NCBI GenBank assembly: GCA_023138835.1
Contig: JAGLOP010000006.1
Coordinates: 1 to 64,000 of the forward strand
Reading direction: 5' to 3'
Source: Arcobacteraceae bacterium
GTDB taxonomy: Bacteria > Campylobacterota > Campylobacteria > Campylobacterales > Arcobacteraceae
DNA length: 64,000 bases
The notes below the pieces were generated by a model. The model searched no databases, was not told the DNA's origin, and worked only from the letters and a program-made list of their open reading frames with translations. Below are positions 1 through 64,000 of the stretch, piece after piece. Within the stretch, counting starts at the first letter, position 1, and the number at the start of each line of letters is the position of its first letter. A program made the position numbers and the translations under genes.

Positions 1-1471
1 GGTGGGCGATTGAGCCAATCATTTCGCCCATGGATGCTAATTTACTTTGTTGTTGTAAGATTTGATCTCTTTTTTTTATTTGCTCTTGTTGTTCTTTATC
101 TTTTGTAACATCTGACATATTGGCAACTATTAATATATTTTTATTTTCTATTTTTACACCCAAACCAATAAGAATCGGGAAGATTCCACCATCTTTTCTT
201 TTCCCCTCCACTTCAAGTAAACTGGCCATATCTGATTTAAATTTTTTTGTTTTTATATAGTTTGACAGTGCATAATTATGTCTGTCTAAATAGTTTATAG
301 GAATTATTTTATCAAGAGATTTTTTATACAACATCTCTTCTTTTGTATATCCAAACATATTTTCTGCTGCTTTATTAAATACCAATACCATCTGCTCCTC
401 ATCAATTACAATAATAGCATTAATATTTGATTCTATGACGGTATTAGAAAATTTTTCTCTTTGTTCTAATTGTACATTTAAATTATCTAACTCCTCTTTT
501 AACCTTGCAGGAGTTTTGGCAAATAAATAGGCAAATGGCAGAGATAAAAATAGAACAGCAAACATAACAATAAGTAGATCATTGGTCTGCTTGTTAATTT
601 GACTTTGTATATAAAATTTCTTTGGTTTGATTATCGCTTTTAAATTATCATCATTAGTAAAATTTAATTTTTTGGCATAAATATTTTCATCCTGATAAAC
701 ATCATTATCTAAAATATTTTTAGCCGTTTTATTATACTCTTGCTCTAGAGTATAATCATTCTTAAGATACTTGTTCCAGCACATTTTATGATCAGAATGA
801 GCAATAAAGTTTCCATCTTTATCTATTAAATGTATATCATAAAGCGATGCTTTTGAGAATTTTTTCAATAGCTCTTTCATAAAAATATTAATGATCAATA
901 TACCGACTTTTTTATCATCTTTAAATATAGGAGTACCAACTCTAAGCACTGGTTTTATTGGTTCTTCTATTTTCCCATGTTCTATATTTAAATCAATTCT
1001 TGAGTACCATATTTCATTTTTATTTTTATCTACAATATCTTTAAAATAGTATCTATTGGATTTATTTTGCAATTTGTTTAGAGGCACTATAAAAGGTTTG
1101 GAATCATACTCTTTTCTATCTATTCTAATTTTTTCAAAACCTGCTGCGTCAATATAACGAAGTTGCATAATATTAGATGCTGTTCCAGCAACCGCTAAAA
1201 AGAGATCACTCATGTGTACGCGTTCATCCATGTCAGTATTGATATATGTTTGAAATAATTCTGAATTTTTCAAGGTCTTTAGTTTTAATTCTATATTCTT
1301 AATCTGATAACTAAAAAAGTCATCTTTCTCTATATATTTTTGCATTGCATTATCAATATTTGCAATTTTTAAGTTTGTTTTATTGATATTGTAAATACTA
1401 AAAATAGCAACACTGATTAAAACTATTCCATAAATAACAAAACCAAGTAAAAGTTTATTTCTAAATGACAT
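1..1471 (-). CDS. Sensor histidine kinase with PAS domain (C-terminus cut by window edge)
   Basis: Inner-membrane two-component sensor kinase. A short cytoplasmic tail is followed by a first membrane helix at about residues 8-28, a periplasmic Cache-like sensor region to about 285 and a second helix at about 291-312. A PAS domain covers about 330-445. The last visible residues, MGEMIGSIAH, are the start of the phosphoacceptor box, so the conserved His is the final residue in the window and the ATPase domain lies outside. The ATG follows a GGGAGAA-like Shine-Dalgarno sequence. It lies 41 nt downstream of the unknown family A gene and may share its transcript. The ligand is unknown. The kinase call rests on the His-box start and architecture. 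Confidence 0.85.
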   Translation of the reverse strand, partial: MSFRNKLLLGFVIYGIVLISVAIFSIYNINKTNLKIANIDNAMQKYIEKDDFFSYQIKNIELKLKTLKNSELFQTYINTDMDERVHMSDLFLAVAGTASNIMQLRYIDAAGFEKIRIDRKEYDSKPFIVPLNKLQNKSNRYYFKDIVDKNKNEIWYSRIDLNIEHGKIEEPIKPVLRVGTPIFKDDKKVGILIINIFMKELLKKFSKASLYDIHLIDKDGNFIAHSDHKMCWNKYLKNDYTLEQEYNKTAKNILDNDVYQDENIYAKKLNFTNDDNLKAIIKPKKFYIQSQINKQTNDLLIVMFAVLFLSLPFAYLFAKTPARLKEELDNLNVQLEQREKFSNTVIESNINAIIVIDEEQMVLVFNKAAENMFGYTKEEMLYKKSLDKIIPINYLDRHNYALSNYIKTKKFKSDMASLLEVEGKRKDGGIFPILIGLGVKIENKNILIVANMSDVTKDKEQQEQIKKRDQILQQQSKLASMGEMIGSIAH

Positions 1472-1512
1472 ATTTTATTCTCCCAAATTGCAATAGTATA
1501 TTAAAAAGTTAT

Positions 1513-2028
1513 TTAAATGCTTCCATTTTCTTCATATTCTGGATGTGTTATGACAAAATAGTGTAATAAATAAGTTACATCCAAAGCAGACCAAGAAAAA
1601 CTTTTTTCCAATTCTTCTTTCGTATCGTTTTCATTAATATGATCGTAACAATAAGATATTATACTATCAATCTTTGCTTTTAACGGTTTTGGATTATATG
1701 TAAATATAAACTTCGGAAAAAAATCTTTTTCATTCTCTATATCTATACTCCATTCGTTTTTATAAAACTTAATTAAAAGTAATAACTGTAAGTCGTCCCA
1801 CTCTTTATATTTATCCAATTGCTCTCTGTCAAAATTTTTATAGTTTAAACTTTGATATTTTTCTACCATTTTAGAAATGACATTATGCATAGTATCATCA
1901 CCGATATTATCTATATTAAGTGGAAGTTTTAAATTATTTGGATCAGTTTTATCGTAATGGTAAACACCTTTTTTTAATCGTCTACTGCGAAACAGTTTCT
2001 TCGCACGCCTGGCTATATTACACGACAT
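1513..2028 (-). CDS. Uncharacterised cytoplasmic protein, family A copy 1
   Basis: I do not recognise this family. The 171-residue protein is hydrophilic, has no signal peptide or membrane helix, and begins with a basic stretch rich in Arg and Lys. It is clearly homologous, at roughly half identity by eye, to the protein at 60184-60684. Shared blocks include YDKTDP.NLKLP, LIKFYKN.WS, FFP.FIFTYN and VTYLLHYF near the C-terminus. The ATG has a strong AAGGAG site 6 nt upstream. It lies 10 nt after the permease gene and 41 nt before a sensor kinase. Both copies sit next to membrane signalling genes, which hints at, but does not show, a signalling role. Confidence 0.8.
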   Translation of the reverse strand: MSCNIARRAKKLFRSRRLKKGVYHYDKTDPNNLKLPLNIDNIGDDTMHNVISKMVEKYQSLNYKNFDREQLDKYKEWDDLQLLLLIKFYKNEWSIDIENEKDFFPKFIFTYNPKPLKAKIDSIISYCYDHINENDTKEELEKSFSWSALDVTYLLHYFVITHPEYEENGSI

Positions 2029-2038
2029 ATCTTTCTCC

Positions 2039-3001
2039 TTATGAATTCTTAAAACTTGGATTTAATTTCATTAAAACTAAATCAGCTAATATATTTCCAA
2101 CCAAAGTTAAAAATGCTCCAATGATAAGTATTCCCATAATTACCGGATAATCCCTACTTAATGCACTTTGAAAAAACAATAACCCCATCCCGTCAATACC
2201 GAAAATAGTTTCTAAAATAACACTTCCGCCAATAATTCCCGGTAAACTAAGACCAAGTAAAGTTATCACAGGAGGATAAAGATTTGGCAAGATATAAAAT
2301 CTCAAAATCTGTTTTTTAGTTAATCCTCGAGCTTTGGCAAAAAAGATATAATCACTTTTTAAAATCTCAATAGTAAGTGAACGAATATATAAAGTTAAAC
2401 TGCCAATTCCTCCAAAAATTATAATAGAAATCGGTAAAATTAAATGCCAAGCAGTATCAAGATAATAAGAGATAGTCCCTTCAATCATATCACTGCTGTG
2501 AACTCCTGAAATTGGTAAAACTTCTAAATTTACCGAAAATATCAAAACACCCATCAGTGCTAAATAAAATGAGGGTGCTGAGAAACTTAGAATTGATAAT
2601 TGTCCCACAAATTTATCAAAAATACCACCTTTGTTTAATGCTGATTTTATACCTAAAAATAAAGACAATATAAAAATAAAAAACATACCTGTAATATTTA
2701 TGATTAATGTAATAGGAATCCTGTTGATTATCTCATCTTTAACCATCACACCACTACTAAATGAAATTCCGAAATCCAACTGCAATATATTGATAATCCA
2801 TGAAAAAAATTGAATATACATAGGCTTGTCAAGTCCATATATTTGTTTTAAATGTTCAATGCTTTCTTGTGTAATGTTTGGATTAAGTTCACCACTGGCA
2901 AAAAAGCTGTTTGGAGCAAGATTTATAGCAATAAAAGATATTAAACTAATAATAAATAACATAACAATAAGGTATAATAATTTACTAAAGAATATTTTCA
3001 T
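2039..3001 (-). CDS. ABC transporter permease, DppB/OppB type
   Basis: Inner-membrane permease of a peptide/nickel-type ABC importer. About six membrane helices are visible, including one at the N-terminus (about 4-26). The typical cytoplasmic coupling loop is present near residue 230, where FAKARGLTKKQILRFYILPN matches the EAA signature that contacts the ATPase. The family usually comes with a second permease, two ATPases and a binding protein, but none is adjacent, so this looks like an orphan subunit. I place the start at the ATG at 3001. A longer reading of 27 residues would run into the divergent acpS gene. The substrate cannot be told from the sequence. Confidence 0.85.
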   Translation of the reverse strand: MKIFFSKLLYLIVMLFIISLISFIAINLAPNSFFASGELNPNITQESIEHLKQIYGLDKPMYIQFFSWIINILQLDFGISFSSGVMVKDEIINRIPITLIINITGMFFIFILSLFLGIKSALNKGGIFDKFVGQLSILSFSAPSFYLALMGVLIFSVNLEVLPISGVHSSDMIEGTISYYLDTAWHLILPISIIIFGGIGSLTLYIRSLTIEILKSDYIFFAKARGLTKKQILRFYILPNLYPPVITLLGLSLPGIIGGSVILETIFGIDGMGLLFFQSALSRDYPVIMGILIIGAFLTLVGNILADLVLMKLNPSFKNS

Positions 3002-3019
3002 AAGGATATTATACCTAAA

Positions 3020-3364
3020 ATGATTGGAATTGATATAACCGTAGTTTCTAGAATTGAAAAAATGTATAAAAAATTTGGACAAAAAGCATTAAAAAGATTT
3101 TTATCTAAAAAAGAGATTGCATTGATAAAAAGACCAGCTAGTTATGCAGGATTTTGGGCTGCAAAAGAAGCTGCAAGTAAAGCAATCGGCACTGGTATTG
3201 GTAGAGAATGTGGTTTTCATGATATTAAAATAACAAAATCAAAAAGTGGACAACCTCAAATAAAGTATAAAAAACACTTACGAAAAAAATTTAAAATTGA
3301 AAAATCAAGTTTGAGTATTACACATGATGGTGGTTTTGCTATTGCTGTTGTGGTAAATAAGTAA
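3020..3364 (+). CDS. acpS: Holo-[acyl-carrier-protein] synthase
   Basis: Transfers the 4'-phosphopantetheine arm of coenzyme A to the serine of apo-ACP, activating it for fatty acid synthesis. At 114 residues it has the family's normal length. The N-terminal MIGIDITVVSRIEK box carries the metal-binding Asp, and FWAAKEAASKAIGTG near residues 49-63 carries the catalytic Glu and Lys. The C-terminal SITHDGGFAIAVV strand is typical. The gene is divergent from the permease with only 18 nt between the two starts. Its 3' end overlaps the convergent ruvX gene by 26 nt. Confidence 0.95.
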   Translation: MIGIDITVVSRIEKMYKKFGQKALKRFLSKKEIALIKRPASYAGFWAAKEAASKAIGTGIGRECGFHDIKITKSKSGQPQIKYKKHLRKKFKIEKSSLSITHDGGFAIAVVVNK

Positions 3365-3737
3365 GGTATCTCTCTAAAATAATTTTAGCAGCAAGACTGT
3401 CTATTCTTCCATCTCTTTTATATTTAATATCGCCTTTCATAAGTTCTTCAGCTTCTACAGAGCTCATATCTTCATTTTGAAAGACAATCTCTTTGTCAAA
3501 ATTTAAAAGCTTTACAAAGTGTTGAATTCGTCTTTGCATCTCATCACTTGATTTTGGATATCCTACAACTAAAGTATCTATCTCCCATTCATTTAAGAAT
3601 TTATCTACCTCAGCGGCAGCTTGATTACGATTTTTTCTTAAAATCGCAGTTTTCGGCGTTACTATATTTGAAGCTAAACAAATAGCCGTACCAATTCGTT
3701 TAAGACCTATATCAATTGAAGCTAGTTTTTTATTCAA
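3339..3737 (-). CDS. ruvX: Putative pre-16S rRNA nuclease / Holliday junction resolvase-like protein (YqgF)
   Basis: RNase H-fold nuclease of the YqgF/RuvX family, thought to act in maturation of the 16S rRNA 5' end. It was formerly proposed as a Holliday junction resolvase. The 132-residue size fits. The first catalytic Asp lies in ASIDIGLKRIG (residues 6-16), the NEDMSSVEAEE block takes the place of the usual DER.ST motif, and RIDSLAAKIILERYL holds the C-terminal Asp. Its start overlaps the stop of the upstream metF-like gene by 4 nt, so the two are translationally coupled. Confidence 0.9.
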   Translation of the reverse strand: MNKKLASIDIGLKRIGTAICLASNIVTPKTAILRKNRNQAAAEVDKFLNEWEIDTLVVGYPKSSDEMQRRIQHFVKLLNFDKEIVFQNEDMSSVEAEELMKGDIKYKRDGRIDSLAAKIILERYLTYLPQQQ

Positions 3738-4645
3738 CTTAATAATTCATTTGCAATATCAAATTTATTGGCGGTCATTAAGTGAATTTTAGGATGTATT
3801 TTTTGTATAGATTTTAATAGATTCTTACTTAAATCCATACCAACTTTTCTCTCCTCATCTTCTCCAATTCTAGAAGCTTTTGTTAAAGCATCTATCCAAT
3901 TATCAGGTACATAAATACCCGGTACATGTGAAGATAAAAATTGTGCAGTTCGAAGACGCGTAATTGGAAATATTCCTAAGATTAATTGACTTTCTTTTCT
4001 TTCATCAGTAAATTCTTCTCTGGCTGTTTCAAAGTGTTCTAAAAGTTTTTTAGCATTAGAAACATCATAAACCGGCTGAGATATTATCCCTACCGCACCA
4101 CTTTGAATCTTTCTATTCATTTTCTTTTCTAATGATTTAAAATTCTTTGCATAAGAGTTAATCACAGCAAACGGCAAAATTGTTTTTGGTGCTATTTTAA
4201 AAGGTTTTCCAGCATAATCCATACTATTGTTAAATGATTTAATTATTTGTAAAAGCATCTGACTGTTATCTTCAAATACACCTTTTGCATGTGGCTGGTC
4301 ACTCATATGAGCTGGATCCCCGGTAAGTGCTAAGATTGTTCTTATATCAAAATCATTTGCACCTAAAAGGTCTGACTGTAAAGCTATTTTATTTCTATCT
4401 CTCATTGTCATAGTTGCAATTACAGGAAGGTTGAATTTTTGTTGTAATTTAATGGCAGCTAAAATAGAGTTATATTTTAGTTTAGCCAGTGGATTATCGG
4501 TTGTACTAAATCCATCAATTTTTGAGGCTAAATCATATTTTTCCAAATTTTGCAGAATATTATCAAAACTCGGCTCATGCGAGGGGGTAGTTTCTAAAGT
4601 TAAATAATTTTCATTTCTTAATTTTTCCAATAATGTATCAAACAT
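3734..4645 (-). CDS. metF: Methylenetetrahydrofolate reductase (MetF-like)
   Basis: FAD-dependent TIM-barrel enzyme that reduces 5,10-methylene-THF to 5-methyl-THF for methionine synthesis. An N-terminal LETTPS segment (about residues 17-22) matches the conserved Glu of the family. ILALTGDPA at about 110 matches the folate/FAD-binding LRGD.P region. QSGAVGIISQPVYD near 180 fits the QP substrate loop, and LILGIFPIT fits the following strand. At 303 residues it is single-domain without a SAM regulatory part. The sequence is divergent from E. coli MetF, so a related folate-linked reductase remains possible. It is the first gene of a two-gene unit with ruvX. Confidence 0.8.
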   Translation of the reverse strand: MFDTLLEKLRNENYLTLETTPSHEPSFDNILQNLEKYDLASKIDGFSTTDNPLAKLKYNSILAAIKLQQKFNLPVIATMTMRDRNKIALQSDLLGANDFDIRTILALTGDPAHMSDQPHAKGVFEDNSQMLLQIIKSFNNSMDYAGKPFKIAPKTILPFAVINSYAKNFKSLEKKMNRKIQSGAVGIISQPVYDVSNAKKLLEHFETAREEFTDERKESQLILGIFPITRLRTAQFLSSHVPGIYVPDNWIDALTKASRIGEDEERKVGMDLSKNLLKSIQKIHPKIHLMTANKFDIANELLS

Positions 4646-4694
4646 TTATATTAAACCTTTTTTTAGTAAATCAAGTCGCTAAGGCAACGTGTGT

Positions 4695-4700
4695 TATAAT
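4695..4700 (+). promoter_or_regulatory. Probable -10 element for serB-mqnE
   Basis: A perfect TATAAT lies 34 nt before the serB start in an AT-rich context. Campylobacterota sigma-70 promoters often lack a clear -35 box, and none is obvious here. The site is inferred from consensus and position only. Confidence 0.5.
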
Positions 4701-4734
4701 TGCGAAATTATAGCATAAAAAAGGTATTTAAATA

Positions 4735-5355
4735 ATGAAATTAGCAGTATTTGATTTTGATTCAACATTAATGGATGGGGAAACTATTGATTTTTTAGCA
4801 GATGAACTTGGCATTAGAGAACAAGTTGCAAAGATTACTGAAGAAGCAATGAGCGGTAGACTTGATTTTTTTGAAAGTTTAACTACAAGAGTAGCACTTT
4901 TAAAAGGTCTTGATTATAAAAGAGTTGAAGAGATTTGTATAAATCTTCCACTTATGCCAGGTGCAAAAGAGACAATTTTAGCACTTCAAGCAAAAGGATA
5001 TAAAACAGTATGTTTTAGCGGCGGCTTTAGAATTGGAACTGAACCTGTCAAAGAAAAGCTTGGACTTGATGCAGATTTTGCAAATATTTTGCATCAAAAA
5101 GATGGAAAGCTTACTGGACTTATTGGCGGCGATATGATGTTTGATATTAGTAAAGGTGATATGATTCAAAGAATTCAAAGATTACTTGATATTACAAGAG
5201 AAGATACACTAGTAGTCGGTGATGGTGCCAATGATAGAAGTATGTTCAAATTTGCAGATAAAAGAGTTGCATTCTGCGCACATGATATTCTTAAAAAAGA
5301 AGCAAATATTATTATTGAGCAAAAAGATTTAACTTTAATTTTAGAGCATATCTAA
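4735..5355 (+). CDS. serB: Phosphoserine phosphatase
   Basis: HAD-superfamily phosphatase that removes phosphate from L-3-phosphoserine in the last step of serine synthesis. It works with SerA, encoded at 45162-46748. Motif I is DFDSTLMDGE (residues 6-15) with the nucleophile and acid Asp. The CFSGGF segment near residue 95 is motif II. VVGDGANDRSM near 160 is motif IV with the metal-binding Asp pair. The 206-residue length fits the short bacterial SerB without an ACT domain. An AAAAAAGG site precedes the ATG. The gene directly abuts mqnE, so the pair is one operon. Confidence 0.93.
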   Translation: MKLAVFDFDSTLMDGETIDFLADELGIREQVAKITEEAMSGRLDFFESLTTRVALLKGLDYKRVEEICINLPLMPGAKETILALQAKGYKTVCFSGGFRIGTEPVKEKLGLDADFANILHQKDGKLTGLIGGDMMFDISKGDMIQRIQRLLDITREDTLVVGDGANDRSMFKFADKRVAFCAHDILKKEANIIIEQKDLTLILEHI

Positions 5356-6408
5356 ATGACGCTTGTTGAGAAACTAAAGCAAAAGCAAAGACTGACCTTA
5401 GAAGACGGTATTGCATTATATGATATGGATTTACTTGAATTGGGTAAATATGCTTCTATCATTCGAGAAGAAAAGTTTGGCAAAAAAACATATTACAATA
5501 TAAATAGACATATCAATCCTACAAATATTTGTAAAGATGTTTGTCAATTTTGTGCATATAGTTCAAGTCGAAAAAATCCAAATCCTTATGCAATGACACA
5601 TGATGAGATTTTAAATACGGTTGAGCAAAGTGTAAAGAATGGAATTAAAGAAGTTCATATCGTCTCAGCTCATAATCCTGATACTGGATTAGAATGGTAT
5701 TTAGAAGTATTTAGCAAAATAAAAGCAAAATATCCACAACTTCATGTTAAAGCTTTGACAGCTGCTGAGATTCATTTTTTAGCTACTGAATATAATTTAA
5801 CACATCAAGATATTATTGATAAAATGGTTGAATATGGAGTTGATTCTATGCCGGGCGGTGGAGCTGAGATTTTTGATGAAGAGGTGCGAAAAAGAATTTG
5901 CGGTGGAAAAGTAAGTTCAGATGATTGGCTGGAAATCCATAAACTTTGGCATAAAGCAGGTAAAAAATCAAATGCAACAATGCTGTTTGGACATATTGAA
6001 AGTAGAGCAAACAGAATTGATCATATGATCAGACTTAGAAATTTACAAGATGAAACCGGTGGATTCAATGCTTTTATCCCTTTGGTTTATCAAAGAGAAA
6101 ACAACTATTTAAAAGTTGAAAATGATTTGACAGCACAAGAGATTTTAAAAACTATGGCAATCAGCAGACTAATATTAGATAATATTCCAAATATAAAAGC
6201 ATATTGGGTAACTTCAACTGTTAAACTTGCACTTTTATCACAAGAGTTTGGTGCAAATGATTTAGACGGAACTATTGAAAAAGAATCAATTAACAGCGCA
6301 GCTGGAGCTAAAAGTGCAAATGGGCTGGCTCAAAATGAATTTGTAAGTTTAATTAAAAACAGTGGATTTATCCCTGTTGAACGAGATAGTTTATATAACG
6401 AAGTTTGA
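5356..6408 (+). CDS. mqnE: Aminofutalosine synthase (radical SAM)
   Basis: Radical SAM enzyme of the futalosine menaquinone route. It joins 3-[(1-carboxyvinyl)oxy]benzoate to the adenosyl radical to form aminofutalosine. The 4Fe-4S motif is CKDVCQFC at residues 59-66. The family blocks SMPGGGAEIFDEEVR and NATMLFGHIE are intact, and LQDETGGFNAFIPL separates MqnE from the related cyclase MqnC. The 350-residue length is normal. It starts immediately after the serB stop with no gap. The menaquinone made would feed the bc1 complex encoded at 20401-23053. Confidence 0.95.
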   Translation: MTLVEKLKQKQRLTLEDGIALYDMDLLELGKYASIIREEKFGKKTYYNINRHINPTNICKDVCQFCAYSSSRKNPNPYAMTHDEILNTVEQSVKNGIKEVHIVSAHNPDTGLEWYLEVFSKIKAKYPQLHVKALTAAEIHFLATEYNLTHQDIIDKMVEYGVDSMPGGGAEIFDEEVRKRICGGKVSSDDWLEIHKLWHKAGKKSNATMLFGHIESRANRIDHMIRLRNLQDETGGFNAFIPLVYQRENNYLKVENDLTAQEILKTMAISRLILDNIPNIKAYWVTSTVKLALLSQEFGANDLDGTIEKESINSAAGAKSANGLAQNEFVSLIKNSGFIPVERDSLYNEV

Positions 6409-6413
6409 TATAA

Positions 6414-8246
6414 TTAACCTATAGGTATAGATATTGTAAATAAAGCTCCACTATAGTTTTGACCATCATATTCATATTCTATAGTTTTAGCTTCAATAAT
6501 TCCATTAAAGCTATCTTCAATTATTTTTTTAGTCATATACAGCCCTATTCCTGTACCGTCTTTTTCATCTTTTGTGGTAAAATGGGCATCAAATATATTG
6601 GGTAAAACTTCTTTTGGAATACCTCCGGCATTATCTTTAATCATTATTATTACAGTATCATTTTGTTTGACTATATCTACAAATATTAATCTTTTATAAT
6701 CTTTTGTTTCCAATTCATCTCTTGCATTATTTAAAATATTCATAAATACTTGAATCAATTCATTTCTAAATCCACTTATTTCAACATCATCAATATTTTT
6801 AATTATCTCTATACTTCTATTTTTAAATTTAGAAATCAAAAGAGTTATGGTAGCTTCTAAAGTTTCTTTTATATTAAAAATTTTTTTTCTTTTATCTTGT
6901 TTAAAAAAATTTCTAAAGTCATCTATTGTTTGTGATAAATGTTCTGCACTATTTGTTATAGCATCACAAGATTCTAATAAAAATTTATCAGTTAATATTT
7001 CAAACTCTTTTTGCATTTGGATACCTGTAGAACTTGTAGTTATCACCGATAATGGCTGTCTCCATTGGTGTGCTATAGATTCTAACATCTCCCCCATTGC
7101 TGCCATTTTTGATTGCTGCATTAGAAGTTCTTGATTTATTTTATTTTTTTCAACCTCTTCATCTACTTTATTTTGAAGATTCATATTAAAATCATTTAGT
7201 TGTTTTTTATCATCTTTAATCAGCTTTACAAATATATCAAAAGAATATCTTATCTCATCAACTTCATCAAACTTATCTTCTATATTACCTTTAAACTTAT
7301 TATCAATTTTAGTTGAAAGATTTTTTATATCATTGGTCAACTTTTTAAGAGGTTTCAACATATTGCTGGTAATAAGATATATAATAACCGAAGACAATAT
7401 TATAAGAAGAGCCAATAACTGTAAATTTTTTATTAATGTAGATTCTATATGAGCAAAAAGATTACTCTCTTTTGTAAGTAAAAATAATTTAAGTTTTAAT
7501 TTAATATTATTATATTCACTGGTAACCATCAAGAAATGTTGTCCATTTTCTTTAATAATTCTTATAAATGATTCAGAAGATAAAAAATATTTATCATTTA
7601 TATCATTTGTATGACTGCTTTTATATAAAAATTCATTCGTTTCTTGATCTAACAAAGCAACACCGTCAAAATCGATTAGTTTATCACTTATCATCTCTTG
7701 AATAGAATCCATTGATACTTTGACAATCATAACGCCTACAGTCTTTTGAGTACTCATATCAAGTATTCTTTTTGATATATCTATCATCATTTTATTGTCT
7801 TTTGTTGTAAAATAGATACCGCTTATAAAAAATTCCTCTTTTAATGCTATTTTAAAACTGTCTTTATTTAAATAAGAATCTGTTTCTAGTCTATTTAAAA
7901 TTGTTTCTCTGGAAATACTTATAAGTTCTTTCCCATCTATTGAGATATATTTTAATTCACGAATTTCAGGAATATTTTTCATATAAAATTCAAATCTCAT
8001 TTTTTGCTTATGCAGCATATTTTTAGCTTCTAAATTTGTAGCAGAGACTACTGATAAGATATTTTTAGTTTTACTTAATAACATATCAATATTTTCTTTT
8101 AGCTGCTCTAAATCATTTTTGGATTTATTTATTATAAATTCTTTTTCAGATTGTATCAACTGTTGATGTATATTATTAAATAAAAAGAGCATAAACGCTA
8201 TGGCTACGATAGATACACTTAAACTTATTTTTACAGGTAACTTCAC
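6414..8246 (-). CDS. Sensor histidine kinase with periplasmic Cache-like domain and HAMP
   Basis: Inner-membrane sensor kinase of 610 residues. Membrane helices lie at about 7-27 and 270-292, with a periplasmic double-Cache-like sensor between them. A HAMP region and coiled coil follow (about 293-385). The phosphoacceptor box ESIAHQWRQPL contains His393. The ATPase domain shows the N box near FMNILNNARDE, the G1 box DNAGGIP and the G2 box GTGIGLYMTKKI. A GTG at 8246 preceded by AGAGAGAAG is the likely start. There is no response regulator beside it. It is divergent from a solitary periplasmic binding protein, which may be its ligand-sensing partner. Confidence 0.9.
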   Translation of the reverse strand: MKLPVKISLSVSIVAIAFMLFLFNNIHQQLIQSEKEFIINKSKNDLEQLKENIDMLLSKTKNILSVVSATNLEAKNMLHKQKMRFEFYMKNIPEIRELKYISIDGKELISISRETILNRLETDSYLNKDSFKIALKEEFFISGIYFTTKDNKMMIDISKRILDMSTQKTVGVMIVKVSMDSIQEMISDKLIDFDGVALLDQETNEFLYKSSHTNDINDKYFLSSESFIRIIKENGQHFLMVTSEYNNIKLKLKLFLLTKESNLFAHIESTLIKNLQLLALLIILSSVIIYLITSNMLKPLKKLTNDIKNLSTKIDNKFKGNIEDKFDEVDEIRYSFDIFVKLIKDDKKQLNDFNMNLQNKVDEEVEKNKINQELLMQQSKMAAMGEMLESIAHQWRQPLSVITTSSTGIQMQKEFEILTDKFLLESCDAITNSAEHLSQTIDDFRNFFKQDKRKKIFNIKETLEATITLLISKFKNRSIEIIKNIDDVEISGFRNELIQVFMNILNNARDELETKDYKRLIFVDIVKQNDTVIIMIKDNAGGIPKEVLPNIFDAHFTTKDEKDGTGIGLYMTKKIIEDSFNGIIEAKTIEYEYDGQNYSGALFTISIPIG

Positions 8247-8262
8247 AACTTCTCTCTTCTAT

Positions 8263-8288
8263 GTACTATTTTATATAAGTTATAGTAC
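8263..8288. promoter_or_regulatory. Inverted repeat in the divergent kinase / binding-protein promoter region
   Basis: The 7-nt arms GTACTAT and ATAGTAC are perfect reverse complements separated by 12 nt of AT-rich sequence. The element lies in the 79-nt space between the two divergent starts, where an operator for both genes would be expected. Low-complexity AT context makes chance possible. Confidence 0.4.
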
Positions 8289-8325
8289 TATATATATTAT
8301 TTTGTTATTATTAAAAGGTTATTGA

Positions 8326-9309
8326 ATGAATAAAAGAGTTTATATTTTTATTGTGATTTTTACAATACTTTTAGTTGGTATTTTTTTTAATACCAAATCT
8401 GGCAAAGATGAAATAAAAACTTATACGGTTGCATTTGTATCATTATCTAAAGTTGATGACAATACATTTAACGGCTTTAAAAAACAGATGCAAATATATG
8501 GCTGGGAAGAAAATAAAAATATAAAATATATAGTTCCCGGAGCTGCCAAAAAAGTCAAAAATCTAAAATCTATTGTAAAATCTGTTGTTGAAAAAAAGCC
8601 GGACATAATATTAGTATCTAGTACTCCTGCCACGCAGGAGGTGAAAAGAGCAACAAAAAATCTTAATATACCTGTAGTATTTTGTCCTGTAAATGATCCA
8701 ATAAATTCAAATATATTGGTAAACCAAAATGCACCGGAAGGTCACATTACAGGCATTAGATTACCCATTGGAGATGCTAAAAGATTTGAATGGCTGCATA
8801 CAATTGCTCCGGATATTAAGAAGGTATTAGTTCCATATACGCCAAATGACGGTGGTTCCATTGCTTCAAGAGCTGACATAAAAGAGGTCGCTGAATTTTT
8901 AAATATAAATATTATAGAAAAACCATTTCCTGAGAATATAACTATGAAAGAATTTCTCAAGCAATGTGCAAAGTGTCAGGCAGAGGCAATATTTTTACCT
9001 AGAGATTCTAGAATAGAGGTACGAATAAAAGATTTCTCTAAATATGCAATAGAAAATAAGTTACCATTATCAGCACCTAGCTATCAGCAAGTTCAACAAG
9101 GTGCATTGTTTACATACGGCTTTATACATACAGAACTAGGAAAACAAGCCGCAAGAATGGTTGATAGAATTTTAAAAGGGGTAAAACCAACTGATTTACC
9201 GGTAAAATTTGGAAATGCCTACCTTGTAATTAATAAGAAAACAGCAAAATCAATTGGGATAAAATTTCCAAAAAATGCAATAAGAAATGCCAAACTTATT
9301 ATAAAATAA
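8326..9309 (+). CDS. Periplasmic substrate-binding protein, ABC_sub_bind (TrpX-like) family
   Basis: Extracytoplasmic binding protein of the PF04392-like family, which binds small molecules such as aromatic amino acids in characterised members. A hydrophobic N-terminal segment (about 5-22) without a lipobox Cys acts as signal peptide or anchor. The two-lobed fold shows in VAFVSLSKVDDNTFNGF at the first strand, KPDIILVSSTPATQ near residue 100 and GALFTYGF near 260. At 327 residues it is full length. No permease or ATPase gene follows; alaS is convergent. It may therefore feed a sensor, namely the divergent kinase, instead of a transporter. The ligand is unknown. Confidence 0.85.
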   Translation: MNKRVYIFIVIFTILLVGIFFNTKSGKDEIKTYTVAFVSLSKVDDNTFNGFKKQMQIYGWEENKNIKYIVPGAAKKVKNLKSIVKSVVEKKPDIILVSSTPATQEVKRATKNLNIPVVFCPVNDPINSNILVNQNAPEGHITGIRLPIGDAKRFEWLHTIAPDIKKVLVPYTPNDGGSIASRADIKEVAEFLNINIIEKPFPENITMKEFLKQCAKCQAEAIFLPRDSRIEVRIKDFSKYAIENKLPLSAPSYQQVQQGALFTYGFIHTELGKQAARMVDRILKGVKPTDLPVKFGNAYLVINKKTAKSIGIKFPKNAIRNAKLIIK

Positions 9310-9333
9310 TTAGCTCAAACTATAAATAAATCA

Positions 9334-9359
9334 AGAATATCTAAAATATTAGATATTCT
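9334..9359. terminator. Probable bidirectional terminator between binding-protein gene and alaS
   Basis: A perfect 11-bp stem (AGAATATCTAA paired with TTAGATATTCT) with a 4-nt loop overlaps the alaS stop codon and is followed by a short T-run on the plus strand. The stem is AT-rich, so termination would be modest. It separates two convergent genes. Confidence 0.5.
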
Positions 9360-11904
9360 CTTTTAAAAATTCCATAGCTTTTACTTTAGCTTCTTCCAAT
9401 TTAGAAGCATCTTTCCCACCGGCTTGTGCAAAATCAGGTCTTCCACCTCCGCCTCCGCCAACAATCGGAGCTACTGCTTTAATCCAATCACCGGCTTTAA
9501 CAGATGCATTTTTAACACCCGCAACTAGCATAACTTTATCGCCTTTAGCCTGTAAAAGTAAAATTGCTATTTTATCATGACCATTTTTCATATCATCAAC
9601 CAGTTTTTTAAGGTCACCATTTTGAACAATATCAACTACAACTTTAACACCATTTATTTCAACCTCTTCAAGTGGAGTTGATACATTGTCATGAGCGTCA
9701 TTTAATTCTTGTTTTAATTGTTTGATTTGCTCTTTTAATTTAGTAATACCTTGCAAGACATCTTTGTTTTTAACTTCGATTTCAAGTGTATTCATTTTAT
9801 TTATAATATCTTTAGTATAGGCAATAGCACTTAATCCACAAACAGCCTCAATTCTTCTAACTCCTGCACTTACACCGCTCTCTTTTGTGATATAAAAACT
9901 TCCAATTTCAGCAGTGCTTTTAACATGCGTTCCTCCACAAAATTCAACACTGACATCTCCAAATTCTACTACTCTGACTGTATCACCATATTTTTCACCA
10001 AACATAGCAATAGCACCTTTTGTTTTAGCTTCTTCAATCGGCAATTCTTCAACAGAACCTTTTATACCATGAGCAATCATAGAATTAACTAAATCCTCTA
10101 CCTCTTTCAGTTGTTCACTACTCACAGCTTTGGGATATGTAAAATCAAATCTTAATCTGCCAGTATCATTTAAACTTCCAGCTTGTGATACTGTTTCCCC
10201 TAATACCATTCGTAAAGCACTTTGCAGTAAATGTGTAGCACTGTGATGTTTTTCTATCTCTTCTCTTTGCACAACTATAGCTTCAACAGTTTCACCTACA
10301 TTTAAAGTAGAACTAACAACTTCTACTTTAGATAAATTAATATCAAAGAATTTAGCAGTTTCAGTGATAATCACTATATGCTCGCCATCTTCTAATGCAC
10401 CGGTATCTCCACTCTGCCCTCCGCTTGTAGCATAAAAAGGAGTTTTGTCAAGCATTACCCATCCAATACTATTCTTTTTTAAAATATTTACTTGTTTGAA
10501 ATTTTCATCAAGAAGTGCTGCTATTGTACTTTGGCAAGCAGTTTTCTCGTATCCTACAAATTCATTTTTCCCAATAGTTTCAAGGATTTGTTTAAAATCT
10601 CCATCTTTGGCTTTATCTCCGCTGCCTTTCCAAGCCGCTTTTGCTTTTGTTTTTTGTTCATTCATGCAAGCTTCAAAAGTATTTGTATCGACCACTTTCC
10701 CCTGCTCTCTTAACATATCTTCAGTTAAATCTAATGGGAAACCAAAAGTATCATAAAGTTTAAAAGCAATTTCACCATCAAATTTATCTTTTGTATTTGG
10801 CAACTCTTCGTTAAACAAATTCATACCTTTTTCAATAGTCTTAAAAAATCTTTCCTCTTCAAGTGAGATTTGTTCTTTGATATAGTTTTGTTTCTCTTCT
10901 AAAAATTTATAATGCCCACCTAATCCTTCAACTAAAGTATCTACGATATCACCCATAAACGGCTTTCTGAATCCAAGTAAATATCCGTGTCGTACAGCTC
11001 GTCTTAAAATTCTTCTTAAAACATAACCTCGACCCTCTTTATCAAATAAAATACCATCACTTAACATAAATGAAACAGCCCGCACATGATCAGCAATTAC
11101 TCTGTAACTACCTATATTTTCATCGGTTGGTTTAGCATTGCAAAGCTGGGCAATTTTATCAACCATAGGTTTAAATTGGCTGCTATCAAAGTTATTTAAA
11201 ACACCCTCTTTAATTGCAATAACTCTCTCCAATCCCATACCCGTATCAATTGACGGTTTTGGAAGCGGATTTAATGTTCCATCTTTTTGTCTATCATACT
11301 GCATAAATACAAGGTTCCAAATCTCTAAAAATCTATCACCTTCACCACCCATTTTATCCTCAGGACCATTGAAGTTTTCTTCACCTTGGTCATAAAAAAT
11401 CTCACTGCAAGGACCACAGGCACCAGTATCCCCCATAGACCAAAAATTATCTTTATCGCCAAATCGAATAATTCTATTAGGAGCAACTATTGTTTTCCAA
11501 ATATCAAAAGCTTCATCGTCACTATCGTGAATTGTTACCCAAAGTTTTTCAACTGGAAGTTCTAAATTTACAGTTATAAATTCCCAGGCATAATTAATAG
11601 CATCAACTTTAAAATAATCTCCAAAAGAAAAATTTCCAAGCATCTCAAAAAGTGTATGATGTCGTGCAGTATAACCTACATTTTCAAGGTCATTGTGCTT
11701 TCCGCCTGCTCGTAAACATAACTGACAACTTGTAGCTTTTGGATTGCTTGGAGTTGGAATTGCGCCTGTAAAGATATCTTTAAATTGTACCATACCGGCG
11801 TTGACAAACATTAAAGTCGGATCATCAGGCACTAAAGGCATAGAACTAACTATATCATGTCCCTTTGATTTAAAGTATTCCAAAAATTCTTTTCTAATAT
11901 CCAT
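9349..11904 (-). CDS. alaS: Alanyl-tRNA synthetase
   Basis: Charges tRNA-Ala with alanine and edits mischarged Ser and Gly. The class II catalytic core is at the N-terminus with the [19 protein letters not shown] motif. The editing domain carries HHSATHLL and the zinc-binding CGGTH. The C-terminal oligomerisation part ends with a Gly-rich [15 protein letters not shown] block. The N-terminus MDIRKEF matches family members, so I chose the ATG at 11904. In-frame upstream starts exist at 11916 (ATG) and 11946 (TTG), and none has a clear ribosome-binding site. The protein is 851 residues from the chosen start. Confidence 0.95.
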
Positions 11905-12027
11905 TTGTTTATCCATTTGTTTTATAATTTGTCGGATTCTATCCAAAATATGTTTTATAGCTTATAAATAGAATTAATAAAAACAATTTAATACATCTAT
12001 AAAAGCTTATTTAAAGTAATTGTTTCG

Positions 12028-12033
12028 TATAAT
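12028..12033 (+). promoter_or_regulatory. Probable -10 element for trxA
   Basis: A perfect TATAAT lies 28 nt before the trxA ATG, which is itself preceded by AAAGGA. No convincing -35 box is seen. This is inferred from consensus and position. Confidence 0.5.
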
Positions 12034-12060
12034 TTTTCAATTAAATTTAAAGGATATAAT

Positions 12061-12378
12061 ATGGGTAAATATATTGAATTAAACAACGATAATTTTGAAG
12101 CAACAATAAAAGAGGGTGTTTCTTTAGTAGATTTCTGGGCTCCTTGGTGTGGACCTTGTAGAATGATTGCTCCAGTGATTGAAGAATTAGCGGAAGAATT
12201 TGAAGGTAAAGCTTCAATTTGTAAAGTAAACACAGATGAAGAGCAAGATTTAGCTGTTAAGTTTGGAATCAGATCAATTCCTACAATTTTAATCATGAAA
12301 GATGGTGAAATTGTTGAAACTATGGTTGGAGCTTCTTCTAAACAAGCATTTGCTGATAAAATTAACGGTTTATTATAA
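12061..12378 (+). CDS. trxA: Thioredoxin
   Basis: Cytoplasmic disulfide reductase of 105 residues. The redox motif is WCGPC with Cys30 and Cys33, and the cis-Pro lies in RSIPTILIM. It donates electrons to ribonucleotide reductase, peroxiredoxins and other targets, and is recycled by the TrxB encoded 111 nt downstream. A strong hairpin with T-run after the stop separates most trxA transcripts from trxB. The order trxA-trxB is also found in Campylobacter. Confidence 0.97.
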   Translation: MGKYIELNNDNFEATIKEGVSLVDFWAPWCGPCRMIAPVIEELAEEFEGKASICKVNTDEEQDLAVKFGIRSIPTILIMKDGEIVETMVGASSKQAFADKINGLL

Positions 12379-12408
12379 AAAACTCTTAAACTTAAGCAAG
12401 AATTATTT

Positions 12409-12443
12409 AAAAAGGTTAGGTACTTTTGTATCTAACCTTTTTT
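12409..12443 (+). terminator. Rho-independent terminator after trxA
   Basis: The stem AAAAAGGTTAG pairs with CTAACCTTTTT around a 12-nt loop, and the downstream arm runs into a T-tract. This is the textbook arrangement for trxA termination, about 30 nt after its stop codon. Confidence 0.8.
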
Positions 12444-12451
12444 ATTTATAT

Positions 12452-12457
12452 TATACT
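12452..12457 (+). promoter_or_regulatory. Probable -10 element for trxB
   Basis: TATACT lies 33 nt before the trxB start and just after the trxA terminator, so trxB probably has its own promoter. This is inferred from consensus and position. Confidence 0.4.
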
Positions 12458-12489
12458 ATCATATATAAAATTTTTAAAAGGTAAAAAAT

Positions 12490-13419
12490 ATGTTAGATTT
12501 AGCAATAATTGGTGGTGGACCAGCAGGATTAACAGCAGGAATGTATGCTACTCGTGGTGGATTAAAAGATGTTACTATGTTTGAAAAAGGCTTACCTGGT
12601 GGACAAATTACTCAAAGTAGTGAGATAGAAAATTATCCAGGACAAATAGAAGTAGTTACAGGTATGGAACTTATGGATAAATGGCCGGATCAATGTAAAA
12701 GATTTGGGTTAAAACATGAAATGAGTGAAGTAAAACAAGTTGTAAAAAATGGTGAGATTTTTACTTTAACATTAAGTGGAGATAGTCAAATTAATGCAAA
12801 ATCAGTTTTAATAGCAACAGGAAGTGTACCTAGACCAGCTGGTATTAAAGGTGAAGCTGAATTTTTCGGTCGTGGTGTAAGTACTTGTGCCACTTGTGAC
12901 GGATTTTTTTACAAAAATAAAGATGTAGTTGTGATTGGTGGCGGAGATACTGCTATTGAAGAAGCTATATATTTAGCAAATATTTGTAAAATAGTTTATA
13001 TTGTACATAGAAGAGATGAATTTAGAGCTTCTCCGCATGAGGTGGAAAAACTAGCTAAATTTGACAATATCATACCAGTATTAAGCCATACAACAGAAGA
13101 GATTGTTGGTGATAATATGGGTGTAACTGGTGTAGTTGTGAAATCAAAAGAGACTGGTGAAACAAAAACTTTAGATGCTCTTGGAGCATTTATATTTGTA
13201 GGTCGTGATGTTTTAAATCAAACTTTAATCCAAGATGATGGAAGCTTTTTATGTGATGTAAATGAGTCTGGCGAAGTAAAAGTAGATTTAAAAATGAAAA
13301 CATCAGTTGAAGGACTATTTGCAGCAGGTGATATTAGAATTGATGCACCAAAACAAGTGGTATGTGCAGCAGGCGACGGGGCAGCAGCAGGTATTTCTGC
13401 TATTACATATTTACAATAA
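12490..13419 (+). CDS. trxB: Thioredoxin reductase
   Basis: NADPH-dependent flavoprotein that reduces thioredoxin. The N-terminal FAD-binding GGGPAGLTAGMYA motif starts near residue 8. The redox-active CATC pair is Cys133/Cys136. The NADPH-binding VVIGGGDTAIEEAIYL follows near 150, and the C-terminal FAD motif is GLFAAGDIR. At 309 residues it has the length of the low-molecular-weight bacterial type. An AAAAGG site precedes the ATG. Its stop is followed by a palindromic repeat and a convergent DUF1566 gene. Confidence 0.96.
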   Translation: MLDLAIIGGGPAGLTAGMYATRGGLKDVTMFEKGLPGGQITQSSEIENYPGQIEVVTGMELMDKWPDQCKRFGLKHEMSEVKQVVKNGEIFTLTLSGDSQINAKSVLIATGSVPRPAGIKGEAEFFGRGVSTCATCDGFFYKNKDVVVIGGGDTAIEEAIYLANICKIVYIVHRRDEFRASPHEVEKLAKFDNIIPVLSHTTEEIVGDNMGVTGVVVKSKETGETKTLDALGAFIFVGRDVLNQTLIQDDGSFLCDVNESGEVKVDLKMKTSVEGLFAAGDIRIDAPKQVVCAAGDGAAAGISAITYLQ

Positions 13420-13429
13420 GGTCACCCTA

Positions 13430-13453
13430 GTTCCCACTCAGGAGAGTTGGAAC
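13430..13453. repeat. GC-rich hairpin after trxB and downstream of a DUF1566 gene
   Basis: GTTCCCACTC and GAGTTGGAAC form a 10-bp stem with one mismatch and a 4-nt loop, followed by GAG. It is GC-rich for this genome. GTCACC is repeated at 13421-13426 and 13470-13475, flanking the hairpin. No T-run follows, so it is not an ordinary terminator. It could be a remnant of a dispersed palindromic repeat or, seen from the minus strand, a structured element 25 nt beyond the DUF1566 stop codon. Confidence 0.6.
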
Positions 13454-13478
13454 GAGCGAAACTATCAAAGTCACCAAA

Positions 13479-13907
13479 TCAATCGTTGTCTGCGGAACGA
13501 ACGCAACGAACATAAAAGGTATCAGTCGTCTTAGGATCCGGATAGCTTTCGCCGAGATCGAAGTTGACAACCCAAGCATTGGCAGGAATATTCTCATTTG
13601 TAGTAGACGACCAGTAATGGGAACTAACTACATTTATAAATGCACTACTTATAGAAGGATTATATGTACTTCTGTCTACTAACATATGAAGTTCATTAAA
13701 ATTTGCTAAATGCCAATCACTATAATCACCTAAAGTTAAAGCTTCACAATGAGTTATTGCATCTTCCCAATCTTTTGTAACACTGGCATCATCTTGCCAC
13801 ATAAGTCGTGTAGCAGTATCTATTACTACGCTTTTTTCATCATCTCTTATAAAATCTGCATTTGCCAGATTAACCAGCAACAATAAGCTTAATATATTTT
13901 TCTTCAT
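13479..13907 (-). CDS. Small secreted DUF1566 (Lcl C-terminal domain) protein
   Basis: A secreted or periplasmic protein of 142 residues made of a Sec signal peptide (about 1-17) and a single DUF1566 domain, which has a C-type-lectin-like fold in known members. Family marks are TRLMWQDD near residue 35, WHLANFNEL near 85, the YWSSTT segment near 115 and a terminal YVRCVRSAD. The last third is clearly richer in GC and in CGT, TTC, CTC and CCG codons than the start of the gene. Its final 31 coding bases nearly match those of the neighbouring lipoprotein gene. DUF1566 domains are known targets of diversity-generating retroelements; whether this is one is inference. The ATG has an AGGGAAA site. 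Confidence 0.8.
   Translation of the reverse strand: MKKNILSLLLLVNLANADFIRDDEKSVVIDTATRLMWQDDASVTKDWEDAITHCEALTLGDYSDWHLANFNELHMLVDRSTYNPSISSAFINVVSSHYWSSTTNENIPANAWVVNFDLGESYPDPKTTDTFYVRCVRSADND
13489..13519 (-). repeat. Shared 3'-terminal coding repeat, copy 1
   Basis: On the coding strand this encodes the end of the DUF1566 domain (TFYVRCVRSA). It matches 14017-14047 over 31 nt with two mismatches, of which 21 nt are identical. The core CGTTGCGTTCGTTCCGC contains no adenine on the coding strand. It is similar in position and composition to the initiation-of-mutagenic-homing end of retroelement target genes, but gene duplication would also explain it. Confidence 0.7.
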
Positions 13908-13934
13908 CTATTTTCCCTACCTTTTTTATTAAGT

Positions 13935-13956
13935 TGTAGCTATTTGCATAGCTACA
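13935..13956. repeat. Perfect 9-bp hairpin between the two DUF1566 genes
   Basis: TGTAGCTAT and ATAGCTACA pair perfectly around a 4-nt loop (TTGC on plus, GCAA on minus). It is 56 nt downstream of the lipoprotein gene stop and about 28 nt before the next start on the minus strand. There is no T-run on the minus strand. It may be a weak terminator, a repeat remnant or a recombination-related structure. Confidence 0.6.
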
Positions 13957-14012
13957 GTGTCCTTCAAAGGTCGCACAATGATTGTTGTACTCTCTCTAAA
14001 TTTTTCAAATTA

Positions 14013-15230
14013 TCAATCTGCGGAACGAACGCAACGAGCATAAACGGCAAAAGAATTAATAGTCATACCTACACGGCTATCAACGAAGTGGATATTCCAA
14101 ACATCGTTATTATTACTAGCACTTATAGTAGAAGACCGGTAATAGGAAATATTTGTATTAGTAAACACAGCATTAATTGCAGGCGAAGAAGTACCTTTAT
14201 CTGCAAGCTGAACAAACTCCTCAATAGTAGGCAATCTCCAAGCCGTACTTCCCCCTAAATTTAAATTATCACAATAAGCAATAGCATCAGTCCAATTATA
14301 TGTATTGTTATCATCCTCTTTTTGCCAGATTAATGTTGTGGCATTATCAGTTACTGTACCATTAGCGTTATCTGTGTAGCTTCTAGTTATTCCACGACTT
14401 AAAGTACCATCATCTTGTGTACCTGTTCCAGAAGTTCCGTCATTATCATATCCTTCCGTTATTTGCCCCGTTTTTAGAATAGTTCTATTCCCATCAACCA
14501 ATGAAGATATAATTGAGTTTTTATAATTTTTAACAAAATCTTCCATTCCTGAAGCAGTTCCGGTGTAAGAGTTAACTTTATTTAGAAAAATCCTAATTTT
14601 AAATTTACCATTTGAAGCAGAAGCATTTGAATCTGTATGGGCTCTTAAAAAAAGATTATCCAAACTTCCTTCATTTGCATTTATATTTGTTTTAAAAGTG
14701 GTTAGTAAAGTATCATCTTTTATCATCACATATAAAAGTTGAGATAGTTTTGATAGATTTAAATCATTTGAATTTATATAATCTACTGTAAACTCATCAA
14801 TTGTAGATATTCCTAATCCTAAATTAGCAAACTTAGATAATAATGTTGAATTATTTTCTAAAAATGTAGCAATAGGAGATAAGACACTACTACCACTTTG
14901 AGCAGTCATATTTATATCAAAAGAGGCATTTGTATCTTCCAGTTGACCGCCTGTTAAAGATAAAGGATATGTCGGACTACTTGCAAAAGTATATTTTCCA
15001 CTTGAACTATAAGTTGCTGTTTGTCCTAAAGCATCTTTTACTGTTGCATTTTTTATATATCCATCTACACCTGTTACAACTGTACCGCTTGTTGAAGATG
15101 ATCCACCTCCACTTCCACCACCACAACCTGTGAAAGTGATAGTTGATATTATTGTGGAAAGAAGTAGTAGAACCAGTTTCTGCTTAAGCACTCGCTTTTT
15201 TTTCCGAGAGTTTTTGATAATAGTTATCAT
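14013..15230 (-). CDS. DUF1566 domain lipoprotein
   Basis: A predicted lipoprotein of 405 residues. A basic N-terminus and hydrophobic segment (about 19-34) lead to the lipobox TFTGC, with Cys36 as lipidation site, then a Gly/Ser linker. Residues about 50-260 form an unrecognised extracytoplasmic region with a carboxypeptidase-like repeat look (VDGYIKNATVKDA). The C-terminal 120 residues are a DUF1566 domain with TTLIWQKEDD, WRLPTIEEF, YYRSSTIS and a closing YARCVRSAD. It precedes the second DUF1566 gene on the same strand. The final coding bases match that neighbour almost exactly. It may be surface-exposed. An AAGGA site precedes the ATG. Confidence 0.8.
   Translation of the reverse strand: MITIIKNSRKKKRVLKQKLVLLLLSTIISTITFTGCGGGSGGGSSSTSGTVVTGVDGYIKNATVKDALGQTATYSSSGKYTFASSPTYPLSLTGGQLEDTNASFDINMTAQSGSSVLSPIATFLENNSTLLSKFANLGLGISTIDEFTVDYINSNDLNLSKLSQLLYVMIKDDTLLTTFKTNINANEGSLDNLFLRAHTDSNASASNGKFKIRIFLNKVNSYTGTASGMEDFVKNYKNSIISSLVDGNRTILKTGQITEGYDNDGTSGTGTQDDGTLSRGITRSYTDNANGTVTDNATTLIWQKEDDNNTYNWTDAIAYCDNLNLGGSTAWRLPTIEEFVQLADKGTSSPAINAVFTNTNISYYRSSTISASNNNDVWNIHFVDSRVGMTINSFAVYARCVRSAD
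14017..14047 (-). repeat. Shared 3'-terminal coding repeat, copy 2
   Basis: This is the partner of 13489-13519. The first 21 nt on the plus strand are identical. The two mismatches (T/C and T/G on the coding strand) are both of the kind expected if a common template carried adenine there. It encodes AVYARCVRSA at the end of the lipoprotein. Confidence 0.7.
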
Positions 15231-15362
15231 TTTAGTGTCCTTATGTAAATAATTTATTTTGTTATAATGGAACTATATCATTAAAAAATAGCCAAAAAGT
15301 TTCATTTTGAATATTTTTTAATTAAGCCTATATTTACAATAAGTATCTTATCAATGATTGGG

Positions 15363-15368
15363 TATAAT
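15363..15368 (+). promoter_or_regulatory. Probable -10 element for dapB-purF
   Basis: A perfect TATAAT lies 30 nt before the dapB ATG, with an AAAAAGG site between. This is inferred from consensus and position. Confidence 0.5.
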
Positions 15369-15397
15369 TCATTTTATTTTTAAAAAAAGGTTTTTAT

Positions 15398-16171
15398 ATG
15401 TTAAAAGTTGGAATTTTAGGAAGTACGGGTAGAGTTGGTTCTTTACTTATCGATGATTTAGATATTGATGAAGAGTTAAGTGTAGGTTCAGTGCATGTAT
15501 TTGATGAATTAAAAAAAGTTTTGCCTGAGGGTACTGTTGTAACAAATGATATGCTTACATTGCTAGACGCTTGTGATGTTGCTATTGATTTTAGTGCTCC
15601 TACAGCTACTGAAGATTTATTATCTACGATTGTAAAAGCAGGTGCAGGAAAACCACTTGTAATTGCAACAACTGGATTTAATGAGCATCAAAAAAATCTT
15701 TTAATAGAAGCTTCTAAAGTGGTACCGATTCTTTATGCTACAAATATGAGTTTGGGTGTGGCAGTATTAAATAAACTAGTCGCTCTTGCTTCAAAAGCTT
15801 TAGCTGAATTCGATTGCGAAATTGTTGAACAGCATCATAGACATAAAGTTGACTCTCCAAGCGGAACAGCTTTAACTTTGGCAGAACATGCAGCAGATGC
15901 AAGAGGACTTAACCTTGATGATGTAAGAGTATCTGGAAGAGATGGGATAATTGGTGCTAGAACTAAAGATGAGATAGCTGTTATGAGCCTAAGAGGTGGA
16001 GATATAGTAGGTCGCCATACTGCAGGATTTTATAATGATGGTGAATTTATAGAATTAAATCATACAGCAACAAGCAGAAATACTTTTAGTAAAGGTGCTA
16101 TCAAAGCAGCTAAATGGATAATAAATCAAGATGCTGGATTATATAGTATAAATGATTGTTTAGGATTATAA
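15398..16171 (+). CDS. dapB: 4-hydroxy-tetrahydrodipicolinate reductase
   Basis: Reduces hydroxy-tetrahydrodipicolinate with NAD(P)H in the diaminopimelate/lysine pathway. The nucleotide-binding GILGSTGRVGSL motif is at residues 5-16. The catalytic and substrate segment EQHHRHKVDSPSGTAL at about 145-160 holds the conserved His and Lys. Length (257) is normal. purF begins one base after its stop, so the two are co-transcribed, an order also known in Campylobacter. Confidence 0.95.
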   Translation: MLKVGILGSTGRVGSLLIDDLDIDEELSVGSVHVFDELKKVLPEGTVVTNDMLTLLDACDVAIDFSAPTATEDLLSTIVKAGAGKPLVIATTGFNEHQKNLLIEASKVVPILYATNMSLGVAVLNKLVALASKALAEFDCEIVEQHHRHKVDSPSGTALTLAEHAADARGLNLDDVRVSGRDGIIGARTKDEIAVMSLRGGDIVGRHTAGFYNDGEFIELNHTATSRNTFSKGAIKAAKWIINQDAGLYSINDCLGL

Positions 16172-16172
16172 T

Positions 16173-17525
16173 ATGTGTGCAATAGTTGGAATTTATGGAA
16201 ATGAGGATGCTGCAAAGTTGGCATCTGCAGCACTTTTTGCGATGCAGCATCGTGGGCATGAGGCTACTGGAATTAGCAGTGGTGGTGATGATAGCAAAAA
16301 GATTTTCACTATTAAAGGTAGAGGTTTTGTTAGAGATGTTTTTAATGAAAAAGCTTTTAATGTTTTAAAAGGGAATATGGCTATTGGTCATAATCGTTAT
16401 TCAACTGCGGGAAGTGATTCTGTATTAGATGCACAGCCTATTCATGCAAAATATAAACTTGGTGAAATCTCAATTGTTCATAATGGTAACTTAATCAATA
16501 AAGATGAAGTAAGACAAAGACTTATTGATGAAGGTTCTATATTCCAAACAGGAATGGATACTGAAAATTTAATTCATTTAATTGCAAAATCCTCTCAAGA
16601 TAAATTAAAAGATAGAATTATAAAATCATTAACAAAAGTAAAAGGTGCTTATAATTTTATTATTCAAAGTAGAAGTAAACTTTTTGTTGTACGTGACCCG
16701 AATGGAATTAGACCTCTTAGTATTGGAAAATTAAGAAGCGGTGGTTGGATTGTTGCCAGCGAAACTTGTTGTTTTGACTTGGTTGATGCTACATTTGTAA
16801 GAGATGTAAAACCTGGAGAGATGTTAATTTTCAATAAATATAGTGAAGATCCAGAGTCAATTATGCTAGATGATACAAAAGAATTTAGACCTTGTGCTTT
16901 TGAATATATTTATTTTGCTCGACCAGATAGTGATATAGATGGTAAAAATGTTTATGCAACAAGAGAAAACATGGGTAGAGCTTTGGCTAGAAATGACAAA
17001 AATTTACTTAATGCTGATATGGTTATACCAGTTCCAGACAGTGGAGTACCTTCTGCTTTGGGATATGCAAAAGAATCAGGTATCCCTTTTGAACTGGGAA
17101 TCATACGAAATCATTATGTTGGTAGAACTTTTATTGAACCGACTCAAGCCATGAGAAATATGAAAGTAAAAATGAAATTAAGTCCTATGAAATCATTAAT
17201 CGATGGTAAATCTTTGATTGTAATTGATGATTCAATTGTTAGAGGAACTACAAGCAAAAGAATAGTTAAAATGTTAAAAGATGCAGGGGCAAAAGAAGTT
17301 CACTTTAGAGTTGCAAGTCCTATGATCAAATATCCTTGTTTTTATGGAATTGATACTCCTACAAAAGAGGAATTAATAAATGCCATGAAAACTAAAAAAG
17401 AAGTACAAGAATATATTGAAGCTGATAGTTTAGAATATTTATCTCTTGATGACTTAAAAGGTGCATTAGGAAGAGATAGAAATTACTCGCTTGTAAGTTT
17501 TGACGGCGATTATTTCGTAATTTAG
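16173..17525 (+). CDS. purF: Amidophosphoribosyltransferase
   Basis: First committed enzyme of purine synthesis. It transfers the glutamine amide to PRPP. The protein starts MCAIVGIYG, so Cys2 becomes the N-terminal nucleophile after Met removal without a propeptide. The glutaminase domain includes GHNRYSTAGS. The phosphoribosyltransferase domain carries the PRPP loop SLIVIDDSIVRGTTSKRIV near residues 345-363. At 450 residues it is full length. Its start lies one base after the dapB stop, and a radical SAM gene follows 16 nt later. Confidence 0.95.
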   Translation: MCAIVGIYGNEDAAKLASAALFAMQHRGHEATGISSGGDDSKKIFTIKGRGFVRDVFNEKAFNVLKGNMAIGHNRYSTAGSDSVLDAQPIHAKYKLGEISIVHNGNLINKDEVRQRLIDEGSIFQTGMDTENLIHLIAKSSQDKLKDRIIKSLTKVKGAYNFIIQSRSKLFVVRDPNGIRPLSIGKLRSGGWIVASETCCFDLVDATFVRDVKPGEMLIFNKYSEDPESIMLDDTKEFRPCAFEYIYFARPDSDIDGKNVYATRENMGRALARNDKNLLNADMVIPVPDSGVPSALGYAKESGIPFELGIIRNHYVGRTFIEPTQAMRNMKVKMKLSPMKSLIDGKSLIVIDDSIVRGTTSKRIVKMLKDAGAKEVHFRVASPMIKYPCFYGIDTPTKEELINAMKTKKEVQEYIEADSLEYLSLDDLKGALGRDRNYSLVSFDGDYFVI

Positions 17526-17541
17526 AAATAGAAGAGTATCG

Positions 17542-18522
17542 GTGAAAGAATTAAACACAATAGGTAGGTATTGGAGAAAAAAATATGGGGAAAAAGTTTA
17601 TAAAATTCCCATTAGTATCTCTGGATTTACTTGTCCTAATATAGATGGAACCGTAGCAAAAGGTGGTTGTACCTTTTGTGAAAATGATTCTTTTGCTCCA
17701 AATTTAGAAAAAGAAAAAAAGTCTGATTTTAAACTGCATCCTGACAATCCAGATAATCCACTTTTAGAAAATCAACTTTTACAACTTCAAACACAATTTG
17801 AAACTACAAAAGCTAATCTTACTAAAAAATTTGGTGCTAAAAAATTTATAGTTTATTTTCAATCATTTACAAATACCTATGCCCCAATAGAAACTTTAAA
17901 AGCTTTGTATGAAAAAGCATTAAGCTTTGATGATGTTATAGGTCTTAGCATTGGAACAAGAACTGACAGTATCACAGAAGAGATTTTGGATTATTTACAG
18001 GTGTTGCGTAGCTTCGCAGGCACGAGGACAAATCAAACTAAAGAGATATGGGTAGAATATGGTATTCAAACTGTATATGATGAAATTTTAGATAAAATAA
18101 ACCGTGGACACGATTTTGCAAATATAAAAGAGTGGATATTTAAAACCAAACAAAGAGGTCTGTTAGTTTGTGGTCATATGATTTTTGGACTTCCCGGTGA
18201 AACTCAGGAAATGATGCTGCATAGCGTAGAAGAGTCACTTAAGTTAGGTATAGATTCTATAAAGTTTCATCCTCTTTATGTAGTAGAAAATACAATCCTT
18301 ACAAAAGATTATAAAAATGGAACTTTTATTCCAATAGATGAAAAACTTTATATAGATACATTAGTAAAATCTATAAAAATGTTACCGAAAAATGTTTCTA
18401 TATCAAGAGTTACTGCCGGTATTAGCGATGATTCATTATTATCGCCTATGTGGTGTAATGATAAACATAAACAAATGTTTAATATAAAACAAGCACTTTT
18501 AAAAGAGGGTTTGATTTATTAA
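17542..18522 (+). CDS. YhcC-like radical SAM protein (TIGR01212 type)
   Basis: Radical SAM protein of unknown reaction, close to E. coli YhcC. The cluster ligands are in FTCPNIDG and GGCTFCEND (about residues 28-49), an arrangement peculiar to this family. Later blocks VYFQSFTNTYAP, WVEYGIQTVYDE and HMIFGLPGETQEMM also fit. The GTG at 17542 is the likely start, 16 nt after purF. Residues about 154-164 (VLRSFAGTRTN) are unusual: they are encoded by a GC-rich palindrome absent from the family pattern and look like an in-frame insertion in a surface loop. Confidence 0.88.
   Translation: MKELNTIGRYWRKKYGEKVYKIPISISGFTCPNIDGTVAKGGCTFCENDSFAPNLEKEKKSDFKLHPDNPDNPLLENQLLQLQTQFETTKANLTKKFGAKKFIVYFQSFTNTYAPIETLKALYEKALSFDDVIGLSIGTRTDSITEEILDYLQVLRSFAGTRTNQTKEIWVEYGIQTVYDEILDKINRGHDFANIKEWIFKTKQRGLLVCGHMIFGLPGETQEMMLHSVEESLKLGIDSIKFHPLYVVENTILTKDYKNGTFIPIDEKLYIDTLVKSIKMLPKNVSISRVTAGISDDSLLSPMWCNDKHKQMFNIKQALLKEGLIY
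18001..18028 (+). repeat. GC-rich palindromic segment inside the radical SAM gene
   Basis: The sequence runs from GTG to CAC around a GCGTAGCTTCGC core, giving an imperfect hairpin, and ends in GAGGAC. It is about 60% GC in a gene near 30% GC, and keeps the reading frame open. The layout of palindrome followed by GAG resembles the hairpin at 13430-13453. Confidence 0.5.
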
Positions 18523-18534
18523 GGAGAGTTTCAA

Positions 18535-20310
18535 ATGTTACTGCTTTTTACAATACTTTTAATTTTTATTCTACTTTCAAGAATAGTAGAAACTTCAACA
18601 AAAATACCGACAACTTTAACTCTTATAGTTTTATCTTTTTTATTATCTTACTTTTTACCTGATGTTTTAACAGTATCACATGAAGAATTTGATGAGATTT
18701 TATATCTTATGTTGCCGGTTATACTTTTACCTGATATTCTCAATATTTCAGCATCTGAATTAAAAAAGCATTATAAAGAGATATTATATTTAGCTGTTGT
18801 CGCTGTTATATTATCTATAGCTATAGCAATTTTTGTTACACCACTGATATTACCGGAACATCATTTTACTGTGGGTATGTTAGTAGCACTTTTTTCTATG
18901 TTAATGGCTACAGATGCAATTACAGTTGCCAGTATTATGTCAAAATTCAAACTTCCTGAAAACCTAAAGATATATGCTGAATCAGAATCACTTTTTAATG
19001 ATGTTACTGCTTTAATCATTTTTTATTTTATTGCATTGCCTATGATTAGCGGTGGAGATTTAACTATATTAGATGTCAATACGACACTATTGAAAGTTTT
19101 ATTTTTATCTACAACTATAGGTATTGTTATAGCTTATATCGGATACTTTTTTATTAAAATTCTAAAAAATTCATTTGATCAGTTTTTGGTAATATATCTA
19201 ATTGTAATTGTATCTTTTATGCTTGCTGAAAATTTTCATATTGCCGGTATTTTATCAATTGTGACATCTGTATTGACTTTTAAATATTTAATACAAAAAG
19301 AGTTAAAAACAAATAAACTTCAAAATTTCAATGAAGAAGACAGTGATATAGAATCATCATTGATGAGACTGTTAAGGAGTGTTCCTGCTCTAACAAAAAA
19401 AGGGTTTAGAGAATATAAAAAAGAGGCTGAATTTATAGGTATCTTTGCAAATGCTATTGTATTTATGATTGTTGCAAATATAATAGATATAAACTTATTG
19501 TTTATTTATTCAAAAGAAATTTTAATTATATTTGTACTTACAACAATTATAAGATTTATAGCTATTGGTGCCATGGTCAAAAAATTAGAATTACCTTTTA
19601 GATGGACAAAAGCACTAACTTATTCAGGAGCAAAAGGTGCGTTGGCAATTATTATGGTTCATTCACTGCCAAGTGATTTTATATATAAAGAGATGTTTGA
19701 TTCAATAATTGTTGGAAATGTTTTATTAACAACATTTATATATACAATATCTCTTATGATACATATAAACAATAATGAACTGGAATATAAAAATGATATA
19801 ACAAATGCAAACAATGGCAAAGATGGACATAATCTAGCAATAAATATAGTTGATCTAATTGAAAAAGATATCTTAACAGGTGCATATACACAAAGCTTTA
19901 TGGAAGAGATTATAGAAAAAGAACTCTCACGGTCACAAAGGTATAAAACCGATTTTTCTTGCATAATGATAAATTTTAATGTAAAAGAAAGAGATGATGA
20001 TATCTATAAATCATTTGGCAATATAATAAATGAGAAAATTAGAGCAAATGATTATTTTGGTAAATTCAATGATGAGAAATTTATAATTTTAACAGCAAGC
20101 ACCTCATTAAGCGGTGCTATGATGTTAGCTGAAAAATTTGAACTTCTTTTAAAAGAAGATAAACAAATAGAAAATAAAGCTGATATCTCATTTGGGATTA
20201 CACAATCTAGCGATATAGACACTTATAATTCTGTTGTAGAAAAATTAAATGATGCTATAAGCAGAGCCAAAAATACTAACAGTCTGAGTAATATTGAAAT
20301 TGAAACTTAA
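18535..20310 (+). CDS. CPA1-type Na+/H+ antiporter fused to a degenerate GGDEF domain
   Basis: The first 405 residues are a cation:proton antiporter with about 11-12 membrane helices. It includes the ion-binding segments MATDAITVASI and ESESLFNDVTALI (about residues 122-170) and the late SGAKGALAIIM helix. A linker leads to a cytoplasmic domain at about 430-585 that aligns with GGDEF domains: DILTGAYTQSFMEEI matches the DxLT entry helix, and YFGKFNDEKFIIL sits where RxGGDEF should be. The signature is replaced by NDEKF and the metal Asp of strand 1 by Asn, so no cyclase activity is expected. The domain may sense c-di-GMP or GTP, or dimerise. A strong AAGGAG site precedes the ATG. Confidence 0.85.
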   Translation: MLLLFTILLIFILLSRIVETSTKIPTTLTLIVLSFLLSYFLPDVLTVSHEEFDEILYLMLPVILLPDILNISASELKKHYKEILYLAVVAVILSIAIAIFVTPLILPEHHFTVGMLVALFSMLMATDAITVASIMSKFKLPENLKIYAESESLFNDVTALIIFYFIALPMISGGDLTILDVNTTLLKVLFLSTTIGIVIAYIGYFFIKILKNSFDQFLVIYLIVIVSFMLAENFHIAGILSIVTSVLTFKYLIQKELKTNKLQNFNEEDSDIESSLMRLLRSVPALTKKGFREYKKEAEFIGIFANAIVFMIVANIIDINLLFIYSKEILIIFVLTTIIRFIAIGAMVKKLELPFRWTKALTYSGAKGALAIIMVHSLPSDFIYKEMFDSIIVGNVLLTTFIYTISLMIHINNNELEYKNDITNANNGKDGHNLAINIVDLIEKDILTGAYTQSFMEEIIEKELSRSQRYKTDFSCIMINFNVKERDDDIYKSFGNIINEKIRANDYFGKFNDEKFIILTASTSLSGAMMLAEKFELLLKEDKQIENKADISFGITQSSDIDTYNSVVEKLNDAISRAKNTNSLSNIEIET

Positions 20311-20360
20311 AATAGTTTTAATTTTTGACACAAGTCATTTAATTTTAAGTTAAATAATAC

Positions 20361-20366
20361 TATACT
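20361..20366 (+). promoter_or_regulatory. Probable -10 element for the petABC operon
   Basis: TATACT lies 35 nt before petA, and a TTGACA lies upstream at about 20325 but too far for standard spacing. An AAAGGA ribosome-binding site follows. This is inferred from consensus and position. Confidence 0.4.
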
Positions 20367-20400
20367 TATCCGATTTTGAATCTCAATACAAAGGAAAAAT

Positions 20401-20904
20401 ATGTCTAACGAAACAAATAGACGAGATTTTCTTGGTATGTCATTTGCAGCTGTAGCTGCAGTTGGAGGAGCTTACTCGCTTGTTGGTATGAAACAAGCGT
20501 GGGATCCGCTTCCATCTGTATTATCAGCAGGGTTTACTACAATAGACCTTTCAGCAATTGACCTTAAACCAGGAAAACCGCAAACATTTAAATGGAGAGG
20601 GAACCCTATCTTTGTTCTTGAAAAAACAGCAGATATGGAACAATTCGACGGAGACCTAGTAATAGGTGACAAAAGATACACTATAGCAGTTGGACTTTGT
20701 ACGCATCTTGGTTGTATTCCAGCTTGGAAAAAAGATGTATGGAAATGTGCATGTCACGGTGGAGAATTCAACGCAAACGGTCAACAAACTTTTGGTCCAC
20801 CACCAAAACCACTTGTTACACCGCCATTTAGTGTTGAAGGTACGGTGCTTACTCTTGGTAACGAGGGTGAACAATCTAAAGCTATGATGGCTGCAAGAGC
20901 ATAA
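20401..20904 (+). CDS. petA: Rieske iron-sulfur subunit of the bc1 complex
   Basis: Carries the high-potential 2Fe-2S cluster that takes the first electron from quinol. The N-terminus has a Tat-type NRRDFLGMSF motif and one membrane helix (about 12-30). Cluster-binding boxes are CTHLGC (about 100-105) and CACHGGEF (about 117-124). At 167 residues the size is normal. It heads the operon petA-petB-petC-cytochrome with 14 nt or less between genes. Confidence 0.96.
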   Translation: MSNETNRRDFLGMSFAAVAAVGGAYSLVGMKQAWDPLPSVLSAGFTTIDLSAIDLKPGKPQTFKWRGNPIFVLEKTADMEQFDGDLVIGDKRYTIAVGLCTHLGCIPAWKKDVWKCACHGGEFNANGQQTFGPPPKPLVTPPFSVEGTVLTLGNEGEQSKAMMAARA

Positions 20905-20918
20905 GGGAGGAATGAATA

Positions 20919-22169
20919 ATGGCACTAATTACTGAATCATTTTTCAGCGCTGAAGGTCTTGAGAAAAGATTAGCAGGTAAAAAATTCTGGAAAACTATGA
21001 TGACAGAATATTGGATTCCAAAAGATATTAACTTCTTATGGGCTCTTGGAGTTGTGTTAGCAATAACATTTACAATTTTAATTATCAGTGGGATTTTCCT
21101 AATGATGTATTACAAACCAGATGTAAACTTAGCATTTGATAGTGTAAACTATACAATTATGCAAGAGGTTGCTTATGGTTGGTTATTTAGACATATGCAT
21201 GGTGTTGCGGCATCTGTTATCTTCTTAATCATTTATATCCATATGTTTACTGGTATCTACTATGGTTCTTATAAAAAAGGTAGAGAGATGATTTGGATCT
21301 CTGGTATGCTTTTATTTGTAACTTTTAGTGCTGCTGGTTTCTCTGGATATATGCTTCCATGGGGACAAATGTCTTACTGGGCAGCTGCGGTTATTACAAA
21401 CTTATTTGCTGGTGGATCATTAGAAGCTTGGGGACTTGTTGAGTGGATTAGAGGTGGTTTTACTGTTGGTGATGCTACTTTAACTAGATTCTTTATGTTA
21501 CATGTATTTTTACTACCAATCGTTATTTTAATGGTTATTGTATTACATTTCTATACATTAAGAATTCCACATGTTAACAATCAAGAATCAGATGATATTG
21601 ATTATGATGCTGAAGCTGAAAAATATTTAGCTGGTAATAAAAAAGAATCTAAAGTAATTCCTTTCTGGCCTGTATTTCTTTCAAAAGATTTTGCAGTAGT
21701 GAGTGTATTCTTAATATTCTATTTCTACTTAGTATTCTTTAACTATAACTTTGCAATGGATCCAGTTAACTTTGACCCTGCAAATGCGATGGTTACACCT
21801 GCACATATTTACCCTGAGTGGTATTTCTTATGGTCTTATGAAACATTAAGAGGACCATTTTTTGATATGTTAGGTATGAAAGCCGGAGATATTGGTCTTA
21901 TGATATTTGGTTTAGCACAAATAATTTTTCTTGTGTTCCCATTCTTAGATAGAGACCCTGATGTTAATCCTGCACATAGAAGACCTAAATTCTTTATTTG
22001 GTTCTGGATTATGATTATAGATTTACTTGTACTTTCAGTTTATGGTAAATTACCTCCAACTGGTGCAAATGCATGGGTAGGATTTGGTGCAACTGCAGTG
22101 TTCTTAGCACTATGGATTGCATTACCGTTTATTACAAAAGCTGATGCAAAAGCAAGAGGAGCGTTATAA
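20919..22169 (+). CDS. petB: Cytochrome b subunit of the bc1 complex
   Basis: Membrane core of the menaquinol:cytochrome c oxidoreductase, with eight helices over 416 residues, meaning the b6 and subunit-IV parts are fused as in true cytochrome b. The haem His pairs are in LFRHMHG (about 90) and the HVFLLPIVILMVIVLHF helix. The quinol-site PEWYF motif is near residue 300. Its stop codon overlaps the petC start by one base, indicating coupled translation. A GGGAGG site precedes the ATG. Confidence 0.97.
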   Translation: MALITESFFSAEGLEKRLAGKKFWKTMMTEYWIPKDINFLWALGVVLAITFTILIISGIFLMMYYKPDVNLAFDSVNYTIMQEVAYGWLFRHMHGVAASVIFLIIYIHMFTGIYYGSYKKGREMIWISGMLLFVTFSAAGFSGYMLPWGQMSYWAAAVITNLFAGGSLEAWGLVEWIRGGFTVGDATLTRFFMLHVFLLPIVILMVIVLHFYTLRIPHVNNQESDDIDYDAEAEKYLAGNKKESKVIPFWPVFLSKDFAVVSVFLIFYFYLVFFNYNFAMDPVNFDPANAMVTPAHIYPEWYFLWSYETLRGPFFDMLGMKAGDIGLMIFGLAQIIFLVFPFLDRDPDVNPAHRRPKFFIWFWIMIIDLLVLSVYGKLPPTGANAWVGFGATAVFLALWIALPFITKADAKARGAL

Positions 22170-23053
22170 TGAGAGAATTAAAAATATTAGCAGTAGTTGT
22201 ATTTTTTACAGGTGCATTATATTGGGGTGTTGAACCATTTGCTCACTCTCAATTACATAAACATGTATCTACTCCTGAATATACATTCAGTGATGTAGAT
22301 GGTTTAAAAGGTATGACAGGTGATGCAACTAAAGGTGCTGAATTAGTAACTGCAAACTGTATTGCATGTCATGCAATCGAAAAAGCTGGTTTCCCTCCAA
22401 TGATGGATGATGAAACATCTGCAGCATCTTATGGTGTGGTTCCACCCGATTTAAGTACATCAGGACACTTATATAATGCTGACTATTTAGCTGCATTTAT
22501 TAAAAATCCTGCAAAAGCTGCTAAAGTTGAACATAAATTTACAGACGGTGCGGTTCATCCTATGCCTAATTATGATTGGATGCAGCCACAAGAGATAGCT
22601 GATATGGTAGCATACTTACAATCAATTGCTCCAGCAGCGATGACAAACAAAGAAGTATTTGTTGATGCTTGTCAAAGATGTCACAGTATTAAATATGGTG
22701 ACTTTAGATTTGACGGTACAAAAAGCTCAATGTTATCTAAAACACCGGATGCAAATATAAAAGCATACATGGGTACAATTCCTCCTGATTTATCTCAATA
22801 TATCAGAAGTAGAAGTGTAAGTTATTTACATGAATTTATTAATGAACCAGGTAAACACCTTGAAGGTACAGCGATGCCTAGAGTTGGTTTAACTGAAGAT
22901 GTAGAAAATCAAGTTGTTACATATATGCAAGAAGTTGGTGATAGTTCAAAAGATGAAAGAGAAGCACTTGCTGGACCATTTTTAGGTTATCTTGTAATCT
23001 TTGCAATATTTGCATGGTTATGGAAAGCTAAAATTTGGCGAGAAGTACACTAA
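22169..23053 (+). CDS. petC: Dihaem cytochrome c subunit of the bc1 complex
   Basis: Replaces classical cytochrome c1 in Campylobacterota. It has an N-terminal signal or anchor helix (about 4-22), two cytochrome c domains with CIACH near residue 66 and CQRCH near 170, and a C-terminal membrane anchor (about 268-286). Methionines such as HPMPNY and GTAMPRVG are likely axial ligands. It receives electrons from the Rieske protein in the periplasm and passes them to soluble or oxidase-bound cytochrome c. Confidence 0.94.
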   Translation: MRELKILAVVVFFTGALYWGVEPFAHSQLHKHVSTPEYTFSDVDGLKGMTGDATKGAELVTANCIACHAIEKAGFPPMMDDETSAASYGVVPPDLSTSGHLYNADYLAAFIKNPAKAAKVEHKFTDGAVHPMPNYDWMQPQEIADMVAYLQSIAPAAMTNKEVFVDACQRCHSIKYGDFRFDGTKSSMLSKTPDANIKAYMGTIPPDLSQYIRSRSVSYLHEFINEPGKHLEGTAMPRVGLTEDVENQVVTYMQEVGDSSKDEREALAGPFLGYLVIFAIFAWLWKAKIWREVH

Positions 23054-23062
23054 AAGGATAAA

Positions 23063-23461
23063 ATGATGAAATTAACTAAAATTTTAATGGCTGGTATCCT
23101 TAGTGTAAGTTTTGCCAGTGCAGGTGAAATAATGCAAAAATCAATGACTACCATGGATAATGGTATGAATTTAATTCAAAAAGGTTTTATGCATAACAAT
23201 GTAGACCTTATTAAAGATGGTATGGCTATGGTAAAAAAGGGAAATAAAGATTTCTCAAATCCTAAGCTTATTAAGAAATATTTACCTGAGCATAAAAAGC
23301 ATATGGTAAATGTTGCTGAAAATCAATCAAAAAGAATTGCTTTGAACTTAAATGTTCTTGAGATAAGACTTGATGATAAATCTTATATAAATGCTGCGCA
23401 TGCTTATTCTGATATGTTAACTGCATGTTCTAGATGTCATGGATTAGTAAGAAACTGGTAA
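23063..23461 (+). CDS. Small periplasmic cytochrome c (cytochrome c'-like helical fold)
   Basis: A 132-residue exported protein with a signal peptide (about 1-20, cleaving near ASAG) and a single haem motif CSRCH almost at the C-terminus, 6 residues before the end. The rest is predicted helical. A C-terminal CxxCH after a helical body is the layout of cytochrome c'/c-556 proteins. It begins 9 nt after petC and precedes the operon terminator, so it belongs to the bc1 operon. It may be an electron acceptor or a gas-binding protein. Start choice is between two adjacent ATGs. Confidence 0.8.
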   Translation: MMKLTKILMAGILSVSFASAGEIMQKSMTTMDNGMNLIQKGFMHNNVDLIKDGMAMVKKGNKDFSNPKLIKKYLPEHKKHMVNVAENQSKRIALNLNVLEIRLDDKSYINAAHAYSDMLTACSRCHGLVRNW

Positions 23462-23476
23462 TACAGTTTCTAATGT

Positions 23477-23513
23477 AAAAAAGGGGAAGCTTTAATTAGC
23501 TTCCCCTTTTTTT
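23477..23513. terminator. Strong bidirectional terminator after the petABC operon
   Basis: A perfect stem of about 15 bp with GGGGAAGCT paired to AGCTTCCCC, flanked by A-run and T-run, surrounds a 6-nt loop. It lies between the cytochrome gene and the convergent rsmE gene and should terminate both. Confidence 0.92.
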
Positions 23514-23525
23514 ATTTATTTGATA

Positions 23526-24197
23526 TTAAAGTATAATTTTAGAAGCTACACTTAAAACAGCAGTTTCACTTCTAAGAATTAAATTAGAATCTATCCCTAC
23601 AATTTTTTCTTCTTTTATTTTACCTGTTTCATTAGGAGAAAAACCACCCTCGCAACCAATCACTATAGTATTAATTTTTTCTTTTTTAGTATCTATATGA
23701 TTATTAGAAAAATTAAACATAAAAGTATCAGGATATGCTTTTAAAAAATCATCTAAACTATCAAAAAGAGCTAAACTCATTAAATTGCTTCTACCACATT
23801 GTTGAGATGAATTTATAAGTATTTTATTTAACTTATCAAAGTTAAGTTTAAACTGTTTTTGAGAGTATTGACAATATATAAATGATATTTTTTCAATACC
23901 CAGTTCATTTAAACTTGAAAGTGCTTTTTCTATAGTTTTAGGATCAACTACACACCATCCAATATGCAAAGATTTATTTTGTTTGATAATCTTTTTTTCA
24001 GAAGATATCAGATTTAATTGAGTTTGTCTTTTTTCACAATTGACAATCTCATATTCATATAAATTATCATCATTTAAATTTCGTAAAAAAAGATTAGTAT
24101 CAATTTTTACTCTTCTTACTTTAAATAAATATTTATGCAAGTCTCCATCTATAGTTAAAGTTGATTGTCCACTATCTTTATGATATGTAAACTGCAT
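23526..24197 (-). CDS. rsmE: 16S rRNA (uracil-1498-N3) methyltransferase
   Basis: SPOUT-type methyltransferase that modifies U1498 of 16S rRNA in the assembled 30S subunit. The N-terminal PUA-like part is at about 1-70. The SAM-binding knot at the C-terminus shows VIGCEGGFSPNE (about 180-191) and LRSETAVLSVASKII at the end, both family signatures. At 223 residues it is slightly shorter than E. coli RsmE. The stop codon is shared with little spacing from the terminator. The membrane-protein gene just upstream ends 3 nt before its start. Confidence 0.93.
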   Translation of the reverse strand: MQFTYHKDSGQSTLTIDGDLHKYLFKVRRVKIDTNLFLRNLNDDNLYEYEIVNCEKRQTQLNLISSEKKIIKQNKSLHIGWCVVDPKTIEKALSSLNELGIEKISFIYCQYSQKQFKLNFDKLNKILINSSQQCGRSNLMSLALFDSLDDFLKAYPDTFMFNFSNNHIDTKKEKINTIVIGCEGGFSPNETGKIKEEKIVGIDSNLILRSETAVLSVASKIIL

Positions 24198-24200
24198 ATT

Positions 24201-24605
24201 TTAGAATATTTTGGATACTACAAATGTAAAAACAAGTGCACTTATCTCCATAGTATAAATCTTTTTTGCAAATATTTTAAACTCTTCTTGTTTATCAATA
24301 TCTGTTGATCTTATTACTCTCATCTTTTTATATCTTTTTATCTCTAAAACCATAAGAAAAATTGTAGTTATACTCATAAGTATAACTGTAACACTTAAAT
24401 CATGAGAGTAAGCAGCTACTATCATACCGGTATATGCTGTACAAGCATTCAAAAAATGATAAAAAGGTGTCATAAATCTTAATTGTTTTGCCAAAGCAAG
24501 ATAATTTGTTGATTTTGAAATACTGTTATAATTAAAAACCATAACACCTAGTAATAAAAATATTGTTAACACATGTGTGAAAATTGAAGTTTCTACGAAA
24601 TCCAT
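24201..24605 (-). CDS. Small integral membrane protein of unknown function
   Basis: I do not recognise a specific family. The 134-residue protein has four predicted helices (about 7-26, 43-62, 66-86 and 112-131) with a basic loop (KRYKKMRVIR) between the last two. I start it at the ATG at 24605, preceded by AGAGG. A longer reading would start with TTG inside the probable promoter. It lies directly upstream of rsmE, 3 nt away. Confidence 0.75.
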   Translation of the reverse strand: MDFVETSIFTHVLTIFLLLGVMVFNYNSISKSTNYLALAKQLRFMTPFYHFLNACTAYTGMIVAAYSHDLSVTVILMSITTIFLMVLEIKRYKKMRVIRSTDIDKQEEFKIFAKKIYTMEISALVFTFVVSKIF

Positions 24606-24633
24606 ATAATAAGCCTCTATAAATTTTTTGGGT

Positions 24634-24639
24634 ATTATA
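24634..24639 (-). promoter_or_regulatory. Probable -10 element for the membrane-protein gene and rsmE
   Basis: On the minus strand this reads TATAAT, 29 nt upstream of the chosen ATG at 24605. Its position supports the shorter start. This is inferred from consensus. Confidence 0.45.
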
Positions 24640-24667
24640 TCCAAACAATTATAAATTAGGAAGCATT

Positions 24668-25897
24668 ATGGCAGTATTAGTAAAAGAGGCATTAAATTTA
24701 ATAGAACAACATATATCTAATACCGGTTATGAAATTGTAACTATTGAACAATCAGTGGGAAGAATATCTGCCCAAGAAATACTTGCAACCTATTTAATGC
24801 CGCGATTTAATAATTCAGCTATGGACGGTTATGGAGTTAAACTTGACGATGCCGGTAAAAGTATTACAGTTATTGAAACAATTTTAGCCGGAAGTGAGAA
24901 ACTTATAAATATTCAAAATGGACAATGTATAAAAATTATGACAGGTGCCAGAGTACCTAAAAGTGTAAATGCAATTGTACCTCAAGAATTAATAGATATT
25001 TTAGATGACGGTAATATAAAATTACCTACGGATATTAAACTAAATTCACATATTAGATTTATTGGAGAAGATATTCAAGATGGTGAGCTTTTAATAAATA
25101 TTGGAGATGAAATAAATTCTGCAAAAATAACTTTGCTATCTTCTCAAGGTATCACACATATAAAAGTTTATAAAAAACCTAAAGTTGTCGTATTTGCCAG
25201 TGGTGAAGAGTTGAAATTACACTATGATAAATATATAGAAGAGTATCAACTATTTAATTCGAACACACCAACTTTAATAGCACGAGCACAAGAACTTGGC
25301 TGTGATGTAACTTTTGTTGGTATGGCAAAAGATTGTGTTGAGAGCTTAAAAGAACTTATTGTCAACTCTTTAGATGCTGATTTAATTATTACCAGCGGCG
25401 GGGTTAGTGTTGGGGAGGCTGATTTTACAAAAGAAGCTTTTGATGCTCTAGATATGAAAACTATTTTCAACGGCATTGTTATTAAACCTGGAAAACCAAC
25501 TATTTTAGGAAAAATTAAAAACACTACTATTTTAAATTTACCTGGAAATCCACTGGCATCTTCACTTATATTTGAACTATTTGGGAAAATAGTGGTTCAA
25601 AAATTAAGTGGCAGTAAAAATATTTATCATAATATAATCAAAACAAAACTGTCACAGAATCTCAACAATAAAAAAGGTAGAATTACTATCATACCTGGAG
25701 ATTTTGATGGAGAATTTTTTATACCCTCACGTAAAAGAAGTCCCGGAATGGTAAGTGTATTAGGTCATTGTAACAGTATGATTGTACTTGATGAGAATGT
25801 TGAACTTTTAAACGACAATCAAGCAGTTAATATTTTACCGATTAACTGGAAATTTTTTACACAAAATGAAAGAGATTTTTTAACTTATGATAAATAA
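24668..25897 (+). CDS. moeA: Molybdopterin molybdenumtransferase
   Basis: Inserts molybdate into adenylated molybdopterin to finish molybdenum cofactor. Family blocks are [14 protein letters not shown] near residue 43, [19 protein letters not shown] near 100, [13 protein letters not shown] near 245 and [12 protein letters not shown] near 275. NLPGNPLAS follows. At 409 residues it is full length with the C-terminal domain IV. It has an AGGAAG site before the ATG. The last 11 nt overlap queC, so the two are co-translated, although they serve different pathways. Confidence 0.95.
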
Positions 25898-26558
25898 TAA
25901 AAAAGCAGTATCTATCTTAAGCGGTGGTATGGACTCAACTTTAGCATCATTTATAGCAAAGAATGACGGCTATGAGATTGTAGCGGTTCATTTTAATTAT
26001 GGACAAAGAACACAACAAAAAGAGCTAGAAGCTTTTAGAAATATTTGTAAAGCTTTAGATGTAAAAGAAAAATATGAGATAGATATACCATTCTTTACTG
26101 ATATTGGAGCAAGTGCTTTAACTGATAAAACTATTCAAGTGCCAACTTCCGGCATAGAAGATGGAGTACCTGTTACTTATGTACCGTTTAGAAATGGAAT
26201 ATTTTTAAGTATTGCTACTGCTGTTGCAGAGAAAGAAGGTGCCGAAGCTGTTTTTATAGGTGTTGTTGAAGAAGACAGCAGTGGATATCCTGATTGTACT
26301 GATACATTTATAAATAAAATGCAAGATGCAATGAACCAAGGGACAAAAGAAGAAACACAATTAAAAATTATTACTCCTTTAGTTCACTTAAAAAAAGAAG
26401 ATATTGTAAAAAAATCAATGGAGTTAAATGTGCCGTTAGAATTAACTTGGAGTTGCTATGCCAATGAAGACAAGGCTTGCGGAGTTTGTGATAGTTGCAG
26501 ACTTAGACTAAAAGGTTTTAAAGAAGCTAACTTTAAAGATTTGATTGAATATTATTAA
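25887..26558 (+). CDS. queC: 7-cyano-7-deazaguanine synthase
   Basis: ATP- and ammonia-dependent enzyme that makes preQ0 on the way to queuosine. The PP-loop SGGMDSTLA (residues 12-20) binds ATP. The C-terminal zinc site is formed by [19 protein letters not shown], with four Cys. The [12 protein letters not shown] block near 38 is also typical. At 223 residues the size is normal. It is the distal gene of the moeA-queC pair. Confidence 0.95.
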
Positions 26559-26602
26559 TTTTTATGTTACAATGTATAAAATCAATACGAAGAATTAAAT
26601 AG

Positions 26603-28504
26603 ATGCTTAGTAACCTTTTTGGAAAATCATATACGGTAGAAACATTTAAGAAACTACTGGCTACCAAACCTCCTGACTTGAAGGAGATAAAAGAAGCTTT
26701 AAGCAGGGGAGTAGATGTTAATTCTCTTGATGAAAAAGATGAGACTTTTTTACATTATGCTATTAAAAAAAATTTACCTACTTGTGCAAAAGTGCTCATT
26801 GAAGCCGGTATTGATGTAAATAGAAAAGACAGTAATAACAACTATCCAATATATACAGCTATTGATAAAGGTAACAGACTTATTACTCAAGCTCTTTTGT
26901 CATCAAAAAAGGTCAATGTAAATAAATTAAAAGACAATAGAACTTTATTGCAAGATGCTGTACTAAACGGTAATAAGAACATCGTTAATATGCTGTTAAA
27001 AACAGATATAGATATTAACCATATTGATGCAAGGGGTAGAAATGTAGCTTTTGATGCAATATTAAATGGTAATGAAAGAATTATAGATACAGTTTTAGAG
27101 ATTGAAGATTTAAATCTTAATAGTGTAGATTTTCAATCACGAACTATTTTACATCAAAAGAATGTAATTGAAGATGACAAATTAGCAAAAAAATTAATTA
27201 TAGGTGGTGCAGATCCTACTATACTTGATGGCGATGAAAAAAGTTATTTATTGCACGCAGCTTTACGAGGTATTGAAACAGATGAAATTATAGATATTAT
27301 TATTGATAACGGTTTTGATATTAATACACCGGTTAGAAATAAAAATTCAATTTTAATGGAGTTAATGTTTGCTTTTACAAAATTAAGTGCTGCTGAGAGT
27401 CATAGAAGAGACAATCTAATGTCAATGGCAAACAAGCTTGTGAAAAAAGGAATTGATGTTAATGCAATTAATGATAAAGGTGAAACAGTACTATTTGATG
27501 CAATAAAAAAACTTGATATTGAAGCTTGTGCTTTTTTAATAAAAGAGGGAACACCTTTAAATGTTGTAAATAACGAAGGAGATACTGTATTATCTGAAAT
27601 TATATACAGAGGTATTAGAGCTTTGGATATAATTTATTTATTGATAAAACATGGTGCTGATGTAACTTATAAAAATAAATATCAACAAAGTATTATAGAG
27701 ATATTAAATGAACTTATTTTATATATACATGGCAATATAGATATTATATATGTACCTGAGGGTAAAATTAATAAAAATGGACAATATGTAAGGCTGCTTA
27801 AAGAGATGTTGGATTTATCAAAATATGATGTTAATACAATATCATCAGAAGGTGAACCTTTATTCTTTAAATCACTGCTATTTGGCAATAGAGCATTATT
27901 TTCTCTTTATTGTCAATATGATGTTAATATTAATGCAGTCAATATCAGAGGCAATAGTATTTTTTCTAGATATGTAGGTAAAATGGCATCATGGGAAACT
28001 TTACCAAAAGATTTCAGAGAAGTTGTTATAATGTTACTTGATAAAAAAGTTAATGTTAATAGGCAAGATAAAGATGGAAAAACAATGCTTTCAAAATTAA
28101 TTGACTCTGATAATATGAGAGCTTTTAGGATATTATTTGGTGTAACTAAATTTAACTTCTTATTGCAGGACAACAGAGGTTTTACCCTTATTCATGATTG
28201 TATTTCAACCTCAAACCTTACCATTATCAAACTTGTTGACCAATTAGAGCCTAAACTGAAGAATATCCCTGATAATATAGGAATATTACCAATTACATAT
28301 GCTGCGTTATTTGGAAAAGTTGATGTTGTATTAGAGTTGATGAACTTGGAATCAAACTTTAAAAGTAATAAAGTTATTCCAAAAGCGGCAAAACTTAAAT
28401 TGGCTCCACTAGTGGCTAATCTTGAAAAACTTGTAGATGAAGATAGAGATAAACAATATAAATTAGATATACTAAAAGATCAAGTTATGAGAGATTTTAA
28501 ATAA
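26603..28504 (+). CDS. Long ankyrin-repeat protein
   Basis: A 633-residue protein made almost entirely of ankyrin repeats, perhaps 12-14. Repeated marks include TFLHYAIKKNLPTCAKVLIEAGIDVN (given here as type, split across residues 49-74), NGNKNIVNMLLKTDIDIN, LIKHGADVTYKN and TLIHDCISTSNL. Spacing of about 33 residues is kept over much of the length. There is no signal peptide or membrane helix, so it is probably cytoplasmic. The last 45 residues are charged and non-repetitive. It stands alone between queC and era with its own TACAAT-like promoter. Its binding partner cannot be inferred. Confidence 0.85.
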   Translation: MLSNLFGKSYTVETFKKLLATKPPDLKEIKEALSRGVDVNSLDEKDETFLHYAIKKNLPTCAKVLIEAGIDVNRKDSNNNYPIYTAIDKGNRLITQALLSSKKVNVNKLKDNRTLLQDAVLNGNKNIVNMLLKTDIDINHIDARGRNVAFDAILNGNERIIDTVLEIEDLNLNSVDFQSRTILHQKNVIEDDKLAKKLIIGGADPTILDGDEKSYLLHAALRGIETDEIIDIIIDNGFDINTPVRNKNSILMELMFAFTKLSAAESHRRDNLMSMANKLVKKGIDVNAINDKGETVLFDAIKKLDIEACAFLIKEGTPLNVVNNEGDTVLSEIIYRGIRALDIIYLLIKHGADVTYKNKYQQSIIEILNELILYIHGNIDIIYVPEGKINKNGQYVRLLKEMLDLSKYDVNTISSEGEPLFFKSLLFGNRALFSLYCQYDVNINAVNIRGNSIFSRYVGKMASWETLPKDFREVVIMLLDKKVNVNRQDKDGKTMLSKLIDSDNMRAFRILFGVTKFNFLLQDNRGFTLIHDCISTSNLTIIKLVDQLEPKLKNIPDNIGILPITYAALFGKVDVVLELMNLESNFKSNKVIPKAAKLKLAPLVANLEKLVDEDRDKQYKLDILKDQVMRDFK

Positions 28505-28566
28505 ATTAAATTGTTAAAAAAATATAAAAAGAAAAGATAATAAAATGATGACTAAAGGGAATTGCT

Positions 28567-29451
28567 ATGCACACTAAATGCGGATATGTTTCAACAATAG
28601 GTAGACCAAATGCAGGTAAGAGTTCACTTCTTAACTGGCTGGTTGGTGAAAAGATTACAATGGTTTCTCACAAAGCAAATGCTACACGAAAGAGATCAAA
28701 TGTAATAGTGATGCACAAAGATGACCAAATTGTATTTGTAGATACTCCCGGTCTTCACGAGCAAGAAAAACTAATCAATCAATTTATGCTAGCAGAGGCT
28801 TTAAAGGCTATGGGTGATTGTGATTTAATTTTATTTTTAGCTCCGGTTACTGATAAAATTTGTCATTATGAAGATTTTTTAGAGAAAAATAAAAAGAATA
28901 CTAAACATATCCTACTGCTTACAAAAACTGATTTTGTAGAACAAAAAGAGATATTTGAAAAAATGGCTGAATATGAGAAATATAAGGATAGATATGAATG
29001 TATTATCCCTGTATCTATTAAAAAAGGGAAAAAACAAGCTGATATTTTAGATGAAGTTGTAAAATATCTACCTGAACATCCGTATTTATTTGACCCTGAA
29101 ATTTTAACTGATACTCATTTACGAGAAATTTATAAAGAATTTATCAGAGAATCAATTTTTGAAAATATCAGTGACGAAATACCTTATGAAGCTGATGTTG
29201 TAATTGATACAGTTGAAGAGAAAAAAAATATCGATGTGATTAAAGCTACAATAGTAGTAGAAAAATCAAGCCAAAAAGGGATGATAATAGGTAAAGGTGC
29301 AACTGCAATTAAAAGAATTGGCAGAGATGCCAGAGCCAAAATAGAAAAATTAACTCAAAAGAAAGTTTATCTAGAACTATTTGTTTCAGTAAAAAAAGGC
29401 TGGAGTAAAAATAAAGACGGATTAAAAGAGATGGGCTATCATTTAGATTGA
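28567..29451 (+). CDS. era: GTPase Era
   Basis: Essential GTPase that binds the 3' end of 16S rRNA in 30S assembly. The G1 loop GRPNAGKSS is at about 12-20, the G3 box DTPG near 60 and the G4 box TKTD near 119. The C-terminal KH domain carries GMIIGKGATAIKRIGRDAR near 238-256. At 294 residues it is full length. An AAAGGG site precedes the ATG. Its stop codon overlaps the TTG start of the following phosphodiesterase gene. Confidence 0.96.
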   Translation: MHTKCGYVSTIGRPNAGKSSLLNWLVGEKITMVSHKANATRKRSNVIVMHKDDQIVFVDTPGLHEQEKLINQFMLAEALKAMGDCDLILFLAPVTDKICHYEDFLEKNKKNTKHILLLTKTDFVEQKEIFEKMAEYEKYKDRYECIIPVSIKKGKKQADILDEVVKYLPEHPYLFDPEILTDTHLREIYKEFIRESIFENISDEIPYEADVVIDTVEEKKNIDVIKATIVVEKSSQKGMIIGKGATAIKRIGRDARAKIEKLTQKKVYLELFVSVKKGWSKNKDGLKEMGYHLD

Positions 29452-31421
29452 CAAACAATACGAAAAAAACCAGCTATACAAAAATAACAGCAAAGATAAT
29501 GGTTGTTACACTCTTTATAACCTTGATGTTTGCATATATTTATGGTGAATACCTAAAAACTAAATCTATAAAATCTTTATCAAAATCAGATGCAAAACAA
29601 ACCAGTATGTTGGTATTCGAATCTCTATATTCAGCTATGGAAAAAGGATGGACAAAAGAAGATTTAAAAAAAATTATTCAAAGATTAAACAATGTAAATG
29701 AAGATTTGAAAATAAATGTTTACAGGTCAAAAGTTGTCTCCGATAAATTTGGAATTATACAAAATGATGAAAATATAATAAAAAGCAATAAAGATGTAGC
29801 AAAAGCCATAAAAGGTGAAGAGATACTAAATATTCTTGATAATGACCATATTGAATATTTTTATCCCATAATTGCAAAACAAAATTGTTTAGCATGTCAT
29901 ACAAATGCAAATATCAAAGATATATTAGGTGTAATAACCGTAGCTTATCCTGTCGTTGATTTAAAAGTTTCATTAAATGATATGATAAACTTTTTTGTCA
30001 TTTTCATTGTAGTTTTTTCAATTTTCTTGTTTTTAGTACTTTTTATAGAATTTGATACATATTTATTAAAACCTATTAAAAACTTTGTAAGTACTATTAA
30101 TAATATCTCCTCAAGCCATGACATAACCAAACGAATAGAATTGGATAATAATGTTGAAGAGATAAATTCTATGCAAATAGTATTTAATAATATGCTGGAC
30201 TCTATTGAGTTTCAATTTTATAATGATAACCTTACAAAACTGCCAAATAGAAAAAAACTACTAGAGATACTAGATAAAAAAGAAGGTTATGTATTTTTAA
30301 TTATAAATATTGATAATTTTCAAGGAATAAATGATTTATATGGAAATAGTGAAGGGGATGTGGTTTTAAAAGAATTTGCCTTATTTCTCAAAACTAAAAT
30401 ACCAAAAGAGTGTAAGTTATTTAGACTTCATGCAGATGAATTTGGTATGTTATTTTCTAAAAATTTTGATTTAGAATTTTTTGATAAATTTACAGAAATA
30501 CTAATTGAAGATGCAAGTCACACCAGATTTGATTTAGATAATGGGAAAAAAGGTATCTTTTTAAATTGTACCATAGGTATTTCTCACGGTGACCACTCTT
30601 TACTTATAAATGCAGATATTGCGCTAAAACTTGCTAAAAAAAGAAAAAAAGACCATCTTGTATATGACCCGTCAATGCAACTTGAACACGAATATGAACA
30701 AAACTTAAAATGGACAAAAAGAATAAAAGATGCAATTAAAAATGATAAGATCATCTCTTTATTTCAACCAATTGTTGATTGTAAAACACAAAAGATTGTA
30801 AAATATGAATCATTGATGAGGATGGTTGATGATAATGGTGAATATATTTCACCTGCATTCTTTTTGGATTTGGCGAAAAAAAACAAGCTATATCATGAAC
30901 TTACAAAAATAATTTTAAATAAAACTTTTAATATATTTGAAAAATTACCTTATATGGTATCTATAAACTTATCTGTTGATGATATTTTAGATAATGAGAT
31001 TGTATCTCTAATAAAAACAAGATTATCCAAGAGTGATATAGGGAAAAAAATAGTTTTTGAGATTATTGAATCTGAGGGTATTGAAAACTTTGAAAAAGTA
31101 GTTAAATTTATAGATGAAGTTAAAGAATTTGGCTGTGAAATATCTATTGATGATTTTGGAACAGGCTACTCAAACTTTGAATATCTTATGAAACTTAAAG
31201 TTGATTATATAAAAATAGATTCTTCTATGATTAAAAATATTGATTCTAACAAAGAATCAGAGATAATAACAGAAACTATTGTAGCTTTTGCAAAAAAATT
31301 AAATATTAAAACAATAGGTGAATTTGTTTATTCTAAAAGTGTATTTGATAAAGTTGTTGATGTTGGTGTAGATTACGCACAAGGGTATTATTTTGGAGAG
31401 CCTACAGTATTGGATAATTAG
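29448..31421 (+). CDS. c-di-GMP phosphodiesterase with periplasmic haem-c sensor (HAMP-GGDEF-EAL)
   Basis: A 657-residue inner-membrane signalling protein. Helix 1 (about 17-35) and helix 2 (about 178-202) enclose a periplasmic DUF3365/Tll0287-like domain with CLACH near residue 146, which would bind a c-type haem. HAMP follows (about 203-258). The GGDEF domain is degenerate (HADEF). The EAL domain (about 425-655) keeps the catalytic set: ESL in place of EAL, NLS, EIIES, DDFGTG, KID, GEF and QGYYFG. It probably degrades c-di-GMP under redox or gas control. The TTG start overlaps the era stop; without it the first Met is at residue 18, inside helix 1. Confidence 0.87.
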   Translation: MTNNTKKTSYTKITAKIMVVTLFITLMFAYIYGEYLKTKSIKSLSKSDAKQTSMLVFESLYSAMEKGWTKEDLKKIIQRLNNVNEDLKINVYRSKVVSDKFGIIQNDENIIKSNKDVAKAIKGEEILNILDNDHIEYFYPIIAKQNCLACHTNANIKDILGVITVAYPVVDLKVSLNDMINFFVIFIVVFSIFLFLVLFIEFDTYLLKPIKNFVSTINNISSSHDITKRIELDNNVEEINSMQIVFNNMLDSIEFQFYNDNLTKLPNRKKLLEILDKKEGYVFLIINIDNFQGINDLYGNSEGDVVLKEFALFLKTKIPKECKLFRLHADEFGMLFSKNFDLEFFDKFTEILIEDASHTRFDLDNGKKGIFLNCTIGISHGDHSLLINADIALKLAKKRKKDHLVYDPSMQLEHEYEQNLKWTKRIKDAIKNDKIISLFQPIVDCKTQKIVKYESLMRMVDDNGEYISPAFFLDLAKKNKLYHELTKIILNKTFNIFEKLPYMVSINLSVDDILDNEIVSLIKTRLSKSDIGKKIVFEIIESEGIENFEKVVKFIDEVKEFGCEISIDDFGTGYSNFEYLMKLKVDYIKIDSSMIKNIDSNKESEIITETIVAFAKKLNIKTIGEFVYSKSVFDKVVDVGVDYAQGYYFGEPTVLDN

Positions 31422-31442
31422 AAAAAATAAATTTTTTTAAAG

Positions 31443-31464
31443 TGTGACGCAAACTGTGACGCAA
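31443..31464. promoter_or_regulatory. Tandem decamer repeat upstream of the secretion-like operon
   Basis: TGTGACGCAA occurs twice with a 12-nt period, ending 35 nt before the first operon start. GC content is high for the surrounding spacer. It looks like a two-site operator or a promoter-proximal activator site. The regulator is unknown. Confidence 0.5.
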
Positions 31465-31499
31465 TAAAGATATTGTATATCTACAAAGAGGTATATATT

Positions 31500-32408
31500 A
31501 TGTCAAATATAAATTTTAACTTTATAACCACTTCCAAAATACAAATAGTTACGATTAGTGTAACAGAAAAAATAAATTCACAATTTTTACAAGAATTTCT
31601 AAAAACCACTTTAGAATCTAAAAATATTCTAACAGATAATACTACTCTAATATGGCATAGTTTTATTGAAGAGATTAATTTATATGAAATATATGTTATT
31701 AACAGTACAAACAATGATATTGATATTTATCCAGCTGTTTTAAGTCAATTTTATGATAATACTAAAGGAAAAGATACTATTGATTTATTTATTTTAAATG
31801 ACTTTTTTGCTGTTTATAAATATGGTAAACTGTATTGTTTTAAAAGTGTAAAAGACTCTTCAACTGAAGATATACAAAACTATATTACACAAACTTACAA
31901 ATTAACCTTAGATAACATTATAAAATATGATGATGCTAAATTTAGTGAGCTTCTGAATTCATATAAAATCAATAAACAACACAAAAAGAAACCTCAATTT
32001 ATTAATCTAAAGCAAAATAATTCATTTTTATTATTTATTATTTTTTCCTTTTCTTGCATAGTGAGTTTTCTTTTTATTTTATTTAACACTTATAATCATA
32101 ACTTACAAAATATGGATAATAAGTTATTAAAGCTACAAATAAAATATGACAAACTTAAAAACAAAAAAATTACTTATGAAAAGATTGCACCAAAATTAAT
32201 AGAAATATTTAAATATATCAAATTAGAAAACATAATTACTCAAAAAATAAACTATGAAAAGCATAAAATAAAATTAGATTTATTACATCAAGATGAAACA
32301 AAATTATTAAATTTTTTAACTATATACAATGACAAAATTTTTATAGAAAATATTGAATTTATAAAAAAAGATAAATTATATAAAATGGTTGTAAAAATTG
32401 CAATTTAA
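31500..32408 (+). CDS. GspL/PilN-like inner-membrane assembly protein
   Basis: No confident named family. The 302-residue protein has a cytoplasmic N-terminal domain with strand-rich segments such as IDLFILNDFFAVYKY. One membrane helix lies at about 173-197, then a lysine-rich coiled coil and a small periplasmic domain. This bitopic layout matches GspL/PilM-PilN proteins of type II secretion and type IV pilus machines. Context supports that: a PilO/GspM-like gene and a GspE-type ATPase follow with overlaps. The ATG at 31500 is preceded by AAAGAGG; a start 27 nt upstream is less likely. Confidence 0.65.
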   Translation: MSNINFNFITTSKIQIVTISVTEKINSQFLQEFLKTTLESKNILTDNTTLIWHSFIEEINLYEIYVINSTNNDIDIYPAVLSQFYDNTKGKDTIDLFILNDFFAVYKYGKLYCFKSVKDSSTEDIQNYITQTYKLTLDNIIKYDDAKFSELLNSYKINKQHKKKPQFINLKQNNSFLLFIIFSFSCIVSFLFILFNTYNHNLQNMDNKLLKLQIKYDKLKNKKITYEKIAPKLIEIFKYIKLENIITQKINYEKHKIKLDLLHQDETKLLNFLTIYNDKIFIENIEFIKKDKLYKMVVKIAI

Positions 32409-33081
32409 ATATTATTTTAGTCACTTATCTATAAAAGAAAAAGTCTTGGCATTTTTAATTATTCCATTGCTTTTATTTTTACTCTTCTCAATAATTGAAG
32501 AGTCTTTTTTAAGCCAAAATAATATAAATATGCAAAAGCAAATTAAAGTAGTAAAATCAGCAATTAAAAAACTAAAATTTAATATCAGTAAACCTAATAA
32601 TATCTCCACCATTAAGTTTATAGAAAACATAGCAACTCATTTCAAAATTCAAATATCAAGCATTAAAATTAATAAATCTTATTTTGACATTAAAACTATG
32701 GGAAACTATCAAAGTAGTATAAACTTTTTAATATATATTGAACAAAATATGAAAACTAAATCATTACAAATATATAAGGATGGCACAAATACCATAATGC
32801 AAGGTAAATTCAAAATAAATAAATTATCCAATATAGACGATTTAACACCAGTAAAAAATATACCAAATCCATTTATTCAAATTAAACAACGGACTACTGT
32901 AGCACAAAATAGTCCATTAAAGTTAGTGGCAATTTTTGACCAAACAGTATGTATAAACGATAAATGGTATAAAAAAAATGACATAGTTGATAAATATACA
33001 ATTAAAGAAATTTTTACAAATCATATTGAATTAACTAAAAATCATAAAATCATAAAGCTGGAGATATATAAAAATGAATAG
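32398..33081 (+). CDS. PilO/GspM-like inner-membrane protein with PilP/GspC-like tail
   Basis: A 227-residue bitopic protein: short cytoplasmic start, membrane helix at about 15-37, coiled coil, then a periplasmic ferredoxin-like region. The C-terminal 45 residues (CINDKWYKKNDIVDKYTI and IKLEIYK) resemble the small beta domain of PilP/GspC proteins, in which a repeated Y-x-G/N-D-x-V pattern is typical. It starts at a TTG overlapping the previous gene by 11 nt and overlaps the ATPase gene by 8 nt. Identification is by architecture and neighbours, not by a strong motif. Confidence 0.6.
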   Translation: MQFKYYFSHLSIKEKVLAFLIIPLLLFLLFSIIEESFLSQNNINMQKQIKVVKSAIKKLKFNISKPNNISTIKFIENIATHFKIQISSIKINKSYFDIKTMGNYQSSINFLIYIEQNMKTKSLQIYKDGTNTIMQGKFKINKLSNIDDLTPVKNIPNPFIQIKQRTTVAQNSPLKLVAIFDQTVCINDKWYKKNDIVDKYTIKEIFTNHIELTKNHKIIKLEIYKNE

Positions 33082-34483
33082 TAATGATATAAATAGTTTT
33101 ATAATAGATTATTCTATTGCTTACGATATAGGTATAGATTTATTAAAAGAACATAATATTTTTCCAATCCAACAGCAAGAATTATTTATATTAGTAGCCA
33201 CAAGTAATAAAACACCTAATGAACCTTTATTAACCACATTTTTCCGAACACCTATTAAATTTCTCCAAGTATCGCATCAAAGTATTCAATTACAAATACA
33301 AAATTTTAATTTACAACATGAGATATATACACTTAGTATAAAAGCTTTAAACAACAGCACCAAGAATGATACAAATAATTCTTATATTTCTGATATGATT
33401 GATAATATAATTTTATTTGCCATAGCTCTTCAAGCTAGTGACATACATATAGAATCATTAAAAGACAGTGTTGTTATTAGATTTAGAATCGATGGGGTTT
33501 TATATCTATATTTCACATTCGAGTATAAGATGTATTCTCTATTTAGCTCAATTCTAAAATTATTTGCTAATTTAGATATATCACAAAGCAGATTACCTCA
33601 AAACGGAAGATTTTCTAAAACTTTTAATGATAATAAAAAAAGCGAAGCTTTTGATTTTAGAATATCAACAATGCCGACTATAAATGGAGAATCAATAGTT
33701 TTAAGAATTTTGGATAATAAAAATTCTAAAGTTACTTTAAGTAATATTGGATTTGATAAATATACTTTTAAAACTTTAAATCAAATTATCCATAATCATC
33801 AAGGGATGATTTTAATAACCGGACCTACAGGAAGTGGGAAAACAACTACTTTATATTCAATTTTAAACACTTTAAATACCACTTCTAAAAAAATAATAAC
33901 CATAGAAGATCCAATTGAATATAATCTTAAAGGGATACAACAAATAAATATAAACGAAGATATTAATCTTGATTATGAGATTGTTTTAAAAAATATTTTA
34001 AGGCAAGATCCAGATGTAATTATGATAGGTGAGATTAGAGATGAAAAAGCTCTAAAAATAGCAATACAAGCCTCACTTACAGGACATCTTGTAATTGCTA
34101 CTTTACATACAAATAATGCTCCTGATACAATCAATAGATTATTAGATTTAAATACCCAGCCATTTTTAATAGCATCAACTTTAAAGGCAATTGTCTCGCA
34201 AAGATTAGTAAGAAAGCTTTGCTGCGAATGTAAAACAGATACAAACAAACCAATAGGTTGTAAAAAATGTAATCTCAGTGGATATGATGGCAGAATAATT
34301 GTCAGTGAACTTTTAAACTGTGATGAAGAAGTATCTGAATATATTACGCAAAAACAAAGTATTCAGACTATTGTTAAATATGCTAAAACCAAAGGATATG
34401 TAAATATTGAGGAAAATACTTTAGCTAAAGTTAAAGCAGGTCTAACTTCTATGGAAGAATTTTATACCAAAGTTCAGATGTAA
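33074..34483 (+). CDS. GspE/PilB-type secretion ATPase
   Basis: Hexameric cytoplasmic ATPase that drives type II secretion or pilus assembly. The Walker A motif GPTGSGKTTT lies near residues 251-260, the Asp box ITIEDPIEY near 276 and the Walker B region DPDVIMIGEIRD near 312. The His box TGHLVIATLHTN follows. The tetracysteine zinc site CCEC...CKKC is at about 383-402. At 469 residues it is shorter than typical GspE because the N-terminal domain is reduced. It ends the three-gene operon and is followed by a terminator. No retraction ATPase, platform protein or secretin gene is nearby. Confidence 0.93.
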   Translation: MNSNDINSFIIDYSIAYDIGIDLLKEHNIFPIQQQELFILVATSNKTPNEPLLTTFFRTPIKFLQVSHQSIQLQIQNFNLQHEIYTLSIKALNNSTKNDTNNSYISDMIDNIILFAIALQASDIHIESLKDSVVIRFRIDGVLYLYFTFEYKMYSLFSSILKLFANLDISQSRLPQNGRFSKTFNDNKKSEAFDFRISTMPTINGESIVLRILDNKNSKVTLSNIGFDKYTFKTLNQIIHNHQGMILITGPTGSGKTTTLYSILNTLNTTSKKIITIEDPIEYNLKGIQQININEDINLDYEIVLKNILRQDPDVIMIGEIRDEKALKIAIQASLTGHLVIATLHTNNAPDTINRLLDLNTQPFLIASTLKAIVSQRLVRKLCCECKTDTNKPIGCKKCNLSGYDGRIIVSELLNCDEEVSEYITQKQSIQTIVKYAKTKGYVNIEENTLAKVKAGLTSMEEFYTKVQM

Positions 34484-34512
34484 AAAGTGACTTTAAATTA
34501 AATTCACTTTTT
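34482..34512. terminator. Bidirectional terminator between the GspE-like gene and mrp
   Basis: AAAAAGTGA pairs with TCACTTTTT around a 13-nt AT loop, just after the GspE-like stop and before the convergent mrp stop. The A-run and T-run flanks allow termination from either side. Confidence 0.7.
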
Positions 34513-34544
34513 ACACAACCCTACTTTAAAAAAATCAAAAGCTG

Positions 34545-35687
34545 TTAGTGACTACATCCTGATTTAGGAGCAGCAGCCGTACTACAAGCACTCACTCCAT
34601 TTGTAGTTGGTTGAATAGATTCATTACTAATTGCTCCAGAAGCATTTGATTCTTGAATATTTTCCCATAACATCTCAGCAGCTCTTAAATATCTTTTTCC
34701 ACTTGCACTGTCCGGATGGAAATAAACTACAGGCTTACCTTCATCTCCACCAACTCTAATACTTGGCTCAATAGGTATACTTGCTAAAACTTGTGTATTA
34801 TATTCTTTTGCTAAATCTTCACAAGTCCCACTTCCAAAAATATCACTTTCAGTTTGACAATTTGGACAAACAAATCCTGACATATTTTCAATAATTCCAG
34901 CTACTGGGATATTAAGCTTAGAAAACATCTCTAAACTTCTTCTGCTATCATCAAGTGCAACATGCTGTGGAGTTGTTACATTAATTCCTGCTGCTACTGG
35001 CACACTTTGAGCAAGAGTAAGTTGAGCATCACCAGTTCCTGGCGGCATATCGATAACTAATACATCTAATTTACCCCAAGCAATATCTTGAAGTAATTGA
35101 GTAATAGCTTTCATTACCATTGCTCCCCTCCACATTAAAGCTTGTCCCTGCTCTACAAGTGAACCCATACTCATAATCTCTACACCATAAGCTTTAAAAG
35201 GGATTACTTTATTTCCTTCTAATTGTGGTTCTTGTCCATCGACACCAACCATACGAGGAATATTTGGTCCATAAATATCAGCATCTAAAAGTCCGACTTT
35301 CTTACCTTGCATTGCAAGTGCAACTGCAATATTTACTGATGTTGTTGATTTACCAACTCCACCTTTTCCACTACTTACCATTACAAAGTTAGCAACTTGC
35401 GGAGCAATATTTTTACCGCTTACACTGTTACTTTGTTGTTTTGGTGCTTCCGGTTTTTTTACTACTACTTGAATATTGTCAAGACCTAATACTTTTAACT
35501 CTTTTGTTATATCTTCTTTTAAAGAGTTTTCTACTTCCGGTGCACTTGAAGTGATCTCAAGATGTACACTTACATCGTTACCATTTACTTCAACATTCTT
35601 TACAAATCCAAAGTCCACAATAGACTTGGTAAATCCCGGATATGATACAGATTTTAGTTTTTCTTTTATATCATCAACTGTTGCCAT
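34545..35687 (-). CDS. mrp: Iron-sulfur cluster carrier protein Mrp/ApbC
   Basis: P-loop ATPase that carries Fe-S clusters to apoproteins. The N-terminal DUF59/MIP18-like domain covers about 1-75. The deviant Walker A SSGKGGVGKST is near residue 104. The metal-binding CPNC motif is near 275. A C-terminal tail of about 30 residues ends in ACSTAAAPKSGCSH, giving extra Cys and His ligands. An AAGGAAA site precedes the ATG. A perfect hairpin lies in its leader. In Campylobacter and Helicobacter mrp also lies near ispDF, which fits this locus. Confidence 0.94.
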   Translation of the reverse strand: MATVDDIKEKLKSVSYPGFTKSIVDFGFVKNVEVNGNDVSVHLEITSSAPEVENSLKEDITKELKVLGLDNIQVVVKKPEAPKQQSNSVSGKNIAPQVANFVMVSSGKGGVGKSTTSVNIAVALAMQGKKVGLLDADIYGPNIPRMVGVDGQEPQLEGNKVIPFKAYGVEIMSMGSLVEQGQALMWRGAMVMKAITQLLQDIAWGKLDVLVIDMPPGTGDAQLTLAQSVPVAAGINVTTPQHVALDDSRRSLEMFSKLNIPVAGIIENMSGFVCPNCQTESDIFGSGTCEDLAKEYNTQVLASIPIEPSIRVGGDEGKPVVYFHPDSASGKRYLRAAEMLWENIQESNASGAISNESIQPTTNGVSACSTAAAPKSGCSH

Positions 35688-35710
35688 AATTTTCCTTAAT
35701 ATTTTTTACG

Positions 35711-35729
35711 AGGCAAAGCGAATTTGCCT
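35711..35729. repeat. Perfect hairpin in the mrp leader
   Basis: AGGCAAA and TTTGCCT pair perfectly around a 5-nt loop, 24 nt upstream of the mrp ATG. A T-run follows only on the plus strand, where no gene ends, so it is not a terminator for thiC. Possible roles are a leader structure for mrp or a repeat remnant. Confidence 0.5.
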
Positions 35730-35818
35730 TTAATTTTTTTGTCCATTGCAATTATAGTTAAATAAGATAAAAATTGTCTTATTTAATGAAACTTATTTAC
35801 AAAATTTATACAATTATA

Positions 35819-37168
<1,350 letters not shown>

Positions 37169-37198
37169 TCATTTTTAATATCTAATTTAATTTTGCTG

Positions 37199-37204
37199 AT
37201 TATA
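37199..37204 (-). promoter_or_regulatory. Probable -10 element for thiC
   Basis: On the minus strand this reads TATAAT, 40 nt upstream of the thiC ATG. The remaining spacer to ispDF is AT-rich and holds no other clear structure. This is inferred from consensus and position. Confidence 0.45.
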
Positions 37205-37353
37205 TCGAAATATGTTTATAAACTCTTAAGTTAGCTGTTTAATTACTATTTTTAAATATAAAAGTTTTCAATCGATTTAATTTAAACAAATGTTCAATAC
37301 TATTTAGTTAAAATGCGTAACTTTTTGACACACTATATAATAAAAGGAAAGTT

Positions 37354-38478
37354 TTGAATAATACAACTTTAATAGTCCTTTGCGCAGGGAATTCGTCTAG
37401 ATTTAACTTAGCTGCAAAAAAACAATGGCTGAGATGTGAAGATATACCATTGTGGCTAAATGTAACAAATAAACTTAAATCATATGCTGATTTTGAAAAA
37501 ATAATTATTACCGGTCATCAAAATGAACTAAATTATATGAAAAGCTTTAGTGATGATTATACTTTTGTAACAGGTGGTAGCACCAGACAAGAATCTATGA
37601 AGAATGCTTTACAAGAAGTAACAACATCATTTGTTATGATTACTGATGTAGCCAGAAGTTGTATACCTAAAAAGGTAATTGATGATTTACTTTTAAATAA
37701 AAATCAAGCTGATTGCATAGTACCATTTTTAAATGCAAGTGATACCATTGTATACAAAAGCGAAACTATTAACCGAGATGAAGTGAAAATCATTCAAACT
37801 CCACAATTATCAAATACTGCTATTTTATCTAAAGCCTTAGAAAGCACTTCTGATTTTACAGATGACAGCAGTGCTATAAAGAAAATTGGCGGTACTGTTT
37901 TTTATATTGATGGAGACACTCAGAGCAAAAAAATAACTTTTGGTTATGAGCTTAAAGATATAGAATGTTTACCCGCTCCTAGTTGTGATTTTTTTACTGG
38001 AACAGGCTTTGATATTCATCCATTTATTGATAATAAGCAAATGGTTTTAGGTGGTGTAAATATTGATGTATCTTATGGCTTTAAAGCTCATAGTGATGGA
38101 GATGTTTTAATCCATTCACTCATAGATGCACTTTTAGGAGCAGCAGGCGCTGGTGATATTGGAGAATTTTTCCCTGATACTGATGAAAAATTTAAAGATA
38201 TTGATTCTAAACTTTTACTGGCACAAATTGTATCTTTTATTATAAGTACTGGATTTGAGATTGTAAACATTGATTTAACAATCATTGCACAACAACCAAA
38301 AATCAACCCATATAAAAATGATATTAAATCAACTCTTGCAAAAATTTTGCAAATACCAAAATACAAGCTAAATATAAAAGCAACAACAGCTGAAAAGTTA
38401 GGATTTATAGGAAGATGTGAAGGTGTTGCCGTTCAAAGTAGTGCAACCCTTAAATTTTATGATTGGAAAAACAAATAA
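37354..38478 (+). CDS. ispDF: Bifunctional IspD/IspF enzyme of the MEP isoprenoid pathway
   Basis: Fusion of 2-C-methyl-D-erythritol 4-phosphate cytidylyltransferase (about 1-205) and 2,4-cyclodiphosphate synthase (about 215-374). The IspD part shows LIVLCAGNSSRF and KKQWL for CTP binding, and TDVARSCIP. The IspF part shows FDIHPF, HSDGDVLIHSLIDALLGA and GDIGEFFPDTD with the metal ligands. The fused form is characteristic of Campylobacterota and some alphaproteobacteria. It uses a TTG start preceded by AAAGGAAA. The following regulator gene overlaps its stop by one base. IspH, later in the same pathway, is encoded at 48551. Confidence 0.95.
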   Translation: MNNTTLIVLCAGNSSRFNLAAKKQWLRCEDIPLWLNVTNKLKSYADFEKIIITGHQNELNYMKSFSDDYTFVTGGSTRQESMKNALQEVTTSFVMITDVARSCIPKKVIDDLLLNKNQADCIVPFLNASDTIVYKSETINRDEVKIIQTPQLSNTAILSKALESTSDFTDDSSAIKKIGGTVFYIDGDTQSKKITFGYELKDIECLPAPSCDFFTGTGFDIHPFIDNKQMVLGGVNIDVSYGFKAHSDGDVLIHSLIDALLGAAGAGDIGEFFPDTDEKFKDIDSKLLLAQIVSFIISTGFEIVNIDLTIIAQQPKINPYKNDIKSTLAKILQIPKYKLNIKATTAEKLGFIGRCEGVAVQSSATLKFYDWKNK

Positions 38479-39356
38479 TGAATATTTTAATACTTGATGA
38501 TGAAATATATCTTGCACAAAAAGTTGAAGCAAGATTACAAGATGAGGGGCACAATACCAAAAGGTTTGCCAGTATCCAAGATATAGACTTTAGTATCCAC
38601 TATGATGCTATTTTACTATCTACAAACCTTTCAGGTAATATTGAAAAAGTGATTAGTAAATATAAATCATCTATAATTATTTTACTTGTGACTTATGTTA
38701 GTGAAGCAACTGTTACAAAACCTATTAATGCAGGTGCTTCTGATTATATTTTAAAACCATTTATGATGGATGAATTGGTACGAAAGATTAGACATTTTGA
38801 ACAATTTAATATATTGCAAAAAGAAAATATAAGAATAAATAACTATTTAGATTTTATTTTTAATAATGTAGAAATAATAGATAATATTCCAAAAAAATTA
38901 CCATTTTTAATAGAAACAAATGATCAAAAAATTGCGGATAAAATTGTATTTCAGGTTGCAAAAAATATCAATAAACATATTAAATTTATATCATTAAAAC
39001 AATTTACAAAAATAGACCCAAATGAATTTGTAAATGAACTGTTATATATTTATGATTTTCATCATTTAAAAAATACTTATAAAAAAGTTATTTTAACAAC
39101 TTGTGAAAACAACGATGTTATAATAAGCTCTAACGAATGTGAAGAAGTTCCATTTGATAAAATTACAATTATGAAAGAAAATAAAATATCCACAGTAGAA
39201 TCTATTTTAACTGTTAATGATTATGTAAAACAAATTACATTAAATTTTCAATCAAAATATCCAGATACAGAACTTAGTAAAAGATTAGGAATAAGTAGAA
39301 AATCTCTTTGGGAAAAAAGAAAAAAATTTGGAATAGAAAAGAAGAAACAAAAATGA
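38478..39356 (+). CDS. HP1021/Cj1608-type orphan response regulator with pseudo-receiver
   Basis: A 292-residue regulator. The N-terminal receiver keeps the acidic pair LDDE (residues 5-8) and the late Lys in ILKPF. However, the phosphoacceptor position in YDAILLSTNLSG is Ser instead of Asp, so classical phosphorylation is unlikely. The middle has no AAA+ motifs. The C-terminus is a Fis-type helix-turn-helix (ELSKRLGISRKSLWEKRKKFG). The same features and the same place after ispDF mark HP1021 of Helicobacter pylori, which controls oriC and redox-related genes. The assignment is by motif and synteny. The start ATG overlaps the ispDF stop; pgpA overlaps its end by 4 nt. Confidence 0.85.
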   Translation: MNILILDDEIYLAQKVEARLQDEGHNTKRFASIQDIDFSIHYDAILLSTNLSGNIEKVISKYKSSIIILLVTYVSEATVTKPINAGASDYILKPFMMDELVRKIRHFEQFNILQKENIRINNYLDFIFNNVEIIDNIPKKLPFLIETNDQKIADKIVFQVAKNINKHIKFISLKQFTKIDPNEFVNELLYIYDFHHLKNTYKKVILTTCENNDVIISSNECEEVPFDKITIMKENKISTVESILTVNDYVKQITLNFQSKYPDTELSKRLGISRKSLWEKRKKFGIEKKKQK

Positions 39357-39808
39357 GATTAGCCTTTTTAACACTGTTTTACAGCGGACTAAGCCCCAAG
39401 GCACCAGGAACTGCCGGTAGTTTAGTGGCTTTGATTATGGGAATGTTGGCTTTAGAAGTTCTAAATGTTTCAAATATTTTTATGATTGCTATTTTAGTAA
39501 CTATTATTGCTGTAAAACAAATAGATATATATGAAAAAGAAGTGGGTTCCCATGATGGCAAAGAGATAGTAATTGATGAATTTGCCGGTATGTGGTTTGC
39601 TCTTAGTATTGCAGGAGTCGGGGCTGGAATGTGGCTAATGGGAATTATAGCATTTATATATTTTAGAATCTTTGATATTTGGAAGCCTTCACTTATAGGT
39701 AAAATTGATAGAGATGTAAAAGGTGGCTGGGGAGTAATGGGAGATGATTTACTTGCTGGAGTATTTGCCGGATTGTGTACTAGTATGACCTATAATTTAT
39801 TATTTTGA
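39353..39808 (+). CDS. pgpA: Phosphatidylglycerophosphatase A
   Basis: Inner-membrane enzyme that removes phosphate from phosphatidylglycerophosphate. The start MRLAFLTLFYSGLSPKAPGTAGSL is split across residues 1-24 and holds the family's SPKAPGTAGS motif. VGSHDGKEIVIDEFAGMW near 60-77 carries the acidic catalytic residues, and the DDLLAGVFAG segment lies near the C-terminus. At 151 residues it is normal. The ATG at 39353 overlaps the regulator stop as ATGA. The 3' end overlaps the convergent def gene by 19 nt. Confidence 0.93.
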   Translation: MRLAFLTLFYSGLSPKAPGTAGSLVALIMGMLALEVLNVSNIFMIAILVTIIAVKQIDIYEKEVGSHDGKEIVIDEFAGMWFALSIAGVGAGMWLMGIIAFIYFRIFDIWKPSLIGKIDRDVKGGWGVMGDDLLAGVFAGLCTSMTYNLLF

Positions 39809-40341
39809 GTATGTTTTACTTTAAGTTTTCTCTTCCATTCTTTTTCAAACTTTTTCCGTTTTAAAAAAGATAAATGCTCAATAAATACATGTCCGGTTAA
39901 ATGTTCCATCTCATGCTGCCAAGCAACTGCAAGAAAATCTTCTGCTTCCATTGTCTGTTTAACACCGTCTCTGTTAAAATACTCTACAACAATATGTTGA
40001 GCTCTTGTTATATCTTCATTAATCCCGGGGATACTTAAACATCCCTCGTTAAATATTTGTTCACCATTAATTTTCATAATTACAGGATTAATAGCTTCAA
40101 TTAAACTTTCTTTTAACTGCACATCTTCATCTGGATTATCTTTATTCTCAACCGGAAGATTTATAATAAGTATATTTTGCAATACTCCAATCTGAACAGC
40201 AGCTAATCCTACACCACTGTAGTGTAACATAGTTTCATTCATATCGTCTAAAAGTGTGTGAAGCTCTTTGTCAAACTTCACTACATCTTGTGATTTTTTT
40301 CTTAAAATCGGATTTGGATAAATTACTATTTCTTGTACCAT
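39790..40341 (-). CDS. def: Peptide deformylase
   Basis: Removes the formyl group from the N-terminal Met of new proteins. All three metal-site motifs are present: GVGLAAVQIG (about 43-52), EGCLSIPG (about 99-106) with the Cys ligand, and WQHEMEHLTG (about 142-151) with two His and the catalytic Glu. At 183 residues the length is normal, with a basic C-terminal tail. It follows clpP by 15 nt in the tig-clpP-def run known from Campylobacter. Confidence 0.96.
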   Translation of the reverse strand: MVQEIVIYPNPILRKKSQDVVKFDKELHTLLDDMNETMLHYSGVGLAAVQIGVLQNILIINLPVENKDNPDEDVQLKESLIEAINPVIMKINGEQIFNEGCLSIPGINEDITRAQHIVVEYFNRDGVKQTMEAEDFLAVAWQHEMEHLTGHVFIEHLSFLKRKKFEKEWKRKLKVKHTQNNKL

Positions 40342-40356
40342 TTTAACTGTTTTTAT

Positions 40357-40941
40357 CTACTTATGATTTACAATTACTTCATCAATAAGACCATATTTAC
40401 AAGCTTCGTCAGCACTCATAAAATTATCTCTATCTGTATCTTTTTCTACAGTTGCAAGTTTTTGTCCAGTTTGCTCCGAAAGTAAGTGATTTAATAAATC
40501 TTTCATTCTTTGAATTTCTGCAGCTTGAATTTGAATATCAGTAGCCTGACCAGAAGCCCCACCTAATGGTTGGTGTATCATAATTCTGCTATGAGGTAAA
40601 GAAAATCTTTTACCTTTAGTTCCACTGCTTAATAAAAAAGCACCCATTGAAGCAGCCTGTCCTACACAAATAGTACAAATATCTGGTTTAATATAATTCA
40701 TAGTATCATAAATACTCATACCGCTTGTAATAACTCCTCCCGGAGAATTTATATAAAAATAAATATCTTTTTCAGGATCATCAGCTTCTAAAAATAAAAG
40801 TTGAGCAACAATTGAAGAGGCAACCGCATCGTTTACTTCTCCACTTAACATTACAATTCTATCTTTAAGTAGTCTACTATAAATATCGTAACTTCGCTCA
40901 CCTCTTCCAGTTTGCTCTACTACTACAGGTACATAAGACAT
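40357..40941 (-). CDS. clpP: ATP-dependent Clp protease proteolytic subunit
   Basis: Serine protease that forms the double heptamer degrading unfolded proteins delivered by ClpA or ClpX. The catalytic Ser is in [11 protein letters not shown] (about 93-103) and the His in [13 protein letters not shown] (about 117-129). The Asp lies in [11 protein letters not shown] near 170. At 194 residues it is full length with little propeptide. It begins 3 nt after tig, which encodes a partner chaperone in protein quality control. Confidence 0.97.
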
Positions 40942-40944
40942 TGA

Positions 40945-42246
40945 TTATTTTCCTGCTTTTTCATCTAAAAGTTTATTAATAACTTTTTGCTCTAACATTG
41001 ACATTTTAATTGCCGGCAAATAACCTTGCTCTTCATATTGTTTAATCATAGCTTGACCATCTTGTCCAGACATCATAGCTTCATAATAGATAGTTTGACT
41101 AACTTCTTGGTCCGATACTTCTACAGCTTCTGCTTTTGCCAAAGCATCGATAATAAATGTAGCTTTTACACTATTTTTTGCTTCTGGCTCAGCTTTTTTT
41201 CTCATTTTTTCAATTTTTTTAGTATCTTCTTGAAGTTTTTTAATTTCATCTTCTTTCATACTTCTGATTTCATTATTAAGTACTTGATTCACTTCTTGAT
41301 CTAAAATCGTTTGAGGTACTGCAAAATCAAGTGTATCTACAAGTGCATTTAAATAAGCCGGCTTTAACTCTTCACTATAGTATTTACCTTTTTTCTCATT
41401 AGCAATCTGCTCTTTAATTTTAACTTTTAAAGTATCAACTGTAGCTTCTTCATCACCTTGTAAAACTTTCTTAGCAAACTCATCATCAATTACAGGTTCA
41501 CCTTTTGCATGAATTTCATGAAGTTTTACTTTAAATACAACTTCAGCTCCCGCTAAATCTTTTGATTGATATTCTTTAGGGAATGTTACAGTTATATCTT
41601 TTTGCTCTTCATATTTCATACCAATTATCTGATCTTCAAATCCAGGGATAAACGAATTACTTCCAATTTCTAATGTATGATTGTCAGCTTTTCCACCATC
41701 AAATGCAACACCATCTTTAAAACCTTCAAAGTCAATTATCGCATGATCACCAGCCTTAACTGCTCTTTTTCTTTTAATTTTTTCTAAAGGTGAAGAAGAA
41801 GATGCCATCTCATTAATTCTTGCATCTACTTCTTTAGCAGTTACTTTTTTAGTTTTGATTTCTGGTAAAAGTGCTTTATAATCACCTAAATCAACTGCTG
41901 GTTTAGCAGATATTTTAAGTTCAACATCAATACTTCCATCATCATTCTTGTCAAATTTAGTAACGGCTGGTTCACCAACTAAGTCTGCATTATCAATTTT
42001 AAGTTTAGCAAGCGCTTGAGTAAATAAATCTCTTAATGCTTCACTTTGAGCATCTTCTTGCATTTTTGCACCATATCTTTGCTTAATAACACTTACTGGT
42101 ACTTTACCTTTTCTAAAACCCTGTACATCCATAGTTTTAGCTGCTTGTTTTGCTAAATTATCTAAACTGCTTGCAATTGCTGCTGCTTCTATTGTTGCAG
42201 TTACAACTGCATTTGCTTCATCTGTTTTTTTTGCTGTAAATTTCAT
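40945..42246 (-). CDS. tig: Trigger factor
   Basis: Ribosome-bound chaperone and peptidyl-prolyl isomerase. The N-terminal ribosome-binding signature appears as VQGFRKGKVPVSVIKQRYG (about 39-57). The FKBP-type PPIase domain follows (about 160-240, with DHAIIDFEGF and FIPGFEDQIIGM). The long helical C-terminal domain is rich in Lys and Glu. At 433 residues it is normal. It is the first gene of the tig-clpP-def operon. Confidence 0.96.
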   Translation of the reverse strand: MKFTAKKTDEANAVVTATIEAAAIASSLDNLAKQAAKTMDVQGFRKGKVPVSVIKQRYGAKMQEDAQSEALRDLFTQALAKLKIDNADLVGEPAVTKFDKNDDGSIDVELKISAKPAVDLGDYKALLPEIKTKKVTAKEVDARINEMASSSSPLEKIKRKRAVKAGDHAIIDFEGFKDGVAFDGGKADNHTLEIGSNSFIPGFEDQIIGMKYEEQKDITVTFPKEYQSKDLAGAEVVFKVKLHEIHAKGEPVIDDEFAKKVLQGDEEATVDTLKVKIKEQIANEKKGKYYSEELKPAYLNALVDTLDFAVPQTILDQEVNQVLNNEIRSMKEDEIKKLQEDTKKIEKMRKKAEPEAKNSVKATFIIDALAKAEAVEVSDQEVSQTIYYEAMMSGQDGQAMIKQYEEQGYLPAIKMSMLEQKVINKLLDEKAGK

Positions 42247-42302
42247 ATAAATGAATCTCCGTTAATTTAAAATTTTAGAGATTATATCTAAAAATTGCTT
42301 TA

Positions 42303-43007
42303 TTAATTTAAATTCTCAAAAAATTTATTTTTGATTCTGAAATACTCTCCACCACAAGCTAAAGATGGAATATTTATATAATTACTTTTCAAATCTCCAT
42401 GATGAAAATGACCTTCAATAATCATCTGCACATTATGATATTTATAAAGGTCAATTCGTTTTTTAGAAAACTTATCAAAATCATCACATTGGCTGCAAAT
42501 CTTTTTTTCTAATAACCAATTATCTACTCTTTTTGATAACCAACTATTAATGTCTATTTTATTTAAAAGCTTTAAAAAAAATCTATTTCTTATAATATTT
42601 GTGTAAAGGTTATAATTAAATGGAGTAAAAATATCTCCGTGAGCAAGAGCAACTTTTTCTTTATCATAGTTACATATCAAAGGTTGTTGTTCTCTTGGTA
42701 TTATTGTAATATTAGAAAAAAGTTTCCCAAGACTAAAATCATGATTTCCTTCAAGATAAATAATCTCTATTTTATATGAGAGTTCATTAAGTAAGTTTAT
42801 AATATCTTGATTTTGTTTTTTAAAATAAGATATTTCATATGATAAAAAATCAAACATATCACCCAACAAAAAAAGTTGAGAAGTTTGAATTTTATTAGAT
42901 TGAAGCTGCAAAAGAAATTGTTTTAACTCTTGCCTATTAGAATTATAATGAGAATCAGCTATAAAAATAGCATCTTCCCTTATATTAATAGTGAGATTAT
43001 GGGACAT
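42303..43007 (-). CDS. LpxH-like metallophosphoesterase
   Basis: Calcineurin-type phosphoesterase, most like UDP-2,3-diacylglucosamine hydrolase of lipid A synthesis. Metal-site motifs are IADSHYN (about 16-22), LLGDMFDF (about 48-55), LEGNHDF (about 80-86) and the late GHFHHGD (about 197-203). The first motif has a Ser between Asp and His where LpxH proteins also have Ser/Ala. A CSQC pair near 163 is unusual. It overlaps argC by 11 nt. A role in lipid A synthesis is likely but a general phosphoesterase is possible. Confidence 0.8.
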   Translation of the reverse strand: MSHNLTINIREDAIFIADSHYNSNRQELKQFLLQLQSNKIQTSQLFLLGDMFDFLSYEISYFKKQNQDIINLLNELSYKIEIIYLEGNHDFSLGKLFSNITIIPREQQPLICNYDKEKVALAHGDIFTPFNYNLYTNIIRNRFFLKLLNKIDINSWLSKRVDNWLLEKKICSQCDDFDKFSKKRIDLYKYHNVQMIIEGHFHHGDLKSNYINIPSLACGGEYFRIKNKFFENLN

Positions 43008-44004
43008 AAGCTATTTTTGATATTCCACAATTTGCTTCAAATCCACACATCAAGTTCGCATTTACGACAGCTTGAGAAGAAGCTCCACGAAGTAAATTAT
43101 CTATTGAACTGCTTATAAATAAAGCATTTCCATTTTGCTCTACAAAAATATCACAAAAATTAGTTCCGCTTGTATCTTTTATATTTACGGGAGTTTCTTT
43201 GACTCTTACAAATTCATCGTCTTTATAAAACTCTTTTAAAACTTGCTTCGCATCACAAATATCTTCAAGTGTAACAAAAATACTTACAAGCATACCACGA
43301 GTTACAGGTATCAAACTTGGTACAAAATTTATATTCGCATCAATATCTGTCAACTCTAAAACTTTTTCATTTATTTCAGGAGAATGTCTATGTTTAAACG
43401 GATTATATGCAAACATATTTTCACTTACATTTACAAATGTTGTCATATCGCTTAATTTTTTACCTGCACCGCTTAATCCGCTTTTAGCATCTATAAAAAT
43501 ATTTGATTTAGAATCAAGATATGGTACAAATGGCAATAAAGCAAGTAACGTAGCTGTTGGATAACAGCCGGGGTTTGCTACAAGGCGCGCATTTTTGATT
43601 TGATCTTCATAGAATTCAGGAAGTCCATAAACTGAATGTTTTAAATTTTCTTTATCTTCATGCAAACAATAATACTCTTCATAAGTTTCAAGTTTAAGTC
43701 TGTAATCTGCACTTAAATCAACTACTTTAATATTTAAAGCAATTAACTCTTTTGCAAAACTCATTGAAGTTTTATGTGGAAGTGCAAGAAATGCAATATC
43801 AGCTACTTTAGCTAATTGACCTACATCTACTTTTTCTACTGGCATATCAATTACACCGTCTAAGCTTGGGTGTAAAGTGGATACAGTTGTATTACCCGTA
43901 GAATTTGCTATATAAGTAATATTAAATTTCGGATGATTTATTAAGATTTTAATAAGTTCAAGACCAGTGTATCCACTAGCCCCAACGATTGCTACATTTA
44001 TCAT
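42997..44004 (-). CDS. argC: N-acetyl-gamma-glutamyl-phosphate reductase
   Basis: Reduces N-acetylglutamyl phosphate with NADPH in arginine synthesis. The nucleotide motif VGASGYTGLELIKIL is at about 7-21. The active-site Cys lies in ANPGCYPTATLLAL (about 144-157). The HRHSPEI block near 205 is typical. At 335 residues it is full length. A GGAGG site is 5 nt from the ATG. A small 6-bp hairpin at about 44017-44031 lies in its leader. Confidence 0.95.
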   Translation of the reverse strand: MINVAIVGASGYTGLELIKILINHPKFNITYIANSTGNTTVSTLHPSLDGVIDMPVEKVDVGQLAKVADIAFLALPHKTSMSFAKELIALNIKVVDLSADYRLKLETYEEYYCLHEDKENLKHSVYGLPEFYEDQIKNARLVANPGCYPTATLLALLPFVPYLDSKSNIFIDAKSGLSGAGKKLSDMTTFVNVSENMFAYNPFKHRHSPEINEKVLELTDIDANINFVPSLIPVTRGMLVSIFVTLEDICDAKQVLKEFYKDDEFVRVKETPVNIKDTSGTNFCDIFVEQNGNALFISSSIDNLLRGASSQAVVNANLMCGFEANCGISKIAYVP

Positions 44005-44053
44005 ATTGCCTCCAATTATACCTTCGGTATATAATTTACGGTTCCAAATCTAT

Positions 44054-44075
44054 AAAAGTAAAGCAGTTTACTTTT
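44054..44075 (-). terminator. Possible weak terminator after greA
   Basis: AAAAGTAAA and TTTACTTTT form a perfect 9-bp AT-rich stem with a 4-nt loop, about 20 nt after the greA stop on the minus strand. The lack of a separate T-run makes it weak. Confidence 0.4.
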
Positions 44076-44093
44076 ACTTAACGATTTTTACCT

Positions 44094-44573
44094 CTAAAAT
44101 GCTTTATATGAAATAGATTCTACTTCAAATTCTCTTGCCCCTCCAGGAAGTCGTGCTGTAAATTCATCACCCTCTTCTTTCCCTAAAAGTTGTTTAGCTA
44201 AAGGTGAATTAAATGAAATAATTCCAGCGTCAGGATTACTATCAAGAAAACTTCCCAATGTATATGTAATCTCTTCATCTGTTTTTGTATCAATTATTGT
44301 TACAGTTGAGCCAAAACTAACTTTATCATGTGCTAACGTTGAAGGATCAATAACTACAGCTTTTGTAACCATATCTTCCATCTCTGCTATTCTTTTATTG
44401 ATATTTGCTTGATCTTCTTTAGCTGCATGATATTCTGCATTTTCCTTAAGATCACCCAATTGTCTAGCTTCTTCAATAGCTATTATTATTTTCGGTCGCT
44501 GAACTAATTTCATATCACTTAATTCAGTAGTTAATCTATCATAACCGTCACTTGTCATTGGCTCTTTTTGCAT
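44094..44573 (-). CDS. greA: Transcription elongation factor GreA
   Basis: Stimulates cleavage of backtracked RNA by RNA polymerase. The N-terminal coiled coil (about 1-75) carries the acidic tip residues in GDLKENAEYHAAKEDQ. The C-terminal FKBP-like domain ends in PGGAREFEVESISY. At 159 residues the size is normal. It lies 16 nt after efp in the same direction. The MQKEPMTSDGYDRL start is typical. Confidence 0.96.
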   Translation of the reverse strand: MQKEPMTSDGYDRLTTELSDMKLVQRPKIIIAIEEARQLGDLKENAEYHAAKEDQANINKRIAEMEDMVTKAVVIDPSTLAHDKVSFGSTVTIIDTKTDEEITYTLGSFLDSNPDAGIISFNSPLAKQLLGKEEGDEFTARLPGGAREFEVESISYKAF

Positions 44574-44589
44574 AAATTAAATCCTAAAC

Positions 44590-45150
44590 CTATTTAACTT
44601 TCTCAGTATACTCACCGGTTCTTGTATCACATTTAACCATATCACCCTCTACAATATGAAACGGTACTTGAACAACAGCTCCACATTCTAAAGTTGCAGG
44701 TTTTTTACCGCCTTGTGAATCACCTTTAAAGTTTGGCGGAGTTTCAACAACTTTCATATTTACACTCATTGGCGGTTCAACAGTGATAGGTTCATCTTTG
44801 AAAAACATCATATCAACGTTCATACCATCAATAATCCATTTTTCAGTCTCTCCAACTTGATCATAAGTAAGTCCGATTTGATCATAAGTGTCTGTGTCCA
44901 TAAATTGTAACATCTCACCATCATCATATAAAAATTGCATAACTTTTTGTTGTAAATCCGGAGCTCCAAATTTGTCACCGGCATGAAATGTTTTATCAAT
45001 AGTCTTAGAATTTAAATAATTCTTAATTTTACATCTTACAAATGCAGCACCTTTTCCAGGCTTTACATGTGCATAATCCATAATTTTATATGGAATTCCA
45101 TCAACTTCAATTTTTAAACCTTTTTTTAAATCACTCATTCCTAATGCCAT
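44590..45150 (-). CDS. efp: Elongation factor P
   Basis: Relieves ribosome stalling at consecutive prolines. The N-terminal KOW-like domain has the conserved Lys in [11 protein letters not shown], the position modified in many bacteria. Two OB-fold domains follow, ending in GEYTEKVK. I start it at the ATG at 45150 because a strong AAGGAGT lies 6 nt upstream; it begins [11 protein letters not shown] and gives 186 residues. A longer reading would overlap serA. It lies 11 nt after serA. Confidence 0.95.
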
Positions 45151-45161
45151 GTTGTTACTCC

Positions 45162-46748
45162 TTATATTTTCACAAAGCAAACTGAAGTTGCTGCTTCTAA
45201 ATTTTCTAATTTATTAATAATATTATCGTTAATTTCATCATCAACTAAAATAACTGCCAATGCACCATCTTTTTTACGACCAAGTCTAAAGTCAGATATA
45301 TTAATATCATTGTCACCTAACAGATGACCAACTTCACCAATTACACCAGGTACATCTGAATTTGTAAGTAAAATCATTTTACCATGCGGCTCTATATCCA
45401 TGATAAAGTTATTTATCTCTATGATTCTTTGAACATCATCATTAAATATAGTCCCGCTAACTGTATTTACATCGTTAGTAGTTGTAATCTTTACAGTTAC
45501 TTTATTTTTATATCCGCTAATATTTGATACTTCTGATGTTTCAAGAGTAATATCTCTAGAAGAAGCTACAAACGTAGCATTAACATAGTTTATCTTTTCA
45601 TTACTGAGTGCCATTGTTAAAGCACCTACTGTAGCAAATGTACTCAAACTTTCAAGATAAGATGCTATCTCACCTTCTGCTTCTATTTTAATAGACTTAA
45701 TTGCACTTTTATCCATTTGAGCAATTAAAAACGCTATCTTTTGAGTAAGCTCTAAATAAGGCTTAACAAATGCAGGTATTTTAGTCTCATCAATTGGCAG
45801 GTTAAGTGCGTGTGGATATCCAATACCTCTTGCAGCTTCTAGTGCGTTATTTGCAGCTTGTGTTGCAATCTTATATTGCGATTCAACTGTATTTGCACCT
45901 AAGTGCGCAGTTACAATAATATTTGATAAATCTAAAAGTTTATTATCCGTTGCAGGTTCTTTGTTAAAAACATCAATTCCTGCCATATGGATTTTACCGC
46001 TTTTTAAATTGTTATAAAGTGCATCTTCATTATATAATCCACCTCTAGCACAGTTTATTAAAATTACTCCATCTTTCATTTTAGCAATTTGGGCAACATC
46101 TATCATATTTAAAGTTTCTTCATTTTTTGGTGTGTGAATTGTTATAATATCACAAGCTAAAATATCATCAAAATTAGTTGTATATTCTACATCTAAATCT
46201 GTGGCTTTTTGAGATGATATGTAGGGGTCGTAAGTAACAACATCCATCTCAAAACCTTTAGCTCTTAAAGCAACTCTATGACCTATATTACCAAATCCAA
46301 TAACACCAAGCTTTTTACCGTATAACTCTTGACCATACCAGTCTTCTCTTTTCCAGATTCTTTGATCTTTAAGCTGCGCATGAGCATAAGGCATTTTTCT
46401 CATACAAGAAAGCATATGAGTCATTGTAAGTTCAGTAGCTGCTAAAGTATTTGCAGTTGGAACATTCATAGCAATAATTCCTTTTTTGCTACAACCTTCC
46501 ATATCTACATTATCAACTCCAACACCTGCACGAACAACTGCTTTTAAATTATCAGCAGCAGCTAAAAACTTATCATCTATATCAGTTGAACTTCTAGTAA
46601 TACACACATCAGCAGTCTTAATAACATCCAAAAGGGCAGTTTTATCAATGTTGGCTGCATAAACATAGTTTATATCACTAGTATTCTTTAAAATGTCCAA
46701 TCCACTTTCGTGGATATGGTCACATACTACAATTGTAGGTTTACTCAT
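45162..46748 (-). CDS. serA: D-3-phosphoglycerate dehydrogenase
   Basis: First enzyme of serine synthesis, paired with SerB at 4735-5355. The catalytic and NAD-binding domains occupy about 1-310, with the nucleotide motif [13 protein letters not shown] near 145-157 and the catalytic His in [11 protein letters not shown] near 280. An intervening domain and a C-terminal ACT domain (about 455-528) that can bind serine follow. At 528 residues it is the long form. The ATG at 46748 is preferred over an upstream TTG. It lies 21 nt after rpsA. Confidence 0.95.
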
Positions 46749-46769
46749 CAAGTCAGTCCTAATTTGAAA

Positions 46770-48428
46770 TTATTTAAATTGTCCAGCAAGTGCATCACCT
46801 AAAGTCATGCTACTGTCATCATTTACACTTTTTAACATATCTCTTTGTTGTTGAGATTCAAGTCTTTTAGATGATAATCTAACTCTGTTTCTTTGTTTGT
46901 CAATATTAACAATTACAGATTCTATCTCATCACCAATTTTAAGCTCTTCTTCACCTTCGTCAGTTGCAAGTAAATCTTCTTTTCTGATTAAACCATCAAG
47001 ATTATTTTCTAATTTAACAAATACACCAAAATCTTTAATATCTTTAATCTCAGCTTTGATGATATCACCGTTGTTGTGTTTTGCAGCAAACAGATCAGCA
47101 GGAGAATCTGCTAATGATTTTAAACTTAAAGAGATATTTTCTTTTTCAGTATCAATTTTGATGATTCTAGCTTCTATCTCATCACCTTTTTTAAATTGTT
47201 CTTTACATTTAACTGCATTATCCCAACTAGCTTCTTCATTGTGTAAAAGACCGTCTACAGTTCCTAAATTGATAAATGCACCAAAATCAGTTAAAGTTGC
47301 AACTTTACCTTGTACAGTATCACCAACTTTATGAGATTTTATAAATTGTTTAAATGGTTTTTCTTGAAGTGATTTTAAACTTACTCTTAATCTTCTTTTA
47401 TCACAATCTAAATCGATAACTTCAACATTAATCTCATCACCGATACTTAAATAATCTTTTGGATTTTTAGCATGTTTATCCCAAGAAATTTCAGAAATAT
47501 GAAGAAGACCTTCTATATCATTTCCTAAATCAACAAAAGCACCATAAGTTTCAAAATTTGAAACAGTTACAGTAATAGTATCACCTTGCTCTAATTGACC
47601 TCTCATCTCTTCCCAAGGATCTGGAAGTGCTGCTTTGATTGATAATGATAAATGACCTTTTTCTTTGTCATATTTTTTAACAACAACAGTAACAGCATCA
47701 CCTTCATTATAATACTTAGAAGGATTAACAGGACCTTTATAACTGATTTCGTTGTAGTTTACTAAACCGTCAACTCCACCAATATCAACAAACATACCAT
47801 AGCTGGTAATTTTCTTAATAGTTCCAACTTTTGGCTCATTTTCTTCCATAAGTTTAATGATTATCTCTTCTTTATGCTTTTGTGCTTCTTCAATTAATTT
47901 TCTTCTTGAAATTACAATACTTGAAGTTTCCGGCTTAGCAGATAAAACTACAGCTTTGATTTTTTTACCAACTGCACCAAATGCTTTTAAGAAACCTTGA
48001 GCCATTGGCATAAAGTATTCCATACCTTCACTATCTTCTACAACAAAACCAGCTCTGTTTTTCACGCTGATTACAGTACCTTCAATAATTACATTTTCAG
48101 GTTCTGCACCATGTTCTTTAAAGAATGCATCAAATTTTTCTTTTTGTAAAACTTTTCTATAAGATAAACTTGGTCTTTCACCTCGAGAGTTCATAAGCAT
48201 TACTTTAATTGTATCACCAACTTTATATTGAACAACACCATCAATTGTAATTTCTGAAAGGTATAATTTACCTTCACTTTTTTGACCAACATCAACTAAA
48301 AAGTTATCATCGTTTATCTCAACGATTACACCGTCAACAACTGTATTACTTTGTGATTTTTGCTCACTTGCCTCAAACATCGCCGCGAAGTCTTCATCTT
48401 CACCAATTTCTATATCTTCAAATTTCAT
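46770..48428 (-). CDS. rpsA: 30S ribosomal protein S1
   Basis: Binds mRNA leaders on the 30S subunit and supports initiation at weak ribosome-binding sites. Six S1 RNA-binding repeats run along its length. Each carries a G.F.D.G or GAFV.L style core, for example ITSYGMFVDIGGVDGL, FETYGAFVDLG and LTDFGAFINLG. The ATG at 48428 follows AGGGAA and starts MKFEDIEIG, giving 552 residues. A further upstream ATG lacks support. It follows ispH as in Campylobacter and Helicobacter. Confidence 0.95.
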   Translation of the reverse strand: MKFEDIEIGEDEDFAAMFEASEQKSQSNTVVDGVIVEINDDNFLVDVGQKSEGKLYLSEITIDGVVQYKVGDTIKVMLMNSRGERPSLSYRKVLQKEKFDAFFKEHGAEPENVIIEGTVISVKNRAGFVVEDSEGMEYFMPMAQGFLKAFGAVGKKIKAVVLSAKPETSSIVISRRKLIEEAQKHKEEIIIKLMEENEPKVGTIKKITSYGMFVDIGGVDGLVNYNEISYKGPVNPSKYYNEGDAVTVVVKKYDKEKGHLSLSIKAALPDPWEEMRGQLEQGDTITVTVSNFETYGAFVDLGNDIEGLLHISEISWDKHAKNPKDYLSIGDEINVEVIDLDCDKRRLRVSLKSLQEKPFKQFIKSHKVGDTVQGKVATLTDFGAFINLGTVDGLLHNEEASWDNAVKCKEQFKKGDEIEARIIKIDTEKENISLSLKSLADSPADLFAAKHNNGDIIKAEIKDIKDFGVFVKLENNLDGLIRKEDLLATDEGEEELKIGDEIESVIVNIDKQRNRVRLSSKRLESQQQRDMLKSVNDDSSMTLGDALAGQFK

Positions 48429-48484
48429 CTTACTTTCCCTTTTGTTTACACCTTTTTGATGGTGCACCTTTAATTTTAGGCTTG

Positions 48485-48490
48485 ATTATA
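48485..48490 (-). promoter_or_regulatory. Probable -10 element for rpsA
   Basis: On the minus strand this reads TATAAT, about 57 nt before the rpsA ATG. The leader after it contains the 8-nt palindrome GGTGCACC at about 48460-48467. This is inferred from consensus and position. Confidence 0.4.
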
Positions 48491-48550
48491 TAAAAAATTT
48501 GCTTAGGTTCTTATGAGAGAAAAGAAAAATACTAAAAAAGTACTTTTATA

Positions 48551-49375
48551 TTATATGTCTTGAATTTTATCTATTACTTTTTGAATAATCCAATCAGGGG
48601 TAGATGCACCTGCAGTTACTCCGCATAATTTCTTAGATTTAAACCAATTTAACTCTAACTCTTTTTCATCTTCAATTAGATAACTATTTTTACAATTTTC
48701 ACAAGATATATTAAAAAGTTGTTTTGTATTTGATGAGTTTTTCCCGCCAATGACTATCATCACATCGACTTCTTGTGATAATTCTCGAGTAGCCCCTTGA
48801 TTTTCAAAAGTTGCATCACAAATTGTATTAAATACCCGTACCTCTTTATATCGTAATATCAATTGATTTACAATCTCTAAATAGTTTTCTTTCTTTTTTG
48901 TTGTTTGTGCCACGGTTGCTATTTTGTCATATTTAAAAATGATTTTTTCTAATTCTTGGGGTTTTAAAACTACAAATACATCATCACCATAACTTTTTAC
49001 ACCTTTTACTTCAGGATGCTCTTCATCTCCAAAAATTACAATACTATAATTATCAGCCGACATTTTTTTAACTATTTGTTGAGGAGTTGTTACAAAAGGG
49101 CAGGTTGCGTTTATAATAGTCGCATCTTTTTGTTTTAATGCAGCCAAATCGTTTTTTGGAATTCCGTGTGTTCGTATGATAACAGTATCATCTTTTTTTA
49201 CTTCATCTAGGCTATTGTAAAGTCCAACATCAAAATCTTCATTTAAACGATTTATCTCTTTTTGATTGTGTATAAGTGGTCCCATAGTCGCAGAATTTTT
49301 GTGCTCTTGCGCTATTTTAATAGCTCTTTTTACACCAAAACAAAAACCGTAAGATGATGCTAGTTTAACTTGCAT
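48551..49375 (-). CDS. ispH: 4-hydroxy-3-methylbut-2-enyl diphosphate reductase
   Basis: Last enzyme of the MEP pathway, a 4Fe-4S protein that yields IPP and DMAPP. The three cluster Cys are in SYGFCFGVKRAIK (Cys12), NATCPFVTTPQ (about 91) and NTICDATFENQGA (about 192). HGIPKN and GGKNSSNTKQL substrate segments are intact. At 274 residues it is the short form. It begins one base after the aroA stop. With ispDF at 37354 the window holds three MEP activities. Confidence 0.96.
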   Translation of the reverse strand: MQVKLASSYGFCFGVKRAIKIAQEHKNSATMGPLIHNQKEINRLNEDFDVGLYNSLDEVKKDDTVIIRTHGIPKNDLAALKQKDATIINATCPFVTTPQQIVKKMSADNYSIVIFGDEEHPEVKGVKSYGDDVFVVLKPQELEKIIFKYDKIATVAQTTKKKENYLEIVNQLILRYKEVRVFNTICDATFENQGATRELSQEVDVMIVIGGKNSSNTKQLFNISCENCKNSYLIEDEKELELNWFKSKKLCGVTAGASTPDWIIQKVIDKIQDI

Positions 49376-49376
49376 T

Positions 49377-50657
49377 TTAGGGCTTTAAAGAGTTTAAAAT
49401 TTCATTAAAATTTGGAAAAGAAGTCTCAATACATTGTGTATCTTCTACCTCCATACCACAAACCAATCCTGCTATTGCAAAACTCATAGCGATTCTATGG
49501 TCACCATGACTATCAATAGTAGCTTTTTGTAAAGTTGCATTTCCATTGATCTCATAACCATCTTCTTCCTCAAGAAAATCAACACCGCAAAGTTTTAAAC
49601 TATTTACAACAGCACTGATTCTATCACTCTCTTTTACCCTTAATTCTTCAGCATTTTTAACTACACTTTTACCGTTTGCTATTGACATAGCAATACTAAG
49701 TGCCGGAAGTTCATCAATTAACCAGGCGATATTTTTATCTACTGTTACACCGTTTAATTGAGCTGACTCAACTATAATATCACCTAAAGGTTCATACACA
49801 TTCTCAGTTTCAATAAATTGTACTTTTGCACCCATTTGTTTTAAAATTTTATATGCTTCTATTCTAGTTGGATTTAATGTAACATTTTTTAAAGTTACTT
49901 TTGAGTCTGGAATAATAGCAGCAGCAACTGCAAAGAAAAATGCACTTGACGGGTCTGTTGGAACCGTTATATTTAGAGGCTTTAATTTACCTTCTAATGG
50001 ATTAATTTTTATCCAGCCATCTTCCCCGGTTGTAATATCTGCACCCATCCCATTTAACATTCTTTCAGTATGATCTCGGCTTAATAAATCTTCTTTATAA
50101 AAGCTAACCTCATCACTTTGAATTCCTGCTAAAATAAGTGCTGATTTTACTTGTGCTGAATCTATTGGACTATGATATTTAAAAGGTTTTAGTTTTCCAC
50201 CTCTTATATGCAAAGGTGCTTTATTTCCATCTTCACGACCATCTATTTTTGCCCCAATATCTCGTAAAGGATTAACAACCCTTTTCATAGGACGACCTCT
50301 TAGATATTTATCACCGGTTAATACAAAACTACCTTCAATACCTGATAAAAGCCCGGCATAAAGTCTCATACCCGTACCTGCATTTCCACAATCCAAAATA
50401 TCATTTGGTTCACGCAAAAATTCAGGTGGAGTAATTTTAATCATTTCCCCATCATCTTCTACCGTTGCCCCTAATTTTTCGGCGATTTTAAGTGAATCCA
50501 TTGTATCTTCACCACGAAGATAATTTTTAATATATGATGGTTGATCACTCAGCAAACTAAACATAGCACAACGATGTGAAATAGATTTATCACTCGCAAT
50601 ATTATCAATAACTATATCAAATGATTTATTTAACTTTTCAATACTTAATTTATTCAC
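49377..50657 (-). CDS. aroA: 3-phosphoshikimate 1-carboxyvinyltransferase (EPSP synthase)
   Basis: Joins PEP to shikimate 3-phosphate in aromatic amino acid synthesis. The [13 protein letters not shown] start (about 23-35) binds shikimate phosphate. [17 protein letters not shown] near 88-104 is the PEP loop. LRVKESDRI near 340 and [15 protein letters not shown] near 385 complete the active site. At 426 residues it is full length. It lies between pheT and ispH on one strand. Confidence 0.96.
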
Positions 50658-50676
50658 ACTATCCCCTAATTATTAA

Positions 50677-53028
50677 TTATCTAAGCCCTATATTTAATTT
50701 ACTATTTAACTCTTCTAAAACTGCATCCATCACTTTATTGATATCTTCCTCTTCTAAAGTTTTATCTTCTGATTGAAGTACAAATTTAATAGTTAAACTC
50801 TCATCATCTCCCAGTTTTTCATCACTATACACATCTACAAGATTAAATTGTTTAATCTCTTTAATCTTTAAAGTATTGATAATATTTTTAATCTCTTTAT
50901 ATTCCATACTTGCAGGAGCGATGATACTTAAATCTCTTTTTGAAGATTGAAACTTAGAAATACCGACAGCTTGAATTAAATCATCTGATAATTTGTCGAA
51001 ATCAATTTCAGCTATAAAAGTATCATCGTCTATATCAAAATCATCTGCAACACTTGGATGAAGTTTATAAATAATCCCTACAGATTTTCCATCTATTAAA
51101 ATATTTGCATTTTGAAAAGGGTGAATAAAATCATTTTCTATTGTCACCATCGGTTCAAGTTCAAACTCACCGATACAATTAGAAACCTTTTGACTAAATC
51201 CAAAGAAATCTAAATTTTCAGGTTTACCGTTATTAGATATTGATTCGTGCTCTTTTTCACCACTAAAAATAAATCCTAAACTTTTTGATTCTTCTCTATT
51301 TTTATTAAAAACTACACCTGTTTCAAAAAATGCAATTGATTTAAAACCTTGTTTGGCATTATGAGAAACTGCATTTACTAAATTAAGTGCCAGTGTTGTT
51401 CTAAAAGTATTTAGTTCATTTGTTATTGGATTTAAAATATCTAATTTTTCCTGTACAACTTCAAAACCATATTTAAGCAATAATTGCCTTTGTGCAAACA
51501 CATAAGTGATAGTTTCATAAAAACTGTTTGAAATTGCTTTTGCTCTTAAACGATTATTTAAAATTAATTTTTGTGTAGTTGTATTGATTCTATTTACTTC
51601 ATCAATTAATAAAGGTTTAGCCTTAATATTATCAATTCCTACAATTCTTACTATCTCTTCAGTTATATCTGCAATATTTACAATATCGTGTCTAAAAGAT
51701 GGAATAGTTATGCTGATAACATTATTTCCACTATTTTTAACTTGACATCCAAGCGAAGTCAATATATTAACAATCTTTGCTTTTGGAATACTTTGACCAA
51801 TAATAGAATTAATCTTAGAAATTTTTGCAACTAAAACTTTCTCTTTAATATCTTCAATATATTGTTCACTGCCATTAAAAATAGTACCGCCAAATTCAGA
51901 TACAAGATGAGCAAGATAGTCAATACCGCTGTCTAAATGTGTTTCACTTCCTCTAGAAGCTTTATAATAAACATCACCGGTTTTTATTTTTTTATCAAAA
52001 ACTTTTTGTGCTAAAATATCAGGGGCTGTATAACTAGCTTCTAAAATTACTAAATTATCTTCTTTTGAAATATGTCCGGCTTCTACACCAATAATACTTA
52101 ATGGTATATCACCACTTACATTATCAAAACCATTTTCATCTGTAGATACACACAACGAAACCATTTTATTATTTTCATTATGTTTTGCGATTGCTTTTGT
52201 ATAAACATTAAGTAATACACCGGTTGCATGAGTAGAATAAGCGATTGCTGTTTCTATATCAGTATTTTTATCAATCCCAACAATTGCCATTCTTATTTTA
52301 TACATTAAAGGCAATCTGAATTTAGTGATATCTGCTGCTTTATAGATTAAATTAGAGTTAATATCATTATCACATTTAATATCTAAAACCTGTCCGATAC
52401 CTATATTGTTACTTACAGTAATTGCTTCAAATTTATAAAAAGGTATATCAAAATATGTACTTAACTCTCGTGCAATCCCATTAATACTAAGACAATCACC
52501 TCTATTAGCTGTTAACTCAATTTCAATACTTTCAAAACTTAAAGCAGAATATTCATTTAATTCTTTACCAATTTCAAGTTCCCCTATAGAATCATCAAGT
52601 TCTAAAATTCCATCATTTAAAGCAGGAAGACCAATTTCAGTGGAACTGCAAATCATACCATTTGAATCTACACCTCTAAGTTTCGCTTTTTTAATTTTAA
52701 ATTGTCCTCGTTCCTGCGGAGTTTCACCTTCTCCTAAAACACAACCAACTACAGCAACTGGGACAAATTGTCCTTTTGCCACATTTTTAGCACCACAAAC
52801 TATTTGAACAACCTCTTCGCCTACATTTACTTGACAAACATTTAATTTATCAGCATCCGGATGTTTAACACACTCTAATACTTCTCCAACTACAACTGCA
52901 TTTGGAATAAATAGTTTTTCAACATTTTCAACTTCAAGTCCAATTGAATTTAATGCCTCACAAATTGTTTTAGTTGATATTTTTGAAATATCTATAAATT
53001 CTTGTAACCAATTTCTTGTAACTATCAT
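50677..53028 (-). CDS. pheT: Phenylalanyl-tRNA synthetase beta subunit
   Basis: Large subunit of the alpha2-beta2 enzyme that charges tRNA-Phe. It carries an N-terminal EMAP-like tRNA-binding domain (about 40-150, [15 protein letters not shown]), the B3/B4 editing domain, the B5 domain and a C-terminal FDX-ACB anticodon-binding domain ([13 protein letters not shown] near 690). At 783 residues it is full length. It overlaps pheS by 4 nt, so the subunits are translationally coupled. Confidence 0.96.
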
Positions 53029-54020
53029 CTAAACTGTCCTAATAATCTAATATCACTGTCAAACAGAGATCTTAAATCTCCTATTTTATGAATTAACATC
53101 GCAAATCTCTCAATACCCAAACCAAAGGCATAACCACTTACATCTTTATATCCAACTGCTTTAAATACATTTTCATCAACTATTCCACAACCAAGCACTT
53201 CAAGCCAACCTGTATGTGAACAAACTCTACAACCTTTTCCTTCACAAAAGATACAACTAATATCTACTTCTGCTGACGGTTCAGTGAATGGGAAAAATGA
53301 AGGTCTAAATCGTACCTCCACATCACCAAACATATGTTGTAAAAATTCTACCATCACATGTTTTAAATTGGCAAAAGAAATTTTATCTTCAGCATCTACA
53401 ACCAAGCCTTCAATCTGATTAAACATAGGAGTATGAGTGATATCAAAATCTTTTCTAAATACATTACCCGGAGCTATCATTCTAATTGGTGGTTTTACAC
53501 TCATCATTGTTCTTATTTGCACGGGAGAAGTATGTGTTCTTAAAACCGCTCCATCTTTACAATAAAATGTATCCTGCATATCACGTGCCGGATGATATTT
53601 TGGTAAATTCAGAGCTTCAAAATTATGAAAATCATCTTCAACCAAAGGTCCCTCTTCCACCGAAAAGTTTAAATTTTGAAAATAAGTTGTAATTTTATCC
53701 ATAGTATCAAGTACCGGATGAAATGCAGCTGTTTTCGCAGTTGAATTAAATTTAGTAACATCAATATGTTCAGCTTTTAATTGTTCGTTTAATGCAATAG
53801 CCATTAAAAGAGTTTTTTTATTTTCTAAAGCTTCATGAACTTTTGTTTTTTGTTCATTAAGATTTTGCGCAAATGCTTTCTTCTGCTCATTTGGAACATC
53901 TTTCATTTTAGCAAATTGGGCAGTTAAAACACCTTTTTTACCTAAAATTTCTATCCGTATATTTTCCAATACTTCTAATGAAGACGATGCTTCAATTTTT
54001 TCTAACCATTCTTTTATCAA
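53025..54020 (-). CDS. pheS: Phenylalanyl-tRNA synthetase alpha subunit
   Basis: Catalytic subunit of PheRS. A helical N-terminal tRNA-binding part (about 1-90) precedes the class II core. Core blocks include [32 protein letters not shown] (split at about 145-165) and the final [18 protein letters not shown], which is motif 3. A CIFC...CRVC Cys cluster near 255-265 is seen. At 331 residues it is normal. The start is TTG with AGGAGAT six bases upstream. Confidence 0.95.
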
Positions 54021-54073
54021 GAATATCTCCTATGCTTTTTTCTGTAATATTTTGCGATTGTATCTATATATTC

Positions 54074-54079
54074 ATTATA
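54074..54079 (-). promoter_or_regulatory. Probable -10 element for the pheS-pheT-aroA-ispH run
   Basis: On the minus strand this reads TATAAT, 53 nt upstream of the pheS start. It shares a 147-nt spacer with the divergent promoter at 54128. This is inferred from consensus and position. Confidence 0.4.
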
Positions 54080-54127
54080 GTTTGGTTATATGCTATATCC
54101 AAAAGTAAAATTAAAGCATCAAAAAGA

Positions 54128-54133
54128 TATAAT
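54128..54133 (+). promoter_or_regulatory. Probable -10 element for the HP0268-like gene and miaB
   Basis: A perfect TATAAT lies 34 nt before the ATG at 54168, with AAGGA as ribosome-binding site. This is inferred from consensus and position. Confidence 0.5.
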
Positions 54134-54167
54134 CTCTTAAATTATAGATATTTAAGGATTAAAATAA

Positions 54168-54410
54168 ATGGATATTTTATTAGCAAGAAAAGAGCTTACA
54201 GATAAACCAAAGAAAGTTACACTTTCAAAATTAAAAGAAGAAGTGAAAAAAAGTGAAAATGAAATCTATTACTTTGACAGAGACAACTCTCATAAAAATA
54301 TGATGGCTTTAGTTGACAGCTTTGAAGGTGACGGGTACAATGTACACTTTAGAGAAGTTAAATATGGTTTATCCGATGAGGAGTATATGTACGAAGTACA
54401 TATAATGTAA
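54168..54410 (+). CDS. HP0268-like small protein (putative SMR-fold nuclease)
   Basis: An 80-residue cytoplasmic protein. Its pattern (an N-terminal LARKE segment, YYFDRDNSHKNMMALVDSF in the middle and YMYEVHIM at the end) fits the Helicobacter pylori HP0268 family, described as a small Smr-like nicking nuclease. The neighbour also fits: in H. pylori HP0268 lies beside the miaB gene HP0269, and here miaB begins 13 nt downstream. Assignment is from remembered pattern and synteny. The nuclease activity is therefore a family inference. Confidence 0.75.
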   Translation: MDILLARKELTDKPKKVTLSKLKEEVKKSENEIYYFDRDNSHKNMMALVDSFEGDGYNVHFREVKYGLSDEEYMYEVHIM

Positions 54411-54423
54411 TAAATAACTGCCA

Positions 54424-55722
54424 ATGGGTAAAAAACTTTTTATAGAAACTCTGGGGTGTCAAATGAACTCCAGAGACACTGAACACATAATCGCCGAATT
54501 AAACACTCACAACAACTACACTACTACTGATATTTTAGAAGAAGCTGACCTTATTATTATTAATACCTGTTCAGTAAGAGAGCGGCCGGTTGCAAAACTT
54601 TTCAGTGAATTAGGTCAGTTTAAAAAGTTAAGAAAAGCCGGGGCTAAAATAGGTGTGTGCGGATGTACAGCAAGTCACCTTGGACGTGATATTATTAAAA
54701 GAGCTCCTTATGTTGATTTTGTAGTGGGGGCTAGAAATGTATCTAAAATTTCAAAAGCTATTGAAACCAAAGGCACTGTAGAGATTGATATAAATCACGA
54801 TGAAACTACTTATGAATTTTCCGATTATAGAAATTCACTTTACAGGGCAAGTGTAAATATCTCTTTAGGTTGTGATAAAAGCTGTACTTACTGTATCGTT
54901 CCTGCTACTCGTGGTGAAGAGATAAGCATCCCTCCCCAGATTATCTTAGGTGAAATTAAAAAAGCTGTCGACAAAGGCGCAAAAGAGGTGTTTTTATTAG
55001 GTCAAAATGTAAATAACTATGGTAAATATTTTAGTGATAAAAATATAAAATCTAATTTTACAAAACTTTTACAAGATGTTTCTAAAATTGACGGAGTTGA
55101 AAGAATTAGGTTCACTTCACCTCACCCGCTTCATATGGATGATGAATTTATACAAGAGTTTGCTTCCAATCCGAAAATTTGTAAATCAATACATATTCCT
55201 TTACAAAGCGGTAATACAAAAGTCCTAAAAGAGATGAAAAGAGGATATACAAAAGAGTGGTTTTTAAAAATTTGTGACAGAATAAAAGCTATGGTACCTG
55301 ATGTTAGAATTACTACAGATATCATTGTAGGTTTTCCTGGGGAAAGCGATAAAGAGTTTGAAGATACGATAGATGTCATAAACAAAGTTAAATTTGACCA
55401 AATTTTTAATTTCAAATATTCAGCTCGTCCAAATACGCAAGCCGAAACCATGACAAATACAATTGACGATGAAACCGCAACTAAAAGATTAACACAAGTG
55501 ATTGAGTTACATAAACTTCATCAGTCAGAACTTATGGCTTCAAATGTTGGAAAAACTATGAAAGTGTTTTTTGAAGATTTAAAACCAAACGGTGAAATTA
55601 TGGGATTTAGTGATAACTATATCCAGGTTTTTATAAAAGGCAGTGAAGAGTTACTTGGACAAATAGTTGATGTAAAAATTGTATCTAACAGTAGAACTTC
55701 ATTAAAAGGTGAAATTATTTAG
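54424..55722 (+). CDS. miaB: tRNA-2-methylthio-N6-dimethylallyladenosine synthase
   Basis: Radical SAM methylthiotransferase that converts i6A37 to ms2i6A37 in tRNA. The N-terminal UPF0004 domain holds three Cys in [16 protein letters not shown] and CGCTA. The radical SAM motif is CDKSCTYC at about 152-159. A TRAM RNA-binding domain closes the protein (about 370-430). At 432 residues it is full length. A second family member, rimO, lies at 58855. The next gene starts on its last stop base. Confidence 0.95.
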
Positions 55723-56354
55723 TGAAACAAAAAATAAAATATTTTATTCAGGTAATTTTATTACCCTATATTTTAAGTTTAGTTGTAAGATTTATTTATC
55801 TTACAAATAAAAGAATATTTCATTTTCCAGCTCAAGTACCAAAAAAACCATTTATATTAGCTATGTGGCACGGTCAACTTTTAATGCAGCCTTTAAATTA
55901 TAGAAAATTTAAACCAGATGGTAACCTAAAAGCAATTATCAGCCACCATAGAGATGGAGAAACTATACAAAAAATTATTAACTTTTTAGGTGTTGATGCC
56001 ATTAGAGGCTCATCGTCAAAAGGTGGAGCAAAGGCATTGTTACAAGCAATTAAAGCTATTAAAAATGGGTCAGATGTAGCGATAACTCCTGACGGTCCAA
56101 GAGGTCCTATATATGAAGTTGCAGATGGTATTGTAGCTATTTCACAAAAAACAGGTGCCGAGATATTGACTTGCAGTATTAAAGCTTCTAAATTTTGGCA
56201 ATTAAAATCGTGGGATAAATTTATAATTCCAAAACCTTTTGGTATAATTAATTTTTATATAAATGAACCTTTTAATGTATTAGATTTAACAATGGAAGAA
56301 GCTAAAGAAGTTATAAAAAAGAATATGAGAGGAAGAACAGATGTTGCAAGATAA
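55722..56354 (+). CDS. DUF374 lysophospholipid acyltransferase-like protein
   Basis: A 210-residue membrane-associated protein with one N-terminal hydrophobic segment (about 8-26). The conserved core includes MWHGQLLMQP, ISHHRDGETI near residue 85, GSSSKGGAKAL near 103 and ITPDGPRGPIYEV near 126. These are the marks of DUF374, a family related to LpxL-type acyltransferases. The actual acyl acceptor is unknown, perhaps a lipid A precursor or phospholipid. It starts at a GTG on the miaB stop and overlaps the next gene by 14 nt. Confidence 0.85.
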   Translation: MKQKIKYFIQVILLPYILSLVVRFIYLTNKRIFHFPAQVPKKPFILAMWHGQLLMQPLNYRKFKPDGNLKAIISHHRDGETIQKIINFLGVDAIRGSSSKGGAKALLQAIKAIKNGSDVAITPDGPRGPIYEVADGIVAISQKTGAEILTCSIKASKFWQLKSWDKFIIPKPFGIINFYINEPFNVLDLTMEEAKEVIKKNMRGRTDVAR

Positions 56355-57936
56355 AAATGCACAATATGTAAATATCAAACAATTCGATAAACAGCTCAAG
56401 GTTGATAATCAGATATTAGACAATGGTAAAATCATCAAAACTGAGCACTCATCATTTTTAGTTGAAAATCAGTTGTCAAGCGATGCAATTAATAAATTAA
56501 ATATCTTGCAAAAAAATGTCAATAAAACATATTTAACAACCATATGTGAAAGTTTAAACCAAAAAATTGTAGATGATGAATTTATTGATAATGATTTTGA
56601 AATTAGAAAATTAACTTCACATCTTAATGTAGCAATTCCGAAAAATGACCTCTCAAAAAACGAACAATATTTTACCTATACCGGTATTGATTATATTTTT
56701 TCACCTTTTAATATTCTTTATAATCATATTTTAACACATGGAGCGAATACAAATTCTCTAAATATATTAATTTTAAATAATAATATCTATGCTTTAATTT
56801 TAAATGATCAACAAAAAATCGTTTATAGTTCTATTAAAACTTTAACTGCTTTTGATGATATCCGAAATTCTGAATTTTTTACTGACGGAATTGAAGGTCA
56901 ACAACTCTTTGATGAAGTACATTCATTAGAGATACAAGAAGCATTGACATCTATTACTACTGAATTTTATGAGTCTGAGAAAGATGAAATATTTTGTGAA
57001 AGTATTACTATTTTTTATACTGTTAAACAATTGAACGATGAGCAGTTAGCTAAAATAGAAGAGACTCTTATGTTAGAAATTGAATATTCAACAATTTTAA
57101 TTGATGATTATCTTTTTTCATTATCAAAGCAACTGCATGTATCTACATATAGTTTTACGATCCCGCGAAAAAAAGAAGAAAAAAAATCATTTTTAATTTG
57201 GATACTCGGAGCATTACTTAGTACCGTTTTGGTTGCAGGTGTCTTATATTTTATGCAAGTACAAGAGGCAGCAGAGCAAAAGAGATTAGAAAAAGAAAAA
57301 CAAGCAAAAATAATTGCTGACAAAAAAGCTCAAGCTGCTAAAATAAAATTGCCAAATCACAAAATGAAAAATGAAAAAATATCACAATTGATTTTAAATC
57401 TTTTTGATATTATTCCATATAATGCAGTTTTAAATGAATTACAACTGCTAAAAAGAGATTCAACTATTGTATGCAGTTTCTTACAAAAAGATACTTTTAC
57501 AGAAGATATGCAGCCAAAACTTTTAAAACTTTATAAAACTTCTGAGATACTTCTGATACAGCATAATAAACCTACATATAATGCAATTATTGCCTTGTCA
57601 CAACTTTTACCTCAAAAGTTATCAGCGAGACAAATTCAACCAAATTATAAACACACTAAGTTTATATCTGAGAGTAAAGTTATAAATCAAATAAAAGCTT
57701 TTTTACCAAAAGACTCTAAAATAGTATTTAAGTCAAAGCAAAAATCTAAGTTTTTAACATACAGATTTCATGTTTCAACTACCCTAAAAACTCCAAAAGA
57801 TTTTTTTAACTTTATTGAACAATTAAACAAAAAGAATTATTCTTTAAATATAACCTATCCAATAGAATTTGCGCAAACTACCAAAGGGCTTGAAACAATT
57901 TTTAATTTACAGTTTCATCAGTTCCAGAGTAAATAA
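56341..57936 (+). CDS. Bitopic inner-membrane protein, possibly PilM/N-like
   Basis: A 531-residue protein of no family I can name firmly. The N-terminal 280 residues are cytoplasmic and strand-rich (LNILILNNNIYALILNDQ near 140). One membrane helix lies at about 283-303. A charged Gln/Lys/Glu coiled coil (about 304-335) follows, then a periplasmic domain to the end. The layout and the strand around residue 140 resemble the GspL/PilN-like protein at 31500-32408, so a pilus or secretion platform role is possible. A homologue follows the DUF374 gene in Campylobacter as well. It overlaps tilS by 19 nt tail to tail. Confidence 0.65.
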   Translation: MLQDKNAQYVNIKQFDKQLKVDNQILDNGKIIKTEHSSFLVENQLSSDAINKLNILQKNVNKTYLTTICESLNQKIVDDEFIDNDFEIRKLTSHLNVAIPKNDLSKNEQYFTYTGIDYIFSPFNILYNHILTHGANTNSLNILILNNNIYALILNDQQKIVYSSIKTLTAFDDIRNSEFFTDGIEGQQLFDEVHSLEIQEALTSITTEFYESEKDEIFCESITIFYTVKQLNDEQLAKIEETLMLEIEYSTILIDDYLFSLSKQLHVSTYSFTIPRKKEEKKSFLIWILGALLSTVLVAGVLYFMQVQEAAEQKRLEKEKQAKIIADKKAQAAKIKLPNHKMKNEKISQLILNLFDIIPYNAVLNELQLLKRDSTIVCSFLQKDTFTEDMQPKLLKLYKTSEILLIQHNKPTYNAIIALSQLLPQKLSARQIQPNYKHTKFISESKVINQIKAFLPKDSKIVFKSKQKSKFLTYRFHVSTTLKTPKDFFNFIEQLNKKNYSLNITYPIEFAQTTKGLETIFNLQFHQFQSK

Positions 57937-58874
57937 TCTATAGTAGATAAATAACTTCTCATATTGTTTGGGATGTTATTTATTCTACATTTCTCTTTAA
58001 ATTCTTTTTTCATTTTCTTATCACATTTTGGAGCTATCCATATTTGATATGGTGTGATAGAAATTGCGATTTTATCGCTTATGATAATTTCTTTTTGTGA
58101 TAAAATCTCATCACGAGTTGCTTTGCTGATTAAAATACCACGACGCTTTAATTCTCTGTCAATAAGTCTAATAGCGATATTTTCATCATCTCCATTCCAA
58201 TCAAAAATAGTTAAATCATCTTTGATATAAGTGGTTACTTTTTGAAGTAGCGAGTTTTTGTCTTTATTCAAATATTCAAAACTTCTTTTAACACCGTGAC
58301 TGAATTCATCTAAAAATTTATCACTGTAATTTGTCCTAAAATGATTTCGTTTATATTTTGTATCAAAGTTTGATTGGTCAACAAAATATTTTATATCTTT
58401 TTTATCCAAATATTCTTGCAGCTCTTTTTTTGCATAATTTAAAAGCGGTCTGTGTATGCTGTAAGTGTCTTTTATTTCAAGTGCTTCAAGTCCAATAAGT
58501 TCAACTAAACCGGCACCTTTACTCATTTGCATCAAAAACCATTCAAACTTGTCATTTAATTGATGTGCAGTTAATAAAGTTTGATATTTTTCTTTTTTAA
58601 TTATCTCTTCAAAAAACTTATATCTAAAATCTCTTGCTTTTTTTTCGCTAAATTTTGAAGTAGTTGCAAATTTTTTAAAAAAGCATTTTTTATTATAAAG
58701 TTTAGCCAACTTCTTCGCATACTCAATCTCATCTTTTGATTGTTTTCTTTGCCCATAATCAACTATTGCTATATCAAATTTAATATTTTTTGCTAATAAC
58801 ATAAAAAATAAAGCAGTAGAATCAACACCTGCACTAAATGCTAATAAGTTCTTTTTATTTGATAATTGTTCCAA
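57918..58874 (-). CDS. tilS: tRNA(Ile)-lysidine synthase
   Basis: Modifies C34 of the CAU-anticodon tRNA-Ile to lysidine so that it reads AUA. The PP-loop is FSAGVDSTALF (about 13-23), with Ala where many members have Gly. TAHQLNDKFEWFLMQMSKGAGL near 100-121 matches the conserved AHH..D region. RNHFRTNY fits the tRNA-contact segment. At 318 residues it lacks the long C-terminal domain, as in relatives. The TTG start overlaps the rimO end by 20 nt, an order known from Campylobacter. Confidence 0.93.
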   Translation of the reverse strand: MEQLSNKKNLLAFSAGVDSTALFFMLLAKNIKFDIAIVDYGQRKQSKDEIEYAKKLAKLYNKKCFFKKFATTSKFSEKKARDFRYKFFEEIIKKEKYQTLLTAHQLNDKFEWFLMQMSKGAGLVELIGLEALEIKDTYSIHRPLLNYAKKELQEYLDKKDIKYFVDQSNFDTKYKRNHFRTNYSDKFLDEFSHGVKRSFEYLNKDKNSLLQKVTTYIKDDLTIFDWNGDDENIAIRLIDRELKRRGILISKATRDEILSQKEIIISDKIAISITPYQIWIAPKCDKKMKKEFKEKCRINNIPNNMRSYLSTIDYLLWN

Positions 58875-60168
58875 CTAATTTATCCCCTACCAGCTCAGTT
58901 ATTTTAGCTGTATAAATATGCCCAAATTTTATCTGACCACCTATCTCATTGTCATTTATATAAATCTCACCATCAATATCAGGTGCCCACATTAATTTTC
59001 TGGCACTTAGTAAATATTCATGCTCATCGCTCTCTCCATCTACAACTATCTCAAAAGTTTTTCCAACTTCTGCTTCTAAACTTTTATGTGTAGTTTGTGA
59101 AATAATATCTCCTAAAATTTCAGCTCTTTGGTCTATGATTTCTTGATCAACTTTCTCTTCAAGTTTAAATGCCCCAGTACCCTCTTCATCACTATAACTA
59201 AATACATTTGTTCTATCAAATCCATACTCTTTTACATAGTCACATAGCTCTTCAAAATCAGCTTCAGTTTCACCCGGGTGTCCAACGATAAATGTACTTC
59301 TAACAAAGTTATTTGGAACTTTCTTCATAGCATCCATTAGCTCTCTAAGTTTCTCTTCACCTTTCCCTCTTTTCATAATTCTTAAAACTTTTGAATTAAT
59401 ATGTTGTAACGGCATATCAAAATAACTATGAAAAAGTTTACTGTTTGCTATTTTTTCAATAAGTTCTAAAGTTGTAGTTGAGGGATAAAGATAAAGTATT
59501 CTGGCACTTTTTACACCTTCAATCTTTTCAACAGCATCAATTAATCGCTCTAATCCGTCATTTATACCAAAATCTCTCATATATGAACTACTGTCTTGAG
59601 ATACAAAAGAAAAGTCAAAATACCCTTGCGTAACTAAATGCTTTACCTCTTTTACAGTACTGTCTAAAGTTCGTGAATATAACTTACCTTTAAAAGATGG
59701 AATAGCACAGAAACTACAAACTTGATTACATCCCTCACTTAACTTTATATAAGCATGGTAAGATGAGCCTGTGATAACTCTGTCATCAGAATCACTGGCT
59801 AAAAATACGGAGGGCGAAAACTCACTTCTTTTTTCTTCAACAAGTTTTTCAATATGGTCATAATCCCCAACACCTGTAAAAATATCTACTTCAATTAACT
59901 CTTTTTGTAATTCCTCTTTATATCGCTCACTTAAACATCCGGCCATCACTAAAACAGAATCTTTTTTTCGTCTGTCATGCAGATCTAAAAGTGTATTTAA
60001 ACTCTCTTGTTTTGCACTTTCTATAAACCCGCAAGTATTCACAATAATTAAATCTACATTTTCAATATCATCACTTAATTTATAATCTTTAAGTCGTGAT
60101 AACATCACTTCACTATCAATTAAGTTTTTCGTACAACCTAGACTAACTAAATGTAATGTTTTATTCAT
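58855..60168 (-). CDS. rimO: Ribosomal protein S12 methylthiotransferase
   Basis: Radical SAM enzyme that adds a methylthio group to an Asp of ribosomal protein S12. The N-terminal UPF0004 Cys set is in SLGCTKNLIDSE, VNTCGFIESAK and MAGCLSERY. The radical SAM motif is GCNQVCSFCAIPSFKGK near 148-164, with the RimO-type FCAIP. A TRAM domain ends the protein. At 437 residues it is full length. AAAGGAAA precedes the ATG. It is coupled to tilS. Confidence 0.95.
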   Translation of the reverse strand: MNKTLHLVSLGCTKNLIDSEVMLSRLKDYKLSDDIENVDLIIVNTCGFIESAKQESLNTLLDLHDRRKKDSVLVMAGCLSERYKEELQKELIEVDIFTGVGDYDHIEKLVEEKRSEFSPSVFLASDSDDRVITGSSYHAYIKLSEGCNQVCSFCAIPSFKGKLYSRTLDSTVKEVKHLVTQGYFDFSFVSQDSSSYMRDFGINDGLERLIDAVEKIEGVKSARILYLYPSTTTLELIEKIANSKLFHSYFDMPLQHINSKVLRIMKRGKGEEKLRELMDAMKKVPNNFVRSTFIVGHPGETEADFEELCDYVKEYGFDRTNVFSYSDEEGTGAFKLEEKVDQEIIDQRAEILGDIISQTTHKSLEAEVGKTFEIVVDGESDEHEYLLSARKLMWAPDIDGEIYINDNEIGGQIKFGHIYTAKITELVGDKLVGTIIK

Positions 60169-60183
60169 CTTTTTATTTTCCTT

Positions 60184-60684
60184 TTATTCTTCTTTGTAAT
60201 CTGGATGCATCATTGCAAAATAATGCAATAAATATGTCACTTCTAAACTTGAATAAGTAAACATATCTTCTAACTGCGTTGTTGTTGCATCCGTATTTAA
60301 CTTATCGTGTAAACGCCCGACAATCTTATCTATCTCTACTTTTAACGGTGCAAGATTATATGTAAAAATAAATCTTGGGAAAAATTCATTTTCATTGGGA
60401 ATAATAAAACTCCATTGGTTTTTATAAAATTTTATAAGATAGAGTATTTCTAAATCGTTCCAATCTTTTTCTTCGTCTAACTCTTCCCTGTTCTTACTTT
60501 GATATTCATTTAGTCTATATTTATCTATCATTTTAGGAATAATATCAAATAATACATCATCTTCTATTTCATCTAAAAATGATGGCAATTTTAAATTCTT
60601 TGGGTCTGTTTTATCATAGCTGTATAATTTATTTTTAAACAGTCCGCTTTTGAAACCTTTTTGATTTTTTACTATTAAACACAT
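60184..60684 (-). CDS. Uncharacterised cytoplasmic protein, family A copy 2
   Basis: Paralogue of the protein at 1513-2028, with the same YDKTDPKNLKLP start, LIKFYKNQWS centre, FFPRFIFTYN block and VTYLLHYF end. It is hydrophilic and has no membrane helix. I start it at the ATG at 60684, since AGAGAGGA lies just upstream and this start matches the N-terminal length of copy 1. A longer reading from 60729 would overlap the cyclase gene. At 166 residues it lies 19 nt after a diguanylate cyclase. Function is unknown. Confidence 0.8.
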   Translation of the reverse strand: MCLIVKNQKGFKSGLFKNKLYSYDKTDPKNLKLPSFLDEIEDDVLFDIIPKMIDKYRLNEYQSKNREELDEEKDWNDLEILYLIKFYKNQWSFIIPNENEFFPRFIFTYNLAPLKVEIDKIVGRLHDKLNTDATTTQLEDMFTYSSLEVTYLLHYFAMMHPDYKEE

Positions 60685-60703
60685 TAGTAATCCTCTCTTT
60701 TTC

Positions 60704-61774
60704 TCAAATTGCATATTGATTTCTGCCATTCTCTTTGGAATGGTACAATTTTTTATCCGCGCTCGTATAAAGTTCTTTTACTGATGCATTATAATTATTT
60801 TCATCTACAAATATAACACCCATAGACAATGTTAAAAAAGATGTTGCACTTGCCGTATGTTCTATCTTTAATGCTTCAATTTTAGTTTGTAAATTATTTA
60901 AGGCTAACTTTACATTCTTTATATTTGTATCAAAGATTATGATACCAAACTCTTCTCCACCTAATCTAAAAGTATATTCATACTCTCTGTTAAAGTTCTC
61001 ATCTAAAACAAATGCAACTTCTTGTAACGCAATATCTCCTGCATCATGTCCATAAGTGTCATTATATTGTTTAAAGAAATCAATGTCAATCATCACAAAT
61101 ACACTCTTCCAATTATTTTGTTTACTTATTGATGTTAAATCTTTAAATACAGTATCAAAGTACTTACGATTGTAAAGGCTGGTTAAGCCATCTGTATTTG
61201 CTTCTATTTTATATTGTTCATTTAAAAGTACTAAAAACTTATTTTGTTTAATTGCTTGATATACAATCAAAGCTGTAAGAATTAGAACAAAAACTATAAT
61301 TAATATTTGAGTGTAAAATAGGTAATTTTGCATCTGCTCATACTTTAATACAAATTGTTTCCTTTGCTTTGAAGCTGAATTAACTTCTTTAGAGATTAAA
61401 TAACTAATATTTTTTAATACTTCGTTATAACTGCTTCTTTTATTTATTTTAAAAGCATTAATCAATTGAGAGTTTATTTTTTCTACGATAATCTTTTCAT
61501 CTTGACTTTTATATTGTTTATAATAATAATTCCAATCTCTTAAAATACTTTTTTTAGTTTTTATCATCAATTTCTTCTTATTGATAATATCCATATACTG
61601 TTCTTTTATAGTATGAAGTTTATGCACAGGGATAAAGTTACCAAAATATATTAAATCAACTTGTTTTTTCAGATTTTGTATCTTTTGAGAAAATACAAAA
61701 CTTAAAATAACCATTGCAATAATTATAACAATCGGTAAAATCATAAGTTTAAAATTTAAATTTATTTTATTCAT
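60704..61774 (-). CDS. Membrane diguanylate cyclase
   Basis: A 356-residue inner-membrane enzyme making c-di-GMP from two GTP. Helices at about 8-28 and 155-177 enclose a periplasmic, mainly helical sensor region. The GGDEF domain covers about 190-355 with DGLTSLYNRKYFD, the metal-binding FVMIDIDFFKQYNDTYGHDAG region (split at about 225-245) and an intact FRLGGEEFGII signature near 270. No RxxD inhibitory site is visible before it. It lies between the DUF748-like gene (stop adjacent) and family A copy 2. Confidence 0.92.
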   Translation of the reverse strand: MNKINLNFKLMILPIVIIIAMVILSFVFSQKIQNLKKQVDLIYFGNFIPVHKLHTIKEQYMDIINKKKLMIKTKKSILRDWNYYYKQYKSQDEKIIVEKINSQLINAFKINKRSSYNEVLKNISYLISKEVNSASKQRKQFVLKYEQMQNYLFYTQILIIVFVLILTALIVYQAIKQNKFLVLLNEQYKIEANTDGLTSLYNRKYFDTVFKDLTSISKQNNWKSVFVMIDIDFFKQYNDTYGHDAGDIALQEVAFVLDENFNREYEYTFRLGGEEFGIIIFDTNIKNVKLALNNLQTKIEALKIEHTASATSFLTLSMGVIFVDENNYNASVKELYTSADKKLYHSKENGRNQYAI

Positions 61775-64000
61775 TTACTTTTTAATATCCACATCTAAAT
61801 TAATTGTTACTCTATTTGTATCTTCAGTGATTAAGGTTTTTATCTCATTAGATACTATCACTCTTGCAGAATCTAATTTTTTAGCTAATAAATATTCTTT
61901 GATTTTATCAGCACGTCTTAATGCAAGATTTTCCAAAATACCTTTTTCAACTGCAATTGTCGGTACTAATTTATCTATTAAAATCTCACTGAGAATTACA
62001 TCTTTATCTTTATTTGAAGCTTTAATCTTTTCATATTCTTCCTCTCCAAATTCCTTAATAAACAACTCTTTTATTGAGACCTCTTTATCTTTCTTATCAA
62101 TTAGACTCATAAGCATCTCTTTTTGAAATACTAATAAATCATTTTTTTCATCATAAACTGGGTTTACTTTCAATGATAAGTTTGGTTTTTTATTTAATGC
62201 TTTTGCCAAAGTATCTAATTTTTCTTTTTGTGTTGGTATTATAGTTGCCACCCCATAATCAAAATCTATACTGCCTAATTCATCAGAATCAATACCAAAT
62301 AAAGAACCTAAAAATCTAAAAGGTGCCGTTACAATATTTGTGATTATATTCCCTACTGCACTCCAAATAGCTCCGCCTAATTGAAAATCTGGATTATCTA
62401 TATCCCCTTTTACAGGCACATCTACTTCGATAAAACCGTCACTATCTTCTAATAAAGCTATAAATAAACCTATTGGTAAATCAACCGCATCTTTACTTTC
62501 AATTTTTTCACCTAAAGTTAAATTTTTTATTCTCATATTGTTTGTACTGTTTAATTTAGAATTTCTAATTTGATAATTTAAATCCAACCACAATTTACCT
62601 TTATCAATTTTATTTCCAATAAATTTAGTTGAATATGGTGAAAATGAGGTTATATCTAAATTTTCAAAATCAACTTTTACATCTGTTCGTTTTTTAAAAT
62701 TGACTAAATTTATATCTCCAACTATAGTTGCCATCCCATACTCATCAACTATACCATTTAGTTTCAATTTTGTATGAGCATCATTTGATGATATATCTTT
62801 TATATTCGCTTTTAAACTATGAATTTTTGTTGCAAAATATAAAGGGAGGGAAAAATCTGAAAAATTAGTTTTACTATTTTTTAATTCAAACTCTTTAATA
62901 AAATATTTAAAATCAGAAGTTGTTGTTTGCTCTTCTTTTTCTTTTACATCTTTTGATGGAATAAGATTATCAAGATTTGTTGTTGAATCTTCGGCAATAG
63001 CTATTTTTGAATAAGCAGTATTCAAAGTTACTTTTTTGATATTCAAATTATTTGGTTTAAAAGTTAATTTATCTACTTTTAGTTGTTTAAAAGAAGCTAC
63101 TCTTTGATTTGTCAAACTATGAAATATATCAATTTTATCAAGTGATATATCTGCCGTTATATTTGGAAGAAATTCTTTTTTGCCTTTTTTTAGCTTTACA
63201 TTAATATTGTTGTTTAATAAACCACTTTTTAAATCAATATTTACAAACTCTTTTAAATAAGGCAGATAAGGTACAAGTGTCATATCTTTTGTTTTTATAT
63301 TTAAATCTAAATTTAACGGTTCAACAACTACCATACCTTTTGTAGTAATAGTACCTTTTTTTGGAGCATCAAGTGATAAGTTAAATACAATTGGTACAGT
63401 TTTATCTAATGTAAGGGCATCTACTTTTGCATTTATATTTTTAATCTTTAACTGTATTGGTGTTTTTTTTGTTAAGTCATTAAATATAAAACTTGCATCT
63501 TTTATCTTAACATTTTTTGCTAATAAATCTATATCTTTATCTTCTTTTTGTTTATTGATATTTATTTGTTTTATATTATTTGTTAAAGTTGTTACATTTG
63601 CTTTTAAATCTTTATTCTCATAATTAACATCATTTAATAAAATATTTGTATCGTCAATAATTACTTTTAAATTATCATTTTTAAAGTTTACATCATAAGC
63701 TAAATTTGTATCAAGTTTATTTATATTTAGTAAAAAATCTTTTGTTCCATTGATATCTTGATATGGTCTGTTTATTTTTATATCTTGCATTGATAATTTA
63801 CCATTTAATTTTATATCAAGTAAATCAATATCTTTTTCTATATTTATTTGTTCAACTCTGTTTCTTAACATACCAAGATCAATATTTATATCTTTTTGTT
63901 TATATTTTATATTTTTTGTAAAAATATCTATATCATTTATACTTATCTTTAAATTGTCATCTTTGACTGCAATTTTATATCTAAAATAAAGATCAATTCT
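61775..64000 (-). CDS. DUF748/AsmA-like envelope protein (N-terminus cut by window edge)
   Basis: The reading frame stays open to the window end, so the gene starts beyond it; 742 residues are visible. The protein is rich in repeated beta-strand units (for example LNLDINIKT and VKVDFENLDITSFSPYS), as in the AsmA/DUF748 superfamily of envelope lipid-transport or assembly proteins. The DLPIGLFIALLEDSDGFIEVDVPVKG block is a DUF748 hallmark. The last 150 residues have an OmpA-like look, with RADKIKEYLLAKKLDSARV. It probably spans the periplasm from the inner membrane. The cyclase gene begins at the base next to its stop. Confidence 0.8.
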   Translation of the reverse strand, partial: RIDLYFRYKIAVKDDNLKISINDIDIFTKNIKYKQKDINIDLGMLRNRVEQINIEKDIDLLDIKLNGKLSMQDIKINRPYQDINGTKDFLLNINKLDTNLAYDVNFKNDNLKVIIDDTNILLNDVNYENKDLKANVTTLTNNIKQININKQKEDKDIDLLAKNVKIKDASFIFNDLTKKTPIQLKIKNINAKVDALTLDKTVPIVFNLSLDAPKKGTITTKGMVVVEPLNLDLNIKTKDMTLVPYLPYLKEFVNIDLKSGLLNNNINVKLKKGKKEFLPNITADISLDKIDIFHSLTNQRVASFKQLKVDKLTFKPNNLNIKKVTLNTAYSKIAIAEDSTTNLDNLIPSKDVKEKEEQTTTSDFKYFIKEFELKNSKTNFSDFSLPLYFATKIHSLKANIKDISSNDAHTKLKLNGIVDEYGMATIVGDINLVNFKKRTDVKVDFENLDITSFSPYSTKFIGNKIDKGKLWLDLNYQIRNSKLNSTNNMRIKNLTLGEKIESKDAVDLPIGLFIALLEDSDGFIEVDVPVKGDIDNPDFQLGGAIWSAVGNIITNIVTAPFRFLGSLFGIDSDELGSIDFDYGVATIIPTQKEKLDTLAKALNKKPNLSLKVNPVYDEKNDLLVFQKEMLMSLIDKKDKEVSIKELFIKEFGEEEYEKIKASNKDKDVILSEILIDKLVPTIAVEKGILENLALRRADKIKEYLLAKKLDSARVIVSNEIKTLITEDTNRVTINLDVDIKK

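Follow-up and report, generated by a model that had tools for sequence, protein, structure and literature searches.

Two adjacent minus-strand genes in the window (i.e., the whole 64,000-nt stretch of DNA analyzed here) raise the question of how they acquired 3' ends that look like the work of a diversity-generating retroelement (DGR), and whether such an element, located elsewhere in the genome, still rewrites them, as the preliminary description had proposed. We consider it very probable that the pair (13479-13907, 142 aa, and 14013-15230, 405 aa) is the relic of a two-target DGR whose core, consisting of Avd, the template repeat (TR) and the reverse transcriptase (RT), was deleted in place, and that its variable regions (VRs) are most likely frozen. 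The window belongs to a genome (G000) with an assembly of 2.12 Mb that is 86.6% complete; its contigs are referred to as C9, C25, etc.

Both proteins carry at their C-terminal end the domain Lcl_C (Pfam PF07603; E-values of 3e-28 for the short and 1e-27 for the long gene), the present name of DUF1566, the domain that had been recognized there before. The long gene (14013-15230, minus strand), the orthologue of the target that lies upstream of Avd in intact elements (see below), encodes a putative lipoprotein (TFTGCGGGS at its N-terminus) with a linker region preceding the Lcl_C domain. The short gene (13479-13907, minus strand), orthologous to the short target that follows the RT in two relatives (G001 and G068), starts with a signal-peptide-like N-terminus (MKKNILSLLLLVNLANA); both N-termini were read from the sequence. 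The VRs, which would be the first and the second of the former DGR, were placed by alignment to the TRs of sister elements at 14016-14142 in the long gene and at 13488-13617 in the short gene (both minus strand), the latter being one codon longer than these TRs. According to the literature, DUF1566 is the commonest Pfam domain of DGR targets and has a C-type lectin fold (PMC6642488). The two window proteins may function in ligand binding at the cell surface or as adhesins.

The 31-nt 3' tail common to the two genes, as reported in the preliminary description, is indeed a direct repeat with two mismatches located at both 3' ends (14017-14047 in the long gene and 13489-13519, CGTTGCGTTCGTTCCGCAGA, in the short gene, both on the minus strand). 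This IMH-like tail, 21 nt of which are still identical between the two genes, aligns as a homologue with the tails of intact DGR elements, and its 19-mer core occurs in the whole G000 assembly twice in the window, once at C9 with two mismatches, and nowhere else. Its codons (CGT TGC GTT CGT TCC GCA) include rare ones in G000, where CGT makes up 7.5% of the Arg, TCC 2.5% of the Ser, and TGC 17.5% of the Cys codons, whereas the four non-DGR paralogues with an Lcl_C domain that G000 also encodes have AGR or AAR at the tail codon positions. The shared tail is, therefore, not due to protein conservation alone. The enrichment in GC-rich codons relative to the rest of the genes was likewise confirmed: the GC content of the window VRs is 0.45 and 0.40, compared to 0.32 in the remainder of either gene, while no such rise occurs in the four non-DGR paralogues (VR GC of 0.28-0.33). 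The end of the short gene (13488-13493 and downstream; ..GCAGACAACGAT) is like the sequence that follows a TR tail (GCAGATAATGAT) and unlike that following the other VRs (GCAGATTGAT), which is possibly a trace of a past exchange between TR and VR.

Complete DGRs with this pair of targets exist in relatives of the window genome. In Arcobacteraceae bacterium GMC9 (G001; JAOZVJ010000088.1), a MAG and one of the two genomes of the same genus that were compared, and in Arcobacter sp. SZUA-1382 (G068; DQSS01000229.1), which belongs to the same family, a long Lcl_C target, Avd, the TR, the RT, and a short Lcl_C target follow each other in this order on one strand. In the sister loci, Avd was assigned to PF22296 (bAvd) and the RT, with the motifs YVDD and GLPIGNLTSQ, to PF00078. 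Mismatches between TR and VR are concentrated at adenines, i.e., 13 of 37 adenines versus 2 of 90 other positions for one VR of G001 and 17/37 versus 0/90 for the other, and 16/37 versus 0/90 and 11/37 versus 0/90 for the two VRs of G068. The same layout was found in G054 (Arcobacteraceae), where the mismatches are also adenine-specific (13/42 versus 1/84 and 18/42 versus 1/84), and in G100, from another family of the same order. The long and short genes of the window correspond to these DGR targets, with a nucleotide identity upstream of the VR of 72-78% (to G001 or to a second pair on C9 of the window genome). DGRs with DUF1566/Lcl_C targets have the same target domain and IMH-like 3' tail as the window locus but retain the core, whereas what persists in the window copy is the two targets plus remnants of the core, and Avd, TR and RT are absent. 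The same difference separates it from the cassettes of G001, G068, G054, and G100, where long and short targets match the window genes and the core has been kept, although the RT frame of G054 is apparently broken. At that locus (G054:C46:836-2067; L116), where the DGR is complete in all other respects, the RT is split over two frames, a repeat-like stretch is inserted in it and the VRs look freshly mutated; the core may be at the beginning of its loss here, or the assembly may be wrong. A separate DGR-like cassette was observed in a prophage-like region of G001 with an integrase nearby (G001:C112:14000-22852; L068); there, a target that carries GVNAGSRSSYWNNYVWYSSWDVGCRIACDHLKLV at its C-terminal end is accompanied by an Avd-like gene and an RT. 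A phage origin of the DGR was considered and rejected, since a search of viral contigs, able to detect close relatives only, yielded none for the G001 RT.

The fate of the core is recorded in the 105-nt spacer between the two window genes (13908-14012, minus strand), which, by comparison with the intact elements, is made up of three DGR-core pieces, in the order (on the coding strand) of the leader that follows the long VR, the leader that precedes the TR, and the 3' end of the RT. The first piece (13998-14012, minus strand), directly after the long VR, is identical to G068 at 15 of 15 positions and lies where it is expected, although its score alone is within the range of shuffled sequences. 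The second (13966-14003, minus strand; 38 nt) shares 89% identity with the leader that precedes the TR in G068, and its 3' part matches G001 at 20 of 20 positions. The third (13870-13968, minus strand) contains the last 32 codons and the stop of the RT frame (FEGHCSYANSYNLIKKVGKIDEEKYIKLIVAG, versus FTGHCSHANSYKLIKKVGKIDEEKYIRDFVAS in G001) and is 89-91% identical to the intact elements; the frame is open to its own stop in the window and overlaps the start of the short gene in another frame, just as in an intact cassette. When the spacer was compared with a small set of sequences, matches to the core reached E-values as low as 3e-13, and in 1000 shuffles the scores of the second and third piece (46 and 73) were not reached (maxima of 31 and 36, respectively). 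The first two pieces join at a shared AAATTT microhomology, and the second junction, as read by eye, lies at or near TTT. Since the spacer is built from these three remains, the two targets have lost Avd, the TR, and almost the whole RT from the interval between them. We infer that the RT tail was retained because it overlaps the start of the short gene and carries the ribosome-binding region of that gene.

On either side, the cassette is bordered by trxB (12490-13419, plus strand) and dapB (15398-16171, plus strand). These two genes are directly adjacent in G001, in G002 and in several other Arcobacteraceae, and the cassette is, therefore, an insertion in the lineage of the window. At its edge, beside trxB, lies a REP-like palindrome (GTTCCCACTCTCCTGAGTGGGAA; 13431-13453, minus strand), a dispersed repeat in the genus of which, allowing up to 3 mismatches, 8 copies were counted in G000, 9 in G001, and none in G002. 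In G001, a copy of it lies in the empty gap between trxB and dapB. This downstream hairpin was considered as a DGR recognition hairpin, a role that we rejected because it is dispersed, with 8-9 copies per genome, and occurs at this empty site. In the scenario that we favor, a complete cassette (long lipoprotein-like target, Avd, TR, RT, and short secreted target) would have landed between trxB and dapB near the palindrome. During an active phase, the RT, together with Avd, would have made copies of the TR that were erroneous at adenines, and the 3' ends of both targets would have been rewritten with them, which would be the reason why both possess the GC-rich, adenine-poor tail (IMH). Subsequently, two or more deletions within the cassette, occurring at short repeats, would probably have taken out Avd, and the TR together with nearly all of the RT. 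Both target genes would have been left intact, along with the last stretch of the RT, which overlaps the start of the short gene, and the VRs would now most likely be frozen, changing by ordinary mutation.

The present state of the VRs is consistent with this. In intact elements the two VRs are more alike than their flanks (0.80 versus 0.62 and 0.84 versus 0.55), because one template feeds both, whereas in the window the identity of the VR pair (0.55) is lower than that of the flanking domain (0.61). The window VRs are thus no longer homogenized (55% nucleotide identity versus 78-84% for the C9 pair and the intact elements), and, as the mutator core has also been deleted from between them, the two genes are most likely frozen variants. 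A memory of the active phase appears to persist. Compared with a sister TR, used as a proxy since the own TR is gone, the window VRs show an excess of differences at template-adenine sites that is weakly significant for each VR (p of about 0.01-0.02, i.e., 0.012 and 0.018), while in G000 the four paralogues of non-DGR type showed no excess (p of 0.75-0.95). We read this as a fossil signal under ordinary drift. The IMH-like tail, with its identical 21 nt in both genes, might still work.

This bears directly on the idea of service in trans. The preliminary description was correct in recognizing retroelement-type VRs, since orthologous pairs flank a complete Avd-TR-RT core in G001 and G068, but its inference that the genes are trans targets of a distant element is not supported, because the element stood between both genes and was deleted in place, as the 105-nt scar testifies. 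One may still envisage that an unassembled DGR elsewhere in the genome continues to diversify both genes and that the local core was lost as redundant. The open reading frames and IMH-like tails of both genes are intact, 13% of the genome is unassembled and could harbor an RT and TR, the VRs of the C9 pair, which belongs to the same genome, look fresh (identity between the long and short VR of 0.78 versus 0.60 upstream), and remote targets as well as loss of redundant cores are known from other bacteria (PMC4891356; PMC3521204). We nevertheless regard this as rather improbable. The genome-wide search for an RT and a template repeat yielded neither in the 86.6%-complete assembly: no RT was detected with PF00078 or the sister RT (the scar keeping its last 32 codons), no match to Avd, and no TR-like extra copy of the tail or VR. 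Furthermore, the window VRs are as divergent as ordinary paralogues, the loss of their concerted similarity arguing against current service in trans, and the short gene has an extra codon. Finally, the IMHs of the window and C9 differ at 2 of 19 bases, so that a single TR would match them unequally.

Far less likely is that the core-less pair is ancestral and that other lineages acquired Avd, TR, and RT between the two genes by insertion: core-less pairs are widespread in the family, but an insertion would not leave in the spacer pieces of three separate core parts, in order and with the RT tail in frame. That the genes are ordinary paralogues with no DGR history, the tail they share being a conserved motif at the C-terminus whose codons are biased, can practically be dismissed, for although VRCVR-like ends are frequent in Lcl_C proteins and G000 holds a long/short pair without DGR features (C25:72 kb), the core scraps in the spacer already refute it, and both the rare codons of the tail and the A-site excess are missing from the non-DGR paralogues.

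The window locus, as a relic of a DGR that lost its core, is not the only one of its kind. A second core-less Lcl_C pair in the same genome (G000:C9:45555-46349; L063:7553-9187) has a spacer of 22 nt, strong NNC-type variation and concerted similarity of its VRs (0.78 versus 0.60), an A-site excess relative to the sister TR (p of 0.011 and 0.019), and an IMH that differs from that of the window. Because its VRs are still concerted though the core is absent, this core was presumably lost later, or the pair is served by an unassembled element. In G008, a 99%-complete genome, a pair (G008:C16:138104-138976; L122) has VRs that look DGR-made (p of 0.0013 and 0.008 versus the TR of G054), and searches of this genome for an RT, Avd, or TR were negative. 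Decayed cores were encountered in G127 (Avd fragments and the RT 3' end) and in Sulfurimonas MAGs (RT scraps in L165; an Avd scrap and an RT-tail-like frame in L163), RT tails or tail-like frames being retained in all three. The G008 pair and these decayed cores indicate that loss of the core with retention of the targets is recurrent in the Campylobacterota. In a tree of the short gene, copies with and without a core are interspersed, with weak support inside the group of the window, C9, G001, and G068 (the row G054C12 was mis-framed and is to be disregarded). A conserved long and short Lcl_C pair with AT-rich ends and AGR arginine codons was also observed in G000 (C25:70226-73095; L064:6227-9095) and G001 (C51; L123:907-4126); its conservation without DGR features suggests that pairing a long with a short gene is functional in its own right.

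Loss of a DGR that leaves its targets behind is already known. In Treponema denticola, target genes remain after DGR loss in strains without RT and TR (PMC4891356). As in the window, targets with A-biased VRs, many of them lipoproteins, outlast the core, but there the loss was inferred by strain comparison, whereas in the window a scar of core pieces lies between two targets, and both phylum and gene layout differ. In Pseudogulbenkiania NH8B, distal targets lie beside a strongly mutated RT gene (PMC3521204); this duplicated DGR cassette without RT has likewise kept its targets, but a functional DGR is present elsewhere in that genome while none was found in G000. The literature searched contained nothing specific on DGRs in Arcobacter or Campylobacterota. 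What the window locus adds is the readable deletion scar, together with a series of decay stages. DGR endings are rarely visible at the sequence level, and the scar in the window names the parts that were lost, while in related genomes this two-target cassette can be seen intact, in partial decay, and completely emptied. Tentatively, and with considerable reservation, one could imagine that two-target DGRs of the Campylobacterota repeatedly lose their core and keep both targets, i.e., that they "diversify, then freeze," with RT loss fixing a useful receptor pair and the RT 3' end being kept since it overlaps and drives the short gene. Genes that have DGR-like variable ends but no nearby RT can turn out to be frozen relics and are not necessarily remote targets.
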